From positions 62,001 to 126,000 of the forward strand of contig NZ_CP011477.1 of the NCBI RefSeq assembly GCF_001010805.1: a DNA stretch of 64,000 bases, given 5' to 3'. Below the pieces are notes generated by a model, which saw only the letters and a program-made list of their open reading frames with translations, searched no databases and was not told the DNA's origin. A program made the translations under genes and the position numbers. The DNA is from Spongiibacter sp. IMCC21906. Its GTDB lineage: Bacteria; Pseudomonadota; Gammaproteobacteria; Pseudomonadales; Spongiibacteraceae. Each line of letters opens with the position of its first letter. Within the stretch, counting starts at the first letter, position 1. Positions 1 to 64,000 of the stretch are shown piece by piece.

Positions 1-32
1 GAGATATCACCGAATCAATCAGAGGTGCCTTA

Positions 33-521
33 CTAGCGATCTGACTCACCGTCTTCATCAAGGGGGCGGTGCTTGTTGGCAGACTTATCAAGGCCTTTGT
101 CGGCACCCTTGGGTTTAGCACCCAAAACACTGCGACCCAATATTCCCACCGATTTATTCACCCCTCTAATCGAGCCATAAACCACATCAGAAATAAGATC
201 GTGGGTTTCCCGCACCACCTTGCCGGTATCCCGGGTCATCGCATTGGCTTCAAGCATGCCAAAGGGAATCCGGGAAATGCCCATGTGCAAACCACGCACT
301 GTTGCGGTTCCCGACTCCACAAAGGTCTCGACAAACTCTTGGGCGTCTTCCATCTGCCATTGCAGCGTTTGCTGGTAACGCAGCTCCAGCAAACGGGCGG
401 CATCTTCACGCAATCGCAGCGACAATGCCTGAGTTTGCTGACTCAACTTCGCCACCCCTTGATACACCAACACCACCAGCGTTAAAGCCAATATGGCCAA
501 GCCGTATTCAATCAAGTCCAT
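33..521 (-). CDS. small membrane-anchored protein, unknown function
   Basis: I do not recognise this protein. Starting at the ATG at 521 (first residues MDLIEYG) it is about 162 aa, with one hydrophobic N-terminal segment (roughly residues 5-20), then a long charged, Gln/Arg/Leu-rich stretch that could form a coiled coil, and a hydrophilic Lys/Asp-rich tail. The layout fits a single-pass inner-membrane protein with a cytoplasmic coiled coil. An in-frame codon at 545 would lengthen it by 8 residues, but the ATG at 521 overlaps the stop of the upstream gene by 14 bases, as is usual for coupled genes. The upstream neighbour has the same architecture, so the two probably act together. No function is proposed. 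Confidence 0.6.
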   Translation of the reverse strand: MDLIEYGLAILALTLVVLVYQGVAKLSQQTQALSLRLREDAARLLELRYQQTLQWQMEDAQEFVETFVESGTATVRGLHMGISRIPFGMLEANAMTRDTGKVVRETHDLISDVVYGSIRGVNKSVGILGRSVLGAKPKGADKGLDKSANKHRPLDEDGESDR

Positions 522-879
522 AGAGTTGAATCTCGGTTTGCACACCTTTCATCTGCAACTCTTCTCGCAGAATATCGCCAGTGCGTTTATAGACTTTGCG
601 GCGAATCACATCCGGCGCCACACTGCTTATCGGCCCGGCAAACACCGATTCTTTAGACGCCAGCTCCACCGGGTTGAGTATCTTGATACAAATTAAGGGT
701 TCGATACTTGCCCGCTTCAAGTGTTCAAAGTCGATGGGTTGAGATTGCCACGCCTTGGCCAAGGTTTGCTGTTCAAGCTGCAACTCCGCCAGCAATACCT
801 GCTGGGCACGCAAGCGCATCCATAAATATCCCAGCGTCAAAACCAAAACCGTAAAAAGAATAATCAGCAGTATTTGCAT
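508..879 (-). CDS. small single-pass membrane protein, unknown function
   Basis: About 123 aa from the ATG at 879. Residues 1-20 are strongly hydrophobic (a signal anchor) and are followed by an amphipathic Gln/Leu-rich region. An in-frame TTG at 909 would add ten residues; I prefer the ATG because the membrane segment then begins directly at the N terminus. It overlaps the next gene downstream (start 521), so the two are probably translated together. I do not recognise a family. The two genes look like a pair of membrane-tethered coiled-coil proteins, which is inference from composition only. Confidence 0.6.
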   Translation of the reverse strand: MQILLIILFTVLVLTLGYLWMRLRAQQVLLAELQLEQQTLAKAWQSQPIDFEHLKRASIEPLICIKILNPVELASKESVFAGPISSVAPDVIRRKVYKRTGDILREELQMKGVQTEIQLYGLD

Positions 880-967
880 AGCGATGTGTTCAAGCCGGTT
901 CCATTTCAATTAAAGATAGCAGCATCCCCGCCACTGTTAACAGACTAATGACATATAAACCCAGGGC

Positions 968-2179
968 CTAGCCCCCTTGTTTTGGTACAACATCCACCAT
1001 TTTGTCCAATGCCCGCAGCTTAGGCGACAAACACCAGCCAGCCATCGTAATCAGCAATGCAAAACCCGCGCCCACCGTAGCCGCAGGCACAGCACCGACC
1101 ATTGCCACTGCGCCACCGGCCCGAAAGTCGCCAAGGTCATTAGACGTGGCAATAAACAGAGAATTAACCGCATTAACCCGGCCCCGAAGATCATCCGGGG
1201 TGGCCAGTTGAATCACCGTAGAACGCAAGTTCACGCTGACCATATCGGCCCCGCCGTAAACGAACAAGGCAAGCAGACTCAGCCAAAGCTGGTCAGACAA
1301 GGCAAACACCAGAATGGCGCCGCAAAATACCAGCAGCGCAATAAATAAACGCCGCCCCACGCCCCGCGCCTCAGGTAATCGAGACATCAGCGTTCCCGCT
1401 ACCACCGCCCCCAATGCCGGCATGGCCCGTAACAAACCCAATGCTTGAGGACCAACCGCCAAAACATCTACCGCAAACACCGGCAACAATGCCACCACGC
1501 TGCCCAGCAGTACAATCAACATATCCAGGGTGATGGCAGGCAAAACATAGGGATTGGCAAACACAAAGCGAACCCCTTGCAGCAGCGCCCGACCATCTCG
1601 CTGAGACGTCTGAACCACTCGGATATCTGGCAACTGGGAGAGCAATAGCAAAGACAAACCCGCCAATATCACCAACACCCAGTAGGTGGCAAAATCCAGT
1701 TGTGCAATCAGTACCCCGGCAACGAAGGGGCCAGCTGTCATCGCCCCATTCCAAACGGTACTCGTTACTGCCACCGCTTTCGACAAGTCGTCTCTACTGA
1801 CAATATTAGGGAGCACCGACTGCAAAGCGGGCCCAAAAAATGCCCGCGCACAGCCGTTAATAAATAACAGGGCAAAGACGACTTCCCGATTAAGCTGCCC
1901 CGACGACAGCGATAACGCCAGCCCCAAAAACACCAATAGCTGCAAACTGCCACAGGCCAGCAACACCCACTTTCGAGGAAAACGGTCAACGACCCAGCCG
2001 GTAATAATAAACAGCAACACAATAGGCAGAATCTGCATCAAGCCGACTAAGGCCAAGTCAAAAGCATCACCGGTGGCTTGATAAAGATGCCAGCCAATCG
2101 CCACCGACAGCACCGAGGCCGCAAGACTAAACAGCACCCGCGCTAACAGAAAACAAATAAAGGCTTTATTTCGCAGCAT
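968..2179 (-). CDS. MFS transporter (EntS/MFS_3-like exporter)
   Basis: A 403-aa polytopic inner-membrane protein with about 12 hydrophobic segments. It begins at an ATG at 2179 and starts directly with a membrane helix. The loop between helices 2 and 3 carries VVDRFPRKWVL, the family's short Asp-Arg-Arg signature, and the central region with NSLFIATSNDLGDF near residue 340 is typical of the enterobactin-exporter-like MFS_3 group. These export siderophores, drugs or small metabolites by proton antiport. There is no siderophore biosynthesis gene nearby, so the substrate cannot be named. It stands alone on the minus strand, with about 70 bp to the next upstream gene. Confidence 0.8.
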   Translation of the reverse strand: MLRNKAFICFLLARVLFSLAASVLSVAIGWHLYQATGDAFDLALVGLMQILPIVLLFIITGWVVDRFPRKWVLLACGSLQLLVFLGLALSLSSGQLNREVVFALLFINGCARAFFGPALQSVLPNIVSRDDLSKAVAVTSTVWNGAMTAGPFVAGVLIAQLDFATYWVLVILAGLSLLLLSQLPDIRVVQTSQRDGRALLQGVRFVFANPYVLPAITLDMLIVLLGSVVALLPVFAVDVLAVGPQALGLLRAMPALGAVVAGTLMSRLPEARGVGRRLFIALLVFCGAILVFALSDQLWLSLLALFVYGGADMVSVNLRSTVIQLATPDDLRGRVNAVNSLFIATSNDLGDFRAGGAVAMVGAVPAATVGAGFALLITMAGWCLSPKLRALDKMVDVVPKQGG

Positions 2180-2252
2180 TAAGCAGCATCCAAATTTAGC
2201 GAGGGGATAAAGGTATCAATCGGTACCACCAACAATTTCTGTGCTGCTCATG

Positions 2253-2573
2253 TTAATGACCCTTGCGCTCGTAGGTCGGTGCATCATAAGCACTGTAATC
2301 AATGGCTTCGTCTTTCCATAAACCTGACAACTCAGCTTTGCGCTCCTCAATGGTTTTGCCAAATACCGCGTAATGAATCGCAGCCATTTTTTGGCCCAGC
2401 TCCTGATGGCTCGCCAAGCCCAAAAACACCCCTGCCTGCATAAAGCCCTCTAAACGATGACGCTCCACCGGCGCAGCTTTATGGCCATCGCGAGAAGCCT
2501 TAAACATCCTGCGCAGACGCTGCTCCACTTCAGCGATATAGGTTTCTTTATTTATCATGTCTTCTTTATTCAT
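2253..2573 (-). CDS. conserved-looking hypothetical protein
   Basis: About 106 aa from the ATG at 2573; in-frame starts at 2585 (ATG), 2606 (TTG) and 2558 (ATG) are also possible and no ribosome-binding site decides between them. The protein is soluble, rich in charged residues and without a signal peptide. It reads like an all-helical cytoplasmic protein (EVEQRLRRMFKASRDGHKA near the N terminus, a Lys/Glu-rich middle and a short acidic, Tyr-rich tail). I do not recognise the family. It lies 64 bp downstream of the VOC-family gene on the same strand and may be cotranscribed with it. Confidence 0.55.
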   Translation of the reverse strand: MNKEDMINKETYIAEVEQRLRRMFKASRDGHKAAPVERHRLEGFMQAGVFLGLASHQELGQKMAAIHYAVFGKTIEERKAELSGLWKDEAIDYSAYDAPTYERKGH

Positions 2574-2636
2574 AAGGTCCAGCATCCCTGTGGGTGACAA
2601 AAACAAACCGTAGCAATCAAACTCATCAACAGCGCG

Positions 2637-2987
2637 CTATGCGTGTTGCAAAATATTAACAAGCCGACCAAAGGGGTCGCGAACGTAAAATCGACGCACA
2701 CCCCAAGGCTCGCTAACCGGCCCGTATTCAATCGCCACATTGGCCGCATGAAAACGAGCCAGGGCCATATCAAGGTCATCCACCTCAATGGAAAGATCCG
2801 GCACCGCCGTTCCCGAGCCGCCCTCAGAGCCAAAACTCAATTGCACCGTCATTGTTTGATCTGAGCCGTAAGTTTGAAGCCAGCCGTGATCCATCAGCAA
2901 CTTCAAGCCTAAAATATCGCCATAAAAAGCCCCGGCCCTGCCCAGCTCGGCCGTCGCGGTATTGGACGTAATGCGCTTAACTTTCAT
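2637..2987 (-). CDS. VOC-family (glyoxalase/bleomycin resistance-like) protein
   Basis: About 116 aa from the ATG at 2987, which has a GAGG ribosome-binding site six bases upstream. A longer reading frame extends to 3212, but it would overlap the divergent thioesterase gene and lacks VOC similarity. The fold shows as two beta-alpha-beta-beta-beta modules: TATAELGRAGAFYGDILGL near the start, and DLDMALARFHAANVAI with VRRFYVRDPFGRLVNI at the end. The family comprises metal-dependent enzymes (glyoxalase I, extradiol dioxygenase) and binding proteins; the substrate cannot be inferred here. It is probably in one unit with the hypothetical gene downstream. Confidence 0.75.
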   Translation of the reverse strand: MKVKRITSNTATAELGRAGAFYGDILGLKLLMDHGWLQTYGSDQTMTVQLSFGSEGGSGTAVPDLSIEVDDLDMALARFHAANVAIEYGPVSEPWGVRRFYVRDPFGRLVNILQHA

Positions 2988-3180
2988 TTTTAACCTCGGC
3001 TCTGTTGCAGCGTAGCGGCTCCGCAGTCTCCACCCTTGCCAGCACAAACAGGCCAGTACAAAACTGCCCCAAGCAATTTGATTGATCCATGTTAGCCATT
3101 TACCTTGCTGGAAAGCTATAATCAGACAAGGATTTTTATCAAGCTGCAGACAGCCTCGGCATTCAGAGAAAATAACACCT

Positions 3181-3600
3181 ATGGCCACCTCAAACCGCCC
3201 AGACGATAACAACTTTGCCTCATGCTACGACACCTTAGGCGTTCAGCGTCTTGAACGACTACACGAAGAAAACCAAGTCAAAATGGTCTTTACCGGCACC
3301 CCGCAATTCCTGAACCCTTCCGGCAGTATTATGGGTGGATTTCTTAGCGCCATGCTCGACGCCGCCTTAGGCGAAGTGGTGGTTAACAGCCTGAGCGAAG
3401 CCGAATCGCTGTTTACCTTGGATATCAAAGTGAGCTTTATTGCCCCCGCCCGGGCAGGCAAGATCTTCGCCGAAAGCCAATTAATCAAACGCGGCAAGCG
3501 GGTCGCCTTTAGCGAGGCCCAGCTCCTCGATGAAGATGGCAAACTGGTAGCCACCGGCAGCGGCACCTTTAATATTTATCAAATGACAACCGCAGAATAA
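3181..3600 (+). CDS. hotdog-fold acyl-CoA thioesterase (PaaI/YbgC-like)
   Basis: About 139 aa from the ATG at 3181. A longer frame from 3082 would run into the divergent VOC promoter and is unlikely. The PaaI-type hotdog core is visible: the helix IMGGFLSAMLDAALGEVV, where the Gly-Gly and the Asp contribute to the active site, then TLDIKVSFIAPARAGKI and a C-terminal strand GKLVATGSGTFNI. Members hydrolyse acyl- or aryl-CoA thioesters in the cytoplasm. The gene stands alone and is divergent from the VOC gene; the substrate is not evident. Repeat block R1 starts just after the stop. Confidence 0.8.
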   Translation: MATSNRPDDNNFASCYDTLGVQRLERLHEENQVKMVFTGTPQFLNPSGSIMGGFLSAMLDAALGEVVVNSLSEAESLFTLDIKVSFIAPARAGKIFAESQLIKRGKRVAFSEAQLLDEDGKLVATGSGTFNIYQMTTAE

Positions 3601-3644
3601 CGCCTACACACCCGGCAGCTTACAACATTGCTATTGTTGCTATT

Positions 3645-4655
3645 ACAAAATACCGAGACCTTCTGGATACCGGCTCAAAGCCTGCCCCGGCCTTCGAGCC
3701 GGGGGCCTGCATGACAATAGCATGGTGTGTTCTCCTGTCACCCCAGACGCGCAGCGAGCCCCTCCGCCTGCTCTATTCCCCTTTATTAAACGTTCGTCAT
3801 CCCGGACGCGATAGCGAGCCGGGATCCAGCTACGGTACAAGCCGCTACATCGAAGTGGATTCTTACACAGAGGTCTTATGGATACCGGCTCGGGGGCCGG
3901 TATGACGATAGCGTGGTGTGTTGCCCTGTCATCCCGGACGCGCAGCGAGCCGGGATCCAGCTACGGCACAAGCCACTACATCGGAGTGAATTTTACACCG
4001 AGGCTTTCTGGATACCGGCTCGAGGGCCGGTATGACGATAACGTGGTTGTTGTCCCGTCATCCCGGACGCGCAGCGAACCGGGATCCAGCTACGGCACAA
4101 GCCGCCACATCGAAGTGAATTCTTACACCGAGGCATTCTGGATACCGGCTCGGGGCCGGTATGACTCAGTCTTTTTGGCTAGACCACCAATACATTACAC
4201 TCGTGAGATTCAAGCTAAAACGTACCCAGGCCTACGAGCCCGAGACTAGCATGACTAAACTACCTGAAACCTCGTCATCCCGGACGCGATAGCGAGCCGG
4301 GATCCAGCTACGGCACAAGCCACTACATCGAAGTGAATTCTTACGCCGAGGTCTTCTGGATACCGGCTCGGAGGCCGGTATGACGATAGCGTGGTGTGGT
4401 GTATTGTCATCCCGGACGCGATAGCGAGCCGGGATCCAGCTACGATACAAGCCACTACATCGAAGTGAATTCTTACGCCGAGGTCTTCTGGATACCGGCT
4501 CAAAGCCTGCCCCGGCCTTCGAGCCGGGGGCTGGTATGACGATGGTGTGGTGTGGAGTGTTGTCCCGGACACGTAGCGAGCCCCCTCCGCCTGCTCTATT
4601 CCCCTTTATTAAACGCTCGTCATCCCGGACGCGCAGCGAGCCGGGATCCAGCGCA
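3645..4655. repeat. palindromic repeat block R1 (REP/BIME-like)
   Basis: This thousand-base gap holds no credible gene. It consists of about six copies of a composite unit: a palindrome of the form TCATCCCGG-AGCGAGCCGGGATCCAG, a linker of about 50 bp (ACGGCACAAGCC and CATCGAAGTGAATTC are conserved), then a second palindrome GGATACCGGCTC-GCCGGTATGAC in the opposite sense. The first palindrome begins at 3797, 3929, 4058, 4275, 4407 and 4620, so the basic period is 129-132 bp with two longer steps. Several second palindromes have an inner expansion reading GCCTGCCCCGGCC. The translated frames here are by-products of the repeats. The family resembles REP/BIME elements; no transposase is present in the window. 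Confidence 0.85.
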
Positions 4656-4696
4656 CAAAGGTAGGTATTAACAATGCCCCTGCTTAGAACGCAATA

Positions 4697-6745
4697 TTAA
4701 AAGTTATAACGCATACCTACCCGTAACGTTCTGGGTTCTGTTGCGCGACTCATGGTGCAGTCCACCGCGGCACAATCCACATCATCTGAGCTGCTGCCCG
4801 CATCCAGCCCTTCGACATAAGCCGGGTAGTAATAGCTGATATCTTTACCATCGTTATCCAGCAGATTAATCATTTCGGCGTACAGGGTGATTTTCTGCCA
4901 ATGATAGGCACCGCGAATATTGACGGTGGTTAAGGGTTTGGAGCGATGGCCATTGTCTGCGGTGAGTGCATAGGCACCTAAATAACGAAGTCTGGCACTG
5001 ACTTCCCACGCGGCACGGGTCACTGAAATACCAAGCTGGGCGGCTTCTTCAATGGCGTTCTCGACGTATTTCCCCTCGGCGCTATTATTATAACGAGCAT
5101 CGCTATGGGCATACACCGCGTCGATACCCACACCGTCAAAGGGCTGCCAGAATAACGTTAACTCATAACCATCCCGCTCAGATCCCCCCTTGGGTTCCAC
5201 TGAATTGGAATCACCAACAAAAATTAGCTCACTGTCCTGATCTAACCACCAATAACTGGCGGTAAGCTGTACATCACCAATATTGGCTCGGCCACCAAAC
5301 TCATGCCCCGTTCCTTCAGACAAACCGGGTACCCTATCAGCCTTGTTTACCACTCCTCTAGCATCGTTAGAATGAAAGCCTTTTCCCCAGTTTCCATACC
5401 ATTCCAGCCATTCATTAGCGGCGTAGGCCAAACCCAATTTTGGTGAAATCTGGGAGTCACGCTCTTCACCATCAAAGGCACCGCTATTATTTGCCGTCGC
5501 ATCAAAATAGTAATAATCACCACGAAGACCGATCAATACCCGCAACTGCTCATTGGCATGCCACGCTAAATCTACATAGCTGCCGATGGCGCTTTCCTTA
5601 ATATCGTTACTGCTGATTTCCGCTACAAACTGTCCCTTGTTATGCTGGTTTAAGCCAACCGGTGAAATATCGTCGTAACGAAAATCACCACCCACCGTCA
5701 ACTTAATATGATGACCGTCTACAATCATTTTATTGGCGTAGCCACCCAACGTCTGGCGCTTATCAAACTGCTGAATCTGAAAATCGTAGGTGGGATTGGA
5801 CTCCATCTTCCAATCATAATACTGAGCGTAAAATCCGGCCTGCCAATCATCACCATGCAGCTTTGAACCCAAAATCCAGCGGCTTGTTTGTCCTTTCGCA
5901 CTATCGTCCAGCGCGCAATATTCATCCTCACAAACCGCCGAGCCAATGGCCCGCTCGGGAATTTGCTCGGTGGGTTGCCATTTAGCATCGTAAACAGACA
6001 GCGTGAATTCAGCCTGCCCAAAGCGGGTATCAATAAGGTATTTACTCCACAGTGAAACATGCTCCAAGACCTCTTCCTGCTCCCAAGGCCCATCGTAGGT
6101 TTTAGACTCGCCAATCACACTCAGCTCGCCAGCGCCCACCGAAAGGCTGTGCCCTGCAGCAAGCCGTGCCCAACCGTATTCACCTAGTTCCGCCGAGATA
6201 AAGCTGTGCTCTAACCGATCAATGGTTTCAATCGATGATGAACCCGCCAAAGAGAAATCTCCCAAGGCAGCGTAGTAAGGTCCCTTACGGTAATTCACCT
6301 GCTTGACGGTTTCCGGGATCAGGCCATTAACATCAAGATATCCTTGACCGTGACCATGGGAGCGCAGATTCCACGGCACAGCATCCACACTCACGGTGTA
6401 ATCGGTACCATGGTCCAGGTTAAATCCCCGCAGAAAATATTGATTGGCTTTGCCACTTCCTGAATGCTGTACGGCAACCATACCGGGCATGGCTTCCAGC
6501 AATTCGGCTACTTTTAACATGGGTCTAACCAATAAATCTGCGCCGCCCACCGAGCCTTCGCTGGCCGAGCCAGCAATACCCACCAGATCGGTGGCGCGAC
6601 CAAACACCGTCATTTCTTCTAGCGATTTATCGCTGCGATGACTTTCAGCATGTGCCATAGAGATGCCGATCGTGGCCAGCAAGACGGCGATATTGATTCT
6701 TATCCCAAGGCGGCAATAGCGCGATTGAGCAGTATTGTTTTCCAT
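4697..6745 (-). CDS. TonB-dependent receptor under cobalamin riboswitch control
   Basis: About 682 aa from the ATG at 6745. The N terminus is a signal peptide (GIRINIAVLLATIGISMAHA), followed by a plug domain with YFLRGFNLDHGTDYTV and a C-terminal beta-barrel ending in RVGMRYNF, the usual C-terminal Phe of outer-membrane barrels. The predicted role is energy-dependent uptake across the outer membrane. It is not a close BtuB match, but a cobalamin riboswitch lies directly upstream (about 6880-7045) and the CobN-like operon is adjacent, so a corrinoid, cobalt or related metal chelate is the likely substrate. The frame extends upstream to 6910, but that part is riboswitch sequence. Repeat block R1 begins 40 bp after the stop. 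Confidence 0.85.
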   Translation of the reverse strand: MENNTAQSRYCRLGIRINIAVLLATIGISMAHAESHRSDKSLEEMTVFGRATDLVGIAGSASEGSVGGADLLVRPMLKVAELLEAMPGMVAVQHSGSGKANQYFLRGFNLDHGTDYTVSVDAVPWNLRSHGHGQGYLDVNGLIPETVKQVNYRKGPYYAALGDFSLAGSSSIETIDRLEHSFISAELGEYGWARLAAGHSLSVGAGELSVIGESKTYDGPWEQEEVLEHVSLWSKYLIDTRFGQAEFTLSVYDAKWQPTEQIPERAIGSAVCEDEYCALDDSAKGQTSRWILGSKLHGDDWQAGFYAQYYDWKMESNPTYDFQIQQFDKRQTLGGYANKMIVDGHHIKLTVGGDFRYDDISPVGLNQHNKGQFVAEISSNDIKESAIGSYVDLAWHANEQLRVLIGLRGDYYYFDATANNSGAFDGEERDSQISPKLGLAYAANEWLEWYGNWGKGFHSNDARGVVNKADRVPGLSEGTGHEFGGRANIGDVQLTASYWWLDQDSELIFVGDSNSVEPKGGSERDGYELTLFWQPFDGVGIDAVYAHSDARYNNSAEGKYVENAIEEAAQLGISVTRAAWEVSARLRYLGAYALTADNGHRSKPLTTVNIRGAYHWQKITLYAEMINLLDNDGKDISYYYPAYVEGLDAGSSSDDVDCAAVDCTMSRATEPRTLRVGMRYNF

Positions 6746-6879
6746 CGTTTTATCCCAGTGTCGCCGGAGCCAAGGAAGCTGGCGCGGCAAGGTTGCAAAA
6801 AGAAGGCACAGCACAATGACGCCACTGGGAAAGTGACGAGATCGTTGCAAGAAGCCCTCCGCTTCATCCAAGAAAATAC

Positions 6880-7045
6880 TGCTCAGGCCGGTTTCGGGCT
6901 TAGGGACCACAATCCCTTCACCGTTGCGGGGGCAGCGTCGGTATTACTTGCAGCAGCCATCAAGCCACAGCGCACCGAACTTCCCGTTTACCCTGATCCA
7001 GCCACGTTTGGCAGCGTGGCGATCAGGCACCTGATCAGCGTTGAA
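6880..7045 (-). promoter_or_regulatory. cobalamin riboswitch upstream of the TonB receptor
   Basis: Read on the minus strand, the conserved blocks of the Cbl aptamer occur in order: AGGTGCC (7032-7026), GGGAAGTTCGGTGCG, then GCTGCCCCCGCAACGG and AGCCCGAAACCGGCCTGAGCA (ending about 6890). The region from about 6880 down to the ATG at 6745 would be the expression platform. The class normally represses downstream genes when adenosylcobalamin is plentiful, so the receptor should be made under B12 shortage. This riboswitch is separate from the one in front of cobN. Confidence 0.9.
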
Positions 7046-7147
7046 ACAATGCAGATACGGTTTGCGTATCCGCGATAATATTAAGGTGATTTTTCAGACA
7101 ATCTTGCTGAAAAAAACACTAAAAAATGTGGCTTAACGACGTGGTGA

Positions 7148-7453
7148 TTACTCCCCTATTAACACCAACTTTCCGGTTTTAGGGTCGCGATACACTTTGC
7201 CCAGCGCTTCATAGCCCGAGCCATCGTCAACATGACGTTGCAGTGATTCTGGTGCCTCACTCAACTCTTTACCCAAGGAAACATTCTGCGGTGTTTTTTC
7301 GGTTGAGAAATGCTTTTGCAAATCGGGGCTAAAGGAAACCAGCGCGGCAATAAGCCCACAGGCAAACACCAGAATAATATCGACCAGATTGGCCATAGGG
7401 CCGAGGGGGTCTTCATCGGTATCTAAAAAGGCACTGCGCCGCCACTTATCCAT
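7148..7453 (-). CDS. DUF2149 membrane protein (HmuV-like)
   Basis: About 101 aa from the ATG at 7453, which overlaps the stop of the ExbB-like gene by 8 bases; a longer frame upstream is out of keeping with this coupling. It has one membrane helix (about residues 20-40, LVDIILVFACGLIAALVSF), a variable middle and a conserved tail KVYRDPKTGKLVLIGE typical of DUF2149. As I recall, DUF2149 proteins accompany CobN-like chelatases and ExbB-type proteins in heme or corrinoid uptake loci. The topology resembles ExbD (one N-terminal helix and a periplasmic domain), so an energy-coupling role with the neighbouring ExbB-like protein is plausible. It is third in the operon cobN-exbB-like-DUF2149. Confidence 0.8.
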   Translation of the reverse strand: MDKWRRSAFLDTDEDPLGPMANLVDIILVFACGLIAALVSFSPDLQKHFSTEKTPQNVSLGKELSEAPESLQRHVDDGSGYEALGKVYRDPKTGKLVLIGE

Positions 7454-7901
7454 TGCTATGACCTTTATACTGCAGCTCTGACAAAGCTTGGTCATACCAG
7501 CGACGCCGCAAGCGCCCCAGTACAAAACCAATCATCCCCGCCAACAAGCCAATCACCGTGGTATCAAAAGCCACCGTCATTGCCGTGGTTAACACCCGCA
7601 ACTCACCTTCACCCAGTGCCGCCAAACCGGGGCCGAGGGGAATCAAGGTGCCCATCAGCCCCAGCATGGGGGCCAGCCGGGTGATAAAATCTGCGCGTTC
7701 AATACGACGCTTACCGGCCTGAAGCAAGGCATGTTCACCGCCACGGCGGCTCAGGCGCGCAATCCCGCCCCAGCGTTCGCCCAGACTGATGCCCACTTCG
7801 TACAAGGCCAAGGCAACAAAAAACAGCAGCGCCCACACCACCGGTTGCAACAGCAGCGACGTGATTTGATGCATAAGCCCCAGCGAAATGCCTGAAAACA
7901 T
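7446..7901 (-). CDS. MotA/TolQ/ExbB-type proton channel protein
   Basis: About 151 aa from the ATG at 7901; an in-frame TTG at 7916 is less likely. Three membrane segments are visible: near residues 10-35 (LLQPVVWALLFFVALALYEV), and a pair in the second half around FITRLAPMLGLMGTLIPLGPG and AFDTTVIGLLAGMIGFVLG. The second half is the conserved ExbB/TolQ core with its Pro-Gly and Thr residues. The family forms inner-membrane proton channels that power work across the periplasm. It lies 21 bp downstream of the CobN-like gene and overlaps the DUF2149 gene. The neighbours suggest it energises the CobN-like protein or its receptor, which is inference. Confidence 0.85.
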   Translation of the reverse strand: MFSGISLGLMHQITSLLLQPVVWALLFFVALALYEVGISLGERWGGIARLSRRGGEHALLQAGKRRIERADFITRLAPMLGLMGTLIPLGPGLAALGEGELRVLTTAMTVAFDTTVIGLLAGMIGFVLGRLRRRWYDQALSELQYKGHSNG

Positions 7902-7922
7902 CGTAACAACCCCCAATCAAAT

Positions 7923-10900
7923 TTAGTTGTGGCTACGGCCACGCACAGCACCCATCGCAATTAACAACAAGCCTGCCGCCAAGATCCACAGCCAATACCA
8001 CTGAGTGTCATCAGAAGCCGTCTCTGACGAAGCATGTGTAGAAGATTCTGAGGGCGGCGGCGATGTGTTAGCATCGACTTGCACCTCCTGAATATGGCTT
8101 GGAACCGGTTTGTCGGCGATGCTTTGCTGACGACGACTCTCTGCCAGCAGCTTTTCCAAGGCGGCGGCCTTCTCTGCCGATAACTGAGTTTTTACTAAGT
8201 TATACATGGGATGATTGGCATGAGTATGACCACTGCCGGGATTACCGTGCTCGATAATATTATCGGCAAACGCCTCCGCCAGTTGTTTAACCGTCGCCTC
8301 ATCAGCCTGCCAAAACCCCTTGTCGACAGCTACCAACATCACCGCCAGAATATTGCTTTGCACATAGCGGTTATGGCCATCGCTTAAAAAGTCATCCAGG
8401 CCCAGATCAAGCTTGTCGTCAACGTAGACCGCTTTCACTTCTTGCCATACCCAGTCATTAATAATCTCCGGGCTGGTCACCTGCCAGCCCCAAAGATACT
8501 CAATAAATTCACTGCCCATGGTACGGGCGCCTGAATAGCCTTCATTCATCAGCGGCTTAATCCACTGCGGGTTAAAAAACCGCCCCCGCAATTCTGACAA
8601 TATCGCGGTATGCAGCGCATCAATGCGCAAGTCATTGCCGTCGGCATGATTGATCACTGCACTGGCCGGCGCCTTGCCCCGCACGGTTTCTACAGCAAGA
8701 TTAAAGCCCCCTAAATAATCAAAGGCATCGTTGTTATCGACCAAGCCATAGAGATTACTGGCTCGCCCCAAATAGGTTTGGGAAATACCCGCCAGCTGCT
8801 GGCGAAACAGCGCTGGAGCGGCCTGACCATCAAGACCAACCCCGTAAGCGTGACCCATACGTTTGCTGAATACCTCGGCCAGTTCGCTGCGATCTTTCCA
8901 CGCCCCGGAGCGCTCTACCAAGCGATTAATACCGGCACCATAAGAACCGGGAGCAATGCCAAACACCCGCACACTGGCCTGACGACCCAAGGTCTCGGCA
9001 TCAATATCACCTTGCTCTGCTAATATTTTTCGCGCCTGATTCACCCAGTTATTTGCCACCTGATTTTTATCCAGCGGCTCATTGCCGCCCTGTTGCCATT
9101 CCCCCAAGGGTTTCAAGGCCGCCCGTAGCGCGGTGGTTAAGGCAGGAAACTGCTTGATTATCCGGTCCCGGCTGGCATCCAATGCCAACAGACTGGCCTT
9201 GTCTAGCAACAACATATGCTCGCCGTAAAGGTCTCGGAATAAGCCCGATGTGGTAAAAACCACATCAAACCGTTTGGGCTGACTGGCGCTTAATGGCAGT
9301 CGCTGTAAACCTTTTATAATGCCGCGGCTATTCCAAATTGGCTTCACCCCAAGCAGCTTCATACCAAAGGCAATCATCGCGCCTTCATCTCTCACGGCGT
9401 CAGAGGCCCAAAGAATCACACCTTGTTTATTACCGGCAATATCCTCGGTATGGGCAGCAACCCCCGACTCACCAGACAACACTTTATTAGCCAACGTCTC
9501 ACCCGTCGTAAAGGCTAACTGGGTAGGCAGCAAACTGCCGTCCAAAGCATAAAAATTGCGACCGGTGGGCAGCGCCGCTGGGGTACGAATAGGATCATTG
9601 CCTTTACCCGGCGCGACAAAGCCACCGTTTAAGCCATTTAGCAAAGCATCCATCTCGGCCTTGGGAGAGGCCTTTAATTGCTGCCGCCATAAATCAGATG
9701 GCGCATTCTTATTGCCATCAATCATGGAGTTCACCATGGTATCCAAGGCAGCTTCCGTCCAATTCTGACCAAACACATGCAACCCCAGCGGCATAAAGTC
9801 CTCTTGAATATTGGTCAGATAATGCCCCACTTCGTGGAGCAAAAATTCTTCATCAATATCATCAAAACCTACGCCCCGAACTTGCAGCTCTTCATCCATA
9901 CTGGCGATCAATTCATCTCGCAGCTCAAGCTCGTCGATGGTTTCTCTGAGTCGCTGCACAGCGCGGCTGCGGGTTTGGGAATCTGTCGCGGCCTCAGCAC
10001 TTTCAATCAACTGTCGCAACTGCAATAAATCGTCATAGAGCTCAGTGATCGCCAAGGGCGGTGTCAGGTGATCCACCATTACCGCCAAACCTCGGCGCTT
10101 GGCCTGAATACCTTCACCGACACCATCGACAATATAGGGATAGATGCCGGGAATATCCCCGGCGATAATGCTGGGATAATCGGCCTCGCCAAGCCCGGTG
10201 CTGCGCTTGGGTAAAAACTCATAGGTAGAATGTCGCCCCACATGCACCATGGCGTCGGCGCTAAACACATCTTGCAGATAGTGATAAAAGCCTAAATATT
10301 GATGAGGGGGCGGAAATGACATATTGGCATGAAGCAGCTCTTCATTAATCTCCCACCCCCGAGGCGGCTGCGGCCCTAAAAACACATTGCCAAATTGCAC
10401 ACCCGGAATCAGCTGCCTGCCCTGCCAGACCATCACCTTGCCCGGCGCGTCGCCCCAGCCACGAATGCCCTCAATCTTCATTTTGACAATGGCATCAACC
10501 AAAGCTTGGCTGCGCTGCCACTCCAGGTCTTGCCCCGCCGTCAGCTTTTGCAACACATCCAGATATTCTTCTTCTAACTGGGCCAGCAAATCCAAGGCTC
10601 TTGCCCGTCCCTTATGCCGCAAACCATCCATTGCATGATGAAGATCAGTGATAGTGCTGTGCATGCGATCTTCAAGAAACTGCGCCCGCGCCTGACGCGC
10701 CGACGCAGAAGCCAGGCTGGCAATAGCCGACACCTGAGACTGCATCAAGGTCTGCAATGCGCCCAGAGGCCCCGCCACCATCTCGGCCTGGACACTGGCC
10801 GGTAAGGTTTCAAACCATTGTTGATACTGCGTGGCACTCAAACCGGCCACCTTGCCAGCCATCTCAGCTAAGGCTTTGGCATCTTCCGGCAGGTTAACCC

Positions 10901-12395
10901 CTTGGGCTTGCAAAATATCCAGCAACTCCTCAGTGTCGCCGGGAATCTCACCGGTGGTGTAGCCCGCCGCTTTCAGTGACTGCAATATTGTTAATAAGCT
11001 CTCTGGCACATTGAGGTTGTCCGCCCCAATATTGTGGCGGCCGGGAGGATGGTTGTAATACACAATAGCCACCCGCTTGTCGGCATTGGCCTTAACCTGC
11101 AGGTCTAACCAACGCTGTAATCGCCGGGCCTGACGCTGCACTTCATGCGCAAGAGGCTTGCTTCTAAAAAGACTGGCACCGGTAAGTGGGTCTTGTTGTT
11201 GAGGTTCTGCCAGTGCCAGCAGCTGGGCTTGGCTCACACCCTGCAATTCAGGCATGGCCAAGCGGTAGTGGATGGAGTCTCGGGGAAGCCCCTGATCAGA
11301 AAGTTGCCAATCTGCCTCGCTCCATTCCCCCACCCGCAGCCCTTTTAACACCGGCACATTGAGTTTTTTTAATTCAGCCAGAACGGCTTCGCGACCATCG
11401 CCGCCACCAATCACAAAATCCTGCAGTGCCAATACCGCAGTGGGAGTGGCGTTTTGACTAAACGCGTTAATCGTCTTTACCGCCTCCACACTGGGTTGCC
11501 CCCAGGACGCCAATACCGAAACACATTGCCAGTCCTGAGCCTGACAAAATTGCTGGTGCAGTGCCCACTCTCCCGCCAGATCACCGGTATCGTGATCGAG
11601 AATCCACAAGGTAGGCTGCAGGGGTGTTAAGGCACGGCTGAGCGCATCAACATCTAACCACCTTGCCGTACCTTGATGATGCAGGGCAAAGCGCAACGGC
11701 GACACCACAACCAGCGGCGACTGTTGACGGTTGCCATTGGCGAGCATAGCCAGCAAAGCACGGGCATTTTCCACTGAACGATTTAACCAGTAGGCGCGAG
11801 CCTGCAGCCAATCATGATATTTGGGGTGCTGCTTTTGGAATGTTTCAAGTGCAGAGGCATCCAATAAGGCGGTCTTCTCCGAGACAATATCGTCCGGCAA
11901 ACCGTGGCCAAAAATCGCGCCTTGCCGGCCCTGTTGCAAAGCCAGTAAACGGCGATCACTGTGTATCACCATGCGCAGTTTTTGATTGGCAAGCGGCATA
12001 CTCAGTAAACGATCGACGGCATCACCAAACACCGCCACCAAGAGCAGGGCATCCTTATTTGCCAGCAGACTGCTAAGCTGTTGATCATCCATCTCCGCAA
12101 GCTGGCTCACCGTGCGGATGTCAATCTGGGCGTCACTGCCCATATCCTTTAACTGATGGGCTCCCGCCACCAAATAGGGAGCAGACCGGTCGGATACAAT
12201 CACCGCCACACTTTGACTGGCCGCCCACAGCGGCGCATTAAACAACAGGCCGCAGCCCAGCATAAGCAAAGCCATAACATGGCGTAGCTGAAATATCACA
12301 AGCAATCCCCTGCGCCAGAACCTCTGCGCTGATAGCGGTTGATTGAAATAGAAAGGGGACGGCAATTCAGAAACTGACTGAAAGCTCAGTGGCAC
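7923..12395 (-). CDS. cobN: CobN/HmuS-like chelatase with signal peptide and C-terminal membrane anchor
   Basis: A 1490-aa CobN-family protein, first gene of an operon behind a cobalamin riboswitch. The family blocks are clear: HVGRHSTYEFLPKRSTGLGE, GDIPGIYPYIVDGVGEG followed by QAKRRGLAVMVDHLTPPL, and HEVGHYLTNIQEDFMPLGLH. Unlike cytoplasmic cobaltochelatase CobN, it has a hydrophobic signal-like stretch near residues 40-60 ending in LFNAPLWAA and a C-terminal helix (WYWLWILAAGLLLIAMGAV) before an Arg-rich end. This predicts a periplasmic, membrane-tethered enzyme. No cobS or cobT is in the window. The start at 12395 is a GTG; internal starts nearer the signal sequence are possible. The partners (ExbB-like, DUF2149, TonB receptor) match HmuS-type loci, so insertion or removal of metal from an imported tetrapyrrole is more likely than B12 synthesis. 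The symbol marks the family only. Confidence 0.85.
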   Translation of the reverse strand: MPLSFQSVSELPSPFYFNQPLSAQRFWRRGLLVIFQLRHVMALLMLGCGLLFNAPLWAASQSVAVIVSDRSAPYLVAGAHQLKDMGSDAQIDIRTVSQLAEMDDQQLSSLLANKDALLLVAVFGDAVDRLLSMPLANQKLRMVIHSDRRLLALQQGRQGAIFGHGLPDDIVSEKTALLDASALETFQKQHPKYHDWLQARAYWLNRSVENARALLAMLANGNRQQSPLVVVSPLRFALHHQGTARWLDVDALSRALTPLQPTLWILDHDTGDLAGEWALHQQFCQAQDWQCVSVLASWGQPSVEAVKTINAFSQNATPTAVLALQDFVIGGGDGREAVLAELKKLNVPVLKGLRVGEWSEADWQLSDQGLPRDSIHYRLAMPELQGVSQAQLLALAEPQQQDPLTGASLFRSKPLAHEVQRQARRLQRWLDLQVKANADKRVAIVYYNHPPGRHNIGADNLNVPESLLTILQSLKAAGYTTGEIPGDTEELLDILQAQGVNLPEDAKALAEMAGKVAGLSATQYQQWFETLPASVQAEMVAGPLGALQTLMQSQVSAIASLASASARQARAQFLEDRMHSTITDLHHAMDGLRHKGRARALDLLAQLEEEYLDVLQKLTAGQDLEWQRSQALVDAIVKMKIEGIRGWGDAPGKVMVWQGRQLIPGVQFGNVFLGPQPPRGWEINEELLHANMSFPPPHQYLGFYHYLQDVFSADAMVHVGRHSTYEFLPKRSTGLGEADYPSIIAGDIPGIYPYIVDGVGEGIQAKRRGLAVMVDHLTPPLAITELYDDLLQLRQLIESAEAATDSQTRSRAVQRLRETIDELELRDELIASMDEELQVRGVGFDDIDEEFLLHEVGHYLTNIQEDFMPLGLHVFGQNWTEAALDTMVNSMIDGNKNAPSDLWRQQLKASPKAEMDALLNGLNGGFVAPGKGNDPIRTPAALPTGRNFYALDGSLLPTQLAFTTGETLANKVLSGESGVAAHTEDIAGNKQGVILWASDAVRDEGAMIAFGMKLLGVKPIWNSRGIIKGLQRLPLSASQPKRFDVVFTTSGLFRDLYGEHMLLLDKASLLALDASRDRIIKQFPALTTALRAALKPLGEWQQGGNEPLDKNQVANNWVNQARKILAEQGDIDAETLGRQASVRVFGIAPGSYGAGINRLVERSGAWKDRSELAEVFSKRMGHAYGVGLDGQAAPALFRQQLAGISQTYLGRASNLYGLVDNNDAFDYLGGFNLAVETVRGKAPASAVINHADGNDLRIDALHTAILSELRGRFFNPQWIKPLMNEGYSGARTMGSEFIEYLWGWQVTSPEIINDWVWQEVKAVYVDDKLDLGLDDFLSDGHNRYVQSNILAVMLVAVDKGFWQADEATVKQLAEAFADNIIEHGNPGSGHTHANHPMYNLVKTQLSAEKAAALEKLLAESRRQQSIADKPVPSHIQEVQVDANTSPPPSESSTHASSETASDDTQWYWLWILAAGLLLIAMGAVRGRSHN

Positions 12396-12414
12396 CCCGC
12401 CACGATCTATTTCC

Positions 12415-12660
12415 TTTGCTTAGGCCGGTCTCCGGACTCACAGATTGCTCAAAGTGCATGAGCACAGCTTCTTCGCCTTCCCACGCCTGATTCACTGGCG
12501 CAGTGGCTGCCAACACCGGGAGGTGTGGCGGAAAAAGATAATCTGCTTACCGTTGCGGGGGCAGTACAGGCTTAGCGTTACCACACGTAGGTAATACGCA
12601 CCTGTTTCCCGTTTAACCCTAGACAATGGACTTGCCGTCGGGCACCTGAAAGCGTGGACA
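12415..12660 (-). promoter_or_regulatory. cobalamin riboswitch upstream of the cobN-like operon
   Basis: On the minus strand the aptamer blocks appear in order: GGTGCCCGACGG (from 12646), AAACGGGAAACAGGTGCG, then CTGCCCCCGCAACGGTAAG, and AGTCCGGAGACCGGCCTAAG ending at about 12418. A long variable stem lies between the last two. An AAAGGAAATAG stretch just downstream may be the ribosome-binding site under control. This predicts repression of the CobN-like operon by cobalamin. Confidence 0.92.
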
Positions 12661-12718
12661 AGGATACGCACTTTAGAAATTAGGTCAAGAAATCACCTCG
12701 GCAGGCACTCTGTATTTT

Positions 12719-13051
12719 TTGAGTCCATCATTGTTTTCAAGGAGGGTGATTAGCCAAACCCTTATTGGATGTGACGCCGTGAACTCAACGCTAAAACCGC
12801 CGCGCAAGGCCGTGACTATTCAGCACGCTTGGTTTGAATGGCGCTTGCAAGAAGACAATCTACACCGCACCCAAGTAGAGGCCATCATGTTTATGGACCC
12901 CGCCGGGCCCACCCCCGCCGGGTTATTAAACTACTTATCGGTGAGCCAGCCGGGGGAGAATATCCAAAAAAATCGCAACACACTAAGTGCAAGCCGCTAC
13001 AGCTGCAGTGCAGCAGCACTGGCAACAAGGCAATTTGACATGGACCAATGA
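12719..13051 (+). CDS. possible small protein or remnant, doubtful
   Basis: The gap of about 430 bp between the cobalamin riboswitch and the SDR remnant contains one open frame of up to 110 aa that starts at TTG (12719) or GTG (12779). It contains AWFEWRLQEDNLHRTQVEA and MFMDPAGPTPAGLLNYLSV, which look more like real protein than chance, but there is no convincing ribosome-binding site and I recognise no family. The last third is Ser/Ala-rich and may be noise. It could equally be a decayed gene, since the next segment holds two gene remnants. Confidence 0.25.
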   Translation: MSPSLFSRRVISQTLIGCDAVNSTLKPPRKAVTIQHAWFEWRLQEDNLHRTQVEAIMFMDPAGPTPAGLLNYLSVSQPGENIQKNRNTLSASRYSCSAAALATRQFDMDQ

Positions 13052-13091
13052 CCACGCCTTTTGTCGCCACCACAGTTCAGTTCGTTTTCTC

Positions 13092-13514
13092 TCACATCGC
13101 GGTATAACCGCCATCTACCGTGAGTTCAATGCCGGTCACATAACTGCTGGCATCGCAGGCCAAATACAAGGCCGCATTGGCCACATCCTCAGCACTTCCC
13201 CTACGCCCGAGGGGAATGGCCTGCTGTTCCAGAATGGCGACGACTTCCTCTATGGAGCCAGCCATGCCTGCATCGACGAAACCCTGCAGGGAGCGATCCC
13301 CCATCACGGTCGCAATCACCCCAGGGTGCACTGAATTAACCCGGACTCCATAGCCCAAGCTGGCAAATTCCACGGCCGTATGGCGGCTAAAAGAGGCTAT
13401 CGCGCCCTTGCTTGCACCATAGAAACTATGCCCAAGTAAACCTACCTGACTCACCACTGAGGACATATTGATAATTGAGCCGCCTTTGCCAAAGCGACCC
13501 TCGGCTTTCATCAT
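13092..13514 (-). pseudogene. 5'-truncated short-chain dehydrogenase (SDR) remnant
   Basis: This is the C-terminal half of a classical SDR. It contains SIINMSSVVSQVGLLG with the catalytic Ser region, YGASKGAIASF (Tyr-x3-Lys), VNSVHPGVIATVM, and the closing block GSAEDVANAALYLACD with YVTGIELTVDGGY. The N-terminal Rossmann part with the TGxxxGxG NAD(P)-binding motif is missing. Upstream of about 13514 the frame runs antisense through an AraC-type HTH remnant and loses SDR character. The 3' end is intact. It cannot bind cofactor, so I call it a pseudogene. The break coincides with the start of the AraC remnant on the other strand, which points to one deletion or recombination event. Confidence 0.8.
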
Positions 13515-13517
13515 TGA

Positions 13518-13668
13518 AAATGAAGGCGTAATATCCCTTACTGACATTGCTGATGAGGTGGGCTTTGGCAGTCAATCCCATTTTTCCACTGTATTTAAAA
13601 ATCACACTGGTTGCTCTCCGAGCGAGTTTCAGCGACGAGGCTTATCGAAAAACGTTTTTCTCTCCTGA
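13518..13668 (+). pseudogene. AraC-family regulator, C-terminal HTH remnant
   Basis: The sequence from about 13518 to the stop at 13668 encodes LTDIADEVGFGSQSHFSTVF followed by KNHTGCSPSEFQRRG, the second helix-turn-helix of AraC/XylS regulators. The sensor domain and the first HTH are absent. The frame upstream of 13518 is antisense SDR coding sequence, so only the last 50 or so codons survive. AraC regulators often sit divergently beside SDR genes, so the original pair may have been a regulator and its target, each losing its 5' part in a single deletion. It is not expected to be functional. Confidence 0.75.
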
Positions 13669-13781
13669 GTGAGAACTGAAACTCAGCAGAATTGGGCATC
13701 AAACTGATTGAAACGGCCGTACTAAAGAGTTTTCCAAATAACACGAAGGATACAAACACAATAAATAACAAGGAGTCGTTA

Positions 13782-14492
13782 ATGTCCTCAAACTCAGCAC
13801 CGCGCCCAGCGGCCACTGTCATCTTGCTAAGAGATGGCCCACACGGTTTAGAAACCCTGATGTTAAAACGCAACCAGGCGCTGATGTTTGCCGGTGGTAT
13901 TTGGGTTTTTCCCGGTGGCGCAATCGACGCAGAAGATAGGAAAGATGGCGATGTCAGTGAGCTTAGCGCTGCCCGCCGCGCGGCCGTGCGCGAAGCTTTC
14001 GAAGAGTCGGGACTGTTGATTGACGAAAAGACACTCGTCAACTTCTCTCTCTGGATTACCCCCCAAGCCGAGCCAAAGCGCTTCCACACCTGGTTTTTCA
14101 TCGCGCCAACATTTAGCGTAGAAGATGTGCTTATTGATAACAGTGAAATTGTTGACCACGCCTGGATAGCCGTTAATCACGCCCTCTCATCCCACGAGGC
14201 GGGCGAACTCGGGCTATTCCCTCCCACCCTGCTCAGTCTCAAAGCGCTGGCTATTTACGACACGGTCGAACAGGCCATGACGGCTATAGCCAACAGAAAA
14301 CCCTATGAAACGACACCTATTTTAACAACAGAGGGTGACGGCGATGCGCAAATCTTCTTTGCTGGCGACGCCGCTTACACAGGCGCAACCCCGTCACCAG
14401 AGGGCCCGAGGCACCGCTGCATTTTAAGAAATGGTACTTGGCATTACTTACGCAGTGGACTTGCAAATAACATAGAACGACTAGACCGATAA
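13782..14492 (+). CDS. Nudix hydrolase (NUDT8/NUDT19-type, possible CoA pyrophosphatase)
   Basis: 236 aa from the ATG at 13782, with AAGGAG eight bases upstream; an earlier in-frame ATG at 13692 lacks such a site. The N-terminal strand PAATVILLRDG is followed by FAGGIWVFPGGAIDAED and, after an insertion, the Nudix core AAVREAFEESGLL (R-E-x2-E-E-x-G). The spacer between the Gly-Gly and the REAFEE helix is longer than in MutT, as in peroxisomal CoA/acyl-CoA diphosphatases. The enzyme should cleave a nucleoside diphosphate linked to another group, with Mg2+. Substrate assignment to acyl-CoA is inference. It stands alone downstream of the AraC/SDR remnants. Confidence 0.85.
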   Translation: MSSNSAPRPAATVILLRDGPHGLETLMLKRNQALMFAGGIWVFPGGAIDAEDRKDGDVSELSAARRAAVREAFEESGLLIDEKTLVNFSLWITPQAEPKRFHTWFFIAPTFSVEDVLIDNSEIVDHAWIAVNHALSSHEAGELGLFPPTLLSLKALAIYDTVEQAMTAIANRKPYETTPILTTEGDGDAQIFFAGDAAYTGATPSPEGPRHRCILRNGTWHYLRSGLANNIERLDR

Positions 14493-14684
14493 CCGCCTGC
14501 CAGTGACTGGTAGCAGAGCCCTACTCTACTTTTCACTGGTATTGTTAGTCTAAATGCCACATGTTTCTACTGATGTTCATCCAGCCATAAAGCTTTTGAG
14601 TCCGCTCGTGGTGGGGCGATGTCACCCCTTGCAGCTCATATTCAACCTACCGGCCTGGTATGATTTAAAAACCATGCCGCAAAG

Positions 14685-15140
14685 CTATTGAGCCTTTGGC
14701 AGTTTTGCCAACCAGCGATCCAACTGGTTAGCAAAGGCCTGCTTCTCTCGCTGGCCATAGGTGGCGCTCCCCGCCGAGTGCACGCCACTGCTGCGCATCG
14801 TATCCATAAAGTCACGCATATTGAGGCGGCTGCGAACGGTTTCGCGGGTATACAGCTCCCCTCTGGGATTTAGAGCCAAAGCGCCTTTTTCAATCACCTC
14901 TGCGGCAAGGGGAATATCGCTGGTAATCACCAGGTCTCCGGTATTTGCCCGCAAAACAATTTCATTGTCCGCCACGTCAAACCCAGAGCTGACCTGCAGT
15001 GCAGTAATATTGGCTGACGGCGGCACCTTCACCATTTGGTTGGCAATCAACGTCAGTAGTACACCTGTGCGCTGGGCAGCTTTAAACAGAATTTCTCTAA
15101 CCACCACCGGGCAGGCATCGGCATCAACCCAAATTTGCAT
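14685..15140 (-). CDS. YaiI/YqxD family protein (UPF0178, DUF188)
   Basis: 151 aa from the ATG at 15140. The N terminus [18 protein letters not shown] is the family signature and has an Asp pair as in PIN/NYN-like nucleases. [20 protein letters not shown] and [18 protein letters not shown] follow and are also characteristic. The fold is related to NYN/PIN RNases, but no activity has been established for most members as far as I know. The length is normal and the gene is monocistronic. The 14493-14684 gap before it shows nothing recognisable. Confidence 0.9.
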
Positions 15141-15440
15141 TACGCTTCATCTTCTCGGTTAAAAATTGCGCTAAAACACGGAGTTTAGCGATTTTTATAG
15201 GGGCTGCCGAGCCAAATGCGCTTGCAGCGGTAGAGACTGTAAGCAATAACGCCTCTTCCCCCAGCCCCAGACGGCTCGTCAACACCAGGCTTTTGCTACC
15301 GATATGGCTACGGACATCTACGCATTTCAGCTGCTCAGCACAGACTTTAAGATTAGACCCCAGCGCCTGATTTCAGGAGGCATCGCTGTGCACAATCCTC
15401 ATAACGGAAGGCTATGCGCGGCAACAAGAGGGTTCGTATA

Positions 15441-18400
15441 ATGACCGCACTGCGGGCATGGCTAAAAAAAGCTAGCGACAAACACAGACCACTCAAGTCT
15501 CTGGCAGGCGAGCGCCCTATATCTAAAAAGGCGATGCCTCGTCGTCTGGATGTTGTCGTTATTAGTTTCACCATCGTATCTCTCGCCATTGGTAGCTATT
15601 TTATAGACCGCTTAGCCGCTCAAGACTACCAAAGCCAACTTCGTCAAAGCACTGCGAATGAACTGAGCATCCTCCGGGCTCAACTCGAAGGCAATATCAA
15701 CACCAACATCCAGCTGGTGCGGGGAGTGGTTGGCGCAATAAAAAGTCACCCCAATATCGGACAGGCTGAATTCACGGCGCTGGTATCGCCCCTCTTCGAC
15801 AGCAACAACCAACTGAGAAATGTTGCCGCGACCAAAGATCTCATTCTGCGCTTCACCTACCCCTTGGAAGGAAACAGCAAAGCCATTGGGCTTAATTTTA
15901 AAAACCGACCCGAGCAACTTATCGATTTACAACGCGCTCGTGATACCGGAAAAATCACCTTATCGCCCCCCCTCAAACTGATTCAGGGTGGCGAAGGCTT
16001 AATTGCCCGAATTCCAGTTTTTATCGACGGCCCCCAGCAACAGCCAAAAATATGGGGCACGCTTTCTGCGGTGATGGATATACAGCGCCTGTTCGCCGCC
16101 AGCGGTATAACTGCTAGAGAAGGTAAACTTAAACTCGCCATTCGGCGAACCACTCACGAAGGCGACAGCCAAGTATTCTGGGGCGATAAAACGCTATTCA
16201 GCCCTCAAACAAAGGCGGTCAGCGATACTATTGAACTGAGCCATGAACGCTGGGAGCTGGCCGCCATTCCTCAACATGGCTGGTATGGCAGCGTAAACAA
16301 TGCCTGGGCTATTCGCCTGACGTTGATGATAGCCGCCTGCCTGATTTTGCTACCGATGCTACTCATCGCCAAGTTAATCCGCCGACAACGCCGAGAGAGC
16401 ATTTTACACCGAAGCCTTTTTGAAGACTCACCCACCGCGATACTGCTTTGTGATATTTCTACAGGCATGCCCCATCGCTGGAACCAGGCTATGGAAACGC
16501 TAACGGGCTACAGCAGTAACGAGTTGTCGTTAAAGCATTGCTTCGGATTATTTCCCAAAGATAAATTAAGCGATATTAAAAACGTAGAAGCACAAATTCT
16601 GCAGCACGGTGCTTATGGTCCTGTTGAATATGCATTATTAAAGAAAGACGGCAACCTTGTGCCCATTTTACTCAGTGGCATCATTATTGATGGCGACAAA
16701 GGGCGTCAATATATCTGCGCAATGGCAGAAGATATCAGCGAGAGAAAAGCAGCGGACCAAGAACTGCACAGCCGAAAAAACATGCTCCAAGCCATGAGCG
16801 AGCAAGCCCGAATCGGCGCATGGGAGTTCGATTGCAGCAAGCAAACCATGTATTGGTCCAGCATGACTCGAAAAATATACGACGTCGCTGAAGACACCCC
16901 ATCCTCGCTACAATCAGGATTACAATTCTTTACGACCGAGGCAACACGGCAGGAAATCTCTGACTTGATGAATCGCGCCATCAAAACAGGGGCACCGTTT
17001 AATCTTGAATGCATGATACGCACCGCCAAAGGGAGAGAAATGTGGGTAAGGGCAACGGGCCGCGCTGACTTTCAGAACGGTTACTGTCAGCGAGTATATG
17101 GATCGCTACAAGATATCGATGCCCGAAAGCGTAATGCCCAAGAACTGATCACCGCCAAAGAACAAGCCGAGTCAGCAACCCGAGCAAAAGGCGAATTTCT
17201 GGCAACCATGAGCCATGAAATACGCACGCCAATGAATGGGCTTCTCGGCATGCTTGGTATGTTAGAAAAGGCGCCATTGCGCCAAGAACACGCCCACCAA
17301 TTAAAAATTGCCAGCTCAAGCGCCAAAAGCCTGCTTTCTTTAATTAATGATATTTTAGATTTCTCACGAGTCGATGCCGGAAAACTAGAACTCGAAAATA
17401 TCAATTTCGATCTTCGTCGCCAACTTGATGAACGCTGTGAAGCAATGGCCGTCAATGCGCAAGATAAAGGCCTGAGTTTAATTACCGACTTCCGGGCTAT
17501 CAATGTAGATCAGGTTTGTGGCGATCCCGACCGAGTGCTGCAAATCGTGAGCAATTTAGTCAGCAATGCGATTAAGTTTACCCAAGAGGGTGAAATTCTT
17601 ATTCGCGCGGGGCTTGTCGTCAAAGACGAAGAACTCATTCTTAGCTGTTCGGTTACCGACTCGGGCCCCGGTGTGCCCTCAGATAAATTACAGAAATTAT
17701 TTCAACCATTTACCCAGATAGATGCCAGCACAACCCGTCGATACGGCGGCACTGGTTTAGGCTTAGCGATTTGCAAAAATCTCTGCACACAAATGGGCGG
17801 CGATATTGATGCTAACAGTGTAGTTGGTCGAGGCAGTTGTTTTAGCTTCCACCTCAAGCTTCGCCCCGCAAAAAACGCAAACATTATTGCTCCTAATGTA
17901 AATACCAAGGATCTTCGGATCGTCATGGCGAGCAAAAACACCTCGCTACTTAATGCCGCACAGCAACAGCTGCAAGAATGGAATGTCAATTTCTCGGGTG
18001 TGCAATACAGTGAGTTAAAATTTAGATTAGAAGAATTACAAGGCGATGCCTCAGAACCATGCTGCCATATGTTATTGCTGGATTTTCTTGGCGACGGTCA
18101 AGCAGAACTCATCAAAGAACTACGAAAAATTGATGCATTACGTAACGTTCCAATCGTAGCAATGACCGACATTCGCAGCAATCTTCGCGCTGCCAGCCTT
18201 AACATTGGCTTTGACAGCACTACCTCTAAACCCATCTCCGGGGATAACTGGACGGTATTACTTAGCCTGGCAAAAGAGTTTTATGACGCACCTGAACAAC
18301 AGCATCAAATCCCCTATATCCGCCACGACGAGAAACCGCTTTCAGAAAAGAAAATCGTTTGGCCTGAACACAATCGGATTTTAGTCGCAGAAGATAACGC

Positions 18401-19169
18401 AGTTAATCAAGAAGTCATGACCTGCTTATTACAGGATATGGGCTTGTCAGTGGATATTGTCAGTGACGGCCGACAAGTGCTTAGAGCACTTGAAAAATCT
18501 ATACAAGAAATACCCTATTCCTTGATTTTAATGGATTGCCAAATGCCCGTTATGGATGGCTATCGCGCCAGCGCCGCGATTCGCCACGGTTTAGCGGGAG
18601 AGCAGAGCAAAGAGATTCCGATTATTGCTGTAACCGCTAACGCAATGCACAGCGATCCGGAGAAATGTTACCAAGCGGGTATGAGTGATTATCTCAGCAA
18701 ACCGGTAGACGCTGTTAAACTGCAAAACCTGCTGATTAAATGGCTAAACGGCGACAATACTAATACCACGCAAAAACCGGTATCCAGAGTGCAAGCGACA
18801 AGCGGTCCGGTGATATGGCAACGTGAAACTGCGCTGGAAAATGTTTTGGGGCAAGAAAAAACATTACACAAATTAGTCGAGCTTATTCTGCAGCGTTTAC
18901 CCGAACTGCAAAAAGCACTGCAAACGGCGTTTAAAAACAACGATCTCCCTCAAATTGAATTTCATGCCCACTCAATAAAAGGCAGTTCAGGTCAGGTTTA
19001 TTGCAAAAAACTACAAGAAGCAGCCTCTAACTTAGAAGCCTTAGCCAAGGCTGGCAACCTGGAGGGTGCCCGAGACCTAGAGGATTATTTTAATAATTGC
19101 TGCGAAGAAGTACTCGAAGTTTTTAGCAAAGAGCTGCACAACCACCCGGCCAACTCTAAAACCGGGTGA
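15441..19169 (+). CDS. hybrid sensor histidine kinase (CHASE-PAS-PAS-HisKA-HATPase-REC-REC-HPt)
   Basis: 1242 aa from the ATG at 15441, preceded by GAGGG at good spacing; an ATG at 15414 is possible. A membrane helix (about 36-56), a periplasmic CHASE-like sensor and a second helix (about 288-312) are followed by two PAS domains (about 320-435 and 445-575). The HisKA domain has SHEIRTPMNG with His592. The HATPase domain has the N box near 705 and GGTGLGLAI near 770. A first receiver (about 830-950) is degenerate; a second (from about 979) has Asp1032 in ILMDCQMPVMDG. The C-terminal HPt domain has AHSIKGSS with His1177. This is a complete intramolecular phosphorelay. The output regulator is not adjacent and the ligand is unknown. 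Confidence 0.92.
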   Translation: MTALRAWLKKASDKHRPLKSLAGERPISKKAMPRRLDVVVISFTIVSLAIGSYFIDRLAAQDYQSQLRQSTANELSILRAQLEGNINTNIQLVRGVVGAIKSHPNIGQAEFTALVSPLFDSNNQLRNVAATKDLILRFTYPLEGNSKAIGLNFKNRPEQLIDLQRARDTGKITLSPPLKLIQGGEGLIARIPVFIDGPQQQPKIWGTLSAVMDIQRLFAASGITAREGKLKLAIRRTTHEGDSQVFWGDKTLFSPQTKAVSDTIELSHERWELAAIPQHGWYGSVNNAWAIRLTLMIAACLILLPMLLIAKLIRRQRRESILHRSLFEDSPTAILLCDISTGMPHRWNQAMETLTGYSSNELSLKHCFGLFPKDKLSDIKNVEAQILQHGAYGPVEYALLKKDGNLVPILLSGIIIDGDKGRQYICAMAEDISERKAADQELHSRKNMLQAMSEQARIGAWEFDCSKQTMYWSSMTRKIYDVAEDTPSSLQSGLQFFTTEATRQEISDLMNRAIKTGAPFNLECMIRTAKGREMWVRATGRADFQNGYCQRVYGSLQDIDARKRNAQELITAKEQAESATRAKGEFLATMSHEIRTPMNGLLGMLGMLEKAPLRQEHAHQLKIASSSAKSLLSLINDILDFSRVDAGKLELENINFDLRRQLDERCEAMAVNAQDKGLSLITDFRAINVDQVCGDPDRVLQIVSNLVSNAIKFTQEGEILIRAGLVVKDEELILSCSVTDSGPGVPSDKLQKLFQPFTQIDASTTRRYGGTGLGLAICKNLCTQMGGDIDANSVVGRGSCFSFHLKLRPAKNANIIAPNVNTKDLRIVMASKNTSLLNAAQQQLQEWNVNFSGVQYSELKFRLEELQGDASEPCCHMLLLDFLGDGQAELIKELRKIDALRNVPIVAMTDIRSNLRAASLNIGFDSTTSKPISGDNWTVLLSLAKEFYDAPEQQHQIPYIRHDEKPLSEKKIVWPEHNRILVAEDNAVNQEVMTCLLQDMGLSVDIVSDGRQVLRALEKSIQEIPYSLILMDCQMPVMDGYRASAAIRHGLAGEQSKEIPIIAVTANAMHSDPEKCYQAGMSDYLSKPVDAVKLQNLLIKWLNGDNTNTTQKPVSRVQATSGPVIWQRETALENVLGQEKTLHKLVELILQRLPELQKALQTAFKNNDLPQIEFHAHSIKGSSGQVYCKKLQEAASNLEALAKAGNLEGARDLEDYFNNCCEEVLEVFSKELHNHPANSKTG

Positions 19170-19217
19170 GCTCCCAAGGAGCAAAGGCTACAATAACGTC
19201 TTTTTCTCCGAGAATGC

Positions 19218-20393
19218 ATGTCTTACAGCTCACTGACACATCACATTGATGAACTGCTGCTGCGTCACCAAGCAATATGGCGCAGCCATGCTTATCAGCT
19301 TTTCGTTCCCACATGGCTACAGGATCAGCCTGAGCTATGTCATTTTTTACTGGAGCTGAATGACGATCAGGTCAGAAATCTGCAAGGTGACGACCTTGCT
19401 TTATTGACTGCCATTACGCCTTTTTTTGACGATGCCAAGGCGATCCATCAATTAATACAGCCTTATCAAGATCAATCGCGTCAGCAGGTCAAAGAGCCGC
19501 CAGCGGGTATACCAGGCCGAAAATGGCAGCAAATTCTTGCCTTTTGCCACGCCCAGTCTCCACCGAAAGGAAAGGTCTTGGAGTGGTGTAGTGGTAAATC
19601 TTATTTGGGCAGGGCCATTCATCAGCAAAGCGGGCAAAATATTCTGGCTCTGGAAATTAACTCTGATTTAGTTAATTCAGGGCACCATCGCGCAGCGCCA
19701 CAGCACCAACTCCAACAGTGCGATGTATTTAGTGACAAGGTCTGGTCGTATTTTTCCAACGATATTCAGCGTGCGGTTGCGCTTCATGCCTGCGGCGGTC
19801 TCCACCAACGACTGCTACAATGCGCCAGCCATCAGCAATGCCCGGAAATTGCCCTATCGCCGTGCTGTTATCATCGCTTTATTGATCACTACCGGCCATT
19901 ATCCCAGCAACTTCAATCAGCAAAGCTGCAACTCGATAAAACAGATTTACGCACCGCCGTCAGACAAAGCAGTACCGCCCATCAAGGCGAGATTGCTGGC
20001 AGGCGAACACTGCAAAGCGCCCAACTGGCTTTTCGGGTATTGCTGCAAGACAACAGCCTAGACTCAAACATGCCACTCCCCAGTCTGAGTTTGCGCTGGG
20101 CAAAGAAAAGTACCACCGAATTACTGCAGCATTATCGTCAGCAGAAATCATTAACGCTCAATTATAAAAAACCCATTGCCGAGTATCACAATCTTGGAGC
20201 CGCCCTGCTTGCCAGGGCCGAGCGCTTGGAACTTGCCAGAATGGCCTTTCGCCGATTGCTGGAATTACGCTGTGTGCTCGACGGCATTTTATTTTTAGAA
20301 GAACAGGGTTACCGCTGTACCTTAAAGGCCTTTTGCCACCACGCACTAACGCCCCGAAACCTTCTTCTCTTCGCCACAAAGCAAAGCCATTAA
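19218..20393 (+). CDS. SAM-dependent methyltransferase-like protein (METTL25/RRNAD1-like)
   Basis: 391 aa from the ATG at 19218. A Rossmann methyltransferase core sits in the middle: VLEWCSGKSYLGRAIHQQSG is motif I, ILALEINSDLV is motif II with the acidic residue that holds the ribose, and AVALHACGGLHQRLL with EIALSPCCYHRF follow. The HACG and CCYH blocks are shared with the METTL25/RRNAD1 group. The N-terminal 110 residues and the C-terminal domain are specific to this subfamily. The substrate is unknown. The gene starts 48 bp after the kinase gene; a CACCCGG/CCGGGTG hairpin lies at the end of the kinase gene but has no T run. Confidence 0.75.
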   Translation: MSYSSLTHHIDELLLRHQAIWRSHAYQLFVPTWLQDQPELCHFLLELNDDQVRNLQGDDLALLTAITPFFDDAKAIHQLIQPYQDQSRQQVKEPPAGIPGRKWQQILAFCHAQSPPKGKVLEWCSGKSYLGRAIHQQSGQNILALEINSDLVNSGHHRAAPQHQLQQCDVFSDKVWSYFSNDIQRAVALHACGGLHQRLLQCASHQQCPEIALSPCCYHRFIDHYRPLSQQLQSAKLQLDKTDLRTAVRQSSTAHQGEIAGRRTLQSAQLAFRVLLQDNSLDSNMPLPSLSLRWAKKSTTELLQHYRQQKSLTLNYKKPIAEYHNLGAALLARAERLELARMAFRRLLELRCVLDGILFLEEQGYRCTLKAFCHHALTPRNLLLFATKQSH

Positions 20394-20404
20394 CAACATC
20401 GCCA

Positions 20405-21181
20405 TTACGCGAGGGCGATAGAGTGCCCCGCATCCACCGTTACAATGCTTCCATTCATATGGCAAGAGGCGTCACTGGCTAGCATTAATAAAGGGCCGTC
20501 CAGCTCTTCGACATTTCCCAATCGCTTTAATGGATGCATTTGAATTAGCGCTCGGCCATCTTCACTGTCAAATAAGGCAGACGACATCTCTGTCTCAAAA
20601 TAACCGGGTGACAAGGCATTAACCCGAATATTTTTGCCAAACATATCTCGGGCCATGGATTTGCTTAATTGGTTTACCGCAGCCTTTAGCGTGCAATATC
20701 CAGGCATGCCCGGCATGACCCGGTCGCCGGTGATAGAGGTAATATTGACGATGGCACCCGCCTCGTTGGCCGCCAACAAGCGGCTTGAAAACTGTCGGCA
20801 CAAGCGCATGGTGCCGGACAGATTCACCTCAATTAAGCTGTCCCAAGACGCATCATCAATCTCCGGAAACAAACCAAAATCGGCTTGAGCAGCGCAATGC
20901 ACCAACACATTAGCGCGCCCGTAAATTGCTTCTGTGCGATTAAAAATATCGTTTATCGAGTCGACTGTTGAGATATCCCCCGCCACGGCCACGGCATCTC
21001 CACCGTCGGCACGAATACTGGCAGCAACAGCTTCCAGCCGCTGAGCATCCCGTGCCACACACACTGTTTTCGCACCAGCTTTGGCAAGGGTATGGGCAAA
21101 CTGACGCCCCATTCCCGTTCCTGCACCGGTGACTAAAGCGATTTTGCCTTTCATTGAAAATAAGGATTCAAGGTCTTTCAT
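20405..21181 (-). CDS. short-chain dehydrogenase/reductase (SDR)
   Basis: 258 aa, a complete classical SDR. It has ALVTGAGTGMGRQFAHTLA for NAD(P) binding, DGGDAVAVAGDIS, VNITSITGD with the catalytic Ser, YCTLKAAVNQLSKSMARD with the Tyr-x3-Lys pair, and VNALSPGYFETEM. Members interconvert alcohols and ketones or hydroxyacyl-CoAs. It is 31 bp downstream of a DUF1214 gene and a sulfotransferase-like gene on the same strand, so it is probably part of a catabolic operon under the nearby AraC regulator. The substrate is not evident. It converges with the methyltransferase gene, leaving 11 bp between the two stops. Confidence 0.88.
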   Translation of the reverse strand: MKDLESLFSMKGKIALVTGAGTGMGRQFAHTLAKAGAKTVCVARDAQRLEAVAASIRADGGDAVAVAGDISTVDSINDIFNRTEAIYGRANVLVHCAAQADFGLFPEIDDASWDSLIEVNLSGTMRLCRQFSSRLLAANEAGAIVNITSITGDRVMPGMPGYCTLKAAVNQLSKSMARDMFGKNIRVNALSPGYFETEMSSALFDSEDGRALIQMHPLKRLGNVEELDGPLLMLASDASCHMNGSIVTVDAGHSIALA

Positions 21182-21212
21182 TTTGCGTCCTGTTTCTTAT
21201 TTTGGGGAATGG

Positions 21213-22400
21213 TTAGTCGCGGCCCAAACGCGGGAATGACCAGGCGCGCTTTTGTAGCAGTTTTTGCCGCTGCTCAGCAGACACTCGGGGAGTCGACGAA
21301 GGCAATAAGTCCACCACCTCATTGAGCTTCACCCTTTTCAGACTCGTCGGGCGAATGGCATCCGCTTCATAGTAACGAACCGTTATCAGCCCTTCTTCGT
21401 GACCACCCGCATCCAACCAATTGGCCACACCGGGATCGTCGTGGGAAATCACCGCACGAAAAATGCCATCCTCGTCTACCCAGGCCTGATGATCGTTCAA
21501 TGAAGTTTGGCGAAGATGATAGTCTCGAGCCTCCCAGAATTTACTGCCAATCTGGATATTCCAAAAACGGGTTTTGGGCAGTTCAACTTCCAATAAAACA
21601 GCTTCATCCTTGGCACATTTGTATACCCCTTTACCGTAGCGCAGTGAGGCAAAACCGTAGTTAATCCCATCAAAGCTCAACTCATCGGTTTTGCCGTTGT
21701 AATAGCTGCCAACGGTTTGACGAAATCCTGCAGGCATTTCCTTGAGCAGATCACAATACAATTCGAGGTTACGACGAATATCCTCTTCTTTTAAGGGTGG
21801 TGGCGGATAGGGTTTACCTTCGGTAATGATGGTCAAACGTGCGGGCTGCTCGGTATCCCAATCACTAAAATACTGGCGAAAAATCATATTGCAGGGGCCA
21901 TCGGGCAGCTTCAGCCAATTCATTGCATTGTCAGGACGGGTTTTGCTGACCACAACTTCCACCTGATTGTTCGGTCCCACCTCCAGGTCTTGCAGACGAT
22001 GAAACAACTTCCAATCGGCCAAGTGAGCAATGTGGTCTTCTCGCACTTCTAAGTCGATTAAGTTAGCCGTACCTCTATCACCAATAATGCGATAAACATT
22101 GTCACCGTGTAGTGGCGCCCACAGATAATGACAATCCGCAGAGGGCAAGCCCCACTGCACTTTGGTGCCAAGCAACTGCATAAAATGCGGGTAGTCCGGA
22201 TTAATATTTTCCAAGGTGATGGGCTGACCACCAGAAATCAATCGCGTCAGTTGTCTAACCCCTTCGGCCCGAGCCAGATCATTATCAATAGTGGGATCGT
22301 CCCAAACCAATGACGCCATCTCTGCCATCACTTTTGTTACTTGCTGCCATATTTCCGGGTTTGAAAAAGATAAATTTTCAAAAGACGTTCTATTCGACAT
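21213..22400 (-). CDS. DUF1214 domain-containing protein
   Basis: 395 aa, ATG at 22400. The C-terminal half carries the DUF1214 pattern: KTRFWNIQIGSKFWEARDY followed by Trp/Asp-rich strands (QAWVDEDGIFRAVISHDDPG, VANWLDAGGHEEG). The N-terminal half has LWAPLHGDNVYRIIGDRG. There is no signal peptide or membrane helix, so it should be cytoplasmic. The biochemical role of DUF1214 proteins is poorly defined. In environmental proteobacteria such genes are commonly seen with SDR and sulfotransferase-like genes, as here. It lies 31 bp from both operon partners, consistent with cotranscription. Confidence 0.8.
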   Translation of the reverse strand: MSNRTSFENLSFSNPEIWQQVTKVMAEMASLVWDDPTIDNDLARAEGVRQLTRLISGGQPITLENINPDYPHFMQLLGTKVQWGLPSADCHYLWAPLHGDNVYRIIGDRGTANLIDLEVREDHIAHLADWKLFHRLQDLEVGPNNQVEVVVSKTRPDNAMNWLKLPDGPCNMIFRQYFSDWDTEQPARLTIITEGKPYPPPPLKEEDIRRNLELYCDLLKEMPAGFRQTVGSYYNGKTDELSFDGINYGFASLRYGKGVYKCAKDEAVLLEVELPKTRFWNIQIGSKFWEARDYHLRQTSLNDHQAWVDEDGIFRAVISHDDPGVANWLDAGGHEEGLITVRYYEADAIRPTSLKRVKLNEVVDLLPSSTPRVSAEQRQKLLQKRAWSFPRLGRD

Positions 22401-22431
22401 AATCTCATTCCTTTTATTAGCGCGTTTTTAA

Positions 22432-23622
22432 TTAACGTAAAAATTCAGCGAACTGTTGTTGATAGTGAGCAAACCGAGTGGATATGGCTTCTGGGGTCAG
22501 CCCATAATCTTCACAGTGGTAGCTGTAGCTACCAAACTGGTGCTGTGGGCGTTCTGCCTCAAAGTGGTTAATGGCTTTAAGAGCCTCGTCATCAAAACGA
22601 ATTTCGGCTGCTGCAAATATGCTCTTAACAACATCAACCGCATTGCCAATCACGTCCTGATAACGAACATCAATGATTCGTCCTTCTGGAAGTTGATCTC
22701 GAACTTGAAGATAGCGATCCATGCAAAGCCCAAAATAATCCAGCATCTCCGGACCAATGAGCTGCCGATCAACGCGATCACTATGAATACGGCGCATTTC
22801 TTCCGTCAGGCCTGCCATCGACGGAATGATGGTGGTGACCTCCCGATGACAATTCACTAGCACAGCATCGGGAAAGGTTTTTAATAACGAATCCAAGCTA
22901 GCAGTATGGCAAGGTGACTTAAGCACCCAAGGTCGGCCGCGACGACCCCCATCTTGCCATTGCAGATATTGCATCTGGCTGTGCAAAAATTGATACGCAG
23001 GCGCCGGATCGGTGTGCATCGCGTAATCATAGAACGAGGGCATACGAGCAAATAGCCATGTCACAACATGTTGGAAAGACCCTTGCATTAACAGCACTTC
23101 TTCATCTGGCTGCAGTGCCTCGGTCGGGTGTCGAGCCATAAATCCCGGAAAATTTTCTGCAAACATTTGCACGACATCTTGCGCCGCTTTTATCCGCTCA
23201 TCCGGGTGGCCCGGTTTTTCTCCCGGAAAAGGCGCAGGGTTCATCATTTTCCAGTAAATCATGCCCTGAGTTTGCGGGGCCGCAGACAGTACCCGCTGCA
23301 ACTTTGTCGTACCTGTCCGAGGCAAACCTAAAACAATAATGGGCTTTTCAATTTTCTCTTGCAGGATTTCTGGATGTGCATGAACATCTCGGACATAACG
23401 CAGGCGATTAATCAAGGAGTTGAGCAGGCCACCAAAGGCTAACTGCTCGCCCAACTCAGAAAGCTGTGCTTCTTGGATAAAACCATTAACCACTTTTTCC
23501 AAACCGGTGAGAAATTGCCTATCACCAAAGTCAGTCAGACCTGTCGCCTGTTCTGCTGCGCTCAATAATTCAGTCACCGTTTTAGGTATTGCCACGACCA
23601 CGGGTTCAGATATTTGCGTCAT
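22432..23622 (-). CDS. sulfotransferase-family protein
   Basis: 396 aa, ATG at 23622 with GGAGGATGA upstream. The 5'-phosphosulfate loop is PIIVLGLPRTGTTKLQRVLS (Gly-Leu-Pro-Arg-Thr-Gly-Thr-Thr), and a 3'-phosphate region is seen in RPWVLKSPCHTASLDSLL with DAVLVNCHREV. The C terminus holds RIIDVRYQDVIGNAVDVV. This is the long bacterial sulfotransferase type that often sits in lipid or steroid catabolic gene sets; actual transfer from PAPS is unproven for many. It is first of a likely operon with the DUF1214 and SDR genes, and divergent from the AraC regulator across a 184-bp intergenic region. Confidence 0.85.
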   Translation of the reverse strand: MTQISEPVVVAIPKTVTELLSAAEQATGLTDFGDRQFLTGLEKVVNGFIQEAQLSELGEQLAFGGLLNSLINRLRYVRDVHAHPEILQEKIEKPIIVLGLPRTGTTKLQRVLSAAPQTQGMIYWKMMNPAPFPGEKPGHPDERIKAAQDVVQMFAENFPGFMARHPTEALQPDEEVLLMQGSFQHVVTWLFARMPSFYDYAMHTDPAPAYQFLHSQMQYLQWQDGGRRGRPWVLKSPCHTASLDSLLKTFPDAVLVNCHREVTTIIPSMAGLTEEMRRIHSDRVDRQLIGPEMLDYFGLCMDRYLQVRDQLPEGRIIDVRYQDVIGNAVDVVKSIFAAAEIRFDDEALKAINHFEAERPQHQFGSYSYHCEDYGLTPEAISTRFAHYQQQFAEFLR

Positions 23623-23806
23623 TCATCCTCCAGCGAGTATTCTTTTTATGTTGGGGAAGCAAAAACGATTTATAACAACAAGTCCGCTCCAGCAATATCG
23701 AAATTATTCATTGCTGTTATTATGGAATCGTCCGCGCCATATTCAGTAACGCTAAAAATATAAAACACAATAAAATCAACAACAAAGAGATCCGCGAGGA
23801 TAAGAA

Positions 23807-24754
23807 ATGAATGCAGCTGTCAACAGCACATCCGCCTTTGATGTGTATACAAAAGCGTGCCGCACCACTCCCATGATTGAGCACCGGGACAAACCCAGCA
23901 CAGGAATCAGCCTCTACCGCTGGGATCTCAAACCGGTGAAAGAAGTGCGTATCCCTAAAAATGGCGAAGTGACGGTGGCGGTGCATTTAGGTGGCAACAG
24001 TCAGGTCAGGGTATTTACTGAAGAGGGAGTGAGCCAACGATTTTCACGCCCCGGCGATATCACCTTGGTACCCAGCGGCCAACCCATTAAGTATTTACTT
24101 GATGGCAGCGTAGACTTTGCCACCATTCATTTTCCTGCTAGTGCAGCGAATATTTTTGGCAAAAATGTTGGCGACGATTTATTAAACCTTCGCGATTGTC
24201 TTTTTGCGGTAAGAGATGACTATGTTATTGCCAGCGTTCTCGCCTTATTTAATGCCACCCACTCAGCCTCTTCGCTAAGCAAGCGTTATTCCCGATCGGT
24301 ATTAGAGTCATTGTCATGGCACTTACTTCGGCTCGTTTCAGAGCAGAAATTTGACCCCGTTAGACTACCCGAGCCCGGATCACAGATATCGTTTAACAAG
24401 GGCGGCAATAATTTTTCGATCATTGCAGAAGAGATTGAAAATCGCTTAAGCGAACCCTTAAAAATTGAAGCCCTTGCGGACCGGGCAGGAATGGGACGAA
24501 CGACGTTTTGCGAGCAATTTACCAAGCATTTTGGGACTCCACCCCATCGCTTTATCGTCGACAGGCGCATCGCCAAAGCCAAGCAGCTATTAATCGAATC
24601 CCATTACAGCATTACCGATATTGCTTACGAATTAGGCTTTAGCAGCGCGTCACATTTCTCCTCTACCTTCAAATCGACCATTGGCATTACGCCAAAAAAC
24701 TATCAAATACAATTTGGAAAACGGTTCTTAGAAAATACAAAACCGCAGCATTAA
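23807..24754 (+). CDS. AraC-family transcriptional regulator
   Basis: 315 aa, ATG at 23807 with GAGGATAAG upstream. The N-terminal half (to about residue 190) is a sensor domain of the AraC ligand-binding type. The C-terminal 100 residues are a double HTH: LKIEALADRAGMGRTTFCEQ and SITDIAYELGFSSASHFSSTF, then GITPKNYQIQFG. Divergent orientation to the sulfotransferase-DUF1214-SDR operon and convergence with the OYE-NTF2 genes make it the obvious local activator candidate. The shared 184-bp intergenic region should contain its operator; I see no clear repeat there. Confidence 0.9.
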   Translation: MNAAVNSTSAFDVYTKACRTTPMIEHRDKPSTGISLYRWDLKPVKEVRIPKNGEVTVAVHLGGNSQVRVFTEEGVSQRFSRPGDITLVPSGQPIKYLLDGSVDFATIHFPASAANIFGKNVGDDLLNLRDCLFAVRDDYVIASVLALFNATHSASSLSKRYSRSVLESLSWHLLRLVSEQKFDPVRLPEPGSQISFNKGGNNFSIIAEEIENRLSEPLKIEALADRAGMGRTTFCEQFTKHFGTPPHRFIVDRRIAKAKQLLIESHYSITDIAYELGFSSASHFSSTFKSTIGITPKNYQIQFGKRFLENTKPQH

Positions 24755-24789
24755 ACACTACCCAGTGTGCTTAATACTGCGGCAGATAA

Positions 24790-26076
24790 TTAAGGCCGTT
24801 GCCAAGCCGCTAGAGCGGCCTCCTCAGAGGATTTATATCGCAGCAAGGCGTCAAATACACTCAAATTCACATCAACACCCTCCCCTCGTCCTACTCGCAT
24901 CAACTGAATGCAATACCAACCCAATAAACCAAAGGATTCTGCCGTTTTAAAGGTTTTATCATCTACATCCGGCCCTAAAGCATCTCTGGCCATGGCCAAG
25001 CTCCGCTCCATCGTCGGCAGCTCTTGCACTGAATGTAAAATGCCACCGCAATCATCCGGCGCGTAGCAAAACGGGCGACCGACGCCAATCAACTCACAGG
25101 CTCCAGATGACAAGGCGCTGGTCATGCCGTCAACACTGCGTATACCGCCGGTTATCATTAACGGCATGTTCACCAAGGGGCGGATTTTTTCTGCAAATTC
25201 TAAAAAATACGCCTCTCTAGCAACGGTGCTTGCCATTTTCGTGGTGGCAGCTTCTTCTGACTCAGCCCCCACCATCGACATCTGCTCGTAGTTACCACCG
25301 GAGATTTCCAACAAATCGATACCGGCCGCAGACAACCATTGCACCACCTGCATCGATTCGTCTTCGGTAAAGCCACCGCGCTGAAAATCGGCGGAGTTTA
25401 ATTTCACAGAGACAGGAAACGCCCCCCCCAGCGCCGCCCGCGTCGCCTTCACCACCTCAAGCAATAATCTCGCCCGGTTCTCTAAGCTACCGCCATATTC
25501 ATCATTCCGCTGGTTTGCCAAGGGGCTCAAAAAGTTAGATAGCAAATACCCGTGCGCAGCATGAATCTGCACCCCAGAAAACCCCGTCTCTTTTGCCACC
25601 TGAGCGACATGAACAAAGCGACGAATCACATCCTCAATCTCGCTTTTTGTCATGGCCTGTGCCTCGCCACAACCCGCGGCGTCTAAAGGTAACGATATCG
25701 CTGAGGGTGATAGCGGTTTGGCATGAATCCCCGCCGGCGTTTGGCGACCGGGATGGTTTATCTGCATCCAAATATGGCGATGATTTTCCGTGCCGATAGC
25801 CGCCAGTTTTTTTAATTCCTCCAAACCACCATTGGCATCAATCGCAATATTGCCGGGCCGTTCCAAAAAACGCCGATCAATTTGCACATTTCCGGTAATC
25901 ATCAGGCCATAATCATTGGCCGCCCAGCGCTGATACAGCCGGAGTAAATCGTCCGATACTCGGTTACTCGAATCGGCCAAGCCCTCACTCATGGCCGCTT
26001 TAACCAAGCGATTTTTTAACACCGCACCACAAGGAAGGCGCAACGATTGATTTAAAGCCCCGTGACGATCTTGCAT
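24790..26076 (-). CDS. NADH:flavin oxidoreductase, old yellow enzyme family
   Basis: 428 aa, ATG at 26076. The TIM-barrel flavoprotein motifs are clear: LKNRLVKAAMSEGLAD at the N terminus (FMN contact), HIWMQINHPGRQTPAG, GVQIHAAHGYLLSNFLSP with the His pair that binds the substrate carbonyl, and RNDEYGGSLENRARLLLEV. A C-terminal phosphate-binding region includes ELIGVGRPFCYAPDD. Members reduce activated C=C bonds or open catabolic intermediates with NAD(P)H. There is no fused FeS or second domain. It begins 6 bp downstream of the NTF2-like gene, so the two form an operon. Steroid, terpenoid or nitro-compound substrates are possible; nothing here decides. Confidence 0.9.
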   Translation of the reverse strand: MQDRHGALNQSLRLPCGAVLKNRLVKAAMSEGLADSSNRVSDDLLRLYQRWAANDYGLMITGNVQIDRRFLERPGNIAIDANGGLEELKKLAAIGTENHRHIWMQINHPGRQTPAGIHAKPLSPSAISLPLDAAGCGEAQAMTKSEIEDVIRRFVHVAQVAKETGFSGVQIHAAHGYLLSNFLSPLANQRNDEYGGSLENRARLLLEVVKATRAALGGAFPVSVKLNSADFQRGGFTEDESMQVVQWLSAAGIDLLEISGGNYEQMSMVGAESEEAATTKMASTVAREAYFLEFAEKIRPLVNMPLMITGGIRSVDGMTSALSSGACELIGVGRPFCYAPDDCGGILHSVQELPTMERSLAMARDALGPDVDDKTFKTAESFGLLGWYCIQLMRVGRGEGVDVNLSVFDALLRYKSSEEAALAAWQRP

Positions 26077-26081
26077 ATTGG

Positions 26082-26483
26082 CTACCCCTTCAGCACATCG
26101 GCAGTATGCATGGTATCCAGATACTCTTTTACCGCCGTGATTTTGCCGTCCCGCAATTCCACTAAAAAATGATACTCGTTGTTATACACACGACCATTGC
26201 CCAACACGCCGTATGACTCTGCCTCGCAGGCCACTTTATTACCTTCTGCAATCATCCCGCTGGGCGTAATGGCCAGACCATCTTCAGTGCCAGGCACCAG
26301 CTCATTAAGAATTGCCCCCATCTCTGCTTTGCTTTTTAAGCCACACATCGGAAATAACTCCGGCTTGCCACCAATCCACCACGTGGCATCATCGCTCATC
26401 ATATCCAGTGCTTTCTGTACATCTTTACGTTTGAAGTGGGCAAAAAATTCGGCCACTAAAGCCTTATTATTTTCCGTAGACAT
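26082..26483 (-). CDS. NTF2-like/SnoaL-type protein
   Basis: 133 aa from the ATG at 26483 (residues MSTENNKALVAEFFAHFKRK), with a purine-rich AGAGAGAA upstream; the longer frame to 26597 has no good site. The cone-shaped alpha+beta fold of the NTF2 superfamily is indicated by VAEFFAHFKRKDVQKALDMM, then DDATWWIGGKPELFPMCG and the final strands VYNNEYHFLVELRDGKITAV with VKEYLDTMHTADVL. These proteins include ketosteroid isomerase and SnoaL cyclases. Six base pairs separate it from the old yellow enzyme gene, suggesting a shared substrate. The catalytic residues cannot be assigned with confidence. Confidence 0.8.
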   Translation of the reverse strand: MSTENNKALVAEFFAHFKRKDVQKALDMMSDDATWWIGGKPELFPMCGLKSKAEMGAILNELVPGTEDGLAITPSGMIAEGNKVACEAESYGVLGNGRVYNNEYHFLVELRDGKITAVKEYLDTMHTADVLKG

Positions 26484-26621
26484 AATTATTCTCTCTCTTT
26501 GCTTACTGAATTGAGGCAGCAGCCTGTCAGCTGCCCGAAAAACCTTATTGTTTAAAGCACGAACGTAAGATCGCACTCGACACTCTGCGAAGGACACAAT
26601 GCTTGCGCTAAACCTTCCGAG

Positions 26622-26664
26622 CAGCTGGATCCCGGCTCGCTATCGCGTCCGGGATGACGGCAAA
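26622..26664. repeat. single copy of the palindromic repeat
   Basis: One solitary palindrome, AGCTGGATCCCGGCTCGC followed by TATCGCGTCCGGGATGACGG, lies upstream of rlmI. It is the same family as blocks R1-R6 but is not amplified here. Confidence 0.75.
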
Positions 26665-26815
26665 CTGTGTGTATTTTTAGCAACTCGCGCACAAGCCTGC
26701 CATCGGATTTATTCACCGACTGACATCAAATTCGTCCGGGCAATATAACGATGGCTAGCCAGCGGCTAACGCGAAATAATGCGCGCCCACTAAATCGCCC
26801 GCCTCTGGAGTCGCT

Positions 26816-28006
26816 ATGTCACTGCCCATCCTTCGCCTAGCCAAAAACGAAGAACGTCGATTACGCAGTGGCCACCTGTGGATTTACAGCAATGAAGTAG
26901 ACAAGCAGGCCTCACCCCTAAAAAGCTTTCATCCCGGTGAGCAAGTGGTGGTGGAGTCCAGCCAAGGCAAAGTGATGGGCGTGGCTTACATCAATCCACA
27001 ATCCCTTATCTGTGCCCGGCTGCTAAGCCAGAGCAGCAAGCCCTTTAGCAAAAACCAACTCATCGCCCGCATCCGTAGCGCCCTCGCCATGCGCGAGCAA
27101 CTTTTTGCCGAGCCCTGCTATCGCTTGGTTTATGGCGAGAGTGACCTGCTTCCCGGCTTGGTGGTAGACCGCTTTGGCGATCACCTGTCGGTACAGCTCA
27201 ACACCGCAGGCATGGATGCCATGCGAAACATGATCATTGACGCATTAATAATAGTCTTGGCACCCAAATCCATACTGCTTCGTAACGATGCCGGCGTTCG
27301 GCAACTGGAAGGGCTGGAATCTGAAGTCATCACCGCTTTTGGCGAGGTGCCGGAAACCGTCGAACTGATTGAAAACGGCGTGCGGTTTTTAGCCCCTTTG
27401 GCAAGCGGCCAAAAGACCGGCTGGTTTTATGACCAGCGACCCAACCGGGAATGGCTGCGACCACTGGTTCCCAGCAAGCGAGTATTAGACGTGTTCAGTT
27501 ACGTAGGCAGCTTTGGAGTGCAGGCCGCCAGCTTCGGTGCGGCCGAGGTTGTGTGCTCCGACATCTCCGCCAAAGCGCTGGATATGGTGCATGAAAATGC
27601 CACGCTCAATGGCGTTGCCGATAAAGTGTCCAGCATTGAAGGTGATGCCTTTACCGCCATGAAATCCCTGAAAGAAGCCGACGAACGTTTTGATGTGATC
27701 ATCGTTGATCCCCCGGCCTTTATTAAGCGCAAGAAAGATCAAAAAGAAGGCATTCTCGCCTACCGCCGCATCAACGAGCTGGCCATGCGCCTGTTGAATC
27801 CAGATGGCTACTTGATTTCAGCATCGTGCTCCATGCACATGCCCAGAGAAGAACTACTGGAAGTGGTTCGCAGCGCCTCCCGGCATATTGATCGCCATGC
27901 ACAAATATTGGCAGAAGGCATGCAAGGCCCCGATCACCCGGTGCACCCGGCCATCCCCGAAACCCGCTACCTTAAAGCCGTGCTTAGCCGAATTAGTCGT
28001 AGCTAA
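26816..28006 (+). CDS. rlmI: 23S rRNA (cytosine-C5)-methyltransferase RlmI
   Basis: 396 aa, ATG at 26816. The N terminus is a PUA domain (LAKNEERRLRSGHLWIYSNE), the middle an EEHEE-type region (YRLVYGESDLLPGLVVDRFG), and the C-terminal half a Rossmann methyltransferase with KRVLDVFSYVGSFGVQAASF as SAM motif I. FDVIIVDPPAFIKRKKDQKE is motif IV and YLISASCSMHMPREEL carries the catalytic Cys. This is the order and length of RlmI, which methylates C1962 of 23S rRNA. The gene is monocistronic, and an 80-bp hairpin repeat starts 20 bp after its stop. Confidence 0.9.
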   Translation: MSLPILRLAKNEERRLRSGHLWIYSNEVDKQASPLKSFHPGEQVVVESSQGKVMGVAYINPQSLICARLLSQSSKPFSKNQLIARIRSALAMREQLFAEPCYRLVYGESDLLPGLVVDRFGDHLSVQLNTAGMDAMRNMIIDALIIVLAPKSILLRNDAGVRQLEGLESEVITAFGEVPETVELIENGVRFLAPLASGQKTGWFYDQRPNREWLRPLVPSKRVLDVFSYVGSFGVQAASFGAAEVVCSDISAKALDMVHENATLNGVADKVSSIEGDAFTAMKSLKEADERFDVIIVDPPAFIKRKKDQKEGILAYRRINELAMRLLNPDGYLISASCSMHMPREELLEVVRSASRHIDRHAQILAEGMQGPDHPVHPAIPETRYLKAVLSRISRS

Positions 28007-28027
28007 CCCTCACCGCGCCTAAACGTA

Positions 28028-28107
28028 AAAAGGGGACAGATTTATTTTCACGCGGTTTCAAATCCGAAGTGCATCTAAACAAAAATAAATCTGTCCCCTT
28101 TTCTTTT
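28028..28107. repeat. 80-bp hairpin repeat, copy 1
   Basis: The ends are inverted repeats: AAAAGGGGACAGATTTATTTT at the left and its complement at the right, enclosing a conserved core (CACGCGGTTTCAAATCCG, then AAGTGCATCTAAAC). The same element recurs at 28744 and 32712 in the same orientation. This copy ends at the antitoxin stop codon and can fold into a stem of about 20 bp, so it may also act as a terminator between rlmI and the antitoxin gene. Confidence 0.88.
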
Positions 28108-28394
28108 TAGTGAAGTTGAGCGAAGACTTCCGGGTGTTGTTCCGCAATACGAAGAAGAGCCACAGCCGGACCTTGTGGTTCGCGGCGGCCCTGCTCCCAA
28201 TCTTGCAGCGTACGCATACTGACACCCAGCAACCCTGCAAATGCTGATTGCGACATTTTGAGCTTTGAGCGGATCACTTGCGGTGGCGAGGGCTCCGAAA
28301 GCTCTCTGGTTTTTAATTGAACCTTCCCTTTCTTGTACTGCTGAATTTCTCTAATGCCACTTAGGATCTCAGCACCGATATCTCGCTTACTCAT
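28107..28394 (-). CDS. higA: HigA-type antitoxin (HTH protein)
   Basis: 95 aa, ATG at 28394. The C-terminal part is a Cro/C1-type HTH: MSQSAFAGLLGVSMRTLQDW then EQGRREPQGPAVALLRIA. The N-terminal 40 residues (GIREIQQYKKGKVQLKTREL) are of the sort that neutralises the toxin. The toxin gene precedes it and overlaps by 8 bp, the reversed order typical of HigBA. The similarity pattern is that of Vibrio cholerae HigA-2. It should bind and inhibit the toxin and repress the shared promoter. The pair lies between two direct copies of the 80-bp hairpin repeat. Confidence 0.88.
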   Translation of the reverse strand: MSKRDIGAEILSGIREIQQYKKGKVQLKTRELSEPSPPQVIRSKLKMSQSAFAGLLGVSMRTLQDWEQGRREPQGPAVALLRIAEQHPEVFAQLH

Positions 28395-28698
28395 GATCGA
28401 TTGCCTCTGCGATTTGTTTCAAAATATGACCAGGAAGCGTAGACCGCTCCGATTTGCTATAAATCGTAAGCATCCAGATTTCATGATCAGGCTTCTTCCA
28501 ATAGTAGATAACTCTAACGCCACCACTTTTTCCCTTTCCGTCGGGAGCCCAGCGAACCTTCCTTACACCACCAGAGCCCTTGACGATATCGCCAGCATCA
28601 GGCTTTTGCATGAGATAGCTCTGCAATGCTCGATAATTTTCATCCGAAAGGTAATTCGGAAGAAGTTTCGTAAATACGCTGGTTTCGATGAATATCAT
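28387..28698 (-). CDS. higB: HigB/RelE-type mRNA interferase toxin
   Basis: 103 aa, ATG at 28698. The RelE/HigB2 pattern is visible: FIETSVFTKLLPNYLSDENY, GDIVKGSGGVRKVRWA, then GKGKSGGVRVIYYWKK and IWMLTIYSKSERSTLP. The family cleaves mRNA at the ribosome. It is complete and overlaps the antitoxin gene by 8 bp, which allows translational coupling. A promoter should lie in 28699-28743, just before repeat copy 2. Nothing suggests inactivation. Confidence 0.88.
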   Translation of the reverse strand: MIFIETSVFTKLLPNYLSDENYRALQSYLMQKPDAGDIVKGSGGVRKVRWAPDGKGKSGGVRVIYYWKKPDHEIWMLTIYSKSERSTLPGHILKQIAEAIDHE

Positions 28699-28743
28699 AA
28701 CGCCAGATTATACGGCAATGCCGTATTTTGACAAGTACGAGCA

Positions 28744-28823
28744 AAAAGGGGACAAATTTATTTTCACGCGGTTTCAAATCCGAAGTGCATCTAAACAAAA
28801 ATAAATCTGTCCCCTTTTCTTTT
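28744..28823. repeat. 80-bp hairpin repeat, copy 2
   Basis: A direct repeat of the 28028 element, with one visible change in the left arm (GACAAATTT for GACAGATTT). Together the two copies bracket the HigBA genes exactly, with under 50 bp of extra sequence on the toxin side. Confidence 0.88.
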
Positions 28824-28832
28824 CACTAGTCG

Positions 28833-29039
28833 ATGATGCAGTTCCACCCCTGCGTTCGGGTCAGCTTCAGCTCCCCGCAGGGTGAGCGTGTCCTCGCGAC
28901 CATTATGAAATTCAACCGCAAAACCGTAACCGTGGTGACGGACAGCGGGCAACGCTGGAATGTCTCGCCGCACCTGCTCTCGGCGGTCAAGGATGCCGCG
29001 CAGTCGTCTGTGATCGACGGGCGATTAGAAAACGACTGA
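28833..29039 (+). CDS. small protein or C-terminal gene remnant
   Basis: A 68-aa frame starting right after repeat copy 2. It contains ERVLATIMKFNRKTVTVVTD followed by SGQRWNVSPHLLSAVKD, a compact beta-rich module that I have the impression of seeing as the C-terminal part of larger bacterial proteins; I cannot name the family. There is no strong ribosome-binding site, so it may be the truncated end of a gene whose 5' part was lost when the repeat/toxin-antitoxin unit arrived. A small intact gene is the alternative. Confidence 0.4.
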   Translation: MMQFHPCVRVSFSSPQGERVLATIMKFNRKTVTVVTDSGQRWNVSPHLLSAVKDAAQSSVIDGRLEND

Positions 29040-29391
29040 GCGCAAGGATGGGGTTTATTGAGCGCTTACGAAAAGATCGCCGGCAACAGCAGGTAAAACG
29101 TGATAGCGCAGCGTAACTTTTTTGGCTATTCTCAGTTCAATCACATCCCGCTCATCGCTCATCAATGTGAGTTTTGATACCGACGACTTAAATGGAAATA
29201 GGTCCTGCTGATATGGATGCCAAAGTATTTTGCCGTGGTTCTTCTTGCCGATTCTTTATTCTGGCCAGCTTTGCCAGCCGTGAACCTTTCACGAAGCACC
29301 TGGTGCTTCAAGCCTGCTTCAGGCAATCTATTGATTTCATAGCTAATTTTCCGGAATTTCTGATGCGGGCGAAAATTAACGTGAATTCACG
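29040..29391. other. stretch with no convincing gene at the left edge of the cassette array
   Basis: About 350 bp without a supported gene. A 67-codon frame at 29192-29395 has no recognisable protein character. No integrase gene or clear attI site was found here. The sequence turns AT-rich towards 29340-29400, directly before the first cassette. It may contain the cassette promoter, but I cannot point to specific hexamers. Confidence 0.5.
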
Positions 29392-29437
29392 CTAATAATT
29401 ATTATGAGGCCGAAGGCCTCATTAACAGGCTGTTATG
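29392..29437 (+). other. possible short attC site (left end of array)
   Basis: A perfect 8-bp hairpin ATGAGGCC-GA-GGCCTCAT is followed by AACAGGCTGTTATGT, which resembles an R' core (GTTATGT). The left R'' partner is poor, so this is the weakest of the five sites. It sits immediately before the first cassette gene. Confidence 0.4.
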
Positions 29438-29450
29438 TGTAGGAGGCATC

Positions 29451-29762
29451 GTGGCATCTAAGGAAGAAAAAAGACGACGCGCCGCATTAGTTCAAGCGAT
29501 CGTGGCCGAGGACACGAAAAAGGCAATTGAAGAAATGCCGATATCGCTTGTTCACCTTGGCCAGCTCTTTGATCATTTAGATGAGCAGGTAGAGAATGGC
29601 TGTGATCATACGCCAAGAATCACAACAGCTTTTTTAACAAGCAACAATCTAAGCCATGACAGCATATTGCCTTGGCTACAAGAGCAAGGTGGATTTTGTG
29701 ACTGTGAAATACTGGCAAACGTAGAAGAGATCTGGGAAAGTGAAATTAGCAAAAACACATAA
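29451..29762 (+). CDS. cassette gene 1: DUF2695-like protein
   Basis: 103 aa beginning with GTG at 29451, with AGGAGG six bases before it. The N terminus is a Lys/Arg-rich helix (KEEKRRRAALVQAIVAED). The C-terminal part has LPWLQEQGGFCDCEILANVE, the Cys-x-Cys signature of DUF2695. The family's function is unknown. The stop codon overlaps the start of the following attC site, as in compact cassettes. There is no signal peptide. Confidence 0.75.
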   Translation: MASKEEKRRRAALVQAIVAEDTKKAIEEMPISLVHLGQLFDHLDEQVENGCDHTPRITTAFLTSNNLSHDSILPWLQEQGGFCDCEILANVEEIWESEISKNT

Positions 29763-29846
29763 CAAGTTTGTCAACGAGCGCACTTCGTGCTGGACCGCTA
29801 AAAGCGCTGCTTCGCAGCAACGCGGCCCGTTACAAAGGCGTTAACT
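29759..29846 (+). other. attC-like recombination site
   Basis: It starts ATAACAAGTTTGTC at the stop of cassette gene 1 and ends ACAAAGGCGTTAACT before cassette gene 2. Internal short inverted repeats (GCGCACTTCGTGC and GCTGCTTCGCAGC) are stem-loop forming. The outer AAC...GTT arms fit R''/R' cores (AACAAGT and GTTAACT). Confidence 0.7.
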
Positions 29847-29850
29847 GTAA

Positions 29851-30180
29851 ATGAGCGCCAACGATCTTCGCAGAAGTATCATAGATTGGATAAAGCTGAT
29901 CTCTTCAGAAGTGGATCAGATAGCATTCGAGCGTGATGCGGCTGGGGAAATGGCGGGAGACGAACTAATTGAGGTATGGTTAGGGAACTACCATCCTGAG
30001 ACGTTTCTTCACCAAAGGGCATTTTCTGCGACTGAGACTGAAGCCATGAACGTGCTGCATGAAAAACTATATATATCTGCACCTGAACTTCCCACTAAGC
30101 TTTCTGAATTGCAAAAAACCAAAGAGTGGCAAGAGCTTGTACAAATTGCAAAGGACATTATATCGGAATGCGGATGGTAA
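29851..30180 (+). CDS. cassette gene 2: hypothetical protein
   Basis: 109 aa, ATG at 29851, only five bases after the attC core, so it has almost no leader. The protein is acidic, soluble and probably all-helical (SIIDWIKLISSEVDQIAFER, VWLGNYHPETFLHQRAF, then WQELVQIAKDIISECGW). I recognise no family. The size and acidity would suit an immunity-type or small adaptor protein, but that is speculation. It is followed after five bases by a long attC site. Confidence 0.65.
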   Translation: MSANDLRRSIIDWIKLISSEVDQIAFERDAAGEMAGDELIEVWLGNYHPETFLHQRAFSATETEAMNVLHEKLYISAPELPTKLSELQKTKEWQELVQIAKDIISECGW

Positions 30181-30184
30181 AATA

Positions 30185-30318
30185 GTTAACAAGCGCAGTT
30201 ACCGCTGAAAAGCGCGGCGGGACAGCCAAAACTCCGCGCCTTTTTGTGCATTCGGCTTCGCTCAGTGTCGCACAAAAACGCGCTCCATTTTGGCTGCCCC
30301 TGGCGTAGGGCGTTATGC
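30185..30318 (+). other. attC-like recombination site, long form
   Basis: It starts GTTAACAAGCGCAGT and ends GGCGTAGGGCGTTATGC, about 134 bp, the size of the large Vibrio-type sites. A strong internal inverted repeat pairs ACAGCCAAAA with TTTTGGCTG, and a second pairs TTTTTGTGC with GCACAAAAA, giving the extended hairpin expected of a folded bottom strand. Confidence 0.8.
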
Positions 30319-30333
30319 CTTTAGGAGAGCTGA

Positions 30334-30807
30334 GTGTCTTTAACTTGGAATGATCTTACCGTCAACTTTGAACATTTAGATCGCACTAAATTGATCGAAG
30401 ATTGGCAATGGCTTGTGGGTTCATCCCTCCCAATTTTGATAACCTCAGTTGGAGATGCATTCCTTCAAAGCGGGGATGGTGAAATCTACTGGCTTATTAC
30501 TGGCAACGCAGAACTCGAAAAAGTCGCCGACTCTTACGAAGAGTTTCAAGGCAAGCTAAATGACAATGAGCTTATTCATGAATGGTTTTTGGTTCCTGTT
30601 GTCTCTCAACTCAAAGAGCAAGGTGTTCAACTTGAGCAAGGGAAGCTATACGGTTTCAAGCAGTTACCTGTTTTGGGTGGTAAATACGAACCAGAAAACT
30701 TTGAACTAACAGATATAGAGGTTCATTTTACTATATCAGGCCAAATAAATTTTAAAATAAAAGAACTGCCCGATGGCACTAAAATCAATTTTGAAATCAC
30801 AGAGTAA
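30334..30807 (+). CDS. cassette gene 3: T6SS immunity protein Tdi1-like (DUF1851)
   Basis: 157 aa starting with GTG at 30334 after TAGGAGAG. The C-terminal two thirds have the pattern of the Tdi1 C-terminal (DUF1851) domain: GDAFLQSGDGEIYWLIT, then LYGFKQLPVLGGKYEPENFE and VHFTISGQINFKIKELPDGT. Agrobacterium Tdi1 neutralises a type VI secretion DNase effector. Here there is no effector gene or secretion locus nearby, so it would be an orphan immunity gene carried by a cassette, giving protection against neighbours. The assignment to a family is fairly firm; the function is inference. Confidence 0.8.
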   Translation: MSLTWNDLTVNFEHLDRTKLIEDWQWLVGSSLPILITSVGDAFLQSGDGEIYWLITGNAELEKVADSYEEFQGKLNDNELIHEWFLVPVVSQLKEQGVQLEQGKLYGFKQLPVLGGKYEPENFELTDIEVHFTISGQINFKIKELPDGTKINFEITE

Positions 30808-30810
30808 AGG

Positions 30811-30920
30811 CATAACAAACAGCTCAAACCGACCTCCACTGCGTTGCTCGTTTTGTGCTTTTTCGCTACGCTCGCACAAAACAATCAACTCCGTTCCGGC
30901 GGCTTAGATGGGCGTTATGA
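30811..30920 (+). other. attC-like recombination site
   Basis: It starts CATAACAAACAGCTC and ends GGCTTAGATGGGCGTTATGA, about 110 bp. The inner pair TTTTGTGC/GCACAAAA forms a stem around a CTTTTTCGCTACGCTC loop, and this stem sequence is shared with the preceding site. The ATG of the next gene lies inside the terminal GTTATG core. Confidence 0.78.
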
Positions 30921-31237
30921 GTAAAGTAGAAATGACAAGAATTATTACAGCCGGACTTATTGTAGGCTGCATCTTTGCGTTTATGATCAGCTATATTGAG
31001 GTGCTAACCCTATCGAATTTTTTCGGCTGGCTGGCATTTTCCATAGCTACTGGAGCAATCGCATTCTTTGCAATATTTTCACCTTATGGCGTTCGTTCGC
31101 ACACAACAGTATTTGGACACAGACAAAAATATCGTCATCCTGTCTCAAAGATACCGGGTAAAATTGCAGGTCCAATTCTGATAGCGGTAGTTGTTTGTTG
31201 TGCGGTAAGTTTTGGCTTTTACATCTATGACAAGTAA
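30917..31237 (+). CDS. cassette gene 4: small polytopic membrane protein
   Basis: 106 aa from the ATG at 30917, which is part of the attC core; an ATG nine bases earlier at 30908 is in frame but belongs to the attC arm. Three membrane helices are predicted: IITAGLIVGCIFAFMISYIE, FFGWLAFSIATGAIAFFAIF and GPILIAVVVCCAVSFGFYIY. A basic, His-rich loop lies between helices 2 and 3. The family is unknown. Since the start codon coincides with the recombination core, translation probably depends on coupling to the upstream cassette or on the folded attC RNA. Confidence 0.7.
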   Translation: MSKVEMTRIITAGLIVGCIFAFMISYIEVLTLSNFFGWLAFSIATGAIAFFAIFSPYGVRSHTTVFGHRQKYRHPVSKIPGKIAGPILIAVVVCCAVSFGFYIYDK

Positions 31238-31239
31238 TA

Positions 31240-31318
31240 CTCATAACCAGGCGCAGCACTACACAGCCTTCGGCTGTCGGATGCTCGCAAGCTCCCACCG
31301 GTGAACGCGGCGTTACGT
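31240..31318 (+). other. attC-like recombination site
   Basis: It starts CTCATAACCAGGCGC right after the stop of cassette gene 4 and ends GTGAACGCGGCGTTACGT. The inner hairpin ACAGCCTTCGGCTGT is perfect. It is about 79 bp, the short class of site. Confidence 0.7.
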
Positions 31319-31367
31319 GCACTCTGTGAAATTAACCTTGATCGTATAATCTATAGAGGGATTACTT

Positions 31368-31793
31368 ATGCAAACTAAAGCGAGTTGTCTGTGCGGATCC
31401 GTTAAGTTCGAGATTGAGCTATCAAACCCAGAGCCAGAAATTGCTGCATGTCATTGTAGTATGTGCCGAAAGTGGCTTGGTGGGCCAATGTTGGCAATGG
31501 ATAGTGGCATGCTAAAGAACGTGTCGGGTGAATCTTTTATTTCTCGATATTCATCTTCGGAGTGGGCAAAGAGGGGGTTCTGTAAGAAGTGTGGTACTAA
31601 TCTGTTTTACTACTTAATACCCGCAGAACAATATCATTTTCCTGTAGGTTTATTCGATAGCGAAATACAATTTAAATTCAGTCATCAGATTTTTATTGAC
31701 GAAAAGCCAGATTTCTATACTTTCGCTAATGAGACTCAAAATATGACTGGTGCCGAGGTGTTTGCCCACTTTAAAAATGAGAACAACACATAA
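31368..31793 (+). CDS. cassette gene 5: GFA-family (glutathione-dependent formaldehyde-activating-like) protein
   Basis: 141 aa, ATG at 31368. The zinc-binding cysteines of the GFA fold are all present: CLCGSVKFEIE at the N terminus, ACHCSMCRKWLGGPML, and GFCKKCGTNLFYYL. The family is named for formaldehyde activation by glutathione, but most members have unknown substrates. It is the last gene of the array. Its stop codon is directly followed by the 3' end of a group IIC intron, so the expected attC site after it is interrupted. A fragment of a second GFA gene lies about 800 bp downstream. Confidence 0.85.
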   Translation: MQTKASCLCGSVKFEIELSNPEPEIAACHCSMCRKWLGGPMLAMDSGMLKNVSGESFISRYSSSEWAKRGFCKKCGTNLFYYLIPAEQYHFPVGLFDSEIQFKFSHQIFIDEKPDFYTFANETQNMTGAEVFAHFKNENNT

Positions 31794-32500
31794 TCGGGTA
31801 GCCGAGGGCCTCTAACCCTCAGCCCCCACAACACCCTGCATGCAGATCCGCACAGGGCGTTTCACTAAGAATGGTGAAGCTTAATCCAACCATCACGCAA
31901 TTCGTAAAGTCCCTGAGATTTTAAATAGACATTGGATAAAGCCTGATTAATCCCCGGTGTTTTAGAGCTGCGCCATGGGCCTTTGCTGGTAATACCACAC
32001 GCAACAGCAGCCTGTACGTGGACGCCTCGACTCATCAGGTTTCTTACTTTGGTTCGTGGCTTTCGCCACTGCCGCCAGTAAGCCATCCGTACTCTGCGCC
32101 GAATCCAATGATCTAGATCGACGCACAGTTGATAACAGTTGGCGATACCAAAATAGTTAATCCAGCCTCGTATAAATTGGCTGGTTTTAAAGAGCTGATA
32201 TTTCATCGACTCTCCCCAGTTACGATTCGTTAACAGGCGAATCCGCTGCTTGAATTTCAGCAGTGTTTTCGCGTGCCATTGAATACGGCCAGCCTTGAAG
32301 GTAAACCCCAAGAACTTACTCTCACTGGTTTTAACGACGCGACTTTTATCGGTATTTACGACCAGCTTCAAGCGGTTTTGCAGGTACTGGCTGATACTGT
32401 GCAGCACGCGTTCACCAGCTCACTGACTTCTTACTATTATCGTAATAGTCGTCAGCGTAGGAGAAGGCTTGGGGGCAGGTCTGTGATTTATGATTTTTAA
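31794..32500 (-). mobile_element. degenerate group IIC (attC-type) intron
   Basis: On the minus strand the reverse-transcriptase remnant is followed by a 3' segment with GTGCGGATCTGCATGCAG, TGTTGTGGGGGCTGAGGG and CTCGGCTACCCGAT, which match my memory of the 3' ends of group IIC introns. The 3' boundary abuts the GFA cassette stop codon, the place where an attC site would start. Group IIC-attC introns are known to insert into attC sites in this opposite orientation. The 5' half, including the first RT domains and the 5' splice site, is missing, so the element cannot splice or move on its own. Confidence 0.7.
31865..32475 (-). pseudogene. group II intron reverse transcriptase/maturase remnant
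   Basis: An intact frame covers residues VLHSISQYLQNRLKLVVNTD through the maturase/DNA-binding end (IRGWINYFGIANCY, RIRRRVRMAYWRQWRKPRTK, SKGPWRSSKTPGINQALSN). The upstream part is shifted: the catalytic YADD motif is at 32459-32448 in another frame that ends at a TGA at 32414-32412, and before it no RT homology can be seen. So there is a frameshift between YADD and the GERVLH block plus a 5' truncation. The enzyme is inactive. The C-terminal domain is typical of the bacterial class C introns found at integron attC sites. Confidence 0.8.
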
Positions 32501-32601
32501 TGCCATTGGGCCGACAGTATCAGGAGCGGTTTACTGATCGCTAGACCATCCGAATGATTAACCTGACAATTAAGTCAACTGTCCCCAAATTACGGAGCGG
32601 G

Positions 32602-32706
32602 GCTTTTGTTCTGTGTGGTACTCACCTTTTTTACCACTTGCTGCCTGGCGATGAGTACATTCTGCCAGCCGGGTTATTTCAGGATCAGGACTTTCGGCTG
32701 GCCAGA
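32602..32706 (+). pseudogene. GFA-family gene remnant
   Basis: A fragment of about 35 codons reading FVLCGTHLFYHLLPGDEYIL then PAGLFQDQDFRLARK. It aligns with the third cysteine region of the intact GFA gene at 31368 (CGTNLFYYLIPAEQYHFPVG). The first two cysteine clusters are absent and the frame then runs into hairpin repeat copy 3. It is a relic of a second, non-identical GFA gene rather than a recent duplicate. Confidence 0.7.
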
Positions 32707-32711
32707 AAATT

Positions 32712-32788
32712 AAAAGGGGACAGATTTATTTTCACGCGCTTTCAAATCCGAAGTGCATCTAAACAAAAATAAATCTTCCCCCTTTTCT
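32712..32788. repeat. 80-bp hairpin repeat, copy 3
   Basis: Third direct copy of the element seen at 28028 and 28744. The right arm has small changes (AAATCTTCCCCCTTTT) and the core one (CACGCGCTTTC). It cuts into the GFA remnant and marks the right edge of the 28-32.8 kb island. Confidence 0.85.
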
Positions 32789-32820
32789 TGTGATTTTGAA
32801 AATTTCAACCCCAAGCCCCT

Positions 32821-33036
32821 TCACCACAATAGTATTAAAATGAACAAAAATACTGCCAGCCCAAAAACAAAAATCCCAATCCTAACTCCCATTTTATGAT
32901 TTTGGTCGATATCAAAGGCCATTTTTATTCTATCTAGTTCAGCTAGCTCATAACCGCAACTTTGGCAGGCATCATCGTCTTTGAACAATGCTTTTCCACA
33001 TTGAGGGCAGCTACTCCATGCAGAAGTTATCGGCAT
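32821..33036 (-). CDS. zinc-ribbon membrane protein
   Basis: 71 aa, ATG at 33036. The N terminus is a zinc ribbon (SCPQCGKALFKDDDACQSCG, two Cys-x2-Cys pairs), followed by a short charged stretch and one C-terminal membrane helix (GIFVFGLAVFLFILILLW). The likely topology is a cytoplasmic zinc ribbon anchored in the inner membrane. The function is unknown. It is just outside the mobile island, and its neighbours give no hint. Confidence 0.7.
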   Translation of the reverse strand: MPITSAWSSCPQCGKALFKDDDACQSCGYELAELDRIKMAFDIDQNHKMGVRIGIFVFGLAVFLFILILLW

Positions 33037-33561
33037 AATAGGCGCCTTAACAGCAACGAATCACATATATAACGACTAGGGCCATATATCACTTTGGCCC
33101 CTTATCAAAGTTGGACTTTCAGAATTATTTGAACAAAACTGGGAATTCAAAGAGCTGCCTGACACGCCATCAGCGCAATACCGGCAAACGAAGACGACTT
33201 CCCTATCTCTCTGCGAGTCATTCCTTTCTCTTGATCATATAGCGGTTTGTATAAACTTCAATGACTTGTGTAACGCGTCGTAGTGTTAACGGGAAGACCT
33301 CTCTTGTTCAGTGCGCGTCTGTCACTTTGCGTGAAGGATATTGATTTTGGCGGCAACATTTTGTGCGCGGCGATAAAAGGAAAAGATCGCACTACAATGC
33401 TGCCGATAAAGATTCATGCCCGCCTTGCTTGAGTCAACGAGGCGATACCCTGCCGAGCCATTATTGCGAATAACTTTCATTTGCGCTTTAATTCGTAAAA
33501 ACGATACACTCTATTCGCTCCCATATTGCAGCAACCAACTCGACGAGACGGACCCCTCATC
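33037..33561. other. intergenic region upstream of the TonB receptor
   Basis: About 525 bp without a credible gene between two divergent genes. Apart from a candidate Fur site at its right end I see nothing recognisable in it. It is rich in short AT stretches and has no palindromic repeat copies. Confidence 0.5.
33466..33484. promoter_or_regulatory. candidate Fur box
   Basis: The 19-mer GCGAATAACTTTCATTTGC is an imperfect palindrome close to the gammaproteobacterial Fur pattern (GCAAATNATTNNNATTTGC). It lies about 78 bp before the start of the TonB receptor gene, where it could block a promoter when iron is sufficient. A single site found by eye, so moderate confidence only. Confidence 0.45.
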
Positions 33562-35655
33562 ATGCTACGTTTATGCTCTTACCGACTGGCCATCGGCGGC
33601 CTTCTTTTAACGCCTCTGCTTACCTTGGCCCAAAGCCCTGAAGGGAAACCCGTAGAAGAAGTCCGGGTGACCGGCGACCTGCTTCAACGCACCACCCTAG
33701 AGACCGTCTCTAGCATCACGGTGATTCCCGAGGCTCAAATAGAAGCCCGCAGCATTCGCGATCTGTATGACTTGCTGCTACGCACTCCCAATGTCAGCGC
33801 CGCCAAAGAAGACAAGTTCTCTGTCCGGGGCATATCCAACGAAGGCATCGGCCCCGGCGGGGCAGGCCGCCCAACCGTGAGCGTATTTATAGACGGTGCC
33901 CGGCAACCCGGTCGCGGTGTCGGCAACACCTGGGATATTGAACAGGTCGAATTTTATCGCGGCCCCCAGTCCACGGCTTTTGGTCCCGGTTCACTGGCGG
34001 GTGCCATTGTTTTAAAAACCAAATCACCCTCTTTTGAAGAATACGACGCCAAACTCAAGCTGGGGGTTGCTAACGACAACGGCCGGGAAGCCGGTGTGGC
34101 TCTGGGCGGCCCCATAGGCGGTGGCTTTGCTTTTCGTTACGCGGCCGAGACCAACCAAACCGACGGCGAAGTGACCAATACCACTTTAAACGACGATGAA
34201 TGGCAGGCCCGAGATCGCTACCTGCAACGCTTTAAATTGGCCTGGGCAGGCAGCGACTGGTATTCAGCCGAGCTGAGCTACCAGCAAACCAAGCTTAGAG
34301 AAGGCAACGAATACCTGCCCCCCGAAAGCGCTGAATCGAATATTTCCACCGACAATATTGACGGCTATTACGACGACGACAGCGAACTGATTATTCTCAA
34401 GCAGACCGCCTTTATTAACGAGCAGTTACAGCTTCAGTTCATTGCCAGCCAAAGTGAATCGGAAAATGAACGCAAAGGTGACTACGACGTTTCCCCAGAA
34501 GACCGCGGCTTTTTTATCAATACCACCAAGCTGGAACACAAAGCCTTGGAACTGCGCTTATCATTCAACAATGACTGGATTAGCAGCGTAGTGGGTGTTT
34601 ACTCCAGCGACGACGACCTCAATGGTGACTCGGTCAACAAAGACGTGCCCTACTCAGTTAGCGGCATTAACCTGCTTGCCGATGCCCTGCTGATTGCCGA
34701 CCGCAGCGCAGAAACCAAAGCCCTCTATGCCGAAACCGATATCGACCTCAGTTCTCGCTTAACCTTAACCGTGGGTGGGCGCTATGAAGAAAATGACGCC
34801 GACAACCGCAGCGCTTTTATTGTCACGGGTGCCAAAGAAGCCAATACCGGCGCAGACTTAACGCCCTTGGTTAAACCCGCGCTGGACAGTGATATCAGCG
34901 CGCCCAGTGGTGACAAGGTGTTTTTACCCAAAACCGCGTTAAGTTATGACTTTAACGATCAGCTCAATGGCTTTATCAGCTACACCCAAGGCTACCGCGC
35001 CGGGTCGGTGGACTTTGTCAGCAACGGCAACTCCCCCACCTACGACCCGGAATACACCGATAACTACGACATTGGTCTAAAGCTGCGCCAAGGTAGCTGG
35101 TTCCTGCAAGCAGCCCTGTTCCGTATTGATTACGAAGACATGCAAGTGGGCGTGCGGGTGGATACCAACAACTTCCGCACCGATAACGCTGGCGAAGCCA
35201 GAGCCCAAGGGGTGGAGCTGGAGTTTAATGGCGAGCTGGGCTATGGTTTTAGCGTTTTTGGCGGCCTGGGCTATACCGATACCGAGTTTAAAAACTACTC
35301 TGACGACGATGTGAGCTATAACGGTTTGCGCTTCCCCAATGCCCCACTGATTACCGGCAACCTCACCCTGAGCTATCAACACAGCTCTGGGGTCTTTGCC
35401 GACATCAATTGGTCCCGCACCGATCACAGCTACACCGACCGGGAAAACAGTCAAAACCTGATGGCAGACGCCAGAGATATTTACGGTGCCCGCCTGGGCT
35501 GGCAAAACGAACAGCTGCGTATTGAGCTTTATGGTAAGAACCTGACTGACGAGTTCTATATCACCGACAGATTTGTCAGCCCGTCGCTGGGAATAAACGC
35601 GGCCTTTGCAGGCGACCCCCGGGAGTATGGACTGCGGGTGACGTACCAGTACTAG
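33562..35655 (+). CDS. TonB-dependent siderophore-type receptor
   Basis: 697 aa from the ATG at 33562. A signal peptide (SYRLAIGGLLLTPLLTLAQS) is followed by a TonB box-like EEVRVTGDLL, a plug domain (ARSIRDLYDLLLRTPNVSAA, FSVRGISNEGIGPGGAG, VEFYRGPQSTAFGPGSLAGA) and a barrel ending EYGLRVTYQY. Near the C terminus, LYGKNLTDEFYITDRF is the usual penultimate strand pattern. It imports a ligand through the outer membrane using TonB energy; the candidate Fur box suggests a ferric siderophore. No siderophore synthesis or ABC transporter genes are adjacent. A terminator-like hairpin follows the gene. Confidence 0.88.
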   Translation: MLRLCSYRLAIGGLLLTPLLTLAQSPEGKPVEEVRVTGDLLQRTTLETVSSITVIPEAQIEARSIRDLYDLLLRTPNVSAAKEDKFSVRGISNEGIGPGGAGRPTVSVFIDGARQPGRGVGNTWDIEQVEFYRGPQSTAFGPGSLAGAIVLKTKSPSFEEYDAKLKLGVANDNGREAGVALGGPIGGGFAFRYAAETNQTDGEVTNTTLNDDEWQARDRYLQRFKLAWAGSDWYSAELSYQQTKLREGNEYLPPESAESNISTDNIDGYYDDDSELIILKQTAFINEQLQLQFIASQSESENERKGDYDVSPEDRGFFINTTKLEHKALELRLSFNNDWISSVVGVYSSDDDLNGDSVNKDVPYSVSGINLLADALLIADRSAETKALYAETDIDLSSRLTLTVGGRYEENDADNRSAFIVTGAKEANTGADLTPLVKPALDSDISAPSGDKVFLPKTALSYDFNDQLNGFISYTQGYRAGSVDFVSNGNSPTYDPEYTDNYDIGLKLRQGSWFLQAALFRIDYEDMQVGVRVDTNNFRTDNAGEARAQGVELEFNGELGYGFSVFGGLGYTDTEFKNYSDDDVSYNGLRFPNAPLITGNLTLSYQHSSGVFADINWSRTDHSYTDRENSQNLMADARDIYGARLGWQNEQLRIELYGKNLTDEFYITDRFVSPSLGINAAFAGDPREYGLRVTYQY

Positions 35656-35686
35656 TACGCCATTTAAGCGCAGGCATTTTTCGCTG

Positions 35687-35729
35687 CCAACGAACTCGCT
35701 CGACACCCCTGCTTGAGCGAGTTCGTTGG
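35687..35729 (+). terminator. terminator hairpin after the TonB receptor gene
   Basis: CCAACGAACTCGCTC and its exact complement GAGCGAGTTCGTTGG form a 15-bp stem around a 13-base loop, followed by GGATTTT. The T run is short and offset by two G residues, but the stem is strong and placed 30 bp after the stop codon. Confidence 0.7.
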
Positions 35730-35941
35730 GGATTTTAAAGCGCAAATATTCGACCCCACTTTCTCCTGGCCTCTGGTCCTCTGACTCCCCAACCCTCTGG
35801 CAGCAAATACGGCTACCCGACTTCTTCCTCCTGTTCTCTTGGCCGCGAATACAGAAATGACCGGCGGCATCAAATTGCCGTTAATATCCGATATGCTATG
35901 GGGCACGTAGCGTACCCGAGGAATCACAAGAGCTTTTTGAT

Positions 35942-37009
35942 ATGGATTACCCACAACGGCTTCAATTATGGATCGCCGCTGCATTGCTGGGCTTTAGTCT
36001 TGGCGCCCGAGCCGATGGTGTGCCGGTATCAGTGGATACCCCCCGGCAAGCAAAACTGGGGGAAACCCTACGCTTGTCGGGATCGGTCACCGCCCTTCGC
36101 CGCGCCAGCTTGTCGGTGCGGGTGGATGGCCTGATTCGCGATCTGCAGGCAGAGGCAGGAGACCGAGTGGAAAAGGGCCAGGTCCTGCTGCATCAAGATG
36201 CCACCCTCGCCAAACTGGAACACCAGCAAGCCCTCGCCGCCCGCGATGAGGCTCAAGCGGCCCGGCAGGAGTCGGCCCGTTTATTAAGCGAAGCTGAGCG
36301 CCTGCGTAGCAATAATCATGTGTCAGAAAACGAGGTCAAAATTCGCCGCGCTGATCTGGCTCGTACCAATGCCGCCCTGCAAGCTAGCCAGGCCAGCGCC
36401 AGGCTGACGGAAGAACTGGTGGCACGACACCGGCTGTTAGCGCCCTTCTCCGGCGTGATCAGTCGTCGACTGGTGGACAGCGGCGAATGGCTGGACCGAG
36501 GCAACCCCGCCTTTGAGCTCGTATCCACCGATCAGTTGTTGGTGGACGTCAACGTGCCCCAGGAACGCTATTCAGAAATCAATCAGAACACCGCCGTCAG
36601 CGTCTGTCCCGACTCCCACCCCGGTGACTGTTACCCCGCGCAAATCGCGGCGTTGATTCCCGTGGGCGACAATGCCGCGCGGGCTTTTCGGGTGCGATTG
36701 GCCAGCGAAGCGGCTGCCAAAAGTTTACTCTCCGGCAGCTCGGCCACCGCGGTGTTTCAACTCGGTGACCAGAACGCCACCCAGCTGCTGATTTCCCGGG
36801 ATGCCCTGCTGCGCCACCCCGACGGCCGCTACAGTGTGTTTGTCACTGAAAATGACAAGGCCAGCCGACGCAGCGTGACGATTGGCCGGGAGTCCGCTGG
36901 CTATGTGGTGGTTTTGTCTGGCCTGAACAGCAGCGACCGTATTGTAGTGCGGGGCAATGAGCTGCTCAGCGACGGTCAGGCCATCAGTATCGTTGCTCGG
37001 GAGAACTAA
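35942..37009 (+). CDS. RND efflux periplasmic adaptor (membrane fusion protein)
   Basis: 355 aa, ATG at 35942. A signal peptide (LQLWIAAALLGFSLGARADG, no lipobox) is followed by a lipoyl half-motif (SVTALRRASLSVRVDGLIRD then LQAEAGDRVEKGQVLLHQD), a coiled-coil hairpin of about 70 residues rich in Ala/Arg/Glu, the second lipoyl half (LLAPFSGVISRRLVDSGEWL) and beta-barrel and membrane-proximal domains. It links the RND pump to an outer-membrane channel. One base separates it from the pump gene, so the two are translationally coupled. No TolC-like gene is nearby, so a channel encoded elsewhere would be needed. Confidence 0.9.
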   Translation: MDYPQRLQLWIAAALLGFSLGARADGVPVSVDTPRQAKLGETLRLSGSVTALRRASLSVRVDGLIRDLQAEAGDRVEKGQVLLHQDATLAKLEHQQALAARDEAQAARQESARLLSEAERLRSNNHVSENEVKIRRADLARTNAALQASQASARLTEELVARHRLLAPFSGVISRRLVDSGEWLDRGNPAFELVSTDQLLVDVNVPQERYSEINQNTAVSVCPDSHPGDCYPAQIAALIPVGDNAARAFRVRLASEAAAKSLLSGSSATAVFQLGDQNATQLLISRDALLRHPDGRYSVFVTENDKASRRSVTIGRESAGYVVVLSGLNSSDRIVVRGNELLSDGQAISIVAREN

Positions 37010-37010
37010 G

Positions 37011-40000
37011 ATGCTCGACGCCGCTGTTCGCCGTGGCACACTGCTTGCCGTGGTTGTGCTGATTATCTGTGTGCTGGGGATTGCCGCCGCGTTTCGCATA
37101 CCGGTGCAGATGATCCCCGACCTCAGCGTACGCACCATTACCGTAATCACCTCCTGGGCCGGTGCCACACCCCAGGATATCGAGAGTGAAATTCTCATTG
37201 AGCAGGAGCGCTACCTGCGCACGCTACCTAACCTGCAACGCATGGAGTCGCTGGCAGAAACCGGTCGCGCCACCGTCGAGCTGGAATTTCCCTTTGGGGT
37301 CGATGTTAACGAAGCTCTCATTCAGACATCTAACGCCTTAAGCCAGGTGCCAACTTACCCCGAAAACGTCGATCAACCCTTGCTGATCAGTAGCTCCTTC
37401 TCCGACAACGCTTTTATGTATTTCAATATCTTGCCCAAGCCCGGCAATCCACTGGGGCTGGATATCGATATGATCGGTGATTTTGTCGAGGACGATGTGC
37501 GACCTCGCATGGAGCGAGTACCCGGCGTGTCGCAGATTGAAGTGCGTGGCAGCAGCGAACGCCAGGTCAAAATTCTATTAGACCCCGCCAAACTGGCCCA
37601 GCGAGGGCTGACATTAGTTGATGTGCGGGATGCCATTCGTCAACGCAATCAAGACGTTTCTGGCGGCGATATCAACGACGGCAAACGGCGTTATTTGCTA
37701 CGCATGGTGGGACGTTTTCGGGACCTCTCCAGTTTGGAAGATATGATTATTGCCCGCCGGGGCGGCAGTGATATCTATCTGCGAGATATTGCCCAGGTCA
37801 GCATGGATCACTTTGAAGTGAGAGACCTCTCTTATGTCGATGGCCGCCGCAGTATCACCCTGGCCGTACGCCGAGAGGCGGGCTCCAACGTCATTCAGAT
37901 CAAACACGATATGCTGGCAGCAGTGGAGCAAATGCGCCGAGATCTGCTAGAACCTAACGGCTTAAACGTGGTGCTTTTGGGCGACGACGTGCGCTACGTG
38001 CAAGACTCGGTGAGCAATGTTATTAGCAACCTCTGCCTGGGGGCACTGTTGGCCACCTTGGTGCTGTATGCCTTTTTGCGCTCCGCCGGTGCCACCCTGA
38101 TCGGGCTGATGGGGATTCCGGTGTGCACCATTGCCTCCTTTCTCGGCTTGATGATTTTTGATCGCACCATCAATGTCATCTCGCTGGCCGGTATCGCCTT
38201 TGCCATTGGCATGACTCTGGATAACACCATTGTGGTACTGGAGAGCATCGAAAAAGCCCGCCGCCGAGGGCTGGATCGCATCGAAGCCGCCATTGCGGGC
38301 GTCCGCGAAGTGTGGCCCGCGGTGCTGGCATCGAGTATGACCACGGTACTGGTGTTTGCGCCGGTGCTGTTTGTGCAGGAAGAGGCCGGGCAAATCTATT
38401 CCGATATTGCCATCGCCATCTCCACCGCGATTATCGCCTCCATGCTGCTAGCTTTGCTGGTGGTGCCCGCGGCTTGCGCCCGGCTGCGTCGCAGTAGTTC
38501 AGTGCTCGGTGACACTGAGGCGCCCTCCCGAATATTGACGGGAGTCAGCTGGCTTACCGAAAAACCCTTGCGGCGTCGGGCGGCCATTGTCCTGACGCTA
38601 CTCTTCACGGTAGGCGCTGCGTGGTGGCTATTGCCCCCTGCGGAATACCTGCCCGAGGGCGAAGAGCCCAAGGCATTCTCGTCAATGATTGCACCGCCGG
38701 GCTACAATCTTGACGAAATCCAGCTGATTGCCGATGAGATACAGACAAAACTACTGGCCGCCGTGGAGGCAGACCCGACGCTTTACGATCGCGGCGAAGC
38801 CGATCTGCCGTCGCTAAAATACTATTTGCTGCGAGTCTCTACCTCAGGACTGCGGGTGATCAGCGAGCCCACCCGCAATGACGACATTCACCACATGATG
38901 AACGCCCTTACCGAGTTGTTCGCCCAATATCCCGGCATGCGAGGCTTTTCTGGACGGGGCTCGATTATCTCCAGTAGTCAGGGCGGCACCCGGGCGGTGA
39001 GCTTGGATATTGCCGGTGCCGATCTGGCGGGCTTATATCGCACAGCCGGGCATGCCTTCAGCCGGGCTGGTGAAATCTTTGATAATCCCCAACTGGACTC
39101 CCGGCCCGCCTCACTGACTCTGGACCAACCACTGGTGGAAGTGAGTCCCCGCTGGAATCGGATGGCAGAAACTGGGTTTAACAGCGGCGACTTTGGTTAT
39201 GCCGTGGCGGCCCTCAGCGATGGCGCCTATGTCGACGAGTTTTTTGTGGATGACGACAAGGTGGATATCTTTCTCTATAGCGCCGCCGGACGCACACAAA
39301 AACTGGATGAGCTCGCCCTGCAACCGGTCCTGACGCCCAATGGACAAGTGCTGCCCCTCAACGCCCTGGCCGATATTCGTCAGACCGTCGACAGTGACAG
39401 CCTGCGCCGAGTTAACGGCCGCCGCACAGTGACCCTGTTAATCATTCCACCTAGAGATGTCGCCCTTGAGACCGCAGTGGCTCGGGTGCGCAATGTTATG
39501 CTGCCCGCCATGCAAAGCGCCGGGGAGGTCAGCCCTGGTGTCAGCATGACCATCTCTGGCGCAGCAGACCAACTGGATGCCACCCAAACCTCGCTAAGCC
39601 GTAATTTTATCGTGGCGGTATTATTAATTTACCTGCTGCTGGTGGCCATTTTTACCCACTGGGGCTACCCACTTATTATTCTCGCCACCGTGCCGCTGGG
39701 CATTGCTGGCGGCATTGTCGGGCTGGTGCTGATCAATGCAGGGGGCAGCGTATTGGGCGGTTTCCATCAACCCTTCGACATGATCACCATGCTGGGGTTT
39801 GTGATTCTGCTGGGAACTGTGGTCAACAACCCCATTCTGATCGTCGACCACACTCGCCACGGCCTGGCGCAGGGGCGCGACAGTCTCACCGCAGTACGAG
39901 AAGCGGTAGCCACCCGCCTGCGACCAATATTGATGTCTACCTTCACCACCCTATTTGGTCTGGCGCCGCTGGTGTTTATCCCCGGCGCCGGTACCGAACT

Positions 40001-40115
40001 CTATCGTGGCGTGGGTATTGTGGTGCTGGCTGGCATATTGATTTCCACCTTTATTACCCTCACTTTTTTGCCCTGCATGCTAGTCAGCCTGCTCCAATGG
40101 CGGCAGCGTTCGTAA
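37011..40115 (+). CDS. RND-family efflux permease
   Basis: 1034 aa, ATG at 37011, one base after the adaptor stop. It has the standard RND layout: helix 1 at residues 8-30, a large periplasmic loop with the AGATPQDIESEILIEQERYL pattern, helices 2-6 around residues 340-500 (ISLAGIAFAIGMTLDNTIVV carries the proton-relay acidic residue), a second large loop and helices 8-12 (MITMLGFVILLGTVVNNPIL). It belongs to the hydrophobe/amphiphile type rather than the metal (CusA) type as far as motifs show. It exports substrates by proton antiport. Regulators are absent next to it. Confidence 0.92.
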   Translation: MLDAAVRRGTLLAVVVLIICVLGIAAAFRIPVQMIPDLSVRTITVITSWAGATPQDIESEILIEQERYLRTLPNLQRMESLAETGRATVELEFPFGVDVNEALIQTSNALSQVPTYPENVDQPLLISSSFSDNAFMYFNILPKPGNPLGLDIDMIGDFVEDDVRPRMERVPGVSQIEVRGSSERQVKILLDPAKLAQRGLTLVDVRDAIRQRNQDVSGGDINDGKRRYLLRMVGRFRDLSSLEDMIIARRGGSDIYLRDIAQVSMDHFEVRDLSYVDGRRSITLAVRREAGSNVIQIKHDMLAAVEQMRRDLLEPNGLNVVLLGDDVRYVQDSVSNVISNLCLGALLATLVLYAFLRSAGATLIGLMGIPVCTIASFLGLMIFDRTINVISLAGIAFAIGMTLDNTIVVLESIEKARRRGLDRIEAAIAGVREVWPAVLASSMTTVLVFAPVLFVQEEAGQIYSDIAIAISTAIIASMLLALLVVPAACARLRRSSSVLGDTEAPSRILTGVSWLTEKPLRRRAAIVLTLLFTVGAAWWLLPPAEYLPEGEEPKAFSSMIAPPGYNLDEIQLIADEIQTKLLAAVEADPTLYDRGEADLPSLKYYLLRVSTSGLRVISEPTRNDDIHHMMNALTELFAQYPGMRGFSGRGSIISSSQGGTRAVSLDIAGADLAGLYRTAGHAFSRAGEIFDNPQLDSRPASLTLDQPLVEVSPRWNRMAETGFNSGDFGYAVAALSDGAYVDEFFVDDDKVDIFLYSAAGRTQKLDELALQPVLTPNGQVLPLNALADIRQTVDSDSLRRVNGRRTVTLLIIPPRDVALETAVARVRNVMLPAMQSAGEVSPGVSMTISGAADQLDATQTSLSRNFIVAVLLIYLLLVAIFTHWGYPLIILATVPLGIAGGIVGLVLINAGGSVLGGFHQPFDMITMLGFVILLGTVVNNPILIVDHTRHGLAQGRDSLTAVREAVATRLRPILMSTFTTLFGLAPLVFIPGAGTELYRGVGIVVLAGILISTFITLTFLPCMLVSLLQWRQRS

Positions 40116-40370
40116 AGGTCTGTCTTGATCATTCCCTCTATTTACGGCTGAAGTTTTATACGGCAGGGCCACTAATATAAAGCAGCCGTAAGATCCTCCA
40201 AGTCAGCAACCAAACCGGCCATCAACTGCCGTCATGTTTTGTGGCAAGGTCAGCCAGCAGGAACTAATGGGCCGACTCAGGGTCGGTATCTTTCAGACAA
40301 AGTAAAACATAATGAATCCAACAAACGCCTGAAATAGCGCTCTTCAAGCTATACAAAGAGGGGAGAACTC

Positions 40371-41423
40371 ATGAAAAACCAAATACTTGAAAACAAAACC
40401 GCATACTGCCTAGCCACCGGCTTGGCGCTGACCATGCTCACCGCATGCGGCGGCGGTAGCTCCTCAAGCTCAGGCAACGACACGGGTCGCGCGTCCTTTG
40501 CGGTCACCGACGCACCAGTAGACGATGTCGATGTGGTCCAGGTGAGTTTTTCCCGGATTGATCTCAAGCATGCCGACGGTGACCTTGAGACCATCGAATT
40601 TGATGAACCGGTTGTCATTAGCAACCTCAAGGCGCTAACCGGCAACGCCTCGGAAATCATCGTTAACGATGCCGAGGTCAAAGCGGGCGACTACAACTGG
40701 ATGCGAATCTATGTGGACGGTGGCTTCCCCGACTCTTATGTCGTCCCCAGTGCAGGCTCGCCAGAGGAAGATTTATTTATTCCCGGTCAGCAAAATGGTA
40801 ATGGCAACGGTAATCCGCGCTTCCTCCAACTCAACACCGGCTTTACCGTGGCGGTGGGCAGCGAAACCGATTTCACCATCGACTTCGTGTTGCGCAAAGG
40901 GCTGACCAAGCCCGAAAATAACAAAGACTACTATCTGTTGCGTCCGGCCATGCGGCTACTCAATAACGTTGAGGTGGGCACCATCGCTGGCACCGTGGAA
41001 GAAACCGTTCTAAACAGTCCCGCCTGCTCTTTGACCGAAGGCGATACAGTTTACCTTTACCGTGGCGACCTTCTGGCAGAGGACAGCCAGCCCGACGATG
41101 TTTACGACCCAGGTATTGCTGAAGGTAGTGAAGAAGTGATGGACGATGGTGGAGTGCGGCCTATTACCACCGCCGAACTAGCCCAGCTTGAAGGCGGCGG
41201 CATGGGTTTTACCATTGGTTTCGTCAGAGACATTCCCGAAGGCTATAGCGTGGCCTTCAGTTGCGAATCTGCCAATGACCTGGCAGCAAGCGACGACGAT
41301 ATCAGCTTTACCGAGGTGATTCCGGTGCAGGTAACGGCCGGAGAAACCAGCAATGTGAGCTTTGAGGAAGCACCAGTTTTGGAAGAAACCCCAGTTGAAG
41401 CGGAAGCAACTACCGAAGCTTGA
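40371..41423 (+). CDS. DUF4382 domain lipoprotein
   Basis: 350 aa, ATG at 40371 with GGGAG upstream. The N terminus is a lipoprotein signal: hydrophobic ALTMLTAC with Cys at the lipobox, then a Gly/Ser linker. The mature protein starts with a DUF4382 domain (ASFAVTDAPVDDVDVVQVSF, VVISNLKALTGNASEII, YNWMRIYVDGG) and a second region with AGTVEETVLNSPACS resembling carbohydrate-binding or CarboxypepD_reg-like folds. The C-terminal tail is Glu/Ala-rich and low in complexity. It is likely an outer-membrane lipoprotein exposed to the periplasm or surface. The role is unknown. Confidence 0.82.
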   Translation: MKNQILENKTAYCLATGLALTMLTACGGGSSSSSGNDTGRASFAVTDAPVDDVDVVQVSFSRIDLKHADGDLETIEFDEPVVISNLKALTGNASEIIVNDAEVKAGDYNWMRIYVDGGFPDSYVVPSAGSPEEDLFIPGQQNGNGNGNPRFLQLNTGFTVAVGSETDFTIDFVLRKGLTKPENNKDYYLLRPAMRLLNNVEVGTIAGTVEETVLNSPACSLTEGDTVYLYRGDLLAEDSQPDDVYDPGIAEGSEEVMDDGGVRPITTAELAQLEGGGMGFTIGFVRDIPEGYSVAFSCESANDLAASDDDISFTEVIPVQVTAGETSNVSFEEAPVLEETPVEAEATTEA

Positions 41424-41551
41424 TTTCATTTTTCTCCCAACACCTTGTTGTTAGCAGAGCTGGTGGTAACACCAGTTCAGACTTAAGCTGCTAGGCGCTG
41501 CCGCAATATTGTTGTCGACAGCGCCGAGTCTATCAACACCGCTCATTAGCC

Positions 41552-42586
41552 CTATGGCGCAGGATTAGGCTGGGCGCTGTGAATAGCTTCAATTCCTTCC
41601 AGTACCTCATCACTCAACACCAAGTCGGCACTATCAATATTGCTTTTCAGCTGGGCCATTGTCGTAGCACCAATAATATTGCTGGTAACAAATGGCTGCT
41701 GATTAATAAAGGCCAAGGCCATTTGTGCTGGGTCCAGACCATGTTTTTCTGCCAACTGACAATACTGCTCAGTTGCCGCAACGGCTTCGGGTTTGGCGTA
41801 ACGCTGGAAGCGTTCAAATAAGGTAATGCGCGCACCCTCAGGGCGTTGATTATTGCGGTACTTACCACTCAACACACCAAAGGCCAGTGGCGAGTAGGCC
41901 AGCAAACCCGCCTGCTCCCGAATCGCCATTTCAGCTAAACCCACTTCAAAACTGCGGTTCAATAAATTGTAGGGATTTTGAATACTCGCCACCCTTGGCA
42001 GATTGTATTTATCGGCCAAACGCAAATAGCTCAGCATACCCCAGGGCGTTTCATTACTAATGCCTACCGTGCGAACCTGACCTTGCTGTACCAGTTCTGC
42101 CAGTGTACGCAGAATTTCATGAATCTCGGTTTCTGCCTCCCGGCTATCGCTGTGCTGATAACCTAACTTGCCAAAGAAGTTGGTGGAGCGGTTTGGCCAA
42201 TGGATTTGATACAAGTCGACATAATCAGTTTTCAGACGCTCTAAACTGCCTTCAAAAGCCCGCAAAATACCATCACGACCCAAGCCTGAAGCATCGCGAA
42301 TATGTTTATGACCCGGCCCCGATGCCTTGGTCGCCAACACAATATCCTGACGCTTGCCGCTCTGTTGAAACCACTGGCCAATGTATTCCTCGGTACGCCC
42401 CTGGGTTTTAGCAATTGGCGGCACCGGATACATCTCGGCAGTATCAAAAAAATTAATCCCCCGAGACACCGCGTAGTCCATCTGCTCGCAAGCCTGTTCA
42501 AGGCTGTTCTGCTCGCCCCAGGTCATGGTGCCCAAGCACAGCTCGCTGACAGATAGCTCACTGCGACCCAAATTACGGTATTTCAT
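41552..42586 (-). CDS. tas: NADP(H)-dependent aldo-keto reductase Tas
   Basis: 344 aa, ATG at 42586. Long blocks match E. coli Tas: LCLGTMTWGEQNSLEQACEQ, FDTAEMYPVPPIAKTQGRTE, YQIHWPNRSTNFFGKLGYQ, IQNPYNLLNRSFEVGLAE and PAQMALAFINQQPFVTSNII. The aldo-keto reductase catalytic tetrad is present (Asp and Tyr in DTAEMY, a Lys in TKASGPG, His in QIHW). It should reduce carbonyls with NADPH; the physiological substrate of Tas is unclear. It is monocistronic and convergent with the DUF4382 gene. Confidence 0.92.
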   Translation of the reverse strand: MKYRNLGRSELSVSELCLGTMTWGEQNSLEQACEQMDYAVSRGINFFDTAEMYPVPPIAKTQGRTEEYIGQWFQQSGKRQDIVLATKASGPGHKHIRDASGLGRDGILRAFEGSLERLKTDYVDLYQIHWPNRSTNFFGKLGYQHSDSREAETEIHEILRTLAELVQQGQVRTVGISNETPWGMLSYLRLADKYNLPRVASIQNPYNLLNRSFEVGLAEMAIREQAGLLAYSPLAFGVLSGKYRNNQRPEGARITLFERFQRYAKPEAVAATEQYCQLAEKHGLDPAQMALAFINQQPFVTSNIIGATTMAQLKSNIDSADLVLSDEVLEGIEAIHSAQPNPAP

Positions 42587-42753
42587 CGAAACTCCTGTTA
42601 TACGGGAAGGTTATTCTTCCATTGTGGCCATCAGTGAATTACAGAACAAGGGTACTGAAAAGAGTAACGCAACTTGAATAAAGCAGAACGTCATTCGTTC
42701 TGCCTAAGGCATACTTGGCGAGCGCGGTATTCATTCTCCGAAACTGGCAACGG

Positions 42754-43599
42754 CTAAACCCCGGAGCGAGTTAATATTTTTTCTATTAGCTCCACTATTT
42801 CTTGAGATTTAAGCTCATCTAAAGCGTCAGCGTGAGGATGGGAAAAGTCGCCACTGTCATTATCAAAATACAAACCCGTGGCACTGGCAAATTCGTCTGA
42901 AAGAGCTGCTCTAAGCAAAATATCAGCGCCCTTCCGAACATCACCACCAGCTACACCAAAGCCCTCTTTAACCATCTTGGTGCCAAGCATTGAGCCCGGA
43001 TTAACCGCAATAATCGCAGGGCCAGCGTGAGTCGCCAAACTCTTGTCATTGACTGACCCGGAGCGCAAAGACAGAGCCAACTGACGAGACCACATCGTCA
43101 AGGCCAGCTTACTTTGGGCGTAAGCATTAAAGTCATCCGATAAACTAATTTCTCCCTTCAATGCCTTTGGCTCAACAGGAGATTGGGCCGCAGAAGAAAG
43201 GTTAATGACCCGTCCAGAACTGTTCAGCAAAGGTAATAATCGCTGGGTAAGCAAATATGGCGCAATCGTATTTACCACAAAGCGCAGATCAAGGCCTTCT
43301 GCTGTTTTGGCATTGGCGCTTTTAAAAACCCCGGCATTATTCACTACCACGTCAAGCTTGTTATGAGATGCCAGTACAGACGCGGCCAAAGCAGCCACCT
43401 CCGCCAAGTTGGACAGGTCTGCAGAATAGGTGTCTATCTTTTCAGCGCCGGACACAGCCAACAGTTTACGTCGCACTTGCTCAAGCTTTGATTGATTCCG
43501 GCCGTGCAGCAATACATGATGCCCCAAGCCAAGCAGCAACTCGGCCGTCATCAGTCCGATACCGTCCGTCGACCCTGTAATTAATATGGTTTTAGACAT
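42754..43599 (-). CDS. short-chain dehydrogenase/reductase
   Basis: 281 aa, ATG at 43599. It has ILITGSTDGIGLMTAELLL for NADP binding, DVVVNNAGVFKSANAKTAEG, VINLSSAAQSPV with the catalytic Ser, and DFNAYAQSKLALTMWSRQLA with Tyr-x3-Lys. The length and the RFVVNTIAPYLLTQRLLPLL block resemble the retinol dehydrogenase/WWOX-like group of SDRs. It is 47 bp downstream of the quinone oxidoreductase-like gene, and the two form a likely operon controlled by the divergent LysR regulator. Confidence 0.86.
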   Translation of the reverse strand: MSKTILITGSTDGIGLMTAELLLGLGHHVLLHGRNQSKLEQVRRKLLAVSGAEKIDTYSADLSNLAEVAALAASVLASHNKLDVVVNNAGVFKSANAKTAEGLDLRFVVNTIAPYLLTQRLLPLLNSSGRVINLSSAAQSPVEPKALKGEISLSDDFNAYAQSKLALTMWSRQLALSLRSGSVNDKSLATHAGPAIIAVNPGSMLGTKMVKEGFGVAGGDVRKGADILLRAALSDEFASATGLYFDNDSGDFSHPHADALDELKSQEIVELIEKILTRSGV

Positions 43600-43646
43600 A
43601 CATCCTCCCCTCCAGCCACGGCCTGCAATAAAGGCAAACGGTATCG

Positions 43647-44633
43647 TTAAATACTCACCACTACCTTGCCAGTCGCAAGGCCTTGCGACAGATGCTCATG
43701 AGCTTGGCCAATTTCTTCCAGGCTAAACTGTTTATCATCCAATAACGGCGTCAGCTTTCCTTCGTCAACAATAGCGGCCAACTTTGACAAAATATCACCG
43801 TGCACTTCTCGCCCCTGCCCGTGCAACATAGGGATTAACATAAACACAATATGTAAAGACAAACCCTTAAAATGTGCGGGACTTAAATCTAAATCCACCA
43901 GAGCTACCGTTGAGGCAATATGCCCATTGAGTGCAGCCGCCTCGAAAGACTTAGTCATATTAACGCCGCCTACCGAGTCAAAAACAACATCAAAACCGGC
44001 GCCAGCAGTGTGTGTTTCAACATAATCCGCGACAGCCTCCTTGCGGTAGTTGATTGCTGTCGCGCCATATTGCTTGACGATTTCCGCCTGCGTATCCGCT
44101 GAAACCGTGGCATAGACATGCGCATCAAAATATTTAGCTAATTGCACAGCAACATGGCCAACCCCGCCGACACCACCATGCACCAATACTTTTTGCCCTG
44201 CGCTTATGCCCGCTCGTTGTAAGCCCTCGTAGGCGGTAATGCCCACCAGAGGTAAAGCGGCGGCCTCACGCATAGAAATAGATGTGGGTTTATGGGCAAT
44301 CAATCGTGCATCTGCCACCATATATTCAGCAAGGGCCCCTTGCAGATCCGCCAAACCACCCGCACATCCATACACCTCATCACCGGGGGCAAAGCCACTC
44401 ACCCCGGCACCCACTTCGGTCACTGTTCCGGCAAAGTCCATACCCAGCACAGCGGGCAGTGCCGGTGATAATGGCAGCTCCGCACCCATCTGCCTGATCA
44501 TGGTATCGACTGTATTGATACTACTGGCAGCTATTTTCACCAACACATGTCCGGCCTTCACAAGGGGAACGCTAATTTCCGCCAACTGAAATGTGGACTG
44601 CTCACCGTATTCATTCAAGATCATTGCTTTCAT
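43647..44633 (-). CDS. MDR-family quinone oxidoreductase-like alcohol dehydrogenase
   Basis: 328 aa, ATG at 44633. It has the GroES-like N-terminal domain (LVKAGHVLVKIAASSINTVD, LPAVLGMDFAGTVTEVGAGV, FAPGDEVYGCAGGLADLQGA) and the Rossmann domain with KVLVHGGVGGVGHVAVQLAK. The catalytic-zinc ligands of alcohol dehydrogenases are absent, so it belongs to the zeta-crystallin/quinone reductase type using NADPH. It is the first gene after the divergent LysR promoter, followed by an SDR gene. It may handle quinones or electrophilic enones; the inducer is unknown. Confidence 0.88.
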   Translation of the reverse strand: MKAMILNEYGEQSTFQLAEISVPLVKAGHVLVKIAASSINTVDTMIRQMGAELPLSPALPAVLGMDFAGTVTEVGAGVSGFAPGDEVYGCAGGLADLQGALAEYMVADARLIAHKPTSISMREAAALPLVGITAYEGLQRAGISAGQKVLVHGGVGGVGHVAVQLAKYFDAHVYATVSADTQAEIVKQYGATAINYRKEAVADYVETHTAGAGFDVVFDSVGGVNMTKSFEAAALNGHIASTVALVDLDLSPAHFKGLSLHIVFMLIPMLHGQGREVHGDILSKLAAIVDEGKLTPLLDDKQFSLEEIGQAHEHLSQGLATGKVVVSI

Positions 44634-44779
44634 CGTGCTTCTCCCAATATTTTTCTACGCGGCTATGTATCTGCTAAACCAGCTAACGACTCAGTGATAA
44701 GAGACACCTTATCTATTCTCCATATCTAAAAAAATGCCATATAATGGAGTTCAGTATTTTCAAAATAGATATAATCAGA

Positions 44780-45697
44780 ATGGACACCGAAAGCGTTCGA
44801 CTCTTTGTGTTAGCCGCAGAAAAATTAAATATCAGTGCGGCAGGTCGTGAGCTAGGCATGGCTCCCGCGGTAGCCAGTACCAAACTGGCAAAACTGGAAA
44901 AAGCCCTAGGGGCAGATTTGCTGCGACGCTCAACCCGCAAAGTCGCCCTGTCACTCGAAGGTGCCGACTTTTTACCCTATGCCAGAGAAATTCTCGCCCA
45001 AGAGAGCGCCGCCCATGCCATATTGGGTCGCGGCAACGTTACTGCCAGCGGCACCCTGCGATTTACCGCCCCAAGCACTTTTGCTCAACTCTATATCGCC
45101 CCTATCCTGCCGGAATTTCTCTCGCAACATCCCCAACTTACTCTTGATATGCGTCTTACCGACATGGAATTTGACCTTATTCAAGGTAGTTTCGACCTTG
45201 CCCTACGCAATGCGGCCCTTGCAGATTCAAGCTTAAAGGGACGTAAACTTGCAGAGGACAAGCGCATACTTTGCGCCTCGCCGGCTTACTTAAAAAAATA
45301 CGGCATTCCAGCAACGCCAGAAGAATTATCACAACACCAACTTATCGCCTTTAAAGAACAAGCCTCCCTAAAGCTCGTCAGCAAAAATGGCAAAACCGGA
45401 TATTTCAATCCTCGTTTAGCCAAATGTAATCTGCTGGTAGATGATGGAATGAGCCAAAAAATTGCAACCATCGCGGGTGCAGGCATCTCCATAAACTCGC
45501 GCTGGAACGTGCACAAAGAACTCACTAACGGCAAGCTGGTCCATGTTTTGCCCGACTATATAATGGACGGAACCACGGCACTTTGGCTTGTTTACCCAAA
45601 ATCCAATGTATTGACAGCAAAAGTCAGAGTATTTATTGATTTCCTAATAGATAACATCGGCAGCCCCCCTCCTTGGGCAGAGCGTCATACAAGCTAG
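44780..45697 (+). CDS. LysR-family transcriptional regulator
   Basis: 305 aa from the ATG at 44780 (an ATG at 44744 is in frame but sits in the divergent promoter). The N-terminal winged HTH is ESVRLFVLAAEKLNISAAGR then ELGMAPAVASTKLAKLEKAL. The remainder is a PBP2-type sensor of the CrgA-like subgroup (GTLRFTAPSTFAQLYIAPIL, LPDYIMDGTTALWLVYPK). It is divergent from the quinone reductase-SDR operon across about 146 bp, so it most likely controls those genes and itself. The intergenic region contains TATCTATT and AATAGATA about 45 bp apart, a possible but unproven operator pair. Confidence 0.88.
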   Translation: MDTESVRLFVLAAEKLNISAAGRELGMAPAVASTKLAKLEKALGADLLRRSTRKVALSLEGADFLPYAREILAQESAAHAILGRGNVTASGTLRFTAPSTFAQLYIAPILPEFLSQHPQLTLDMRLTDMEFDLIQGSFDLALRNAALADSSLKGRKLAEDKRILCASPAYLKKYGIPATPEELSQHQLIAFKEQASLKLVSKNGKTGYFNPRLAKCNLLVDDGMSQKIATIAGAGISINSRWNVHKELTNGKLVHVLPDYIMDGTTALWLVYPKSNVLTAKVRVFIDFLIDNIGSPPPWAERHTS

Positions 45698-45744
45698 AAG
45701 CAATAAGTAGAAAGTGGTGACTCAATCCTGAAACAGCGCCTATC

Positions 45745-45780
45745 TAATACGAATATATGGATATACATATATTCGTATTA
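45745..45780. promoter_or_regulatory. long palindrome, probable ArsR operator
   Basis: TAATACGAATATATGGAT and ATACATATATTCGTATTA form a 36-bp palindrome in which 17 of 18 positions pair. It lies 25 bp before the first candidate ATG of arsR. ArsR-family repressors bind AT-rich imperfect palindromes that overlap the promoter, so this is the expected operator of the ars operon. Confidence 0.7.
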
Positions 45781-45822
45781 GCCGTATACTTCCACCAAGC
45801 CAAGATGAACAGAAGTAAAGTC

Positions 45823-46161
45823 ATGATCAGCACCACCCAGTTATTTAAATGCCTCGCCGATGACACCCGCCTGATGTCTACCCTGCTGATTTTTAAACAG
45901 GGTGAGCTATGTGTCTGCGAATTAATGGTTGCCTTAGAGGACAGCCAACCGAAAATTTCACGGCATTTAGCCCAACTTCGGAGCTGCGGCATATTGTCAG
46001 ATCGCCGGGATAAGCAGTGGGTGTATTACAGCCTCCACCCCGAGCTGGCCGACTGGGTCATAGCGGTTTTAGAGGCCGCTACTGTTGCCGAGCACACACC
46101 CTTAGAACAGGCTAGCAAGCGACTAAGCAGCATGGATTGCCGTCCCGAGCGCTGCGCTTAA
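45823..46161 (+). CDS. arsR: ArsR-family metalloregulator
   Basis: 112 aa from the ATG at 45823 (MISTTQLFKCLADDTR); ATGs at 45805 and 45757 are in frame, the latter lying inside the palindrome and so unlikely. The winged HTH is seen in LFKCLADDTRLMSTLLIF, GELCVCELMVALEDSQPKIS and RHLAQLRSCGILSDRRDKQW. ELCVCELM carries the Cys-x-Cys As(III)-binding motif of E. coli-type ArsR (CVCEL). The C-terminal DCRPERCA adds two more Cys. It should repress the operon until arsenite or antimonite binds. It is first in arsR-arsC-acr3-arsH. Confidence 0.92.
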   Translation: MISTTQLFKCLADDTRLMSTLLIFKQGELCVCELMVALEDSQPKISRHLAQLRSCGILSDRRDKQWVYYSLHPELADWVIAVLEAATVAEHTPLEQASKRLSSMDCRPERCA

Positions 46162-46192
46162 CCGTCCCCCGAACACACTTTGGAGTTCAAAT

Positions 46193-46696
46193 ATGAATAT
46201 TTTATTTGTCTGCACCCACAACCGCTGCCGCAGTATTCTCTGTGAGGCAATTGCCAATCATCTCAATTCGCCTCACCTTCAAGGCCATAGCGCCGGTAGC
46301 CAACCCGTTGGCGAGGTACACCCTCTGTCGTTGAAATTTCTCGCTGAAAAAGGCATTCACACCGACGGCCTGCACAGCAAATCCTGGGAGCAATTTAGCG
46401 ACCAACAACCGGATCTTGTCATTACCGTCTGCGATAGTGCCGCAGGTGAAAGTTGCCCACTGTGGATGGGTAAAAGCCTGAAGTTTCACTGGGGTTTGGC
46501 CGATCCTTCAAAACTGGAGGGCAGTGAAGACCAGCTCCGCAGTGCTTTTTTTGCCGTGATTGATTGTATTCAGAATCGGCTTAAAGCCTTGATTGAAGCT
46601 AACCTTCAGGCTGATGACCCCGCTGCTCTCAAGCAGACCTTAACCCGGATTGCCCAGCAATTTCCGGCACCCGACTTTGAGCAGGAGGCAAGATAA
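46193..46696 (+). CDS. arsC: arsenate reductase ArsC (LMW-PTPase type)
   Basis: 167 aa, ATG at 46193. The N terminus [20 protein letters not shown] is the P-loop C-x5-R of the thioredoxin-coupled ArsC/low-molecular-weight phosphatase family. [15 protein letters not shown] supplies the two further Cys of the disulfide cascade, and [13 protein letters not shown] the catalytic Asp loop. It reduces As(V) to As(III) in the cytoplasm for export by the next gene product. Its TAA overlaps the ATG of acr3 by one base. Confidence 0.92.
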
Positions 46697-47718
46697 TGGG
46701 ATTTTTTGAACGCTTTCTCAGCGTCTGGGTGGGGCTGTGCATTTTATCAGGACTGCTGTTAGGACAGATCTTTCCCGGCGTATTTCAAGATATCGCCCAA
46801 ATGGAAGTGGCCCACGTTAACCTCCCGGTAGCGCTGTTTATCTGGGTGATGATTTTTCCGATGATGGTGCAGGTCGACTTTTCTTCCATCAAAGATATTG
46901 GCCGCAAACCCAAGGGGCTCGCACTGACGCTGGTGATTAACTGGCTGATCAAACCCTTTTCCATGGCGGCCCTGGGCTGGCTGTTTTTTCGACTGCTGTT
47001 TGCCGATTTTGTCGATCCGCAAACCGCCAACGAATATATCGCCGGTATGATTTTGCTCGGTGTGGCCCCCTGCACAGCCATGGTATTTGTCTGGTCCCAT
47101 TTAACCAAAGGCGACGCCAATTACACGCTGGTTCAAGTTTCCGTCAACGACGTGATTATGGTGTTTGCCTTTGCACCCCTTGCCGCATTCTTGCTGGGCG
47201 TCAGTGATGTCAGCGTTCCCTGGGATACCCTGCTGTTATCAGTAGTACTCTATGTTGTGGTGCCCTTGATTGCGGGCATTGCCACCCGCCGAATGCTAGA
47301 TAGTGCCGACAATCATCAGCGGCTTAATCGTTTTTTGGATAAGGTCAAACCCATTTCTATATCAGGCTTGTTAGCCACGGTGATTTTGCTATTTGGCTTT
47401 CAAGCGGAAACCATTATCAGCAAACCCTTGGCCATTGTCCTCATTGCCATTCCGCTACTTATTCAAAGCTACGGTATTTTCATCATTGCCTACGCGGGAG
47501 CCAAGGCCCTGAAACTCCCCCATAATATTGCCGCCCCGGCCTGCATGATTGGCACCTCCAATTTTTTTGAACTGGCGGTAGCCGTGGCCATTTCCCTGTT
47601 TGGCCTGCACTCCGGCGCGGCCTTGGCCACCGTGGTTGGCGTACTGGTAGAAGTGCCAGTTATGTTGTCGCTAGTTGCATTTGCTAACCGCACCCGGCAC
47701 TGGTTCCCCAATAGTTAA
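46696..47718 (+). CDS. acr3: ACR3-family arsenite efflux permease
   Basis: 340 aa, ATG at 46696 with AGGAGG upstream inside arsC. Ten membrane helices are expected. The conserved ACR3 block [20 protein letters not shown] then [16 protein letters not shown] contains the essential Cys, and [20 protein letters not shown] is the second family block. It extrudes As(OH)3 using the proton gradient. Tight coupling to arsC keeps production of arsenite matched with export. Confidence 0.94.
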
Positions 47719-47742
47719 GTCGCGATTTTTAAGGTTTTGAGC

Positions 47743-48447
47743 ATGAAGGATTTAGAAAATATTGATGCCGAGGTCATCTCGGCCATCAATACAGAAAAAC
47801 TGTACCGAGCAGAAGCCCACCCGCCCAAGATACTATTGCTTTACGGCTCGCTCCGGGAGCGCTCTTTCAGTCGCTTGGTAACGGAAGAAGCCGCCAGAAT
47901 TTTGCAATATTTTGGCGCCGAGACCCGTACGTTTAATCCCTCGGGCCTGCCACTTCCCGATTCTTGTGATGCAGACCATCCCAAAGTGCAAGAACTGAGA
48001 GAGCTCGCCAGCTGGTGCGACGGCATGGTGTGGTGCTCACCCGAACGCCACGGCGCCATGACCGGCATCATGAAAGCCCAGATAGATTGGATTCCCTTGT
48101 CACTCGGAGCCGTGCGTCCTACCCAGGGTAAAACCCTGGCGGTAATGCAGGTCAGTGGTGGTTCGCAAAGTTTTAATGCCGTCAATCAACTGCGGGTACT
48201 GGGCAGATGGATGCGGATGCTGACCATCCCCAACCAGTCCTCCGTCGCCAAAGCGTGGTTGGAATTTGATGACAACAACCGCATGAAACCCTCATCTTTT
48301 TACGACCGCATTGTCGATGTTATGGAAGAGCTGGTGAAATTCACCCTGCTCACCCGCGGCAGCAAAGACTACTTTGTCGACCGTTACTCTGAACGCAAAG
48401 AATCCCAAGACGCCTTCAAATCCAGAATAGGAAAACGAGCGACCTAA
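47743..48447 (+). CDS. arsH: ArsH NADPH-dependent FMN reductase (organoarsenical oxidase)
   Basis: 234 aa from the ATG at 47743; a TTG two codons earlier is less likely. It contains [20 protein letters not shown] for FMN phosphate binding, [20 protein letters not shown] and [20 protein letters not shown], all ArsH hallmarks. ArsH oxidises trivalent methylarsenicals and aromatic arsenicals to the less toxic pentavalent forms. Its presence suggests exposure to organoarsenicals, common in marine settings. It is last in the ars operon, 24 bp after acr3. Confidence 0.94.
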
Positions 48448-48462
48448 GCCGCCCGCTTTTGG

Positions 48463-49416
48463 CTAGCCAGACCAAAGCCCGTCAGGCCGATGGGCTAAAA
48501 ACTCAGGTCGTGGCGTACTCGCCGCATAAGGTTGGCCACAAAGATTATCATGGCGGTTATATACAAAAAATACATTAGAACGCGGGTCTGGCGACATATT
48601 CGCGTTTGAGCCATGCAAGGTATTGCAGTCAAACAAAAGCAAGCCACCAGCCCGGCCCGTTGGCGCCTGAATCCCTCGCTGGGCAATCAACTCTGCCAAT
48701 GCCGACTTAGGCGGCGTACCCAACTCTTGAGATTTTAACGATTTTTTGTAGTTGTCATTTGGCGTCTCCCCCACACAGGGAATAAACACATTATTCGAAC
48801 CGGGAATTAACATCAGCGGCCCATTAAACTGATGATTATCCGTCAAGATAATAGACGCGCTCACCGCCCGCATTTCCGGCATACCATCTTCCGCGTGCCA
48901 GGTTTCAAAATCCGAATGCCAGTTAAACCCCTTGCCAGCAAAACCGGGCTTGTAATTAATTCGAGACTGGTGGATATAACTGTCGCCGCCTAGCAATTGC
49001 TCGACTCGGCTCAACAACCGGGAATCGTAAGCCAGTTTTTGAAATACTTCCGACAGAAAATGCACGGCGAACAAAGAGCGAATTTCTTCACTATCTGGCT
49101 CTGTCACCGCATATTCTTTGTCGCGAAAGGCATCGTTCGTCATCAACTCACTCAGCTCAAGCTGAAAGCGGCGAACGTCACTGTCGGAGAGAAAATCGGG
49201 TTCAAAAAGAAAACCGTCCCGATCAAAATTAGCCAACTGCTGCTGACCGAGGGGACCACCCCTACCATGCTTAGGTTTTTCTCGCCGGGGCAGAAACGGC
49301 TGACTGGGCGCCGTTGATAAGCGAGTAGGATAAGGGTCGTTTAAAAATGTCTCTGTTTCTTGGTTTGCAAACCGCAGGCTGTGATCGCGGTGGCGCTGCG
49401 AAGCCTCGATGTACAT
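48463..49416 (-). CDS. ectD: ectoine hydroxylase EctD
   Basis: 317 aa from the ATG at 49416, with GAAAGGAGGA six bases upstream; an in-frame start at 49431 is less likely. The EctD consensus is explicit: GKGFNWHSDFETWHAEDGMP contains the iron ligands His and Asp of the 2-oxoglutarate dioxygenase triad, HGSNANMSPDPRSNVFFVYN the third ligand His and the 2-oxoglutarate Arg. DGFLFEPDFLSDSDV is the N-terminal family block. It converts ectoine to 5-hydroxyectoine. No ectABC genes are in the window, so the ectoine is made from another locus or imported. It is monocistronic and converges with arsH. Confidence 0.93.
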   Translation of the reverse strand: MYIEASQRHRDHSLRFANQETETFLNDPYPTRLSTAPSQPFLPRREKPKHGRGGPLGQQQLANFDRDGFLFEPDFLSDSDVRRFQLELSELMTNDAFRDKEYAVTEPDSEEIRSLFAVHFLSEVFQKLAYDSRLLSRVEQLLGGDSYIHQSRINYKPGFAGKGFNWHSDFETWHAEDGMPEMRAVSASIILTDNHQFNGPLMLIPGSNNVFIPCVGETPNDNYKKSLKSQELGTPPKSALAELIAQRGIQAPTGRAGGLLLFDCNTLHGSNANMSPDPRSNVFFVYNRHDNLCGQPYAASTPRPEFLAHRPDGLWSG

Positions 49417-49539
49417 GGTTCCTCCTTTCAAGTTTATAAAATCGTGTGTTTCCTCATCAAAAGTCTGTTTTCTAATTTACCTGTATGGGCAAGATCGTCC
49501 TATTTCAAGGGCCATACTCCCAGCAAGGCAAATCCAGTG

Positions 49540-50435
49540 GATCTAAAAATCACTGGATCCCGGATCGCAAAAAACCGCGTCCGGGATGACCATAAATCGC
49601 AGTGGAGTCGATTGCCAATGACCACACCCAAGTCGTCCAAAAGACCATTCTGCAAAGAATAAATTCCCAAGGATGCCTTATCATTCAGCCCCAGCCACTT
49701 ACTCCATCATTCAGGCCGCTTACCGGTCCCCCCTAGTCATCCCGGCCTTGAGCCGGGATCCAGCAAACCACTCCACGTTGAATAACCCTCGGAGCAAAAC
49801 CCACCCCGAGCAGCTGGATCCCGGATCGCCTACGGCGTCCGGGATGACGAGAAATGCTTGAGAGTTAACGCACTTGTCATCCGACCGCGGCTTCCCAAGA
49901 TTTTTTACTTTTATCGACCCCTTACCTCGATGCCTAAATCACCGGCCTCGGCAGCCTGTTACCACCTAAGCCATCTACTTCATCATGGCCCAACCCCCTC
50001 TATCTCACCGGACACTTATCTGTCATCCCCACTACCCCGTCATCCCGGCCTTGAGCCGGGATCCAGCAAACTACCCCACTTTGAATAACCCTCGGAGCAA
50101 AGCCCACCCCCGAGCAGCTGGATCCCGGATCGCCTAGCGTCCAGGATGACGGAAATGCTTGAGTCGACACACTTGTCACCCAGACTACTTATCTGTCATC
50201 CCCACTACCCCGTCATCCCGGCCCTGAGCCGGGATCCAGCAAACCACTCCACTTTGAATAACCCTCGGAGCAACACCCACCCCGAGCAGCTGGATCCCGG
50301 ATCGCCTGCGGCGTCCGGGATGACGGAAATGCTTGAGTTAACGCACCTGTCACCCGGACTACTTATCTGTCATCCCCACTACCCCGTCATCCCGGCCTTG
50401 AGCCGGGATCCAGTAAGCCACTCAGCAAGGGAGGT
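49540..50435. repeat. palindromic repeat block R2, about 174-bp period
   Basis: This 900-bp gap holds no credible gene. It carries TCATCCCGGCCTTGAGCCGG palindromes at 49737, 50040, 50213 and 50387, each followed by a linker (CACTTTGAATAACCCTCGGA) and an opposite palindrome CTGGATCCCGGATCGCC with CGTCCGGGATGACG. The last steps are 173 and 174 bp, showing a local tandem amplification with its own linker sequence. Two further half-units sit at 49548-49590. The open frames in this block are repeat by-products. Confidence 0.85.
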
Positions 50436-50593
50436 ACCCCATCGACTAGCCAAACTTAGCTGTCACATCACCGACATAAGCACTTATTTGGCAGTATTTT
50501 CCTCGATTAATGAATTTTGATGGCATTTGGGCTCTGCGCCGACGACAGAATTCCTTTATAATTGACGGTTTTCCATTTGCCGAGACAGCAGAA

Positions 50594-51085
50594 ATGACAG
50601 CAAAAGTAGCCCTGATAATGGGCTCCAAAAGTGACTGGGACACCATGCGTCCTGCCACCGAGATCATGAGCGAGTTGGGTGTGGAGCACCACGTCGAAGT
50701 GGTATCGGCTCACCGCACCCCAGACAAGCTGATGAGCTTTGCCGAATCCGCTGTCGACAACGGCTTTAACGTCATTATCGCGGGTGCAGGTGGCGCAGCT
50801 CACTTGCCCGGCATGGTGGCGGCTAAAACTCGACTTCCCGTGCTGGGCGTACCAGTACAAAGCAAGGCGCTGAATGGCATGGACAGTCTGCTGTCTATTG
50901 TCCAAATGCCCAAAGGGATTGCAGTGGGCACCTTAGCCATTGGCGTGGCCGGGGCATTTAATGCGGGCCTGCTGGCCTGCCAAATTCTGGCGCTGCACGA
51001 TGCTGAGTTGGGCAAGCGCCTGGAAGCCTTCCGTAGCAAACAAACCGAAACCGTTTTAGACAATCCGGATCCGAGGGACGCGTAA
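50594..51085 (+). CDS. purE: N5-carboxyaminoimidazole ribonucleotide mutase PurE
   Basis: 163 aa from the ATG at 50594 ([20 protein letters not shown]); the longer frame from 50510 overlaps the promoter region. The class I PurE motifs are complete: GSKSDWDTM, the SAHRTPDKL loop with the catalytic His, and [20 protein letters not shown]. It converts N5-CAIR to CAIR in purine synthesis, acting with PurK. Its TAA overlaps the purK ATG by one base, so the two are coupled. Confidence 0.96.
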
Positions 51086-52158
51086 TGCCGAAGGTGTGGG
51101 TGCTGGGTGCCGGTCAATTAGGTGCCATGTTGCAACAGGCAGCTTATCCGCTAGCGTTGAAGGTAGTGCCACTGGAGCCAGAACAAGAAACCCTGCCTGA
51201 CATCGCCAGCGAGGATATTGTCACCGTCGAGCGCGAACAGTGGCCCGACACGCCACTCACTCAGCATTTAGCCAAACAACCGGGGTTTATTAACGCCGAT
51301 ATTTTTGGTCGTATTGCCGACCGGCTTTATCAAAAAACCATGCTGGACGAGCTGGGGATCAATACTGCGCCATGGCAACAGGTCACCGCCGATAGCAGCG
51401 CAGAGGCCTTGCACAACGTGCTGGGCGAAGATGTATTACTAAAGCGTCGCACCGGCGGTTACGATGGCAAAGGTCAGTTTTGGTTGTATCAAGATCAAGG
51501 CGACGAAATCCCCAGCGACTGGCTGGACGCCGCTATTGCCGAAAAGAAAATCCCGTTTAAAGAAGAGCTCTCACTCGTTGCGGCCCGGGACGCCAACGGT
51601 CAAAAAGTTTTTTATCCGCTAACGCTAAACCTGCACAGCAACGGCATATTAATGGCGTCGATTTCGCCATTAGAACGAGTCAAGCATCTGCAGGGCCAAG
51701 CAGAAACCATGCTATCCACCATTATGGATGCGACGAATTATATCGGCGTGATGGCAATGGAATGCTTTCGGGTGGGTGACGAACTGATCGTTAACGAGCT
51801 GGCGCCCCGCGTTCATAACAGCGGCCACTGGACCCAAGCTGGCGCTTGCGTGAGTCAGTTTGAAATGCACCTGCGGGCGGTAAGCGATTTACCGATTAAA
51901 TCACCGGAAGTCCGCGGTCACAGCGTGATGATTAATGTGATTGGTGTCGAGCGGGATATTCACTGGCTGAGCATTCCCTCTACCCAATGCTATTGGTATG
52001 GCAAAGACGTTAGGCCGGGACGCAAGCTGGGGCATATTAATATCAACCACCCCCAACGCCATGCGGTGCAAACTGCCTTGTCAAAATTAAAACCCTATCT
52101 GCCAGAAAACTACCTCGCGGTTTTTGATTGGGTGCAGGACGAATTGGCAAAAAGTTAA
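51085..52158 (+). CDS. purK: N5-carboxyaminoimidazole ribonucleotide synthase PurK
   Basis: 357 aa, ATG at 51085. The ATP-grasp order is clear: VWVLGAGQLGAMLQQAAYPL at the N terminus, DVLLKRRTGGYDGKGQFWLY for ATP binding, and VNELAPRVHNSGHWTQAGAC near the end with the metal ligands. It carboxylates AIR with bicarbonate and ATP. Standard length and arrangement with purE. Confidence 0.96.
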   Translation: MPKVWVLGAGQLGAMLQQAAYPLALKVVPLEPEQETLPDIASEDIVTVEREQWPDTPLTQHLAKQPGFINADIFGRIADRLYQKTMLDELGINTAPWQQVTADSSAEALHNVLGEDVLLKRRTGGYDGKGQFWLYQDQGDEIPSDWLDAAIAEKKIPFKEELSLVAARDANGQKVFYPLTLNLHSNGILMASISPLERVKHLQGQAETMLSTIMDATNYIGVMAMECFRVGDELIVNELAPRVHNSGHWTQAGACVSQFEMHLRAVSDLPIKSPEVRGHSVMINVIGVERDIHWLSIPSTQCYWYGKDVRPGRKLGHININHPQRHAVQTALSKLKPYLPENYLAVFDWVQDELAKS

Positions 52159-52249
52159 ATGCCTCTCCCCTTAGAGGGTGAGGGAAGTCTTACGCCAAAA
52201 CCCTCATCTCATACGCCAGCTCAAGACGGCTCACATAGTCCCGCACTTT

Positions 52250-52585
52250 TACACAGCAAGGCAGACTACTCTGGACCCCGGCTCAAGGCCGGGGTGACGA
52301 CTTAAGGTCGTTTTAGCTGATCATCAAAAACACCGAACTTCAACAGCTCCCACTACCTCGTCATCCCGGCCCCAGCTCGTAGGCCGGGGCAGGCCCCGAG
52401 CCGAGATCCAGTCATACCACCCCGACCCGACACCCACGAACCAATCTCAACCTCAGCAGCACAATTTTGTGTCCTAACTAAAAACTTGAATGGCAACTTA
52501 AGCTATTTCAAATCTAGACTAAACTTCACCTTGTTCCACCACTTCGTCATCCCGGTCTCCGAGCCGGGATCCAGCAACAGCACGA
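52250..52585. repeat. palindromic repeat cluster R3
   Basis: At least three palindromes of the family occur after purK: CTGGACCCCGGCTCAAGGCC at about 52271, an expanded form at about 52362 (TCATCCCGGCCCCAGCTCGT plus AGGCCGGGGCAGGCCCC) and TCATCCCGGTCTCCGAGCCG at about 52547. There is no regular period here. The 52159-52734 gap has no supported gene. Confidence 0.75.
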
Positions 52586-52734
52586 TGACAGCTACTAAAA
52601 TAAAAAAGGGAGGAGACAATCAAATCATCTCCTCCCAAATGCCTCCCTTGGGCATATTGCAAAAAACATTATCCAGCGTCTCCACCACAACCGGATAGCC
52701 CGAAAGCCTTGTCTTAAAACAGCTTTAACACGAA

Positions 52735-53130
52735 CTAGTGACTAATCATCCACGGTCGCTGGCTAGGAAAAACTTTGCTGCCATCGGCTAAGTAGATCGC
52801 TTTTTGACGCAGCGAACTGCGATCCGGATTTCCGCTCTCTGCATCATGACTGCAACCACAACCGCCTTTTTTAGCCGCGTACAATTTCCGGTCCGCCGCC
52901 TCTGCCCGGGTATCCAGGGTCGATCGCCTTGGGGCATGTATTGCTGCTTCATTTTTTGCGGCAGCTTGACGCTTATTAGGCGCCATAGCCAAAACTTCTG
53001 GTGGAATCATAATGACCCTTGCACTCGGCACTCCACACTTAGGGCAGGCGCAGGGTAAGTGCGCCGCCTCCATGCTCGCCAACTCATGGAACAGGCCATG
53101 ATCTTTACACTTGTAGTCATATACCGGCAC
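52735..53130 (-). CDS. fmdB: FmdB-family zinc-ribbon protein (formamidase partner)
   Basis: 131 aa starting with GTG at 53130, preceded by AAGGAG. The N terminus MPVYDYKCKDHGLFHELAS is the FmdB/putative regulatory zinc-ribbon signature, with Cys-x2-Cys completion at CACPKCG. A basic, Ala-rich linker and a second Cys cluster (KKGGCGCSHDAES) follow. In methylotrophs fmdB is linked to the formamidase gene and is thought to regulate or assist it. It lies 48 bp downstream of fmdA on the same strand, which supports the role. Confidence 0.85.
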   Translation of the reverse strand: MPVYDYKCKDHGLFHELASMEAAHLPCACPKCGVPSARVIMIPPEVLAMAPNKRQAAAKNEAAIHAPRRSTLDTRAEAADRKLYAAKKGGCGCSHDAESGNPDRSSLRQKAIYLADGSKVFPSQRPWMISH

Positions 53131-53178
53131 GACAGTGCTCCTTAATTTATCATTCGTCTCTTACTTATCTTTCGCCCC

Positions 53179-54408
53179 TTATTTATCTTTCGATAAGGGA
53201 ATATCGACGCTGCCATCCAACTCAATCTTCGGCCCATCAACGTTGGGGTTCACATCAAAGTCGAAGATATCGGTGGGCAACCACAACGTCGCGCAGGCAT
53301 TAGGAATATCCACCACACCACTGATATGACCTTGCACCGGCGCCACCCCAAGTATCGCGTAGGCCTGTGCTTTGGTGTAACCAAACTTGGTGAGGTACTC
53401 AATCGCATTCAAACAGGCTTGGCGATAAGCAATGTGTACATCTAAATAATGCTGGGTGCCTTCTTCGTCTACCGAGATACCTTCAAAGATTAAATAATCA
53501 TCGTACTTAGGCGTGATTGGGCTGGGTTTAAAAATTGGATTTTTAATGCCGTATTTGCTCATGCCGCCCTTGATCAGGCTAACTCGCATATGAATCCAGC
53601 CGGCCATTTCAATGGCACCACAGAAGGTGATCTCGCCATCGCCCTGGCTAAAGTGTAAATCGCCCACGCTCAGGCCCGCGTCTTTCACATACACCGGAAA
53701 GTAAACTTTAGAGCCGCGGGACAAATCCTTAATATCACAGTTACCACCATGCTCACGGGGAGGCACCGTTCGAGCACCTTCAGCCGCTGCTGCTTTAGCG
53801 GCTTCGCCCGTCATCTTGCCCATATGGGCGGTATCGGCATAGGGGAGCGTAGCCAGTTCAGGCACCCGGGTTGGATTAGTATCGACCAGCCCCTTCTCCC
53901 GTGTATTCCAAATATCCAGCATTTCCTTTGAGGGCAGACAACCGATCAATCCCGGATGGATCAAACCAGCAAACTCCACGCCGGGCACATGCCGAGAACT
54001 GGTGAACATGCCTTTAAAATCCCAAATCGATTTTTGAGCTTCGGGAAAGTGTTCCGTTAAAAAGCCCCCACCATTCTGCTTAGAGAAAAAACCATTAAAG
54101 CCCCACTGACTATCGTCAAAGGCGCCAATATCCAAAATATCTACCACCAACAAATCGCCGGGCTCAGCACCCTCTACACCCACCGGACCCGACAAAAAAT
54201 GCACCTTACTTAAATCGACATCCCGCACATCGTCGGCGCAATCATTGTCTTCAATCTGCCCGCCTGTCCAATCAACACATTCAATAATAAAATCATCACC
54301 CGGCTTCACCATCGAGGCCATGGGAATATCGGGGTGCCAGCGGTTATGGATGTTTTCGTTCTCGTAAGGGGACTTTTTTAGATCGACTTTTATGATGGTT
54401 TCAGCCAT
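53179..54408 (-). CDS. fmdA: formamidase/acetamidase FmdA
   Basis: 409 aa from the ATG at 54408, with AGGAGCG upstream; a longer frame to 54492 lacks a site. The FmdA/AmdA family pattern is seen in NIHNRWHPDIPMASMVKPGD, LSGPVGVEGAEPGDLLVVDI, FHSRHVPG-like SSRHVPGVEFAGLIHPGLIG, HGGNCDIKDLSRGSKVYFPV and GDLHFSQGDGEITFCGAIE. It hydrolyses formamide (and acetamide) to ammonia and the acid in the cytoplasm. With fmdB, amiE and the urt transporter nearby it makes a short-chain amide and urea nitrogen-scavenging set. Confidence 0.93.
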   Translation of the reverse strand: MAETIIKVDLKKSPYENENIHNRWHPDIPMASMVKPGDDFIIECVDWTGGQIEDNDCADDVRDVDLSKVHFLSGPVGVEGAEPGDLLVVDILDIGAFDDSQWGFNGFFSKQNGGGFLTEHFPEAQKSIWDFKGMFTSSRHVPGVEFAGLIHPGLIGCLPSKEMLDIWNTREKGLVDTNPTRVPELATLPYADTAHMGKMTGEAAKAAAAEGARTVPPREHGGNCDIKDLSRGSKVYFPVYVKDAGLSVGDLHFSQGDGEITFCGAIEMAGWIHMRVSLIKGGMSKYGIKNPIFKPSPITPKYDDYLIFEGISVDEEGTQHYLDVHIAYRQACLNAIEYLTKFGYTKAQAYAILGVAPVQGHISGVVDIPNACATLWLPTDIFDFDVNPNVDGPKIELDGSVDIPLSKDK

Positions 54409-54720
54409 TGCGACGCTCCTGATAGGTCTTGATGCCTCGGCAAGATGAACAGCGACAGCGTCATCACCCAGCCACGAAATAGGTCGAGGCACTACTATCT
54501 AAAATCCCAGACAAGTCGACCATTCGGCAAAGCACCCCGGCGATTACGTCAATTGACGTAGAGCTCTAAGCAACAGCTCTGAACCCTGCTGGCAGTAAAT
54601 GCCAACTCTGCACGACAAACTACGCGCTTAATAAAATGAATATCAGTATTTAAAGTGCAACAGAAATGCTCCCAAGCACCTCATGAAAGAGTGCTAATCA
54701 CAGTAACAGATGGAATAAAA

Positions 54721-55245
54721 CCGTCACCCCGAACGCGATGGCGATCCGGGATCCAGCCGCTCGAAGTTTAAATTACCCTTCAGTATGTATATGAAGCACG
54801 GTGGTTGACTGGATACCGGCTCGGGGCCGGTATGACGACAAAAATAAAAAGCATCACAGTTAAATATTAAGATACTACATTCTCGTCATCCCGGACGCCC
54901 CTTCTACACTTTGTCATCCTAAGCGCACCCTCCATACTTCGTCATCCCGGACGCGATTAGCGATCCGGGATCCAGTTGCTCAATGTTCCAATTACCCTCC
55001 AGTATGTATATGAAGCACGGTGGTTTACTGGATACCAGCTCGGGGCCTGCCCCGGCCTACGAGCCGGGGGCCAGCATGACAACAAAAAAAGGGGAATATG
55101 GCAGGACGTGGAGGACATGACGCAAAATATACCTGTTGCAATGACCAATTGAATCTACACCCCCCCTTAATTGCTTGTGAATTGCCGAAGCAGTTTCAAA
55201 CTTTATAGTCATCCCGGACGAGATAGCGAGCCGGGATCCAGTACG
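54721..55245. repeat. palindromic repeat block R4 (inverted relative to R5)
   Basis: Two full units and one half unit. A unit has CGATCCGGGATCCAG, a linker with ATTACCCTTCAGTATGTATA and GAAGCACGGTGGTTGACTGG, then ATACCGGCTCGGGGCCGGTA. The reverse complement of this unit is the unit of block R5 at 57.2-58.2 kb, including the linker, so R4 and R5 are inverted copies of one subfamily. A lone palindrome lies at 55210-55245. The 54493-55306 gap has no supported gene. Confidence 0.85.
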
Positions 55246-55306
55246 ACAAGGTAGGGTATGAAACCGCCAACCAAGGCGCCCAATTCATAAAAAGCCGTTA
55301 GAAAAA

Positions 55307-56344
55307 TTAAAGCTGCTGCAAAAATGACAACAGCAAGGCATTGGTTTGCTCTGGATACTCTTGCTGAATCCAGTGGCCGCTGCCTTTAATAATTTCGCCG
55401 CCCATATAGTTGTCAATGTGCTGCGGCGCCAATGCAATGGCCTCTTTCCCCCAGCATGTCGCAACGTCGTATTCACCTCCGATAAAAAAGGCCGGAGGCG
55501 TCAGCGGTTTATCCGCCTGGGATTCAAGAAATTGCCAACTGGCATCGATATTAGCGTAATAACTTAGCGGCCCAATCAAACCTGAGCGGGTGAATTCTTG
55601 AACATAAAAATTTAAATCCGTTTCGCTCAACCATTTAGGCAACACCTCGGGTGCCAACATAGCATCGCCTAAACCGCCACCATGGGGCACGCACATTCCC
55701 CCATTACGAATTCCTTCAACCGTTGTTTGACTGGCCAAAAGCTGCAGCACTTCATTAGGCGCACTACCCGACAATGTATAAATCACCTTGGTCAGCCAGC
55801 CTTTCAAATCGGTTTCGACTTCATCAATAACTGCAGCCCGCGCGCCAAAGTAGGTCTGATAAAAATCGGCTCCCGGACCTGCCAGTTCTGCATGATATTC
55901 GTCGGGACGACGCTCACCAAAAGGACTACCCGGTAGCGCCACCAAACCACGCCCGGCAAAGGGTACACTCACCCCAACCACGCCACGAAACACCTTTGGG
56001 TGCAGCCACGCGCAAGTCCACGCAATGGGTGCGCCCCAGTCATGCCCAACCACCACAGCCTGACTCTCCCCCAGAGCGCGGACAACACCAACGGCATCGG
56101 CCACCATATTATCGATGCGGTAGGCGTCGGTTTTATAGAACTTGGAAGACTGGCCGTAGCCTCGCTGATCAATGGCCACGGCGCGATAGCCCGCATTCGC
56201 CAACGCCACTAATTGATGCCGCCACGAGTACCATGATTCGGGAAATCCATGCAGCAGCAACACCATAGGCCCTTCGCCTTGTATTGCGGCATGAATACGA
56301 ACGCCATTAACATCTAACAGTTGAAATTCCGGATCCAGTGTCAT
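55307..56344 (-). CDS. alpha/beta hydrolase, soluble epoxide hydrolase type
   Basis: 345 aa from the ATG at 56344 (the frame runs on to 56443 through a terminator-like hairpin, so the shorter start is right). It shows MVLLLHGFPESWYSWRHQLV with the oxyanion HGFP, AIDQRGYGQSSKF, and VVVGHDWGAPIAWTCAWLHP with the nucleophile Asp. The cap carries the Tyr residues of epoxide hydrolases, and KGSGHWIQQEYPEQTN near the C terminus provides the catalytic His. It probably opens epoxides to diols; haloalkane dehalogenase-like activity is the alternative. Confidence 0.85.
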   Translation of the reverse strand: MTLDPEFQLLDVNGVRIHAAIQGEGPMVLLLHGFPESWYSWRHQLVALANAGYRAVAIDQRGYGQSSKFYKTDAYRIDNMVADAVGVVRALGESQAVVVGHDWGAPIAWTCAWLHPKVFRGVVGVSVPFAGRGLVALPGSPFGERRPDEYHAELAGPGADFYQTYFGARAAVIDEVETDLKGWLTKVIYTLSGSAPNEVLQLLASQTTVEGIRNGGMCVPHGGGLGDAMLAPEVLPKWLSETDLNFYVQEFTRSGLIGPLSYYANIDASWQFLESQADKPLTPPAFFIGGEYDVATCWGKEAIALAPQHIDNYMGGEIIKGSGHWIQQEYPEQTNALLLSFLQQL

Positions 56345-56422
56345 TATTTTTGTCCTAACTAAAAGAAAAAAGCCCTTTAACAAACGGCATTGAATTACTC
56401 GCCCTGAGCTTAGCAAGTACGG

Positions 56423-56460
56423 ATACAAAAACGCCATACTCAAGTATGGCGTTTTTGTAT
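56423..56460. terminator. perfect hairpin, bidirectional terminator
   Basis: ATACAAAAACGCCATACT and its exact complement AGTATGGCGTTTTTGTAT are separated by only CA. The stem gives a GC-rich core followed by a T run on both strands. It sits downstream of the MOSC gene (stop at 56500) and upstream of the epoxide hydrolase gene, so it probably ends MOSC transcription. Confidence 0.85.
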
Positions 56461-56499
56461 AATGAGAGCTTGAAACAAATCGGTAACACGACCCCGTGT

Positions 56500-57141
56500 T
56501 TATTTCATAGCGTCGTACCAGTCTTGCAGTACTGCTTTATGAACCCTGCCTATCGGCGAAGCCAGCGCTTTTTTAATCGTCTCTAGCGATTTATTCTTGC
56601 TGTGCCATTCTTTAAATACGTCTTTAACTGTAGCGTAATCCTGTTCAGTTTTTGTTACCCGCAATTCATCGCCAACCGCAACCGTACCCGGCGTAATAAC
56701 CCGAACATAAGCGCCGGGCCGAACCGCCTGAACAAACTGCTTAACGATTTTGCTATCCCCCATTTTGACGCCGAGCTTAAAACAAGGGACTCGGGGTGCC
56801 GTAATCTCTAGCTCCACCCCATTGATGTTAATATGGTCGCCAATGACCCAATCAATATCTTTAGCGCCAGCGATGGTGAGATTTTCACCAAAGGCGCCCG
56901 GCTCTACACCTTTACCCAGCTGTTCAGACCACCAGTCATAATCTTCTTGATGATAGAGATAAACCGCCTGATCCAGGCCACCATGAACAGCTGTATCGAT
57001 AATACTATCGCCCTCAATGCCGGTGGAATTAATAGCCACTGGTCCAGTCACCGACTGTTTATAAATGCCGGTACTGACATTCTCATTGTTAAATTGGATA
57101 TTCGTCGGCACTGCGATATTAATAGATACAATTTTCATCAT
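56500..57141 (-). CDS. MOSC domain protein (YiiM-like)
   Basis: 213 aa from the ATG at 57141, with AAGGTGCGC just upstream. The MOSC pattern is complete: GIEGDSIIDTAVHGGLDQAV then YLYHQEDYDWWSEQLGKGVE, PGAFGENLTIAGAKD and ITAPRVPCFKLGVKMGD with the conserved Cys that binds the molybdenum cofactor. A C-terminal 3-alpha extension is present, as in YiiM. YiiM-type proteins reduce N-hydroxylated bases or bind Moco; the substrate is open. It is followed by a terminator hairpin and preceded by repeat block R5. Confidence 0.9.
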   Translation of the reverse strand: MMKIVSINIAVPTNIQFNNENVSTGIYKQSVTGPVAINSTGIEGDSIIDTAVHGGLDQAVYLYHQEDYDWWSEQLGKGVEPGAFGENLTIAGAKDIDWVIGDHININGVELEITAPRVPCFKLGVKMGDSKIVKQFVQAVRPGAYVRVITPGTVAVGDELRVTKTEQDYATVKDVFKEWHSKNKSLETIKKALASPIGRVHKAVLQDWYDAMK

Positions 57142-57171
57142 GCGCACCTTGGTAAGATGTTTGACGTGATC

Positions 57172-58212
57172 GTCTAACTGGATCCCGGCTCGCTATCGCG
57201 TCCGGGATGACGGAAATGTAGCATCTTGGTATTTAGCCGTGATGACAACAAAACGTAGGAGACTTGAGACTGTTCCGGTAATACAAACTACTGATGACAG
57301 GGGAACACCTAAGAATATCCAGCAATACCCTTATTGTTCCAGTCATGCCCCTCTCTTCCCGTATCACCCTTCCTTCTTTGTCGTCATACCGGCTCGTAGG
57401 CCGGGGCAGGCCCCAGGCCGGAATCCAGTCAACCACAGTGCTTAACGTATATCCCGAAGGGTTATTTGAACCTCGAGCAGCTGGATCCCGGCTCGCTAAT
57501 CGCGTCCGGGATGACGAGAAACCTTAGGGCACTTAAAGCTGTTCCAACAATACCTAACTGATCGCTAAGGAAAGCCTAATGGCTATCCAGCAACACCCTT
57601 CCTCTCTTAGCGTTCTACCTTTTCCTTTTTGTCGTCATACCGGCCCCCGAGCCGGTATCCAGTCAACCACTGTGCTTAACGTATATACCGAAGGGTAATT
57701 TAAGCCTCGGGCAGCTGGATCCCGGCTCGCTAATCGCGTCCGGGATGACGAGAAACCTTAGGGCACTTAAAGCTGTTCCAAAAATACCTAACTGATCGCT
57801 AAGGAAAGCCTAATGGCTATCCAGCACTCCAATTCACCTTTTAACGCTCTACCTTCCTTTTTGTCGTCATACCGGCCCCCGAGCCGGTATCCAGTCAACC
57901 ACTGTACTTAACGTATATACCGAAGGGTTATTTGAACATCGAGCAGCTGGATCCCGGATCGCTATCGCGTCCGGGATGACGAGAAACCTTAGGATATTTA
58001 AAGCTGTTCCAAAAATACCTAACTGATCGCTAAGGAAAGCCTAATGACTATCCACCACTCCAATTCACCTCTTAACGTTCTACCTTCCTTTTTGTCGTCA
58101 TACCGGCCCCCGGCTCGTAGGCCGGGGCAGGCCCCGAGCCGGTATCCAGTCAACCACCGCGCTTAACGTATATACCAAAGGATAATTTGAACCTCGAGTA
58201 GCTGGATCCCAG
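57172..58212. repeat. palindromic repeat block R5, about 231-bp tandem period
   Basis: No credible gene lies here. The marker GTCGTCATACCGG occurs at 57380, 57631, 57863 and 58094, so the period is 251, 232 and 231 bp. Each unit has a GGTATCCAGTCAACCAC half, a linker (CTTAACGTATATACC), a CTGGATCCCGGCTCGC with GCGTCCGGGATGACGAGAAA half, and a second unique linker (TACCTAACTGATCGCTAAGG). The first and last units carry the expanded palindrome with GGCCGGGGCAGGCCCC. The array runs into the 3' end of amiB, whose last codons are next to a broken palindrome (CTGGATCCCAGCC). Confidence 0.88.
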
Positions 58213-58213
58213 C

Positions 58214-59272
58214 CTAACTCTGAGGCACCGACTCTCTCAGACTATCAGCTGCGACTGAAATTTTACTGTTCTGAAATACAGCAACAAATCGCTGCACATC
58301 GGCATGCGCGAGCATGGCTCTGGCGATTTCAGGTTCAAGGATTTGGCGAATGCGTCGAGCGATTTCTCGGGCACCGTAGCGTCGGTCTATGCTTTCTAAT
58401 AAGAAATCATGACAGCAATAATCTATTTCAAGTTGGACACTGCGCTTGGCCAGTCGACGATGAAGCTTTGTTAGTTCAACATCTAATACCAAACGACACT
58501 GACCTGGGGATAAGCGTTGATAATCAACAATACGGTCAATGCGATTGAGAAACTCTGGATCAAAGTGAGATTCCAGCGCCTTAGCAGCAATTTTCTTTTC
58601 ATTGCCGGAAAAAAATACTGAAAAACCAGCACTTCGACGCCGTTCAATTTCCTTGGCGCCAATATTACTGCTCATAAAAATCAGGGTATTGGTAAAATCA
58701 AGGGACTTGAGACCATTGGATAAAACCAAACGCCCGGTATCAAGTACATTCATCAACGCCCGAATAACATCATTATTGGCTTTCTCCAGTTCATCAAACA
58801 ACACAATACCTGGCCTTGCAAAACTCCCTTTGATTTTATCCGGATCAAAAAGCGTCTGCCCTTCTTTACTGCCAACATAACCCGGCGGCGCGCCAGTCAG
58901 AGCCGCCGCGTAATGTTCTTGGGCCAGGGTGTTCATATCAATGCGACACAAAGCGTCGGCGCTGCCGTGAATAGCCTCAGCAATAAGCCGAACGGTTTCG
59001 GTTTTGCCTACCCCCGTTGGTCCCATCAACAACATGACAGACAAAGGTCGCTGACCTGCAGTAATGTCGGCCTTCACTACATGCAACATATCATCTACTG
59101 CGGTGAGCGCGGCATCCTGACCAACAATTTGACTTTTGAGCAGCGCCATAACCTCAGCAGGTTCAAAATAAAACCGAGACTGCCGAACGGGATGCTCTTT
59201 ATAGGTCTTGGCCTCAGCAATCTCATGCTGCGCAGCCAAGCGATCATTAATATAGGGCATGGCAATGCTCAC
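58214..59272 (-). CDS. amiB: AmiB-like Clp-type AAA+ ATPase
   Basis: 352 aa from a GTG at 59272; an ATG at 59260 is also possible. It is a single AAA+ module of the ClpA/ClpB C-terminal kind: VMLLMGPTGVGKTETVRLIA is Walker A, GIVLFDELEKANNDVIRALM Walker B, TLIFMSSNIGAKEI sensor 1, and RYGAREIARRIRQILEP sensor 2. APPGYVGSKEGQTL is the substrate-loop region (Gly-Tyr-Val-Gly) of Clp unfoldases. There is no ClpP-binding or N-terminal domain. In Pseudomonas aeruginosa amiEBCRS, AmiB is a Clp-like ATPase next to amiE, and the same order is seen here. Its target is unknown, perhaps assembly of the amidase or the transporter. Confidence 0.85.
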   Translation of the reverse strand: MSIAMPYINDRLAAQHEIAEAKTYKEHPVRQSRFYFEPAEVMALLKSQIVGQDAALTAVDDMLHVVKADITAGQRPLSVMLLMGPTGVGKTETVRLIAEAIHGSADALCRIDMNTLAQEHYAAALTGAPPGYVGSKEGQTLFDPDKIKGSFARPGIVLFDELEKANNDVIRALMNVLDTGRLVLSNGLKSLDFTNTLIFMSSNIGAKEIERRRSAGFSVFFSGNEKKIAAKALESHFDPEFLNRIDRIVDYQRLSPGQCRLVLDVELTKLHRRLAKRSVQLEIDYCCHDFLLESIDRRYGAREIARRIRQILEPEIARAMLAHADVQRFVAVFQNSKISVAADSLRESVPQS

Positions 59273-59359
59273 TGCTAAAAAGAAGTACGATGTCAGAGAT
59301 AAATCTCACCCGGCGTTCTGAAGAGAGACCAAGGTAAAGCTGATCTTACTCCCTCGACA

Positions 59360-60403
59360 CTAACCGGCTTCATTCTCCTTGCCATCATAAGGCAGCTTAC
59401 CCACTGGGCATTCCGCCACGCCAATACTGCTGCGAGTAATCTCTTCAACCTGTTGCTGGGTTTTTTGCGCATCCATCACCCAACTGCGATAAAACTCAAA
59501 GGGACAATCTGCGACGCCTTTGTCACCGTCCCCCGAATTATGAACCCCGGTATACCCCCGGTGAAGCAGTTTGAAGAGATGATTTTGAGATTGGTCATTG
59601 GCGCGGGCGTCACGGATTTGACTGACTGAAAGCTGGGCATATTGCACGCCCATATCTTCTTCACCACACTCACCCAGAGTCCGGCCATCAAAACCAATAA
59701 TAGCGGAGTGACCAAAATAGGAATATACGCCGTCAAAGCCGGTGGCGTTCGCAACTGCCACATAACTATTGTTAGCCCAGGCCATGGACTTGGCCATCAT
59801 TACCTGCTGCTCTTTGGCCGGGTACATATAGCCCTGACAACGCACAATTAACTCGGCACCTTTCATGGCGCAGTCTCGCCAAATTTCAGGGTAATTACCG
59901 TCGTCACAAATAATTAAGCTGATCTTTAGACCCTTTGGCCCTTCAGAGACATAGGTTCTATCTCCTGGGTACCAGCCTTCTATCGGGCACCAGGGAATAC
60001 ACTTGCGGTAGCGCTGGACGATTTCGCCTTGATCATTAATCAAAATTAAAGTGTTATAAGGGGATTTCTTGGGGTGTTCTTCGTGACGCTCACCCGTCAG
60101 CGAAAAAATGCCCCAGGTTTTGGCCTCTCTGCAAGCGGCACTAAAAATCTCAGTTTCTTCACCGGGAATAGTAGCTGCTGTTGCCATCATCTCCTCGGGA
60201 TCATACATAATCCCCATAGTGCTGTATTCCGGGAAGACCACCAAGTCCATCCCCGGCAGCCCCACTTTCATTCCCTTGATCATGTCTGCAATATTGCGGG
60301 CATTATCCAAGACTTCTGCCTTGGTATGCAGTCTCGGCATTTTATAGTTTACAACGGCAACGCCCACGGTATCGGCGCTGCTGGATATATCACCGTGTCT
60401 CAT
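59360..60403 (-). CDS. amiE: aliphatic amidase AmiE
   Basis: 347 aa, ATG at 60403 with GGAGG upstream. The protein begins [20 protein letters not shown], nearly identical to the P. aeruginosa enzyme as I recall it. The nitrilase-fold catalytic triad is in place: Glu59 in VVFPEY, Lys134 in [15 protein letters not shown] and Cys166 in [14 protein letters not shown]. It hydrolyses acetamide, propionamide and other short amides to ammonia and the acid. It lies 54 bp after urtE and 87 bp before amiB on the same strand. The sensor and antiterminator genes amiC and amiR are not in the window. Confidence 0.96.
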
Positions 60404-60456
60404 TGTGCCTCCGCGCTCTCTTCACAAATACATGTCACTAAAATCTTAAAAATAAT

Positions 60457-61146
60457 TTACACCGACAGGTAGGCCCTGATCTTGTCGGTATCAACCTGAT
60501 CCCTCAGATCTTCATGAATAAAATTGCCCTTATCAATTACAATTACCCGGTCAGCAATGGCCATGGTAAAACTCAACACCTGCTCAGAAACGATAATAGT
60601 GATATCCCGAAGTTTTTTAATTTCATTAAGAACATTGGCGATGTCTTTAATAATTGACGGCTGAATCCCTTCGGTTGGCTCATCAAGCAATAACACTTTG
60701 GGATTGGTCACCAGTGCTCGAGCAATAGCTAACTGCTGTTGCTGTCCCCCTGACAGGTTGCCACCCTTGCGCTTACGCATGTCTTGCAACACGGGAAAAA
60801 GCGCATAAATATCATCGGGAATTTTTTTAAGCTTGGAGACAGCCATACCCGTTTCAATATTTTCTTGCACGGTTAAATTTGGAAAAATCATTCGTCCCTG
60901 AGGTACATAAGCGATACCGCTTTCTACGCGCTGATAACTTTCTTTTTTGGTTACATCTGCCCCATCAACCGAAATGCTACCTTCCGAAACAGGCAACACC
61001 CCTATTAACGATTTAAATAAAGTGGTCTTCCCCATGCCGTTGCGGCCCATAATTGCCAATGTTTCGTTTTTAGGCACGTCAAAGTTTAAGCCGTGAATGA
61101 CTTCACTTTGGCCGTAGCTTACCTTTAAGTTTTTAACATTCAGCAT
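60457..61146 (-). CDS. urtE: urea/short-chain amide ABC transporter ATPase UrtE
   Basis: 229 aa, ATG at 61146 with GAGGAAC upstream. Walker A is MGRNGMGKTT (residues 33-42), the signature LSGGQQQQLAIARAL begins at 130, and Walker B LLLDEPTEGIQP at 151. The N terminus MLNVKNLKVSYGQSEVIHGL matches UrtE rather than LivF. With UrtD it powers the UrtBC permease. It is separated from urtD by about 1.08 kb of tandem repeats, which is unusual for this operon, and followed closely by amiE. Confidence 0.93.
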   Translation of the reverse strand: MLNVKNLKVSYGQSEVIHGLNFDVPKNETLAIMGRNGMGKTTLFKSLIGVLPVSEGSISVDGADVTKKESYQRVESGIAYVPQGRMIFPNLTVQENIETGMAVSKLKKIPDDIYALFPVLQDMRKRKGGNLSGGQQQQLAIARALVTNPKVLLLDEPTEGIQPSIIKDIANVLNEIKKLRDITIIVSEQVLSFTMAIADRVIVIDKGNFIHEDLRDQVDTDKIRAYLSV

Positions 61147-61249
61147 GTTGGTGTTCCTCTAAATATTCTCTAGCCTGTTTGGCGAAATGTAGATTTTCTC
61201 TATTGCTAAGCTGATTCATGAAGTTCGCAGTCTTCTCGTCACATTCTCG

Positions 61250-62215
61250 CGAGGTTGACTAATTCACTTTGTAGCACTGGATCCCGGATCATGTCCGGGA
61301 TGACTCACTACTCAGTTTTAACTTTAGTTCAATGCCATTCCTGTTCTACTCGGCAGCCCGAAATCAGCTGCGCAATTGACTAATTCACTCCGTTGCGCTG
61401 GATCCCGGATCATGTCCGGGATGACTCAGGATTCAGTCTTGGCTTTGACCCTATGCCATTCCTGTCCTACTCGGCAGCCCGAAATCAGCTGCGCAATTGA
61501 CTAACTCACTTCGTCGCTCTGGATCCCGGATCATGTCCGGGATGACTCACTACTCAGTTTTAACTTTAGTTCAATGCCATTCCTGTCCTACTCGGCAGCC
61601 CGAAATCAGCTGCGCGATTGACTAATTCACTTCGTCGCGCTGGATCCCAGATCATGCCCGGGATGACTCAGGATTCAGTCTTGGCTTTATTCCTATGCCA
61701 TTCCAGCTCTACTCGGTAGCCCGAACTCAGCTTTGCGATTGACTAATTCACTCCGTCGCGCTGGATCCCGGATCATGTCCGGGATGACTCAGGATTCAGG
61801 TTTGGCATTGGCCCTATGCCATTCCAGTCCCACTCGGCAGTCTGAACTCAGTTGCGCGATTGACTAACTCACTTCGTCGCGCTGGATCCCGGATCATGTT
61901 CGGGATGACTCAGGATTCAGGTTTGGCTTTCCTCCTATGCCATTCCAGCTCTACTCGGTAGCCTGAAATCAACTGCGCGATTGACTGTCTCACTTCGTCG
62001 CTCTGGATCCCGGATCATGTCCGGGATGACTCAGAATTCAGCCTTGGCTTTGACCCTATGCCATTCCTGTTCTACTCGGTAACCGAAATCAACTGCACGA
62101 TTGGCTGTCTCACTTCGTCGCGCTGGACTTCGAATCAACTCCGGGTAACTCCATATTTGTCTTCAACTCTGAAGTAACGTCATACCGGGCTTGAACCGGT
62201 ATCCAGAAACGGGCT
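61250..62215. repeat. tandem repeat R6 with exact 121-bp period between urtD and urtE
   Basis: The motif CTGGATCCCGGATCATGTCC plus GGGATGACTCA recurs with its GGATCC at 61279, 61400, 61521, 61642, 61763, 61884 and 62005, each exactly 121 bp apart, and a degenerate eighth copy (CTGGACTTCGAATCAACTCC) at 62125. The intervening part is conserved (CTATGCCATTCC and TACTCGGCAGCCCGAA). Single copies carry a few substitutions, so the array is not newly expanded. A further unrelated palindrome (GTCATACCGGGCTTGAACCG) follows at 62180. There is no gene in this 1.08-kb gap. Confidence 0.93.
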
Positions 62216-62226
62216 AACAGTTGGCA

Positions 62227-62982
62227 CTAATGTCCCAGATACACCTCGATCACTTTAGGATCTTTTTGCACTTCATCCATGGGGCCTGCCGCCAATATTT
62301 TGCCTTGATGTAATACCGTTACCTTGTGGGCAATACGGGCAACAAACTCCATGTCGTGCTCAATCACCAACACCGAACGTCCGGCACTGATCTTGTTTAA
62401 CAGCATCGCGGTTTGCTCCCGCTCTTTTACGCTCATCCCTGCGACAGGTTCATCGAGCATCAATAACTCAGGGTCTTGAATCAGCAACATGCCAATTTCC
62501 AACCACTGTTTTTGTCCGTGGCTGAGCAGTGCAGACTCGGTATCCAGAAAATCTTCCAGCATGATTTCCTTAGCAACCGCCAATACCTTGTTGTGAACCG
62601 TCTCATCCCGTTTAAAAACCAGCGAGCCAAACACGCCCCGGCCTTCTGGATAAGACACTTCTAAGTTTTCATATACCGTCAAATTTTCATAAATTGAGGG
62701 TGTTTGAAACTTACGCCCCACGCCGGCCCGAACAATTTCGTGCTCAGCCAGCTTGGTTAGCTCTTTGTTCATAAACTTAATGCTGCCAGACGTGGCTTTA
62801 GTTTTACCGCAGATCAAATCCAACACGGTGGTTTTACCGGCCCCATTAGGGCCGATCACCACGTGCAGTTCATTTCTATCCAGATAAAAATTAAGGCTAT
62901 CCACTGCCTTAAAGCCATCAAAAGACACCGTCAAATCTTCTACTGAGAGGGTGAAATCTGTATTTGTAGTCATTGCCGACAC
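62227..62982 (-). CDS. urtD: urea/short-chain amide ABC transporter ATPase UrtD
   Basis: 251 aa, ATG at 62982. Walker A is GPNGAGKTT (44-52), the degenerate signature SHGQKQWLEIGMLL starts near 155, and Walker B LLMLDEPVAGM near 175. The SHGQ signature in place of LSGGQ is normal for UrtD/LivG. FDGFKAVDSLNFYLDRNELH fits the UrtD subgroup. It begins 38 bp after the urtC stop. The next gene in the transcript, urtE, lies beyond the 121-bp tandem array. Confidence 0.94.
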   Translation of the reverse strand: MSAMTTNTDFTLSVEDLTVSFDGFKAVDSLNFYLDRNELHVVIGPNGAGKTTVLDLICGKTKATSGSIKFMNKELTKLAEHEIVRAGVGRKFQTPSIYENLTVYENLEVSYPEGRGVFGSLVFKRDETVHNKVLAVAKEIMLEDFLDTESALLSHGQKQWLEIGMLLIQDPELLMLDEPVAGMSVKEREQTAMLLNKISAGRSVLVIEHDMEFVARIAHKVTVLHQGKILAAGPMDEVQKDPKVIEVYLGH

Positions 62983-63020
62983 CTTTCAGAAACTGTTTGA
63001 TACACAAGAGCGTTTATAGA

Positions 63021-64000
63021 CTAGTTGCTACCTTCAAGCTTGCCTTCACTTTCTGAGCTAGCTGACTTCTTAAACAGCCCCGTAATAAAACTCAGTCGAT
63101 TCTTAAGGTGATGACCATAGTCTTCCCACAAACCTGCCAAGCCATTGGGGAAGAACATCACCACCGCAATAAACAAGCCGCCCATGAGGAACAACCAAAG
63201 CTCTGGGAAGGATTCTGAGAAAGCCGTTTTACCAAAGTTAATCAGTAAGCAACCATATACCGCGCCAATCAGGGACATACGCCCGCCAACTGCAGCAAAG
63301 ATAACCATTTCGATGGAAGGCACAATGCCGACAAACGACGGTGACATGAACCCAACTATCAGGGTGAACATGGCGCCGCCAATGGCCGAGATCATCGCCG
63401 CCACGCAGAAGATAAAGATTTTAAAATTAGCGACGTCGTAACCGGAAAATCGCACTCGATCTTCTTTATCTCGCATAGCCAATAACAGGCGTCCAAACTT
63501 GCTGGTCAAAATAAACCGGCCGCCCATTACCACCGCCAATAACAAGAAGCAGTTGATATAGTAGAACAGGGTTTTGGCACTATCGCTGGTGATATCCCAA
63601 CCATTCAGAGTGCGGAGATCGGTAATACCGTTAATGCCACCGGTGTAGCCCTGCTGGCCCACAATTAATACGGTAAGAATCAGCGAAATAACCTGAGTGA
63701 TAATGGCAAAATAGACCCCACCTACTCGACGCTTAAACATGGCCACACCAATCAGGTAGGCAAATATTGTCGGTATCACCAGAATGGCAAGCAAAGTAAA
63801 TGTGAAGCTATTAAACGGTTCCCAAAACCACGGCAGTGATGTGATTTGGTTCCAATCCATAAAGTCGGGAATGCCCGGCGTAGACTGAATCGCAGTGTTT
63901 TCGGGTGAGGATGCTTCCAGCTTCAGAAACATCGCCATGCCATAACCACCCAGGCCGAAGAAAATTCCCTGTCCCAGGCTCAGCGTACCGCCATAGCCCC
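63021..64000 (-). CDS. urtC: urea/short-chain amide ABC transporter permease UrtC (5' end outside window)
   Basis: The frame is open to the right edge of the window. The sequence before the internal Met at 63938 still codes for the conserved UrtC/LivM segment GYGGTLSLGQGIFFGLGGYG, so the true start lies beyond 64000 and at least 325 residues are visible. Several membrane helices, TLLAILVIPTIFAYLIGVAM, QVISLILTVLIVGQQGYTGG and the EAA-like loop DKEDRVRFSGYDVANFKIF, match the branched-chain amino-acid/urea permease family. With UrtB it forms the membrane channel. urtA and urtB are expected upstream. Confidence 0.92.
   Translation of the reverse strand, partial: GYGGTLSLGQGIFFGLGGYGMAMFLKLEASSPENTAIQSTPGIPDFMDWNQITSLPWFWEPFNSFTFTLLAILVIPTIFAYLIGVAMFKRRVGGVYFAIITQVISLILTVLIVGQQGYTGGINGITDLRTLNGWDITSDSAKTLFYYINCFLLLAVVMGGRFILTSKFGRLLLAMRDKEDRVRFSGYDVANFKIFIFCVAAMISAIGGAMFTLIVGFMSPSFVGIVPSIEMVIFAAVGGRMSLIGAVYGCLLINFGKTAFSESFPELWLFLMGGLFIAVVMFFPNGLAGLWEDYGHHLKNRLSFITGLFKKSASSESEGKLEGSN

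Follow-up and report, generated by a model that had tools for sequence, protein, structure and literature searches.

In Bacteroidota, the hmuYRSTUV operon encodes HmuS (also BtuS2), an exported CobN-family protein, under iron control together with the ExbB-like HmuU, the DUF2149 protein HmuV and a TonB receptor. Other relatives have also been described. BtuS1-type operons of B. fragilis hold a Hmu-like gene set behind a cobalamin riboswitch, for which the authors guess a role in cobalamin metabolism (PMC10100974), and the BtuS class is traced to Rodionov et al. 2003, its cited source (PMC6460266). The Pseudomonas aeruginosa operon PA1921-PA1925 is regulated by Zur and includes a TonB receptor, a cobN-like gene and ExbD-annotated genes (PMC4542158). 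The late cobalt chelatase CobN acts with the ATP-driven CobST complex (PMC7689651), and a 2018 survey of 11,000 species reported cobaltochelatase annotations in bacteria without most corrin genes, suggesting annotation overlap (PMC6461909).

The locus studied here lies in a stretch of 64,000 nucleotides of the Spongiibacter sp. IMCC21906 genome (the window), and has the same combination of exported CobN, ExbB-like protein, DUF2149 protein and TonB receptor as the HmuS operon. It differs in being under B12 rather than iron control, in key residues and tree position of its CobN-like protein, and in that a scan for HmuT over the first 30 kb of the window turned up no relative. The BtuS1-type operons, set beside the window by description only, share with it a Hmu-like set with a cobalamin riboswitch; PA1921-PA1925, likened to it by description only, are under zinc control. 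With canonical CobN, the partner of CobST or ChlID, the window protein shares the PF02514 family, a corrin context, residue D1220 and, in 13 of 80 related loci, a position between CobB and CobO/BtuR (cobB–cobN–exbB–DUF2149–btuR). However, the window type is exported and anchored, and has ExbB-like and DUF2149 genes in its flanks in place of ATPase partners or CobW.

Two units behind cobalamin riboswitches

The window carries two minus-strand units (Table 1), the first with the gene order cobN-like, exbB-like, DUF2149 and the second with the TonB receptor gene. Each lies behind a cobalamin riboswitch, just as the initial annotation had described, and both RF00174 matches exceed the gathering score of 31.5 and are far outside chance expectation. 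The receptor gene falls outside the range of 6745-12660 given at that time, 6745 being its likely start. The start of the cobN-like gene is uncertain, with GTG 12395 listed and an in-frame GTG at 12299 and ATG at 12275 closer to the signal peptide.

Table 1. Features of the two units, in window coordinates
Feature	Position	Strand	Evidence
Cobalamin riboswitch, 5' of cobN-like unit	12406..12664	-	Rfam RF00174, 87.3 bits, E 3.6e-20
CobN-like chelatase, predicted exported	7923..12395	-	Pfam PF02514, 825.5 bits; signal peptide, C-terminal TM, RGR tail
ExbB/TolQ-like proton-channel subunit	7446..7916	-	PF01618, 34.6 bits
DUF2149 protein, one TM helix	7148..~7453	-	PF09919, 40.9 bits
Cobalamin riboswitch, 5' of TonB receptor	6869..7049	-	Rfam RF00174, 64.4 bits, E 1.3e-13
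TonB-dependent receptor, predicted Co/Ni (chelate) receptor	4697..~6745	-	PF00593 barrel + PF07715 plug

The receptor resembles BtuB in lying downstream of a cobalamin riboswitch, but a BtuB-BtuR-BtuFCD-BluB operon lies elsewhere in the genome, and the window receptor does not match the BtuB model TIGR01779 (25.4 bits against a cut-off of 599.7). In sequence it most resembles Co/Ni receptors, and not BtuB, corrinoid or haem receptors; four of the six plasmid homologues that we read adjoin NixA-type Ni/Co transporters or nikR. Cobalt would be its substrate, and the import of a corrinoid or metal tetrapyrrole, as first proposed, does not agree with this resemblance.

The PF01618 and PF09919 matches, with both partner genes flanking cobN in 61/80 loci, agree with the membrane system claimed from the outset for the ExbB-like/DUF2149 pair. 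Residues T90 and T120 of the ExbB-like protein, invariant in our alignment (A4), align with T148 and T181 of E. coli ExbB, at an hhalign probability of only 36%. The DUF2149 protein has an Asp25 in its transmembrane helix that is invariant in 12/12 sequences (alignment A3) and, near its C-terminus, a conserved motif that reads VYRDPKTGK in the window protein; it matches HmuV with a probability of 94.9%. A low-confidence model (pLDDT 65.7, pTM 0.25) places a helix at 18-41. Asp25 aligns with ExbD D25 over 16 columns only, at a probability of 3.8%, and a full ExbD fold is unsupported by this match to the ExbD/TolR profile and by the model. The DUF2149 protein is HmuV-like and possibly an ExbD-like partner.

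ChlID is, like CobST, an ATP-driven partner of CobN, and the ExbB-like/DUF2149 pair probably energises the chelatase in place of either. The motor does not seem indispensable, because five Marinobacter genomes and three more of one family keep the cobN-like gene with no PF09919 match; this absence holds only at the sensitivity of PF09919, because phmmer found in genome G145 a DUF2149 protein that PF09919 had missed.

A separate clade of exported CobN-like proteins

The CobN-like protein reaches the cut-off of none of the nine listed NCBIfam models for CobN and BchH and is neither canonical CobN nor HmuS. The choice between these two families, posed by the initial annotation, has a third outcome in the tree: the protein falls in a well-supported clade of CobNs with a signal peptide and a C-terminal membrane helix, exported and ExbB-linked. 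This clade and HmuS are separate, with SH-aLRT 100 each. The grouping of the window protein with exported ExbB-linked CobNs apart from the canonical ones has an SH-aLRT of 92, under the 95 mark, and joining it with canonical CobN is disfavoured weakly (AU p 0.040, tested post hoc on the tree already seen). Thirteen other ExbB-linked CobNs from the window's order fall outside the window clade. Scores are bimodal, with a gap between 1992-2253 bits and at most 255 bits.

We kept 80 relative loci from the 92 found, and none of these 80 is from Bacteroidota. Signal and transmembrane calls were made by hydrophobicity and by reading the sequences, with no topology program; of 82 rows, 8 were unscored for the N-terminus and 6 for the C-terminus. 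A hydrophobic N-terminal segment was present in 72 of the 74 anchorable rows, the exceptions being L073 and L113 (at the anchor used). The window protein thus has the HmuS-type trait of N- and C-terminal membrane segments on an exported CobN-family protein, and the HmuS-like architecture claimed initially, with HmuU/HmuV-type partners, held up. The C-terminal helix co-occurs with the motor genes: its values do not overlap, being at least 1.04 in motor-bearing and at most 0.05 in motor-less loci, while at the preset cut-off of 1.6 the no-TM side includes 8 loci that bear the motor (51/0/8/17). One event may explain this split, because all motor-less scored rows are Marinobacter (plasmid included).

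Within the clade, residues H698, H722, E726 and E761 never vary, and across all groups compared they vary very little. H722 corresponds to His538, essential in HmuS, and is retained; the match is not diagnostic, because this residue is conserved throughout the superfamily. By contrast, the HmuS haem-site ligand His254 (His in 4/4 HmuS rows) and the active-cleft His1209 are both Asp in 25/25 clade rows, the latter as Asp1223 in the window. At Met79, also a haem-site ligand of HmuS, the head-domain sequences have diverged too far to be aligned with confidence. D1220 is common to the window protein and 7/7 canonical CobNs, and Cys284 and Cys291 are each present in 23/25 clade rows. A haem role of the HmuS kind was set aside on these residues and on the regulation.

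Gene neighbourhoods and corrin synthesis in the carriers

The relatives share the B12 context, and the cobalt or corrinoid role that the initial annotation drew from B12 rather than iron control is reinforced by the riboswitches and the late-B12 neighbours. All six relatives put to Rfam have an RF00174 riboswitch, and a 12-base riboswitch core lies within 4 kb upstream in 49/80 loci. Late-B12 genes occur in the flanks of 52/80 loci (CobB in 41, BtuR in 41) and are absent from those of the other 28, while the canonical partners CobW, ChlI and VWA were found in the flanks of none of the 80. Beside the CobB-CobN-(motor)-BtuR order noted above, 12/80 loci have the order BtuB-CobN-BtuF...CobB.

Most carriers appear not to make the corrin ring: of 43 carrier genomes, 4 have the synthesis marker PF02570 and 39 do not, and in the order sample, which overlaps that set, 10/39 carriers have it. 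We therefore rejected the idea that every cobN-like gene of this kind serves de novo synthesis as its cobalt step. Of the 301 ring-less genomes in our sample of the order, 21/29 carriers have cobB vs 25/272 others, with kinship not corrected; the other 8 of these 29 carriers are without CobB. Six of the ten ring-making carriers have CbiX and CbiG, the marks of early cobalt insertion, and one also has a canonical CobN; the exported CobN is therefore unneeded there for de novo synthesis.

Our genome has the aerobic late-cobalt cob pathway, including CobG, and the window cobN-like gene is its single PF02514 gene. Similarly, CobG is present in two congeners (G166 and G295), whose sole CobN match is of the exported type. 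The search of the whole genome for partners or other chelatases covered CobT (PF11775), with 0 matches, and CbiX, with none. No ChlI-like partner (PF01078) was recognised, the matches being a ComM-like gene and three weak ones; one of the weak matches, at C1:1356473, ~11 kb from the btuB riboswitch, was considered as ChlID, but the frame there encodes what looks like a regulator of the PAS/sigma-54 type. The initially claimed absence of CobS, a generic AAA protein, and CobT stands for CobT, and a ChlI/D partner was likewise not recognised. A ChlI-like match lies beside the cob genes in 10/10 canonical controls, and none does in the two congeners or in Thioalkalivibrio.

An ABC-2 pair lies inside the cob operon of our genome and of Thioalkalivibrio. 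The two pairs are 54% and 61% identical, compared with 45-48% to E. coli YadGH, which supports a corrin exporter only mildly; the congeners show no such pair near CobH, CobB or CobN, and we rejected such an exporter as the regular corrin route to the periplasm. Corrin export by the ABC-2 pair is a possibility.

A proposed extracytoplasmic cobaltochelatase and its alternatives

These results suggest that the cobalt step takes place beyond the inner membrane, and that its substrates are often metal-free precursors of B12 obtained from other microbes. We put at roughly 55% the reading in which the window encodes an extracytoplasmic cobaltochelatase that inserts cobalt into a metal-free corrin, is paired with the motor and is supplied with cobalt by the receptor. 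B12 shortage, sensed by the riboswitches, would turn on both units; the TonB receptor would carry cobalt into the periplasm, where the exported chelatase, anchored by its C-terminal helix beside the ExbB-like/DUF2149 pair, would load a metal-free, hydrogenobyrinic-type corrin with Co(II), the proton motor standing in for CobST or ChlID, which run on ATP. Most carriers would obtain the corrin from outside by salvage, and the product would enter via BtuFCD and be finished by CobB, CobO/BtuR, CobQ and later enzymes. In our genome, a ring maker by the late-cobalt pathway, the chelatase would be the cobalt step. The direction (insertion, not removal), the identity of the corrin, cobalt as the cargo of the receptor, the link with the proton motive force and the way by which cytosol-made corrin reaches the periplasm are parts of this model that we infer. 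We found no description of a periplasmic cobaltochelatase role in the open literature searched, where BtuS/HmuS relatives are known, and we know of no biochemistry for the window's CobN clade.

Among the points that count against a cobaltochelatase, HmuS, the closest studied relative of the same layout, removes metal, and in ring makers the cytosol-made corrin would need export. An unlikely alternative is a periplasmic HmuS-like dechelatase that takes the cobalt out of corrinoids or cobalt porphyrins after their import, to feed de novo B12. The architecture and operon partners are those of HmuS, the superfamily His is conserved, and our genome, as a ring maker, would have a use for cobalt. However, 39/43 carriers have no ring marker and no obvious use for freed cobalt, and we therefore prefer insertion over removal, a choice that the initial annotation had left open. 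Destroying corrinoids during B12 shortage would moreover be self-defeating, the CobB/BtuR operon order and the replacement of both HmuS histidines by Asp speak against it, and the gene is the sole CobN match in three aerobic producers.

The BtuB-CobN-BtuF order would also suit a motor-driven corrinoid handler with no chelatase activity, in which the CobN fold binds periplasmic corrinoid and the motor drives its loading or unloading between BtuB and BtuF; head and neck domains of class I chelatases are similar to periplasmic binding proteins, according to PMC12583661. The invariance of H698, H722, E726 and E761, the replacement of canonical CobN by the exported type in aerobic producers, and the link to CobB, needless for a mere cobalamin transporter, make this improbable. 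Still less probable is metal editing, in which wrong metals (Zn, Ni) are taken out of salvaged corrinoids and Co is put in; class I relatives work both ways (HmuS in removal, CobN in insertion) and the carriers live in a salvage context, but specific sequence evidence for it is none. An ordinary cytoplasmic CobN with a hydrophobic N-terminus and missed CobST/ChlID partners, which the initial annotation would have accepted on canonical grouping, cobST and a complete aerobic pathway, is very improbable: the aerobic pathway with CobG is indeed present, but the N-terminal signal and C-terminal helix run throughout the clade, the grouping is not canonical, the scores lie under all listed NCBIfam CobN cut-offs and across the bimodal gap, CobT was not found, and the ChlI-like search worked in every control.

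In a broader picture, to which we give somewhat less than an even chance, ring-less bacteria take up metal-free corrins (hydrogenobyrinic acid and similar compounds) that others leak, add the cobalt in the periplasm and complete B12 after importing the product, while a few ring makers use the same proton-driven machine for their cobalt step. Salvage of metal-free corrins is the function that the present data offer for the cobaltochelatase annotations of the 2018 survey. An exported CobN that is tied to B12 and has a proton-channel pair of its own would be a direct system for asking how periplasmic HmuS relatives are powered, and would explain cobalt insertion in some late-pathway B12 makers without detected CobST or ChlID. 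If true, the broader picture would describe an unrecognised nutritional type, and a few ring makers could supply their B12 with cobalt that is never a free ion in the cytoplasm.

The gene group and the B12 genes of the genome

The gene group consists of two minus-strand units in the window, each lying behind a cobalamin riboswitch.

Features of the riboswitch-preceded gene group in the window
Feature	Position	Strand	Evidence or note
Cobalamin riboswitch, 5' of CobN-like unit	12664-12406	-	Rfam RF00174, 87.3 bits
CobN-like gene	7923-12395	-	PF02514, 825.5 bits
ExbB-like gene	7446-7916	-	PF01618
DUF2149 gene	7148-7453	-	same unit as CobN-like and ExbB-like genes
Cobalamin riboswitch, 5' of TonB receptor	7049-6869	-	64.4 bits
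TonB receptor gene	4697-6745	-	second unit

The CobN-like protein reaches the cut-off of none of the nine CobN and BchH models in the NCBIfam listing. At its N-terminus a signal peptide (...LRHVMALLMLGCGLLFNAPLWAASQ) can be read, and at its C-terminus a membrane helix that leads into RGRSHN; by the positive-inside rule, this ending would leave the body of the protein, roughly 1,400 residues, on the periplasmic side. The ExbB homology of the ExbB-like protein (PF01618) is sound. The DUF2149 protein is predicted to cross the membrane once, through a helix that carries an invariant Asp (NLVDIILVFACGL); its C-terminal part has a conserved motif, which in the window reads VYRDPKTGK. The helix with its Asp, together with a published statement on the ExbD likeness of HmuV (PMC10100974), suggests that it may be ExbD-like.

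The receptor gene is separated from its neighbour by an intergenic array of repeated modules (3653-4652), with direct-repeat families of 27-149 nt in 2-8 copies, which gives spurious-looking ORFs. A group II intron domain was found at 31793-31862 on the minus strand (RF00029, 47.6 bits).

The genome (3.48 Mb, 2 contigs, completeness listed as 100%) contains five cobalamin riboswitches, three of them outside the window. These three precede, respectively, a cbiD-ABC2 pair-cobH-cobI-cobJ-cobL-cobM cluster, whose cobK and cobG are encoded on the other strand; cobB-cbiZ; and btuB-btuR-btuF-btuC-btuD-bluB, which cobQ adjoins. The organism, whose genus label is also that of the Zhongshania genomes with loci L034 and L095, has the late-cobalt (CobG) pathway and a normal B12 uptake system. 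The window's gene is the only PF02514 match in the genome, in which neither CobT (PF11775) nor CbiX (PF01903) had a match. Searched with PF01078, the genome gave one ComM-like gene at 314 bits plus three weak matches; one of these, some 11 kb away from the btuB riboswitch, reads as a PAS/sigma-54 type regulator. As a control, all 10 canonical-CobN genomes gave a weak ChlI-like match beside their cob genes (beside CobB in G174, and within about 10 kb of CobH in the other nine); the same search gave none beside the cob genes of the congeners G166 and G295 or of Thioalkalivibrio (G031).

Relatives of the CobN-like protein and their genomic context

We aligned the window protein with the 46% identical CobN encoded on a plasmid of Marinobacter sp. 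M3C and used the alignment to scan a collection with one genome per species, retaining the best 80 of 92 matching stretches, to which all counts out of 80 refer. By their titles these loci belong to Proteobacteria (mostly Gammaproteobacteria), Campylobacterota, Nitrospirota, Nitrospinota, Myxococcota and Binatota. Flanking genes were called with phmmer within 10 kb per side, with a threshold of 60 bits that was lowered to 40 for four families that are short or divergent. Both motor genes, ExbB-like and DUF2149, flank CobN in 61/80 loci; the remaining 19 comprise 17 from Marinobacter and two short contigs (L106, L113). At least one late-B12 gene is present in 52/80 flanks (CobB in 41, BtuR in 41, CobQ in 29) and a corrin-ring gene in one, while CobW, CbtA, ChlI-like AAA and VWA genes were found in 0/80 of these flanks. 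CobB lies directly upstream, with BtuR as the first recognised non-motor gene downstream, in 13/80. Twelve of the 80 show the order BtuB, CobN, then BtuF and CobB, which mirrors the route from outer membrane through periplasm and inner membrane to cytoplasm. A 12-base riboswitch core occurs within 4 kb upstream in 49/80 and anywhere in the stretch in 59/80, and Rfam placed a riboswitch ahead of the gene or operon in all six relatives submitted.

On a Marinobacter plasmid (NZ_CP092285.1, L029), which also bears methylmalonyl-CoA mutase genes, the signal-bearing CobN sits between cobB and cobO in a late-B12 operon. In G302 (L168) cobN is transcribed away from the motor genes and a Co-type receptor gene, and a riboswitch core lies between the two groups.

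The ring-synthesis marker CobH/CbiC (PF02570) is present in only 4 of 43 genomes carrying a clade CobN ("carriers"), whose completeness is unstated. In 390 genomes of the window's order, overlapping in part with these 43, the clade profile gave a clean split: 39 genomes, our own included, scored 1992-2253 bits, and 102 others had CobN-family matches of at most 255 bits. Ring synthesis was found in 10 of these 39 carriers. Among the 301 ring-less genomes, CobB (NF002204 above cut-off) is present in 21/29 carriers as compared to 25/272 non-carriers (odds ratio 26; p = 1.3e-13 by Fisher's test, with no correction for kinship), and the 21 are spread, by their labels, over 8 families. CobB and CobQ are dispensable for cobinamide or cobalamin salvage and are required to process cobyrinic or hydrogenobyrinic acid; CobB, CobN, CobO and CobQ, in a genome that lacks ring synthesis, correspond exactly to the steps downstream of hydrogenobyrinic acid. 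The lack of CobB in 8/29 ring-less carriers counts against hydrogenobyrinic-acid processing. Beside the system, two of these eight have CbiB and CobD (G252, G331), one has a CbiZ relative (G109) and one has CobQ, BtuR and BtuFCD (G145); in the remaining four little or nothing was recognised.

In three of the ten ring makers (our genome, G166 and G295) CobG is present and the clade protein is the sole CobN match. Six (G066, G334, G351, G421, G302 and G392) have in their clusters CbiX- and CbiG-like genes of the early pathway, called by Pfam in L114 (G066) and L115 (G421) and by phmmer in L116 (G351) and L120-L122, and G216 has a canonical CobN-CobW-ChlI cluster in addition to its clade CobN. 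Outside the order, Thioalkalivibrio ALJ24 (L117) also combines CobG with a clade CobN. Among 25 clusters compared, it shares with our genome alone an ABC-2 pair within the cob operon, which in our genome lies between cbiD and cobH (C1:711256-712976; L015:6257-7977). That this pair exports corrin to the periplasm stays a guess, since the cob clusters of G166 and G295 have no such pair.

Family tree, membrane segments and the motor genes

We built a tree of 53 proteins (25 of the window clade, 4 HmuS, 7 canonical CobN, 4 BchH and 13 other ExbB-linked CobNs). BtuS1 and PA1923 are not among them, most rows other than those of the window clade stem from a single order, and long branches meet in the tree. 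The window clade, HmuS relatives, canonical CobN and BchH each have an SH-aLRT of 100, and the 13 others group at 73. A branch with SH-aLRT 92, under the 95 mark, separates all exported ExbB-linked CobNs from the rest; joining the window clade to canonical CobN was weakly rejected (AU p = 0.040), in a test chosen after the tree was seen. The 13 other proteins (L138-L148, L156, L157) are exported-looking and ExbB/DUF2149-linked, with TonB-receptor-like neighbours and no riboswitch core found within those stretches. HmuS-type genes with HmuU/HmuV relatives also occur in the window's order, outside Bacteroidota (L149, L150, L155).

H722 of the window protein corresponds to HmuS His538, which is reported as essential (PMC12583661). 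HmuS His254 and His1209 are replaced by Asp326 and Asp1223 in 25/25 window-clade rows; Asp at the latter place also occurs in 2/7 canonical CobNs and 6/13 other ExbB-linked rows. Asp1220 of the clade is common to all seven canonical CobNs and 3/13 other rows, but is missing from every BchH and HmuS row. Of the clade rows, 23/25 have Cys284 and 23/25 have Cys291.

A hydrophobic N-terminal segment was found in 72/74 rows that could be anchored. Scoring the C-terminus by mean Kyte-Doolittle value over 18 residues in 76 scorable rows, we found a hydrophobic segment in all 59 motor-bearing rows (at least 1.04) and in 0/17 motor-less rows (at most 0.05), although all 17 are Marinobacter and can be accounted for by a single co-loss. 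No DUF2149 match was obtained in the named Marinobacter carriers G026-G029 and G041 (five genomes), or in G136, G253 and G384, three carriers from a single family whose CobNs are just as short; G402, from another genus of that family, has the C-terminal helix and both motor genes, DUF2149 among them. Since helix and motor genes occur together and are absent together, the helix is a likely docking point for the ExbB/DUF2149 motor, which is not indispensable to the clade CobN.

The receptor and proposed cobalt insertion outside the cytoplasm

The window receptor scores 25.4 bits against the BtuB model, as compared to a cut-off of 599.7; a separate BtuB elsewhere in the genome reaches 526.7 bits, itself below that cut-off. 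Among 58 plasmid records with a receptor relative, six were read: a NixA-type Ni/Co transporter gene directly follows in three, and in two of these is itself followed by cobW, cobN and cobG; nikR lies just upstream in one, and two show no telling neighbour. Receptor homologues also adjoin the CbiX clusters of Zhongshania (L114, L116); in G166 and G295 they adjoin CobB, and in G302 and G392 the motor genes. For a periplasmic cobaltochelatase, a Co/Ni receptor regulated by B12 would be a natural partner.

The initial annotation had allowed for either insertion or removal of the metal. Removal of cobalt would destroy exactly what B12 shortage calls for, and has no evident purpose in carriers unable to make the ring. 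The data are explained most economically by cobalt insertion outside the cytoplasm, in which a metal-free corrin would receive cobalt via the clade CobN. ATP is not available in the periplasm, and the ExbB/DUF2149 pair could stand in for the CobST or ChlID motor. Metal-free corrinoids exist: a Chromatium strain supplied with dimethylbenzimidazole gave hydrogenobalamin, which the addition of cobalt could convert into B12 (PMC7693184).

Elements of such a system appear in earlier reports. HmuS removes iron from haem (PMC12583661), BtuS was described as a third CobN type with a predicted role in metalloporphyrin salvage (PMC6460266), and a link to cobalamin was guessed for riboswitched hmu-like operons in B. 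fragilis (PMC10100974). A zinc-controlled P. aeruginosa operon is known (PMC4542158, PMC8531726), and some B12 non-producers have cobaltochelatase annotations and CobB (PMC6461909). Our searches of the open-access literature found no description of a periplasmic B12-pathway CobN, of ExbB/DUF2149 as the motor of such a CobN, or of salvage of metal-free corrins, though any of these may have an earlier description in subscription papers (Rodionov 2003 included). The gene group is a real, coherent system: a variant of the exported BtuS/HmuS type with ties to both the biosynthesis and the salvage of B12.
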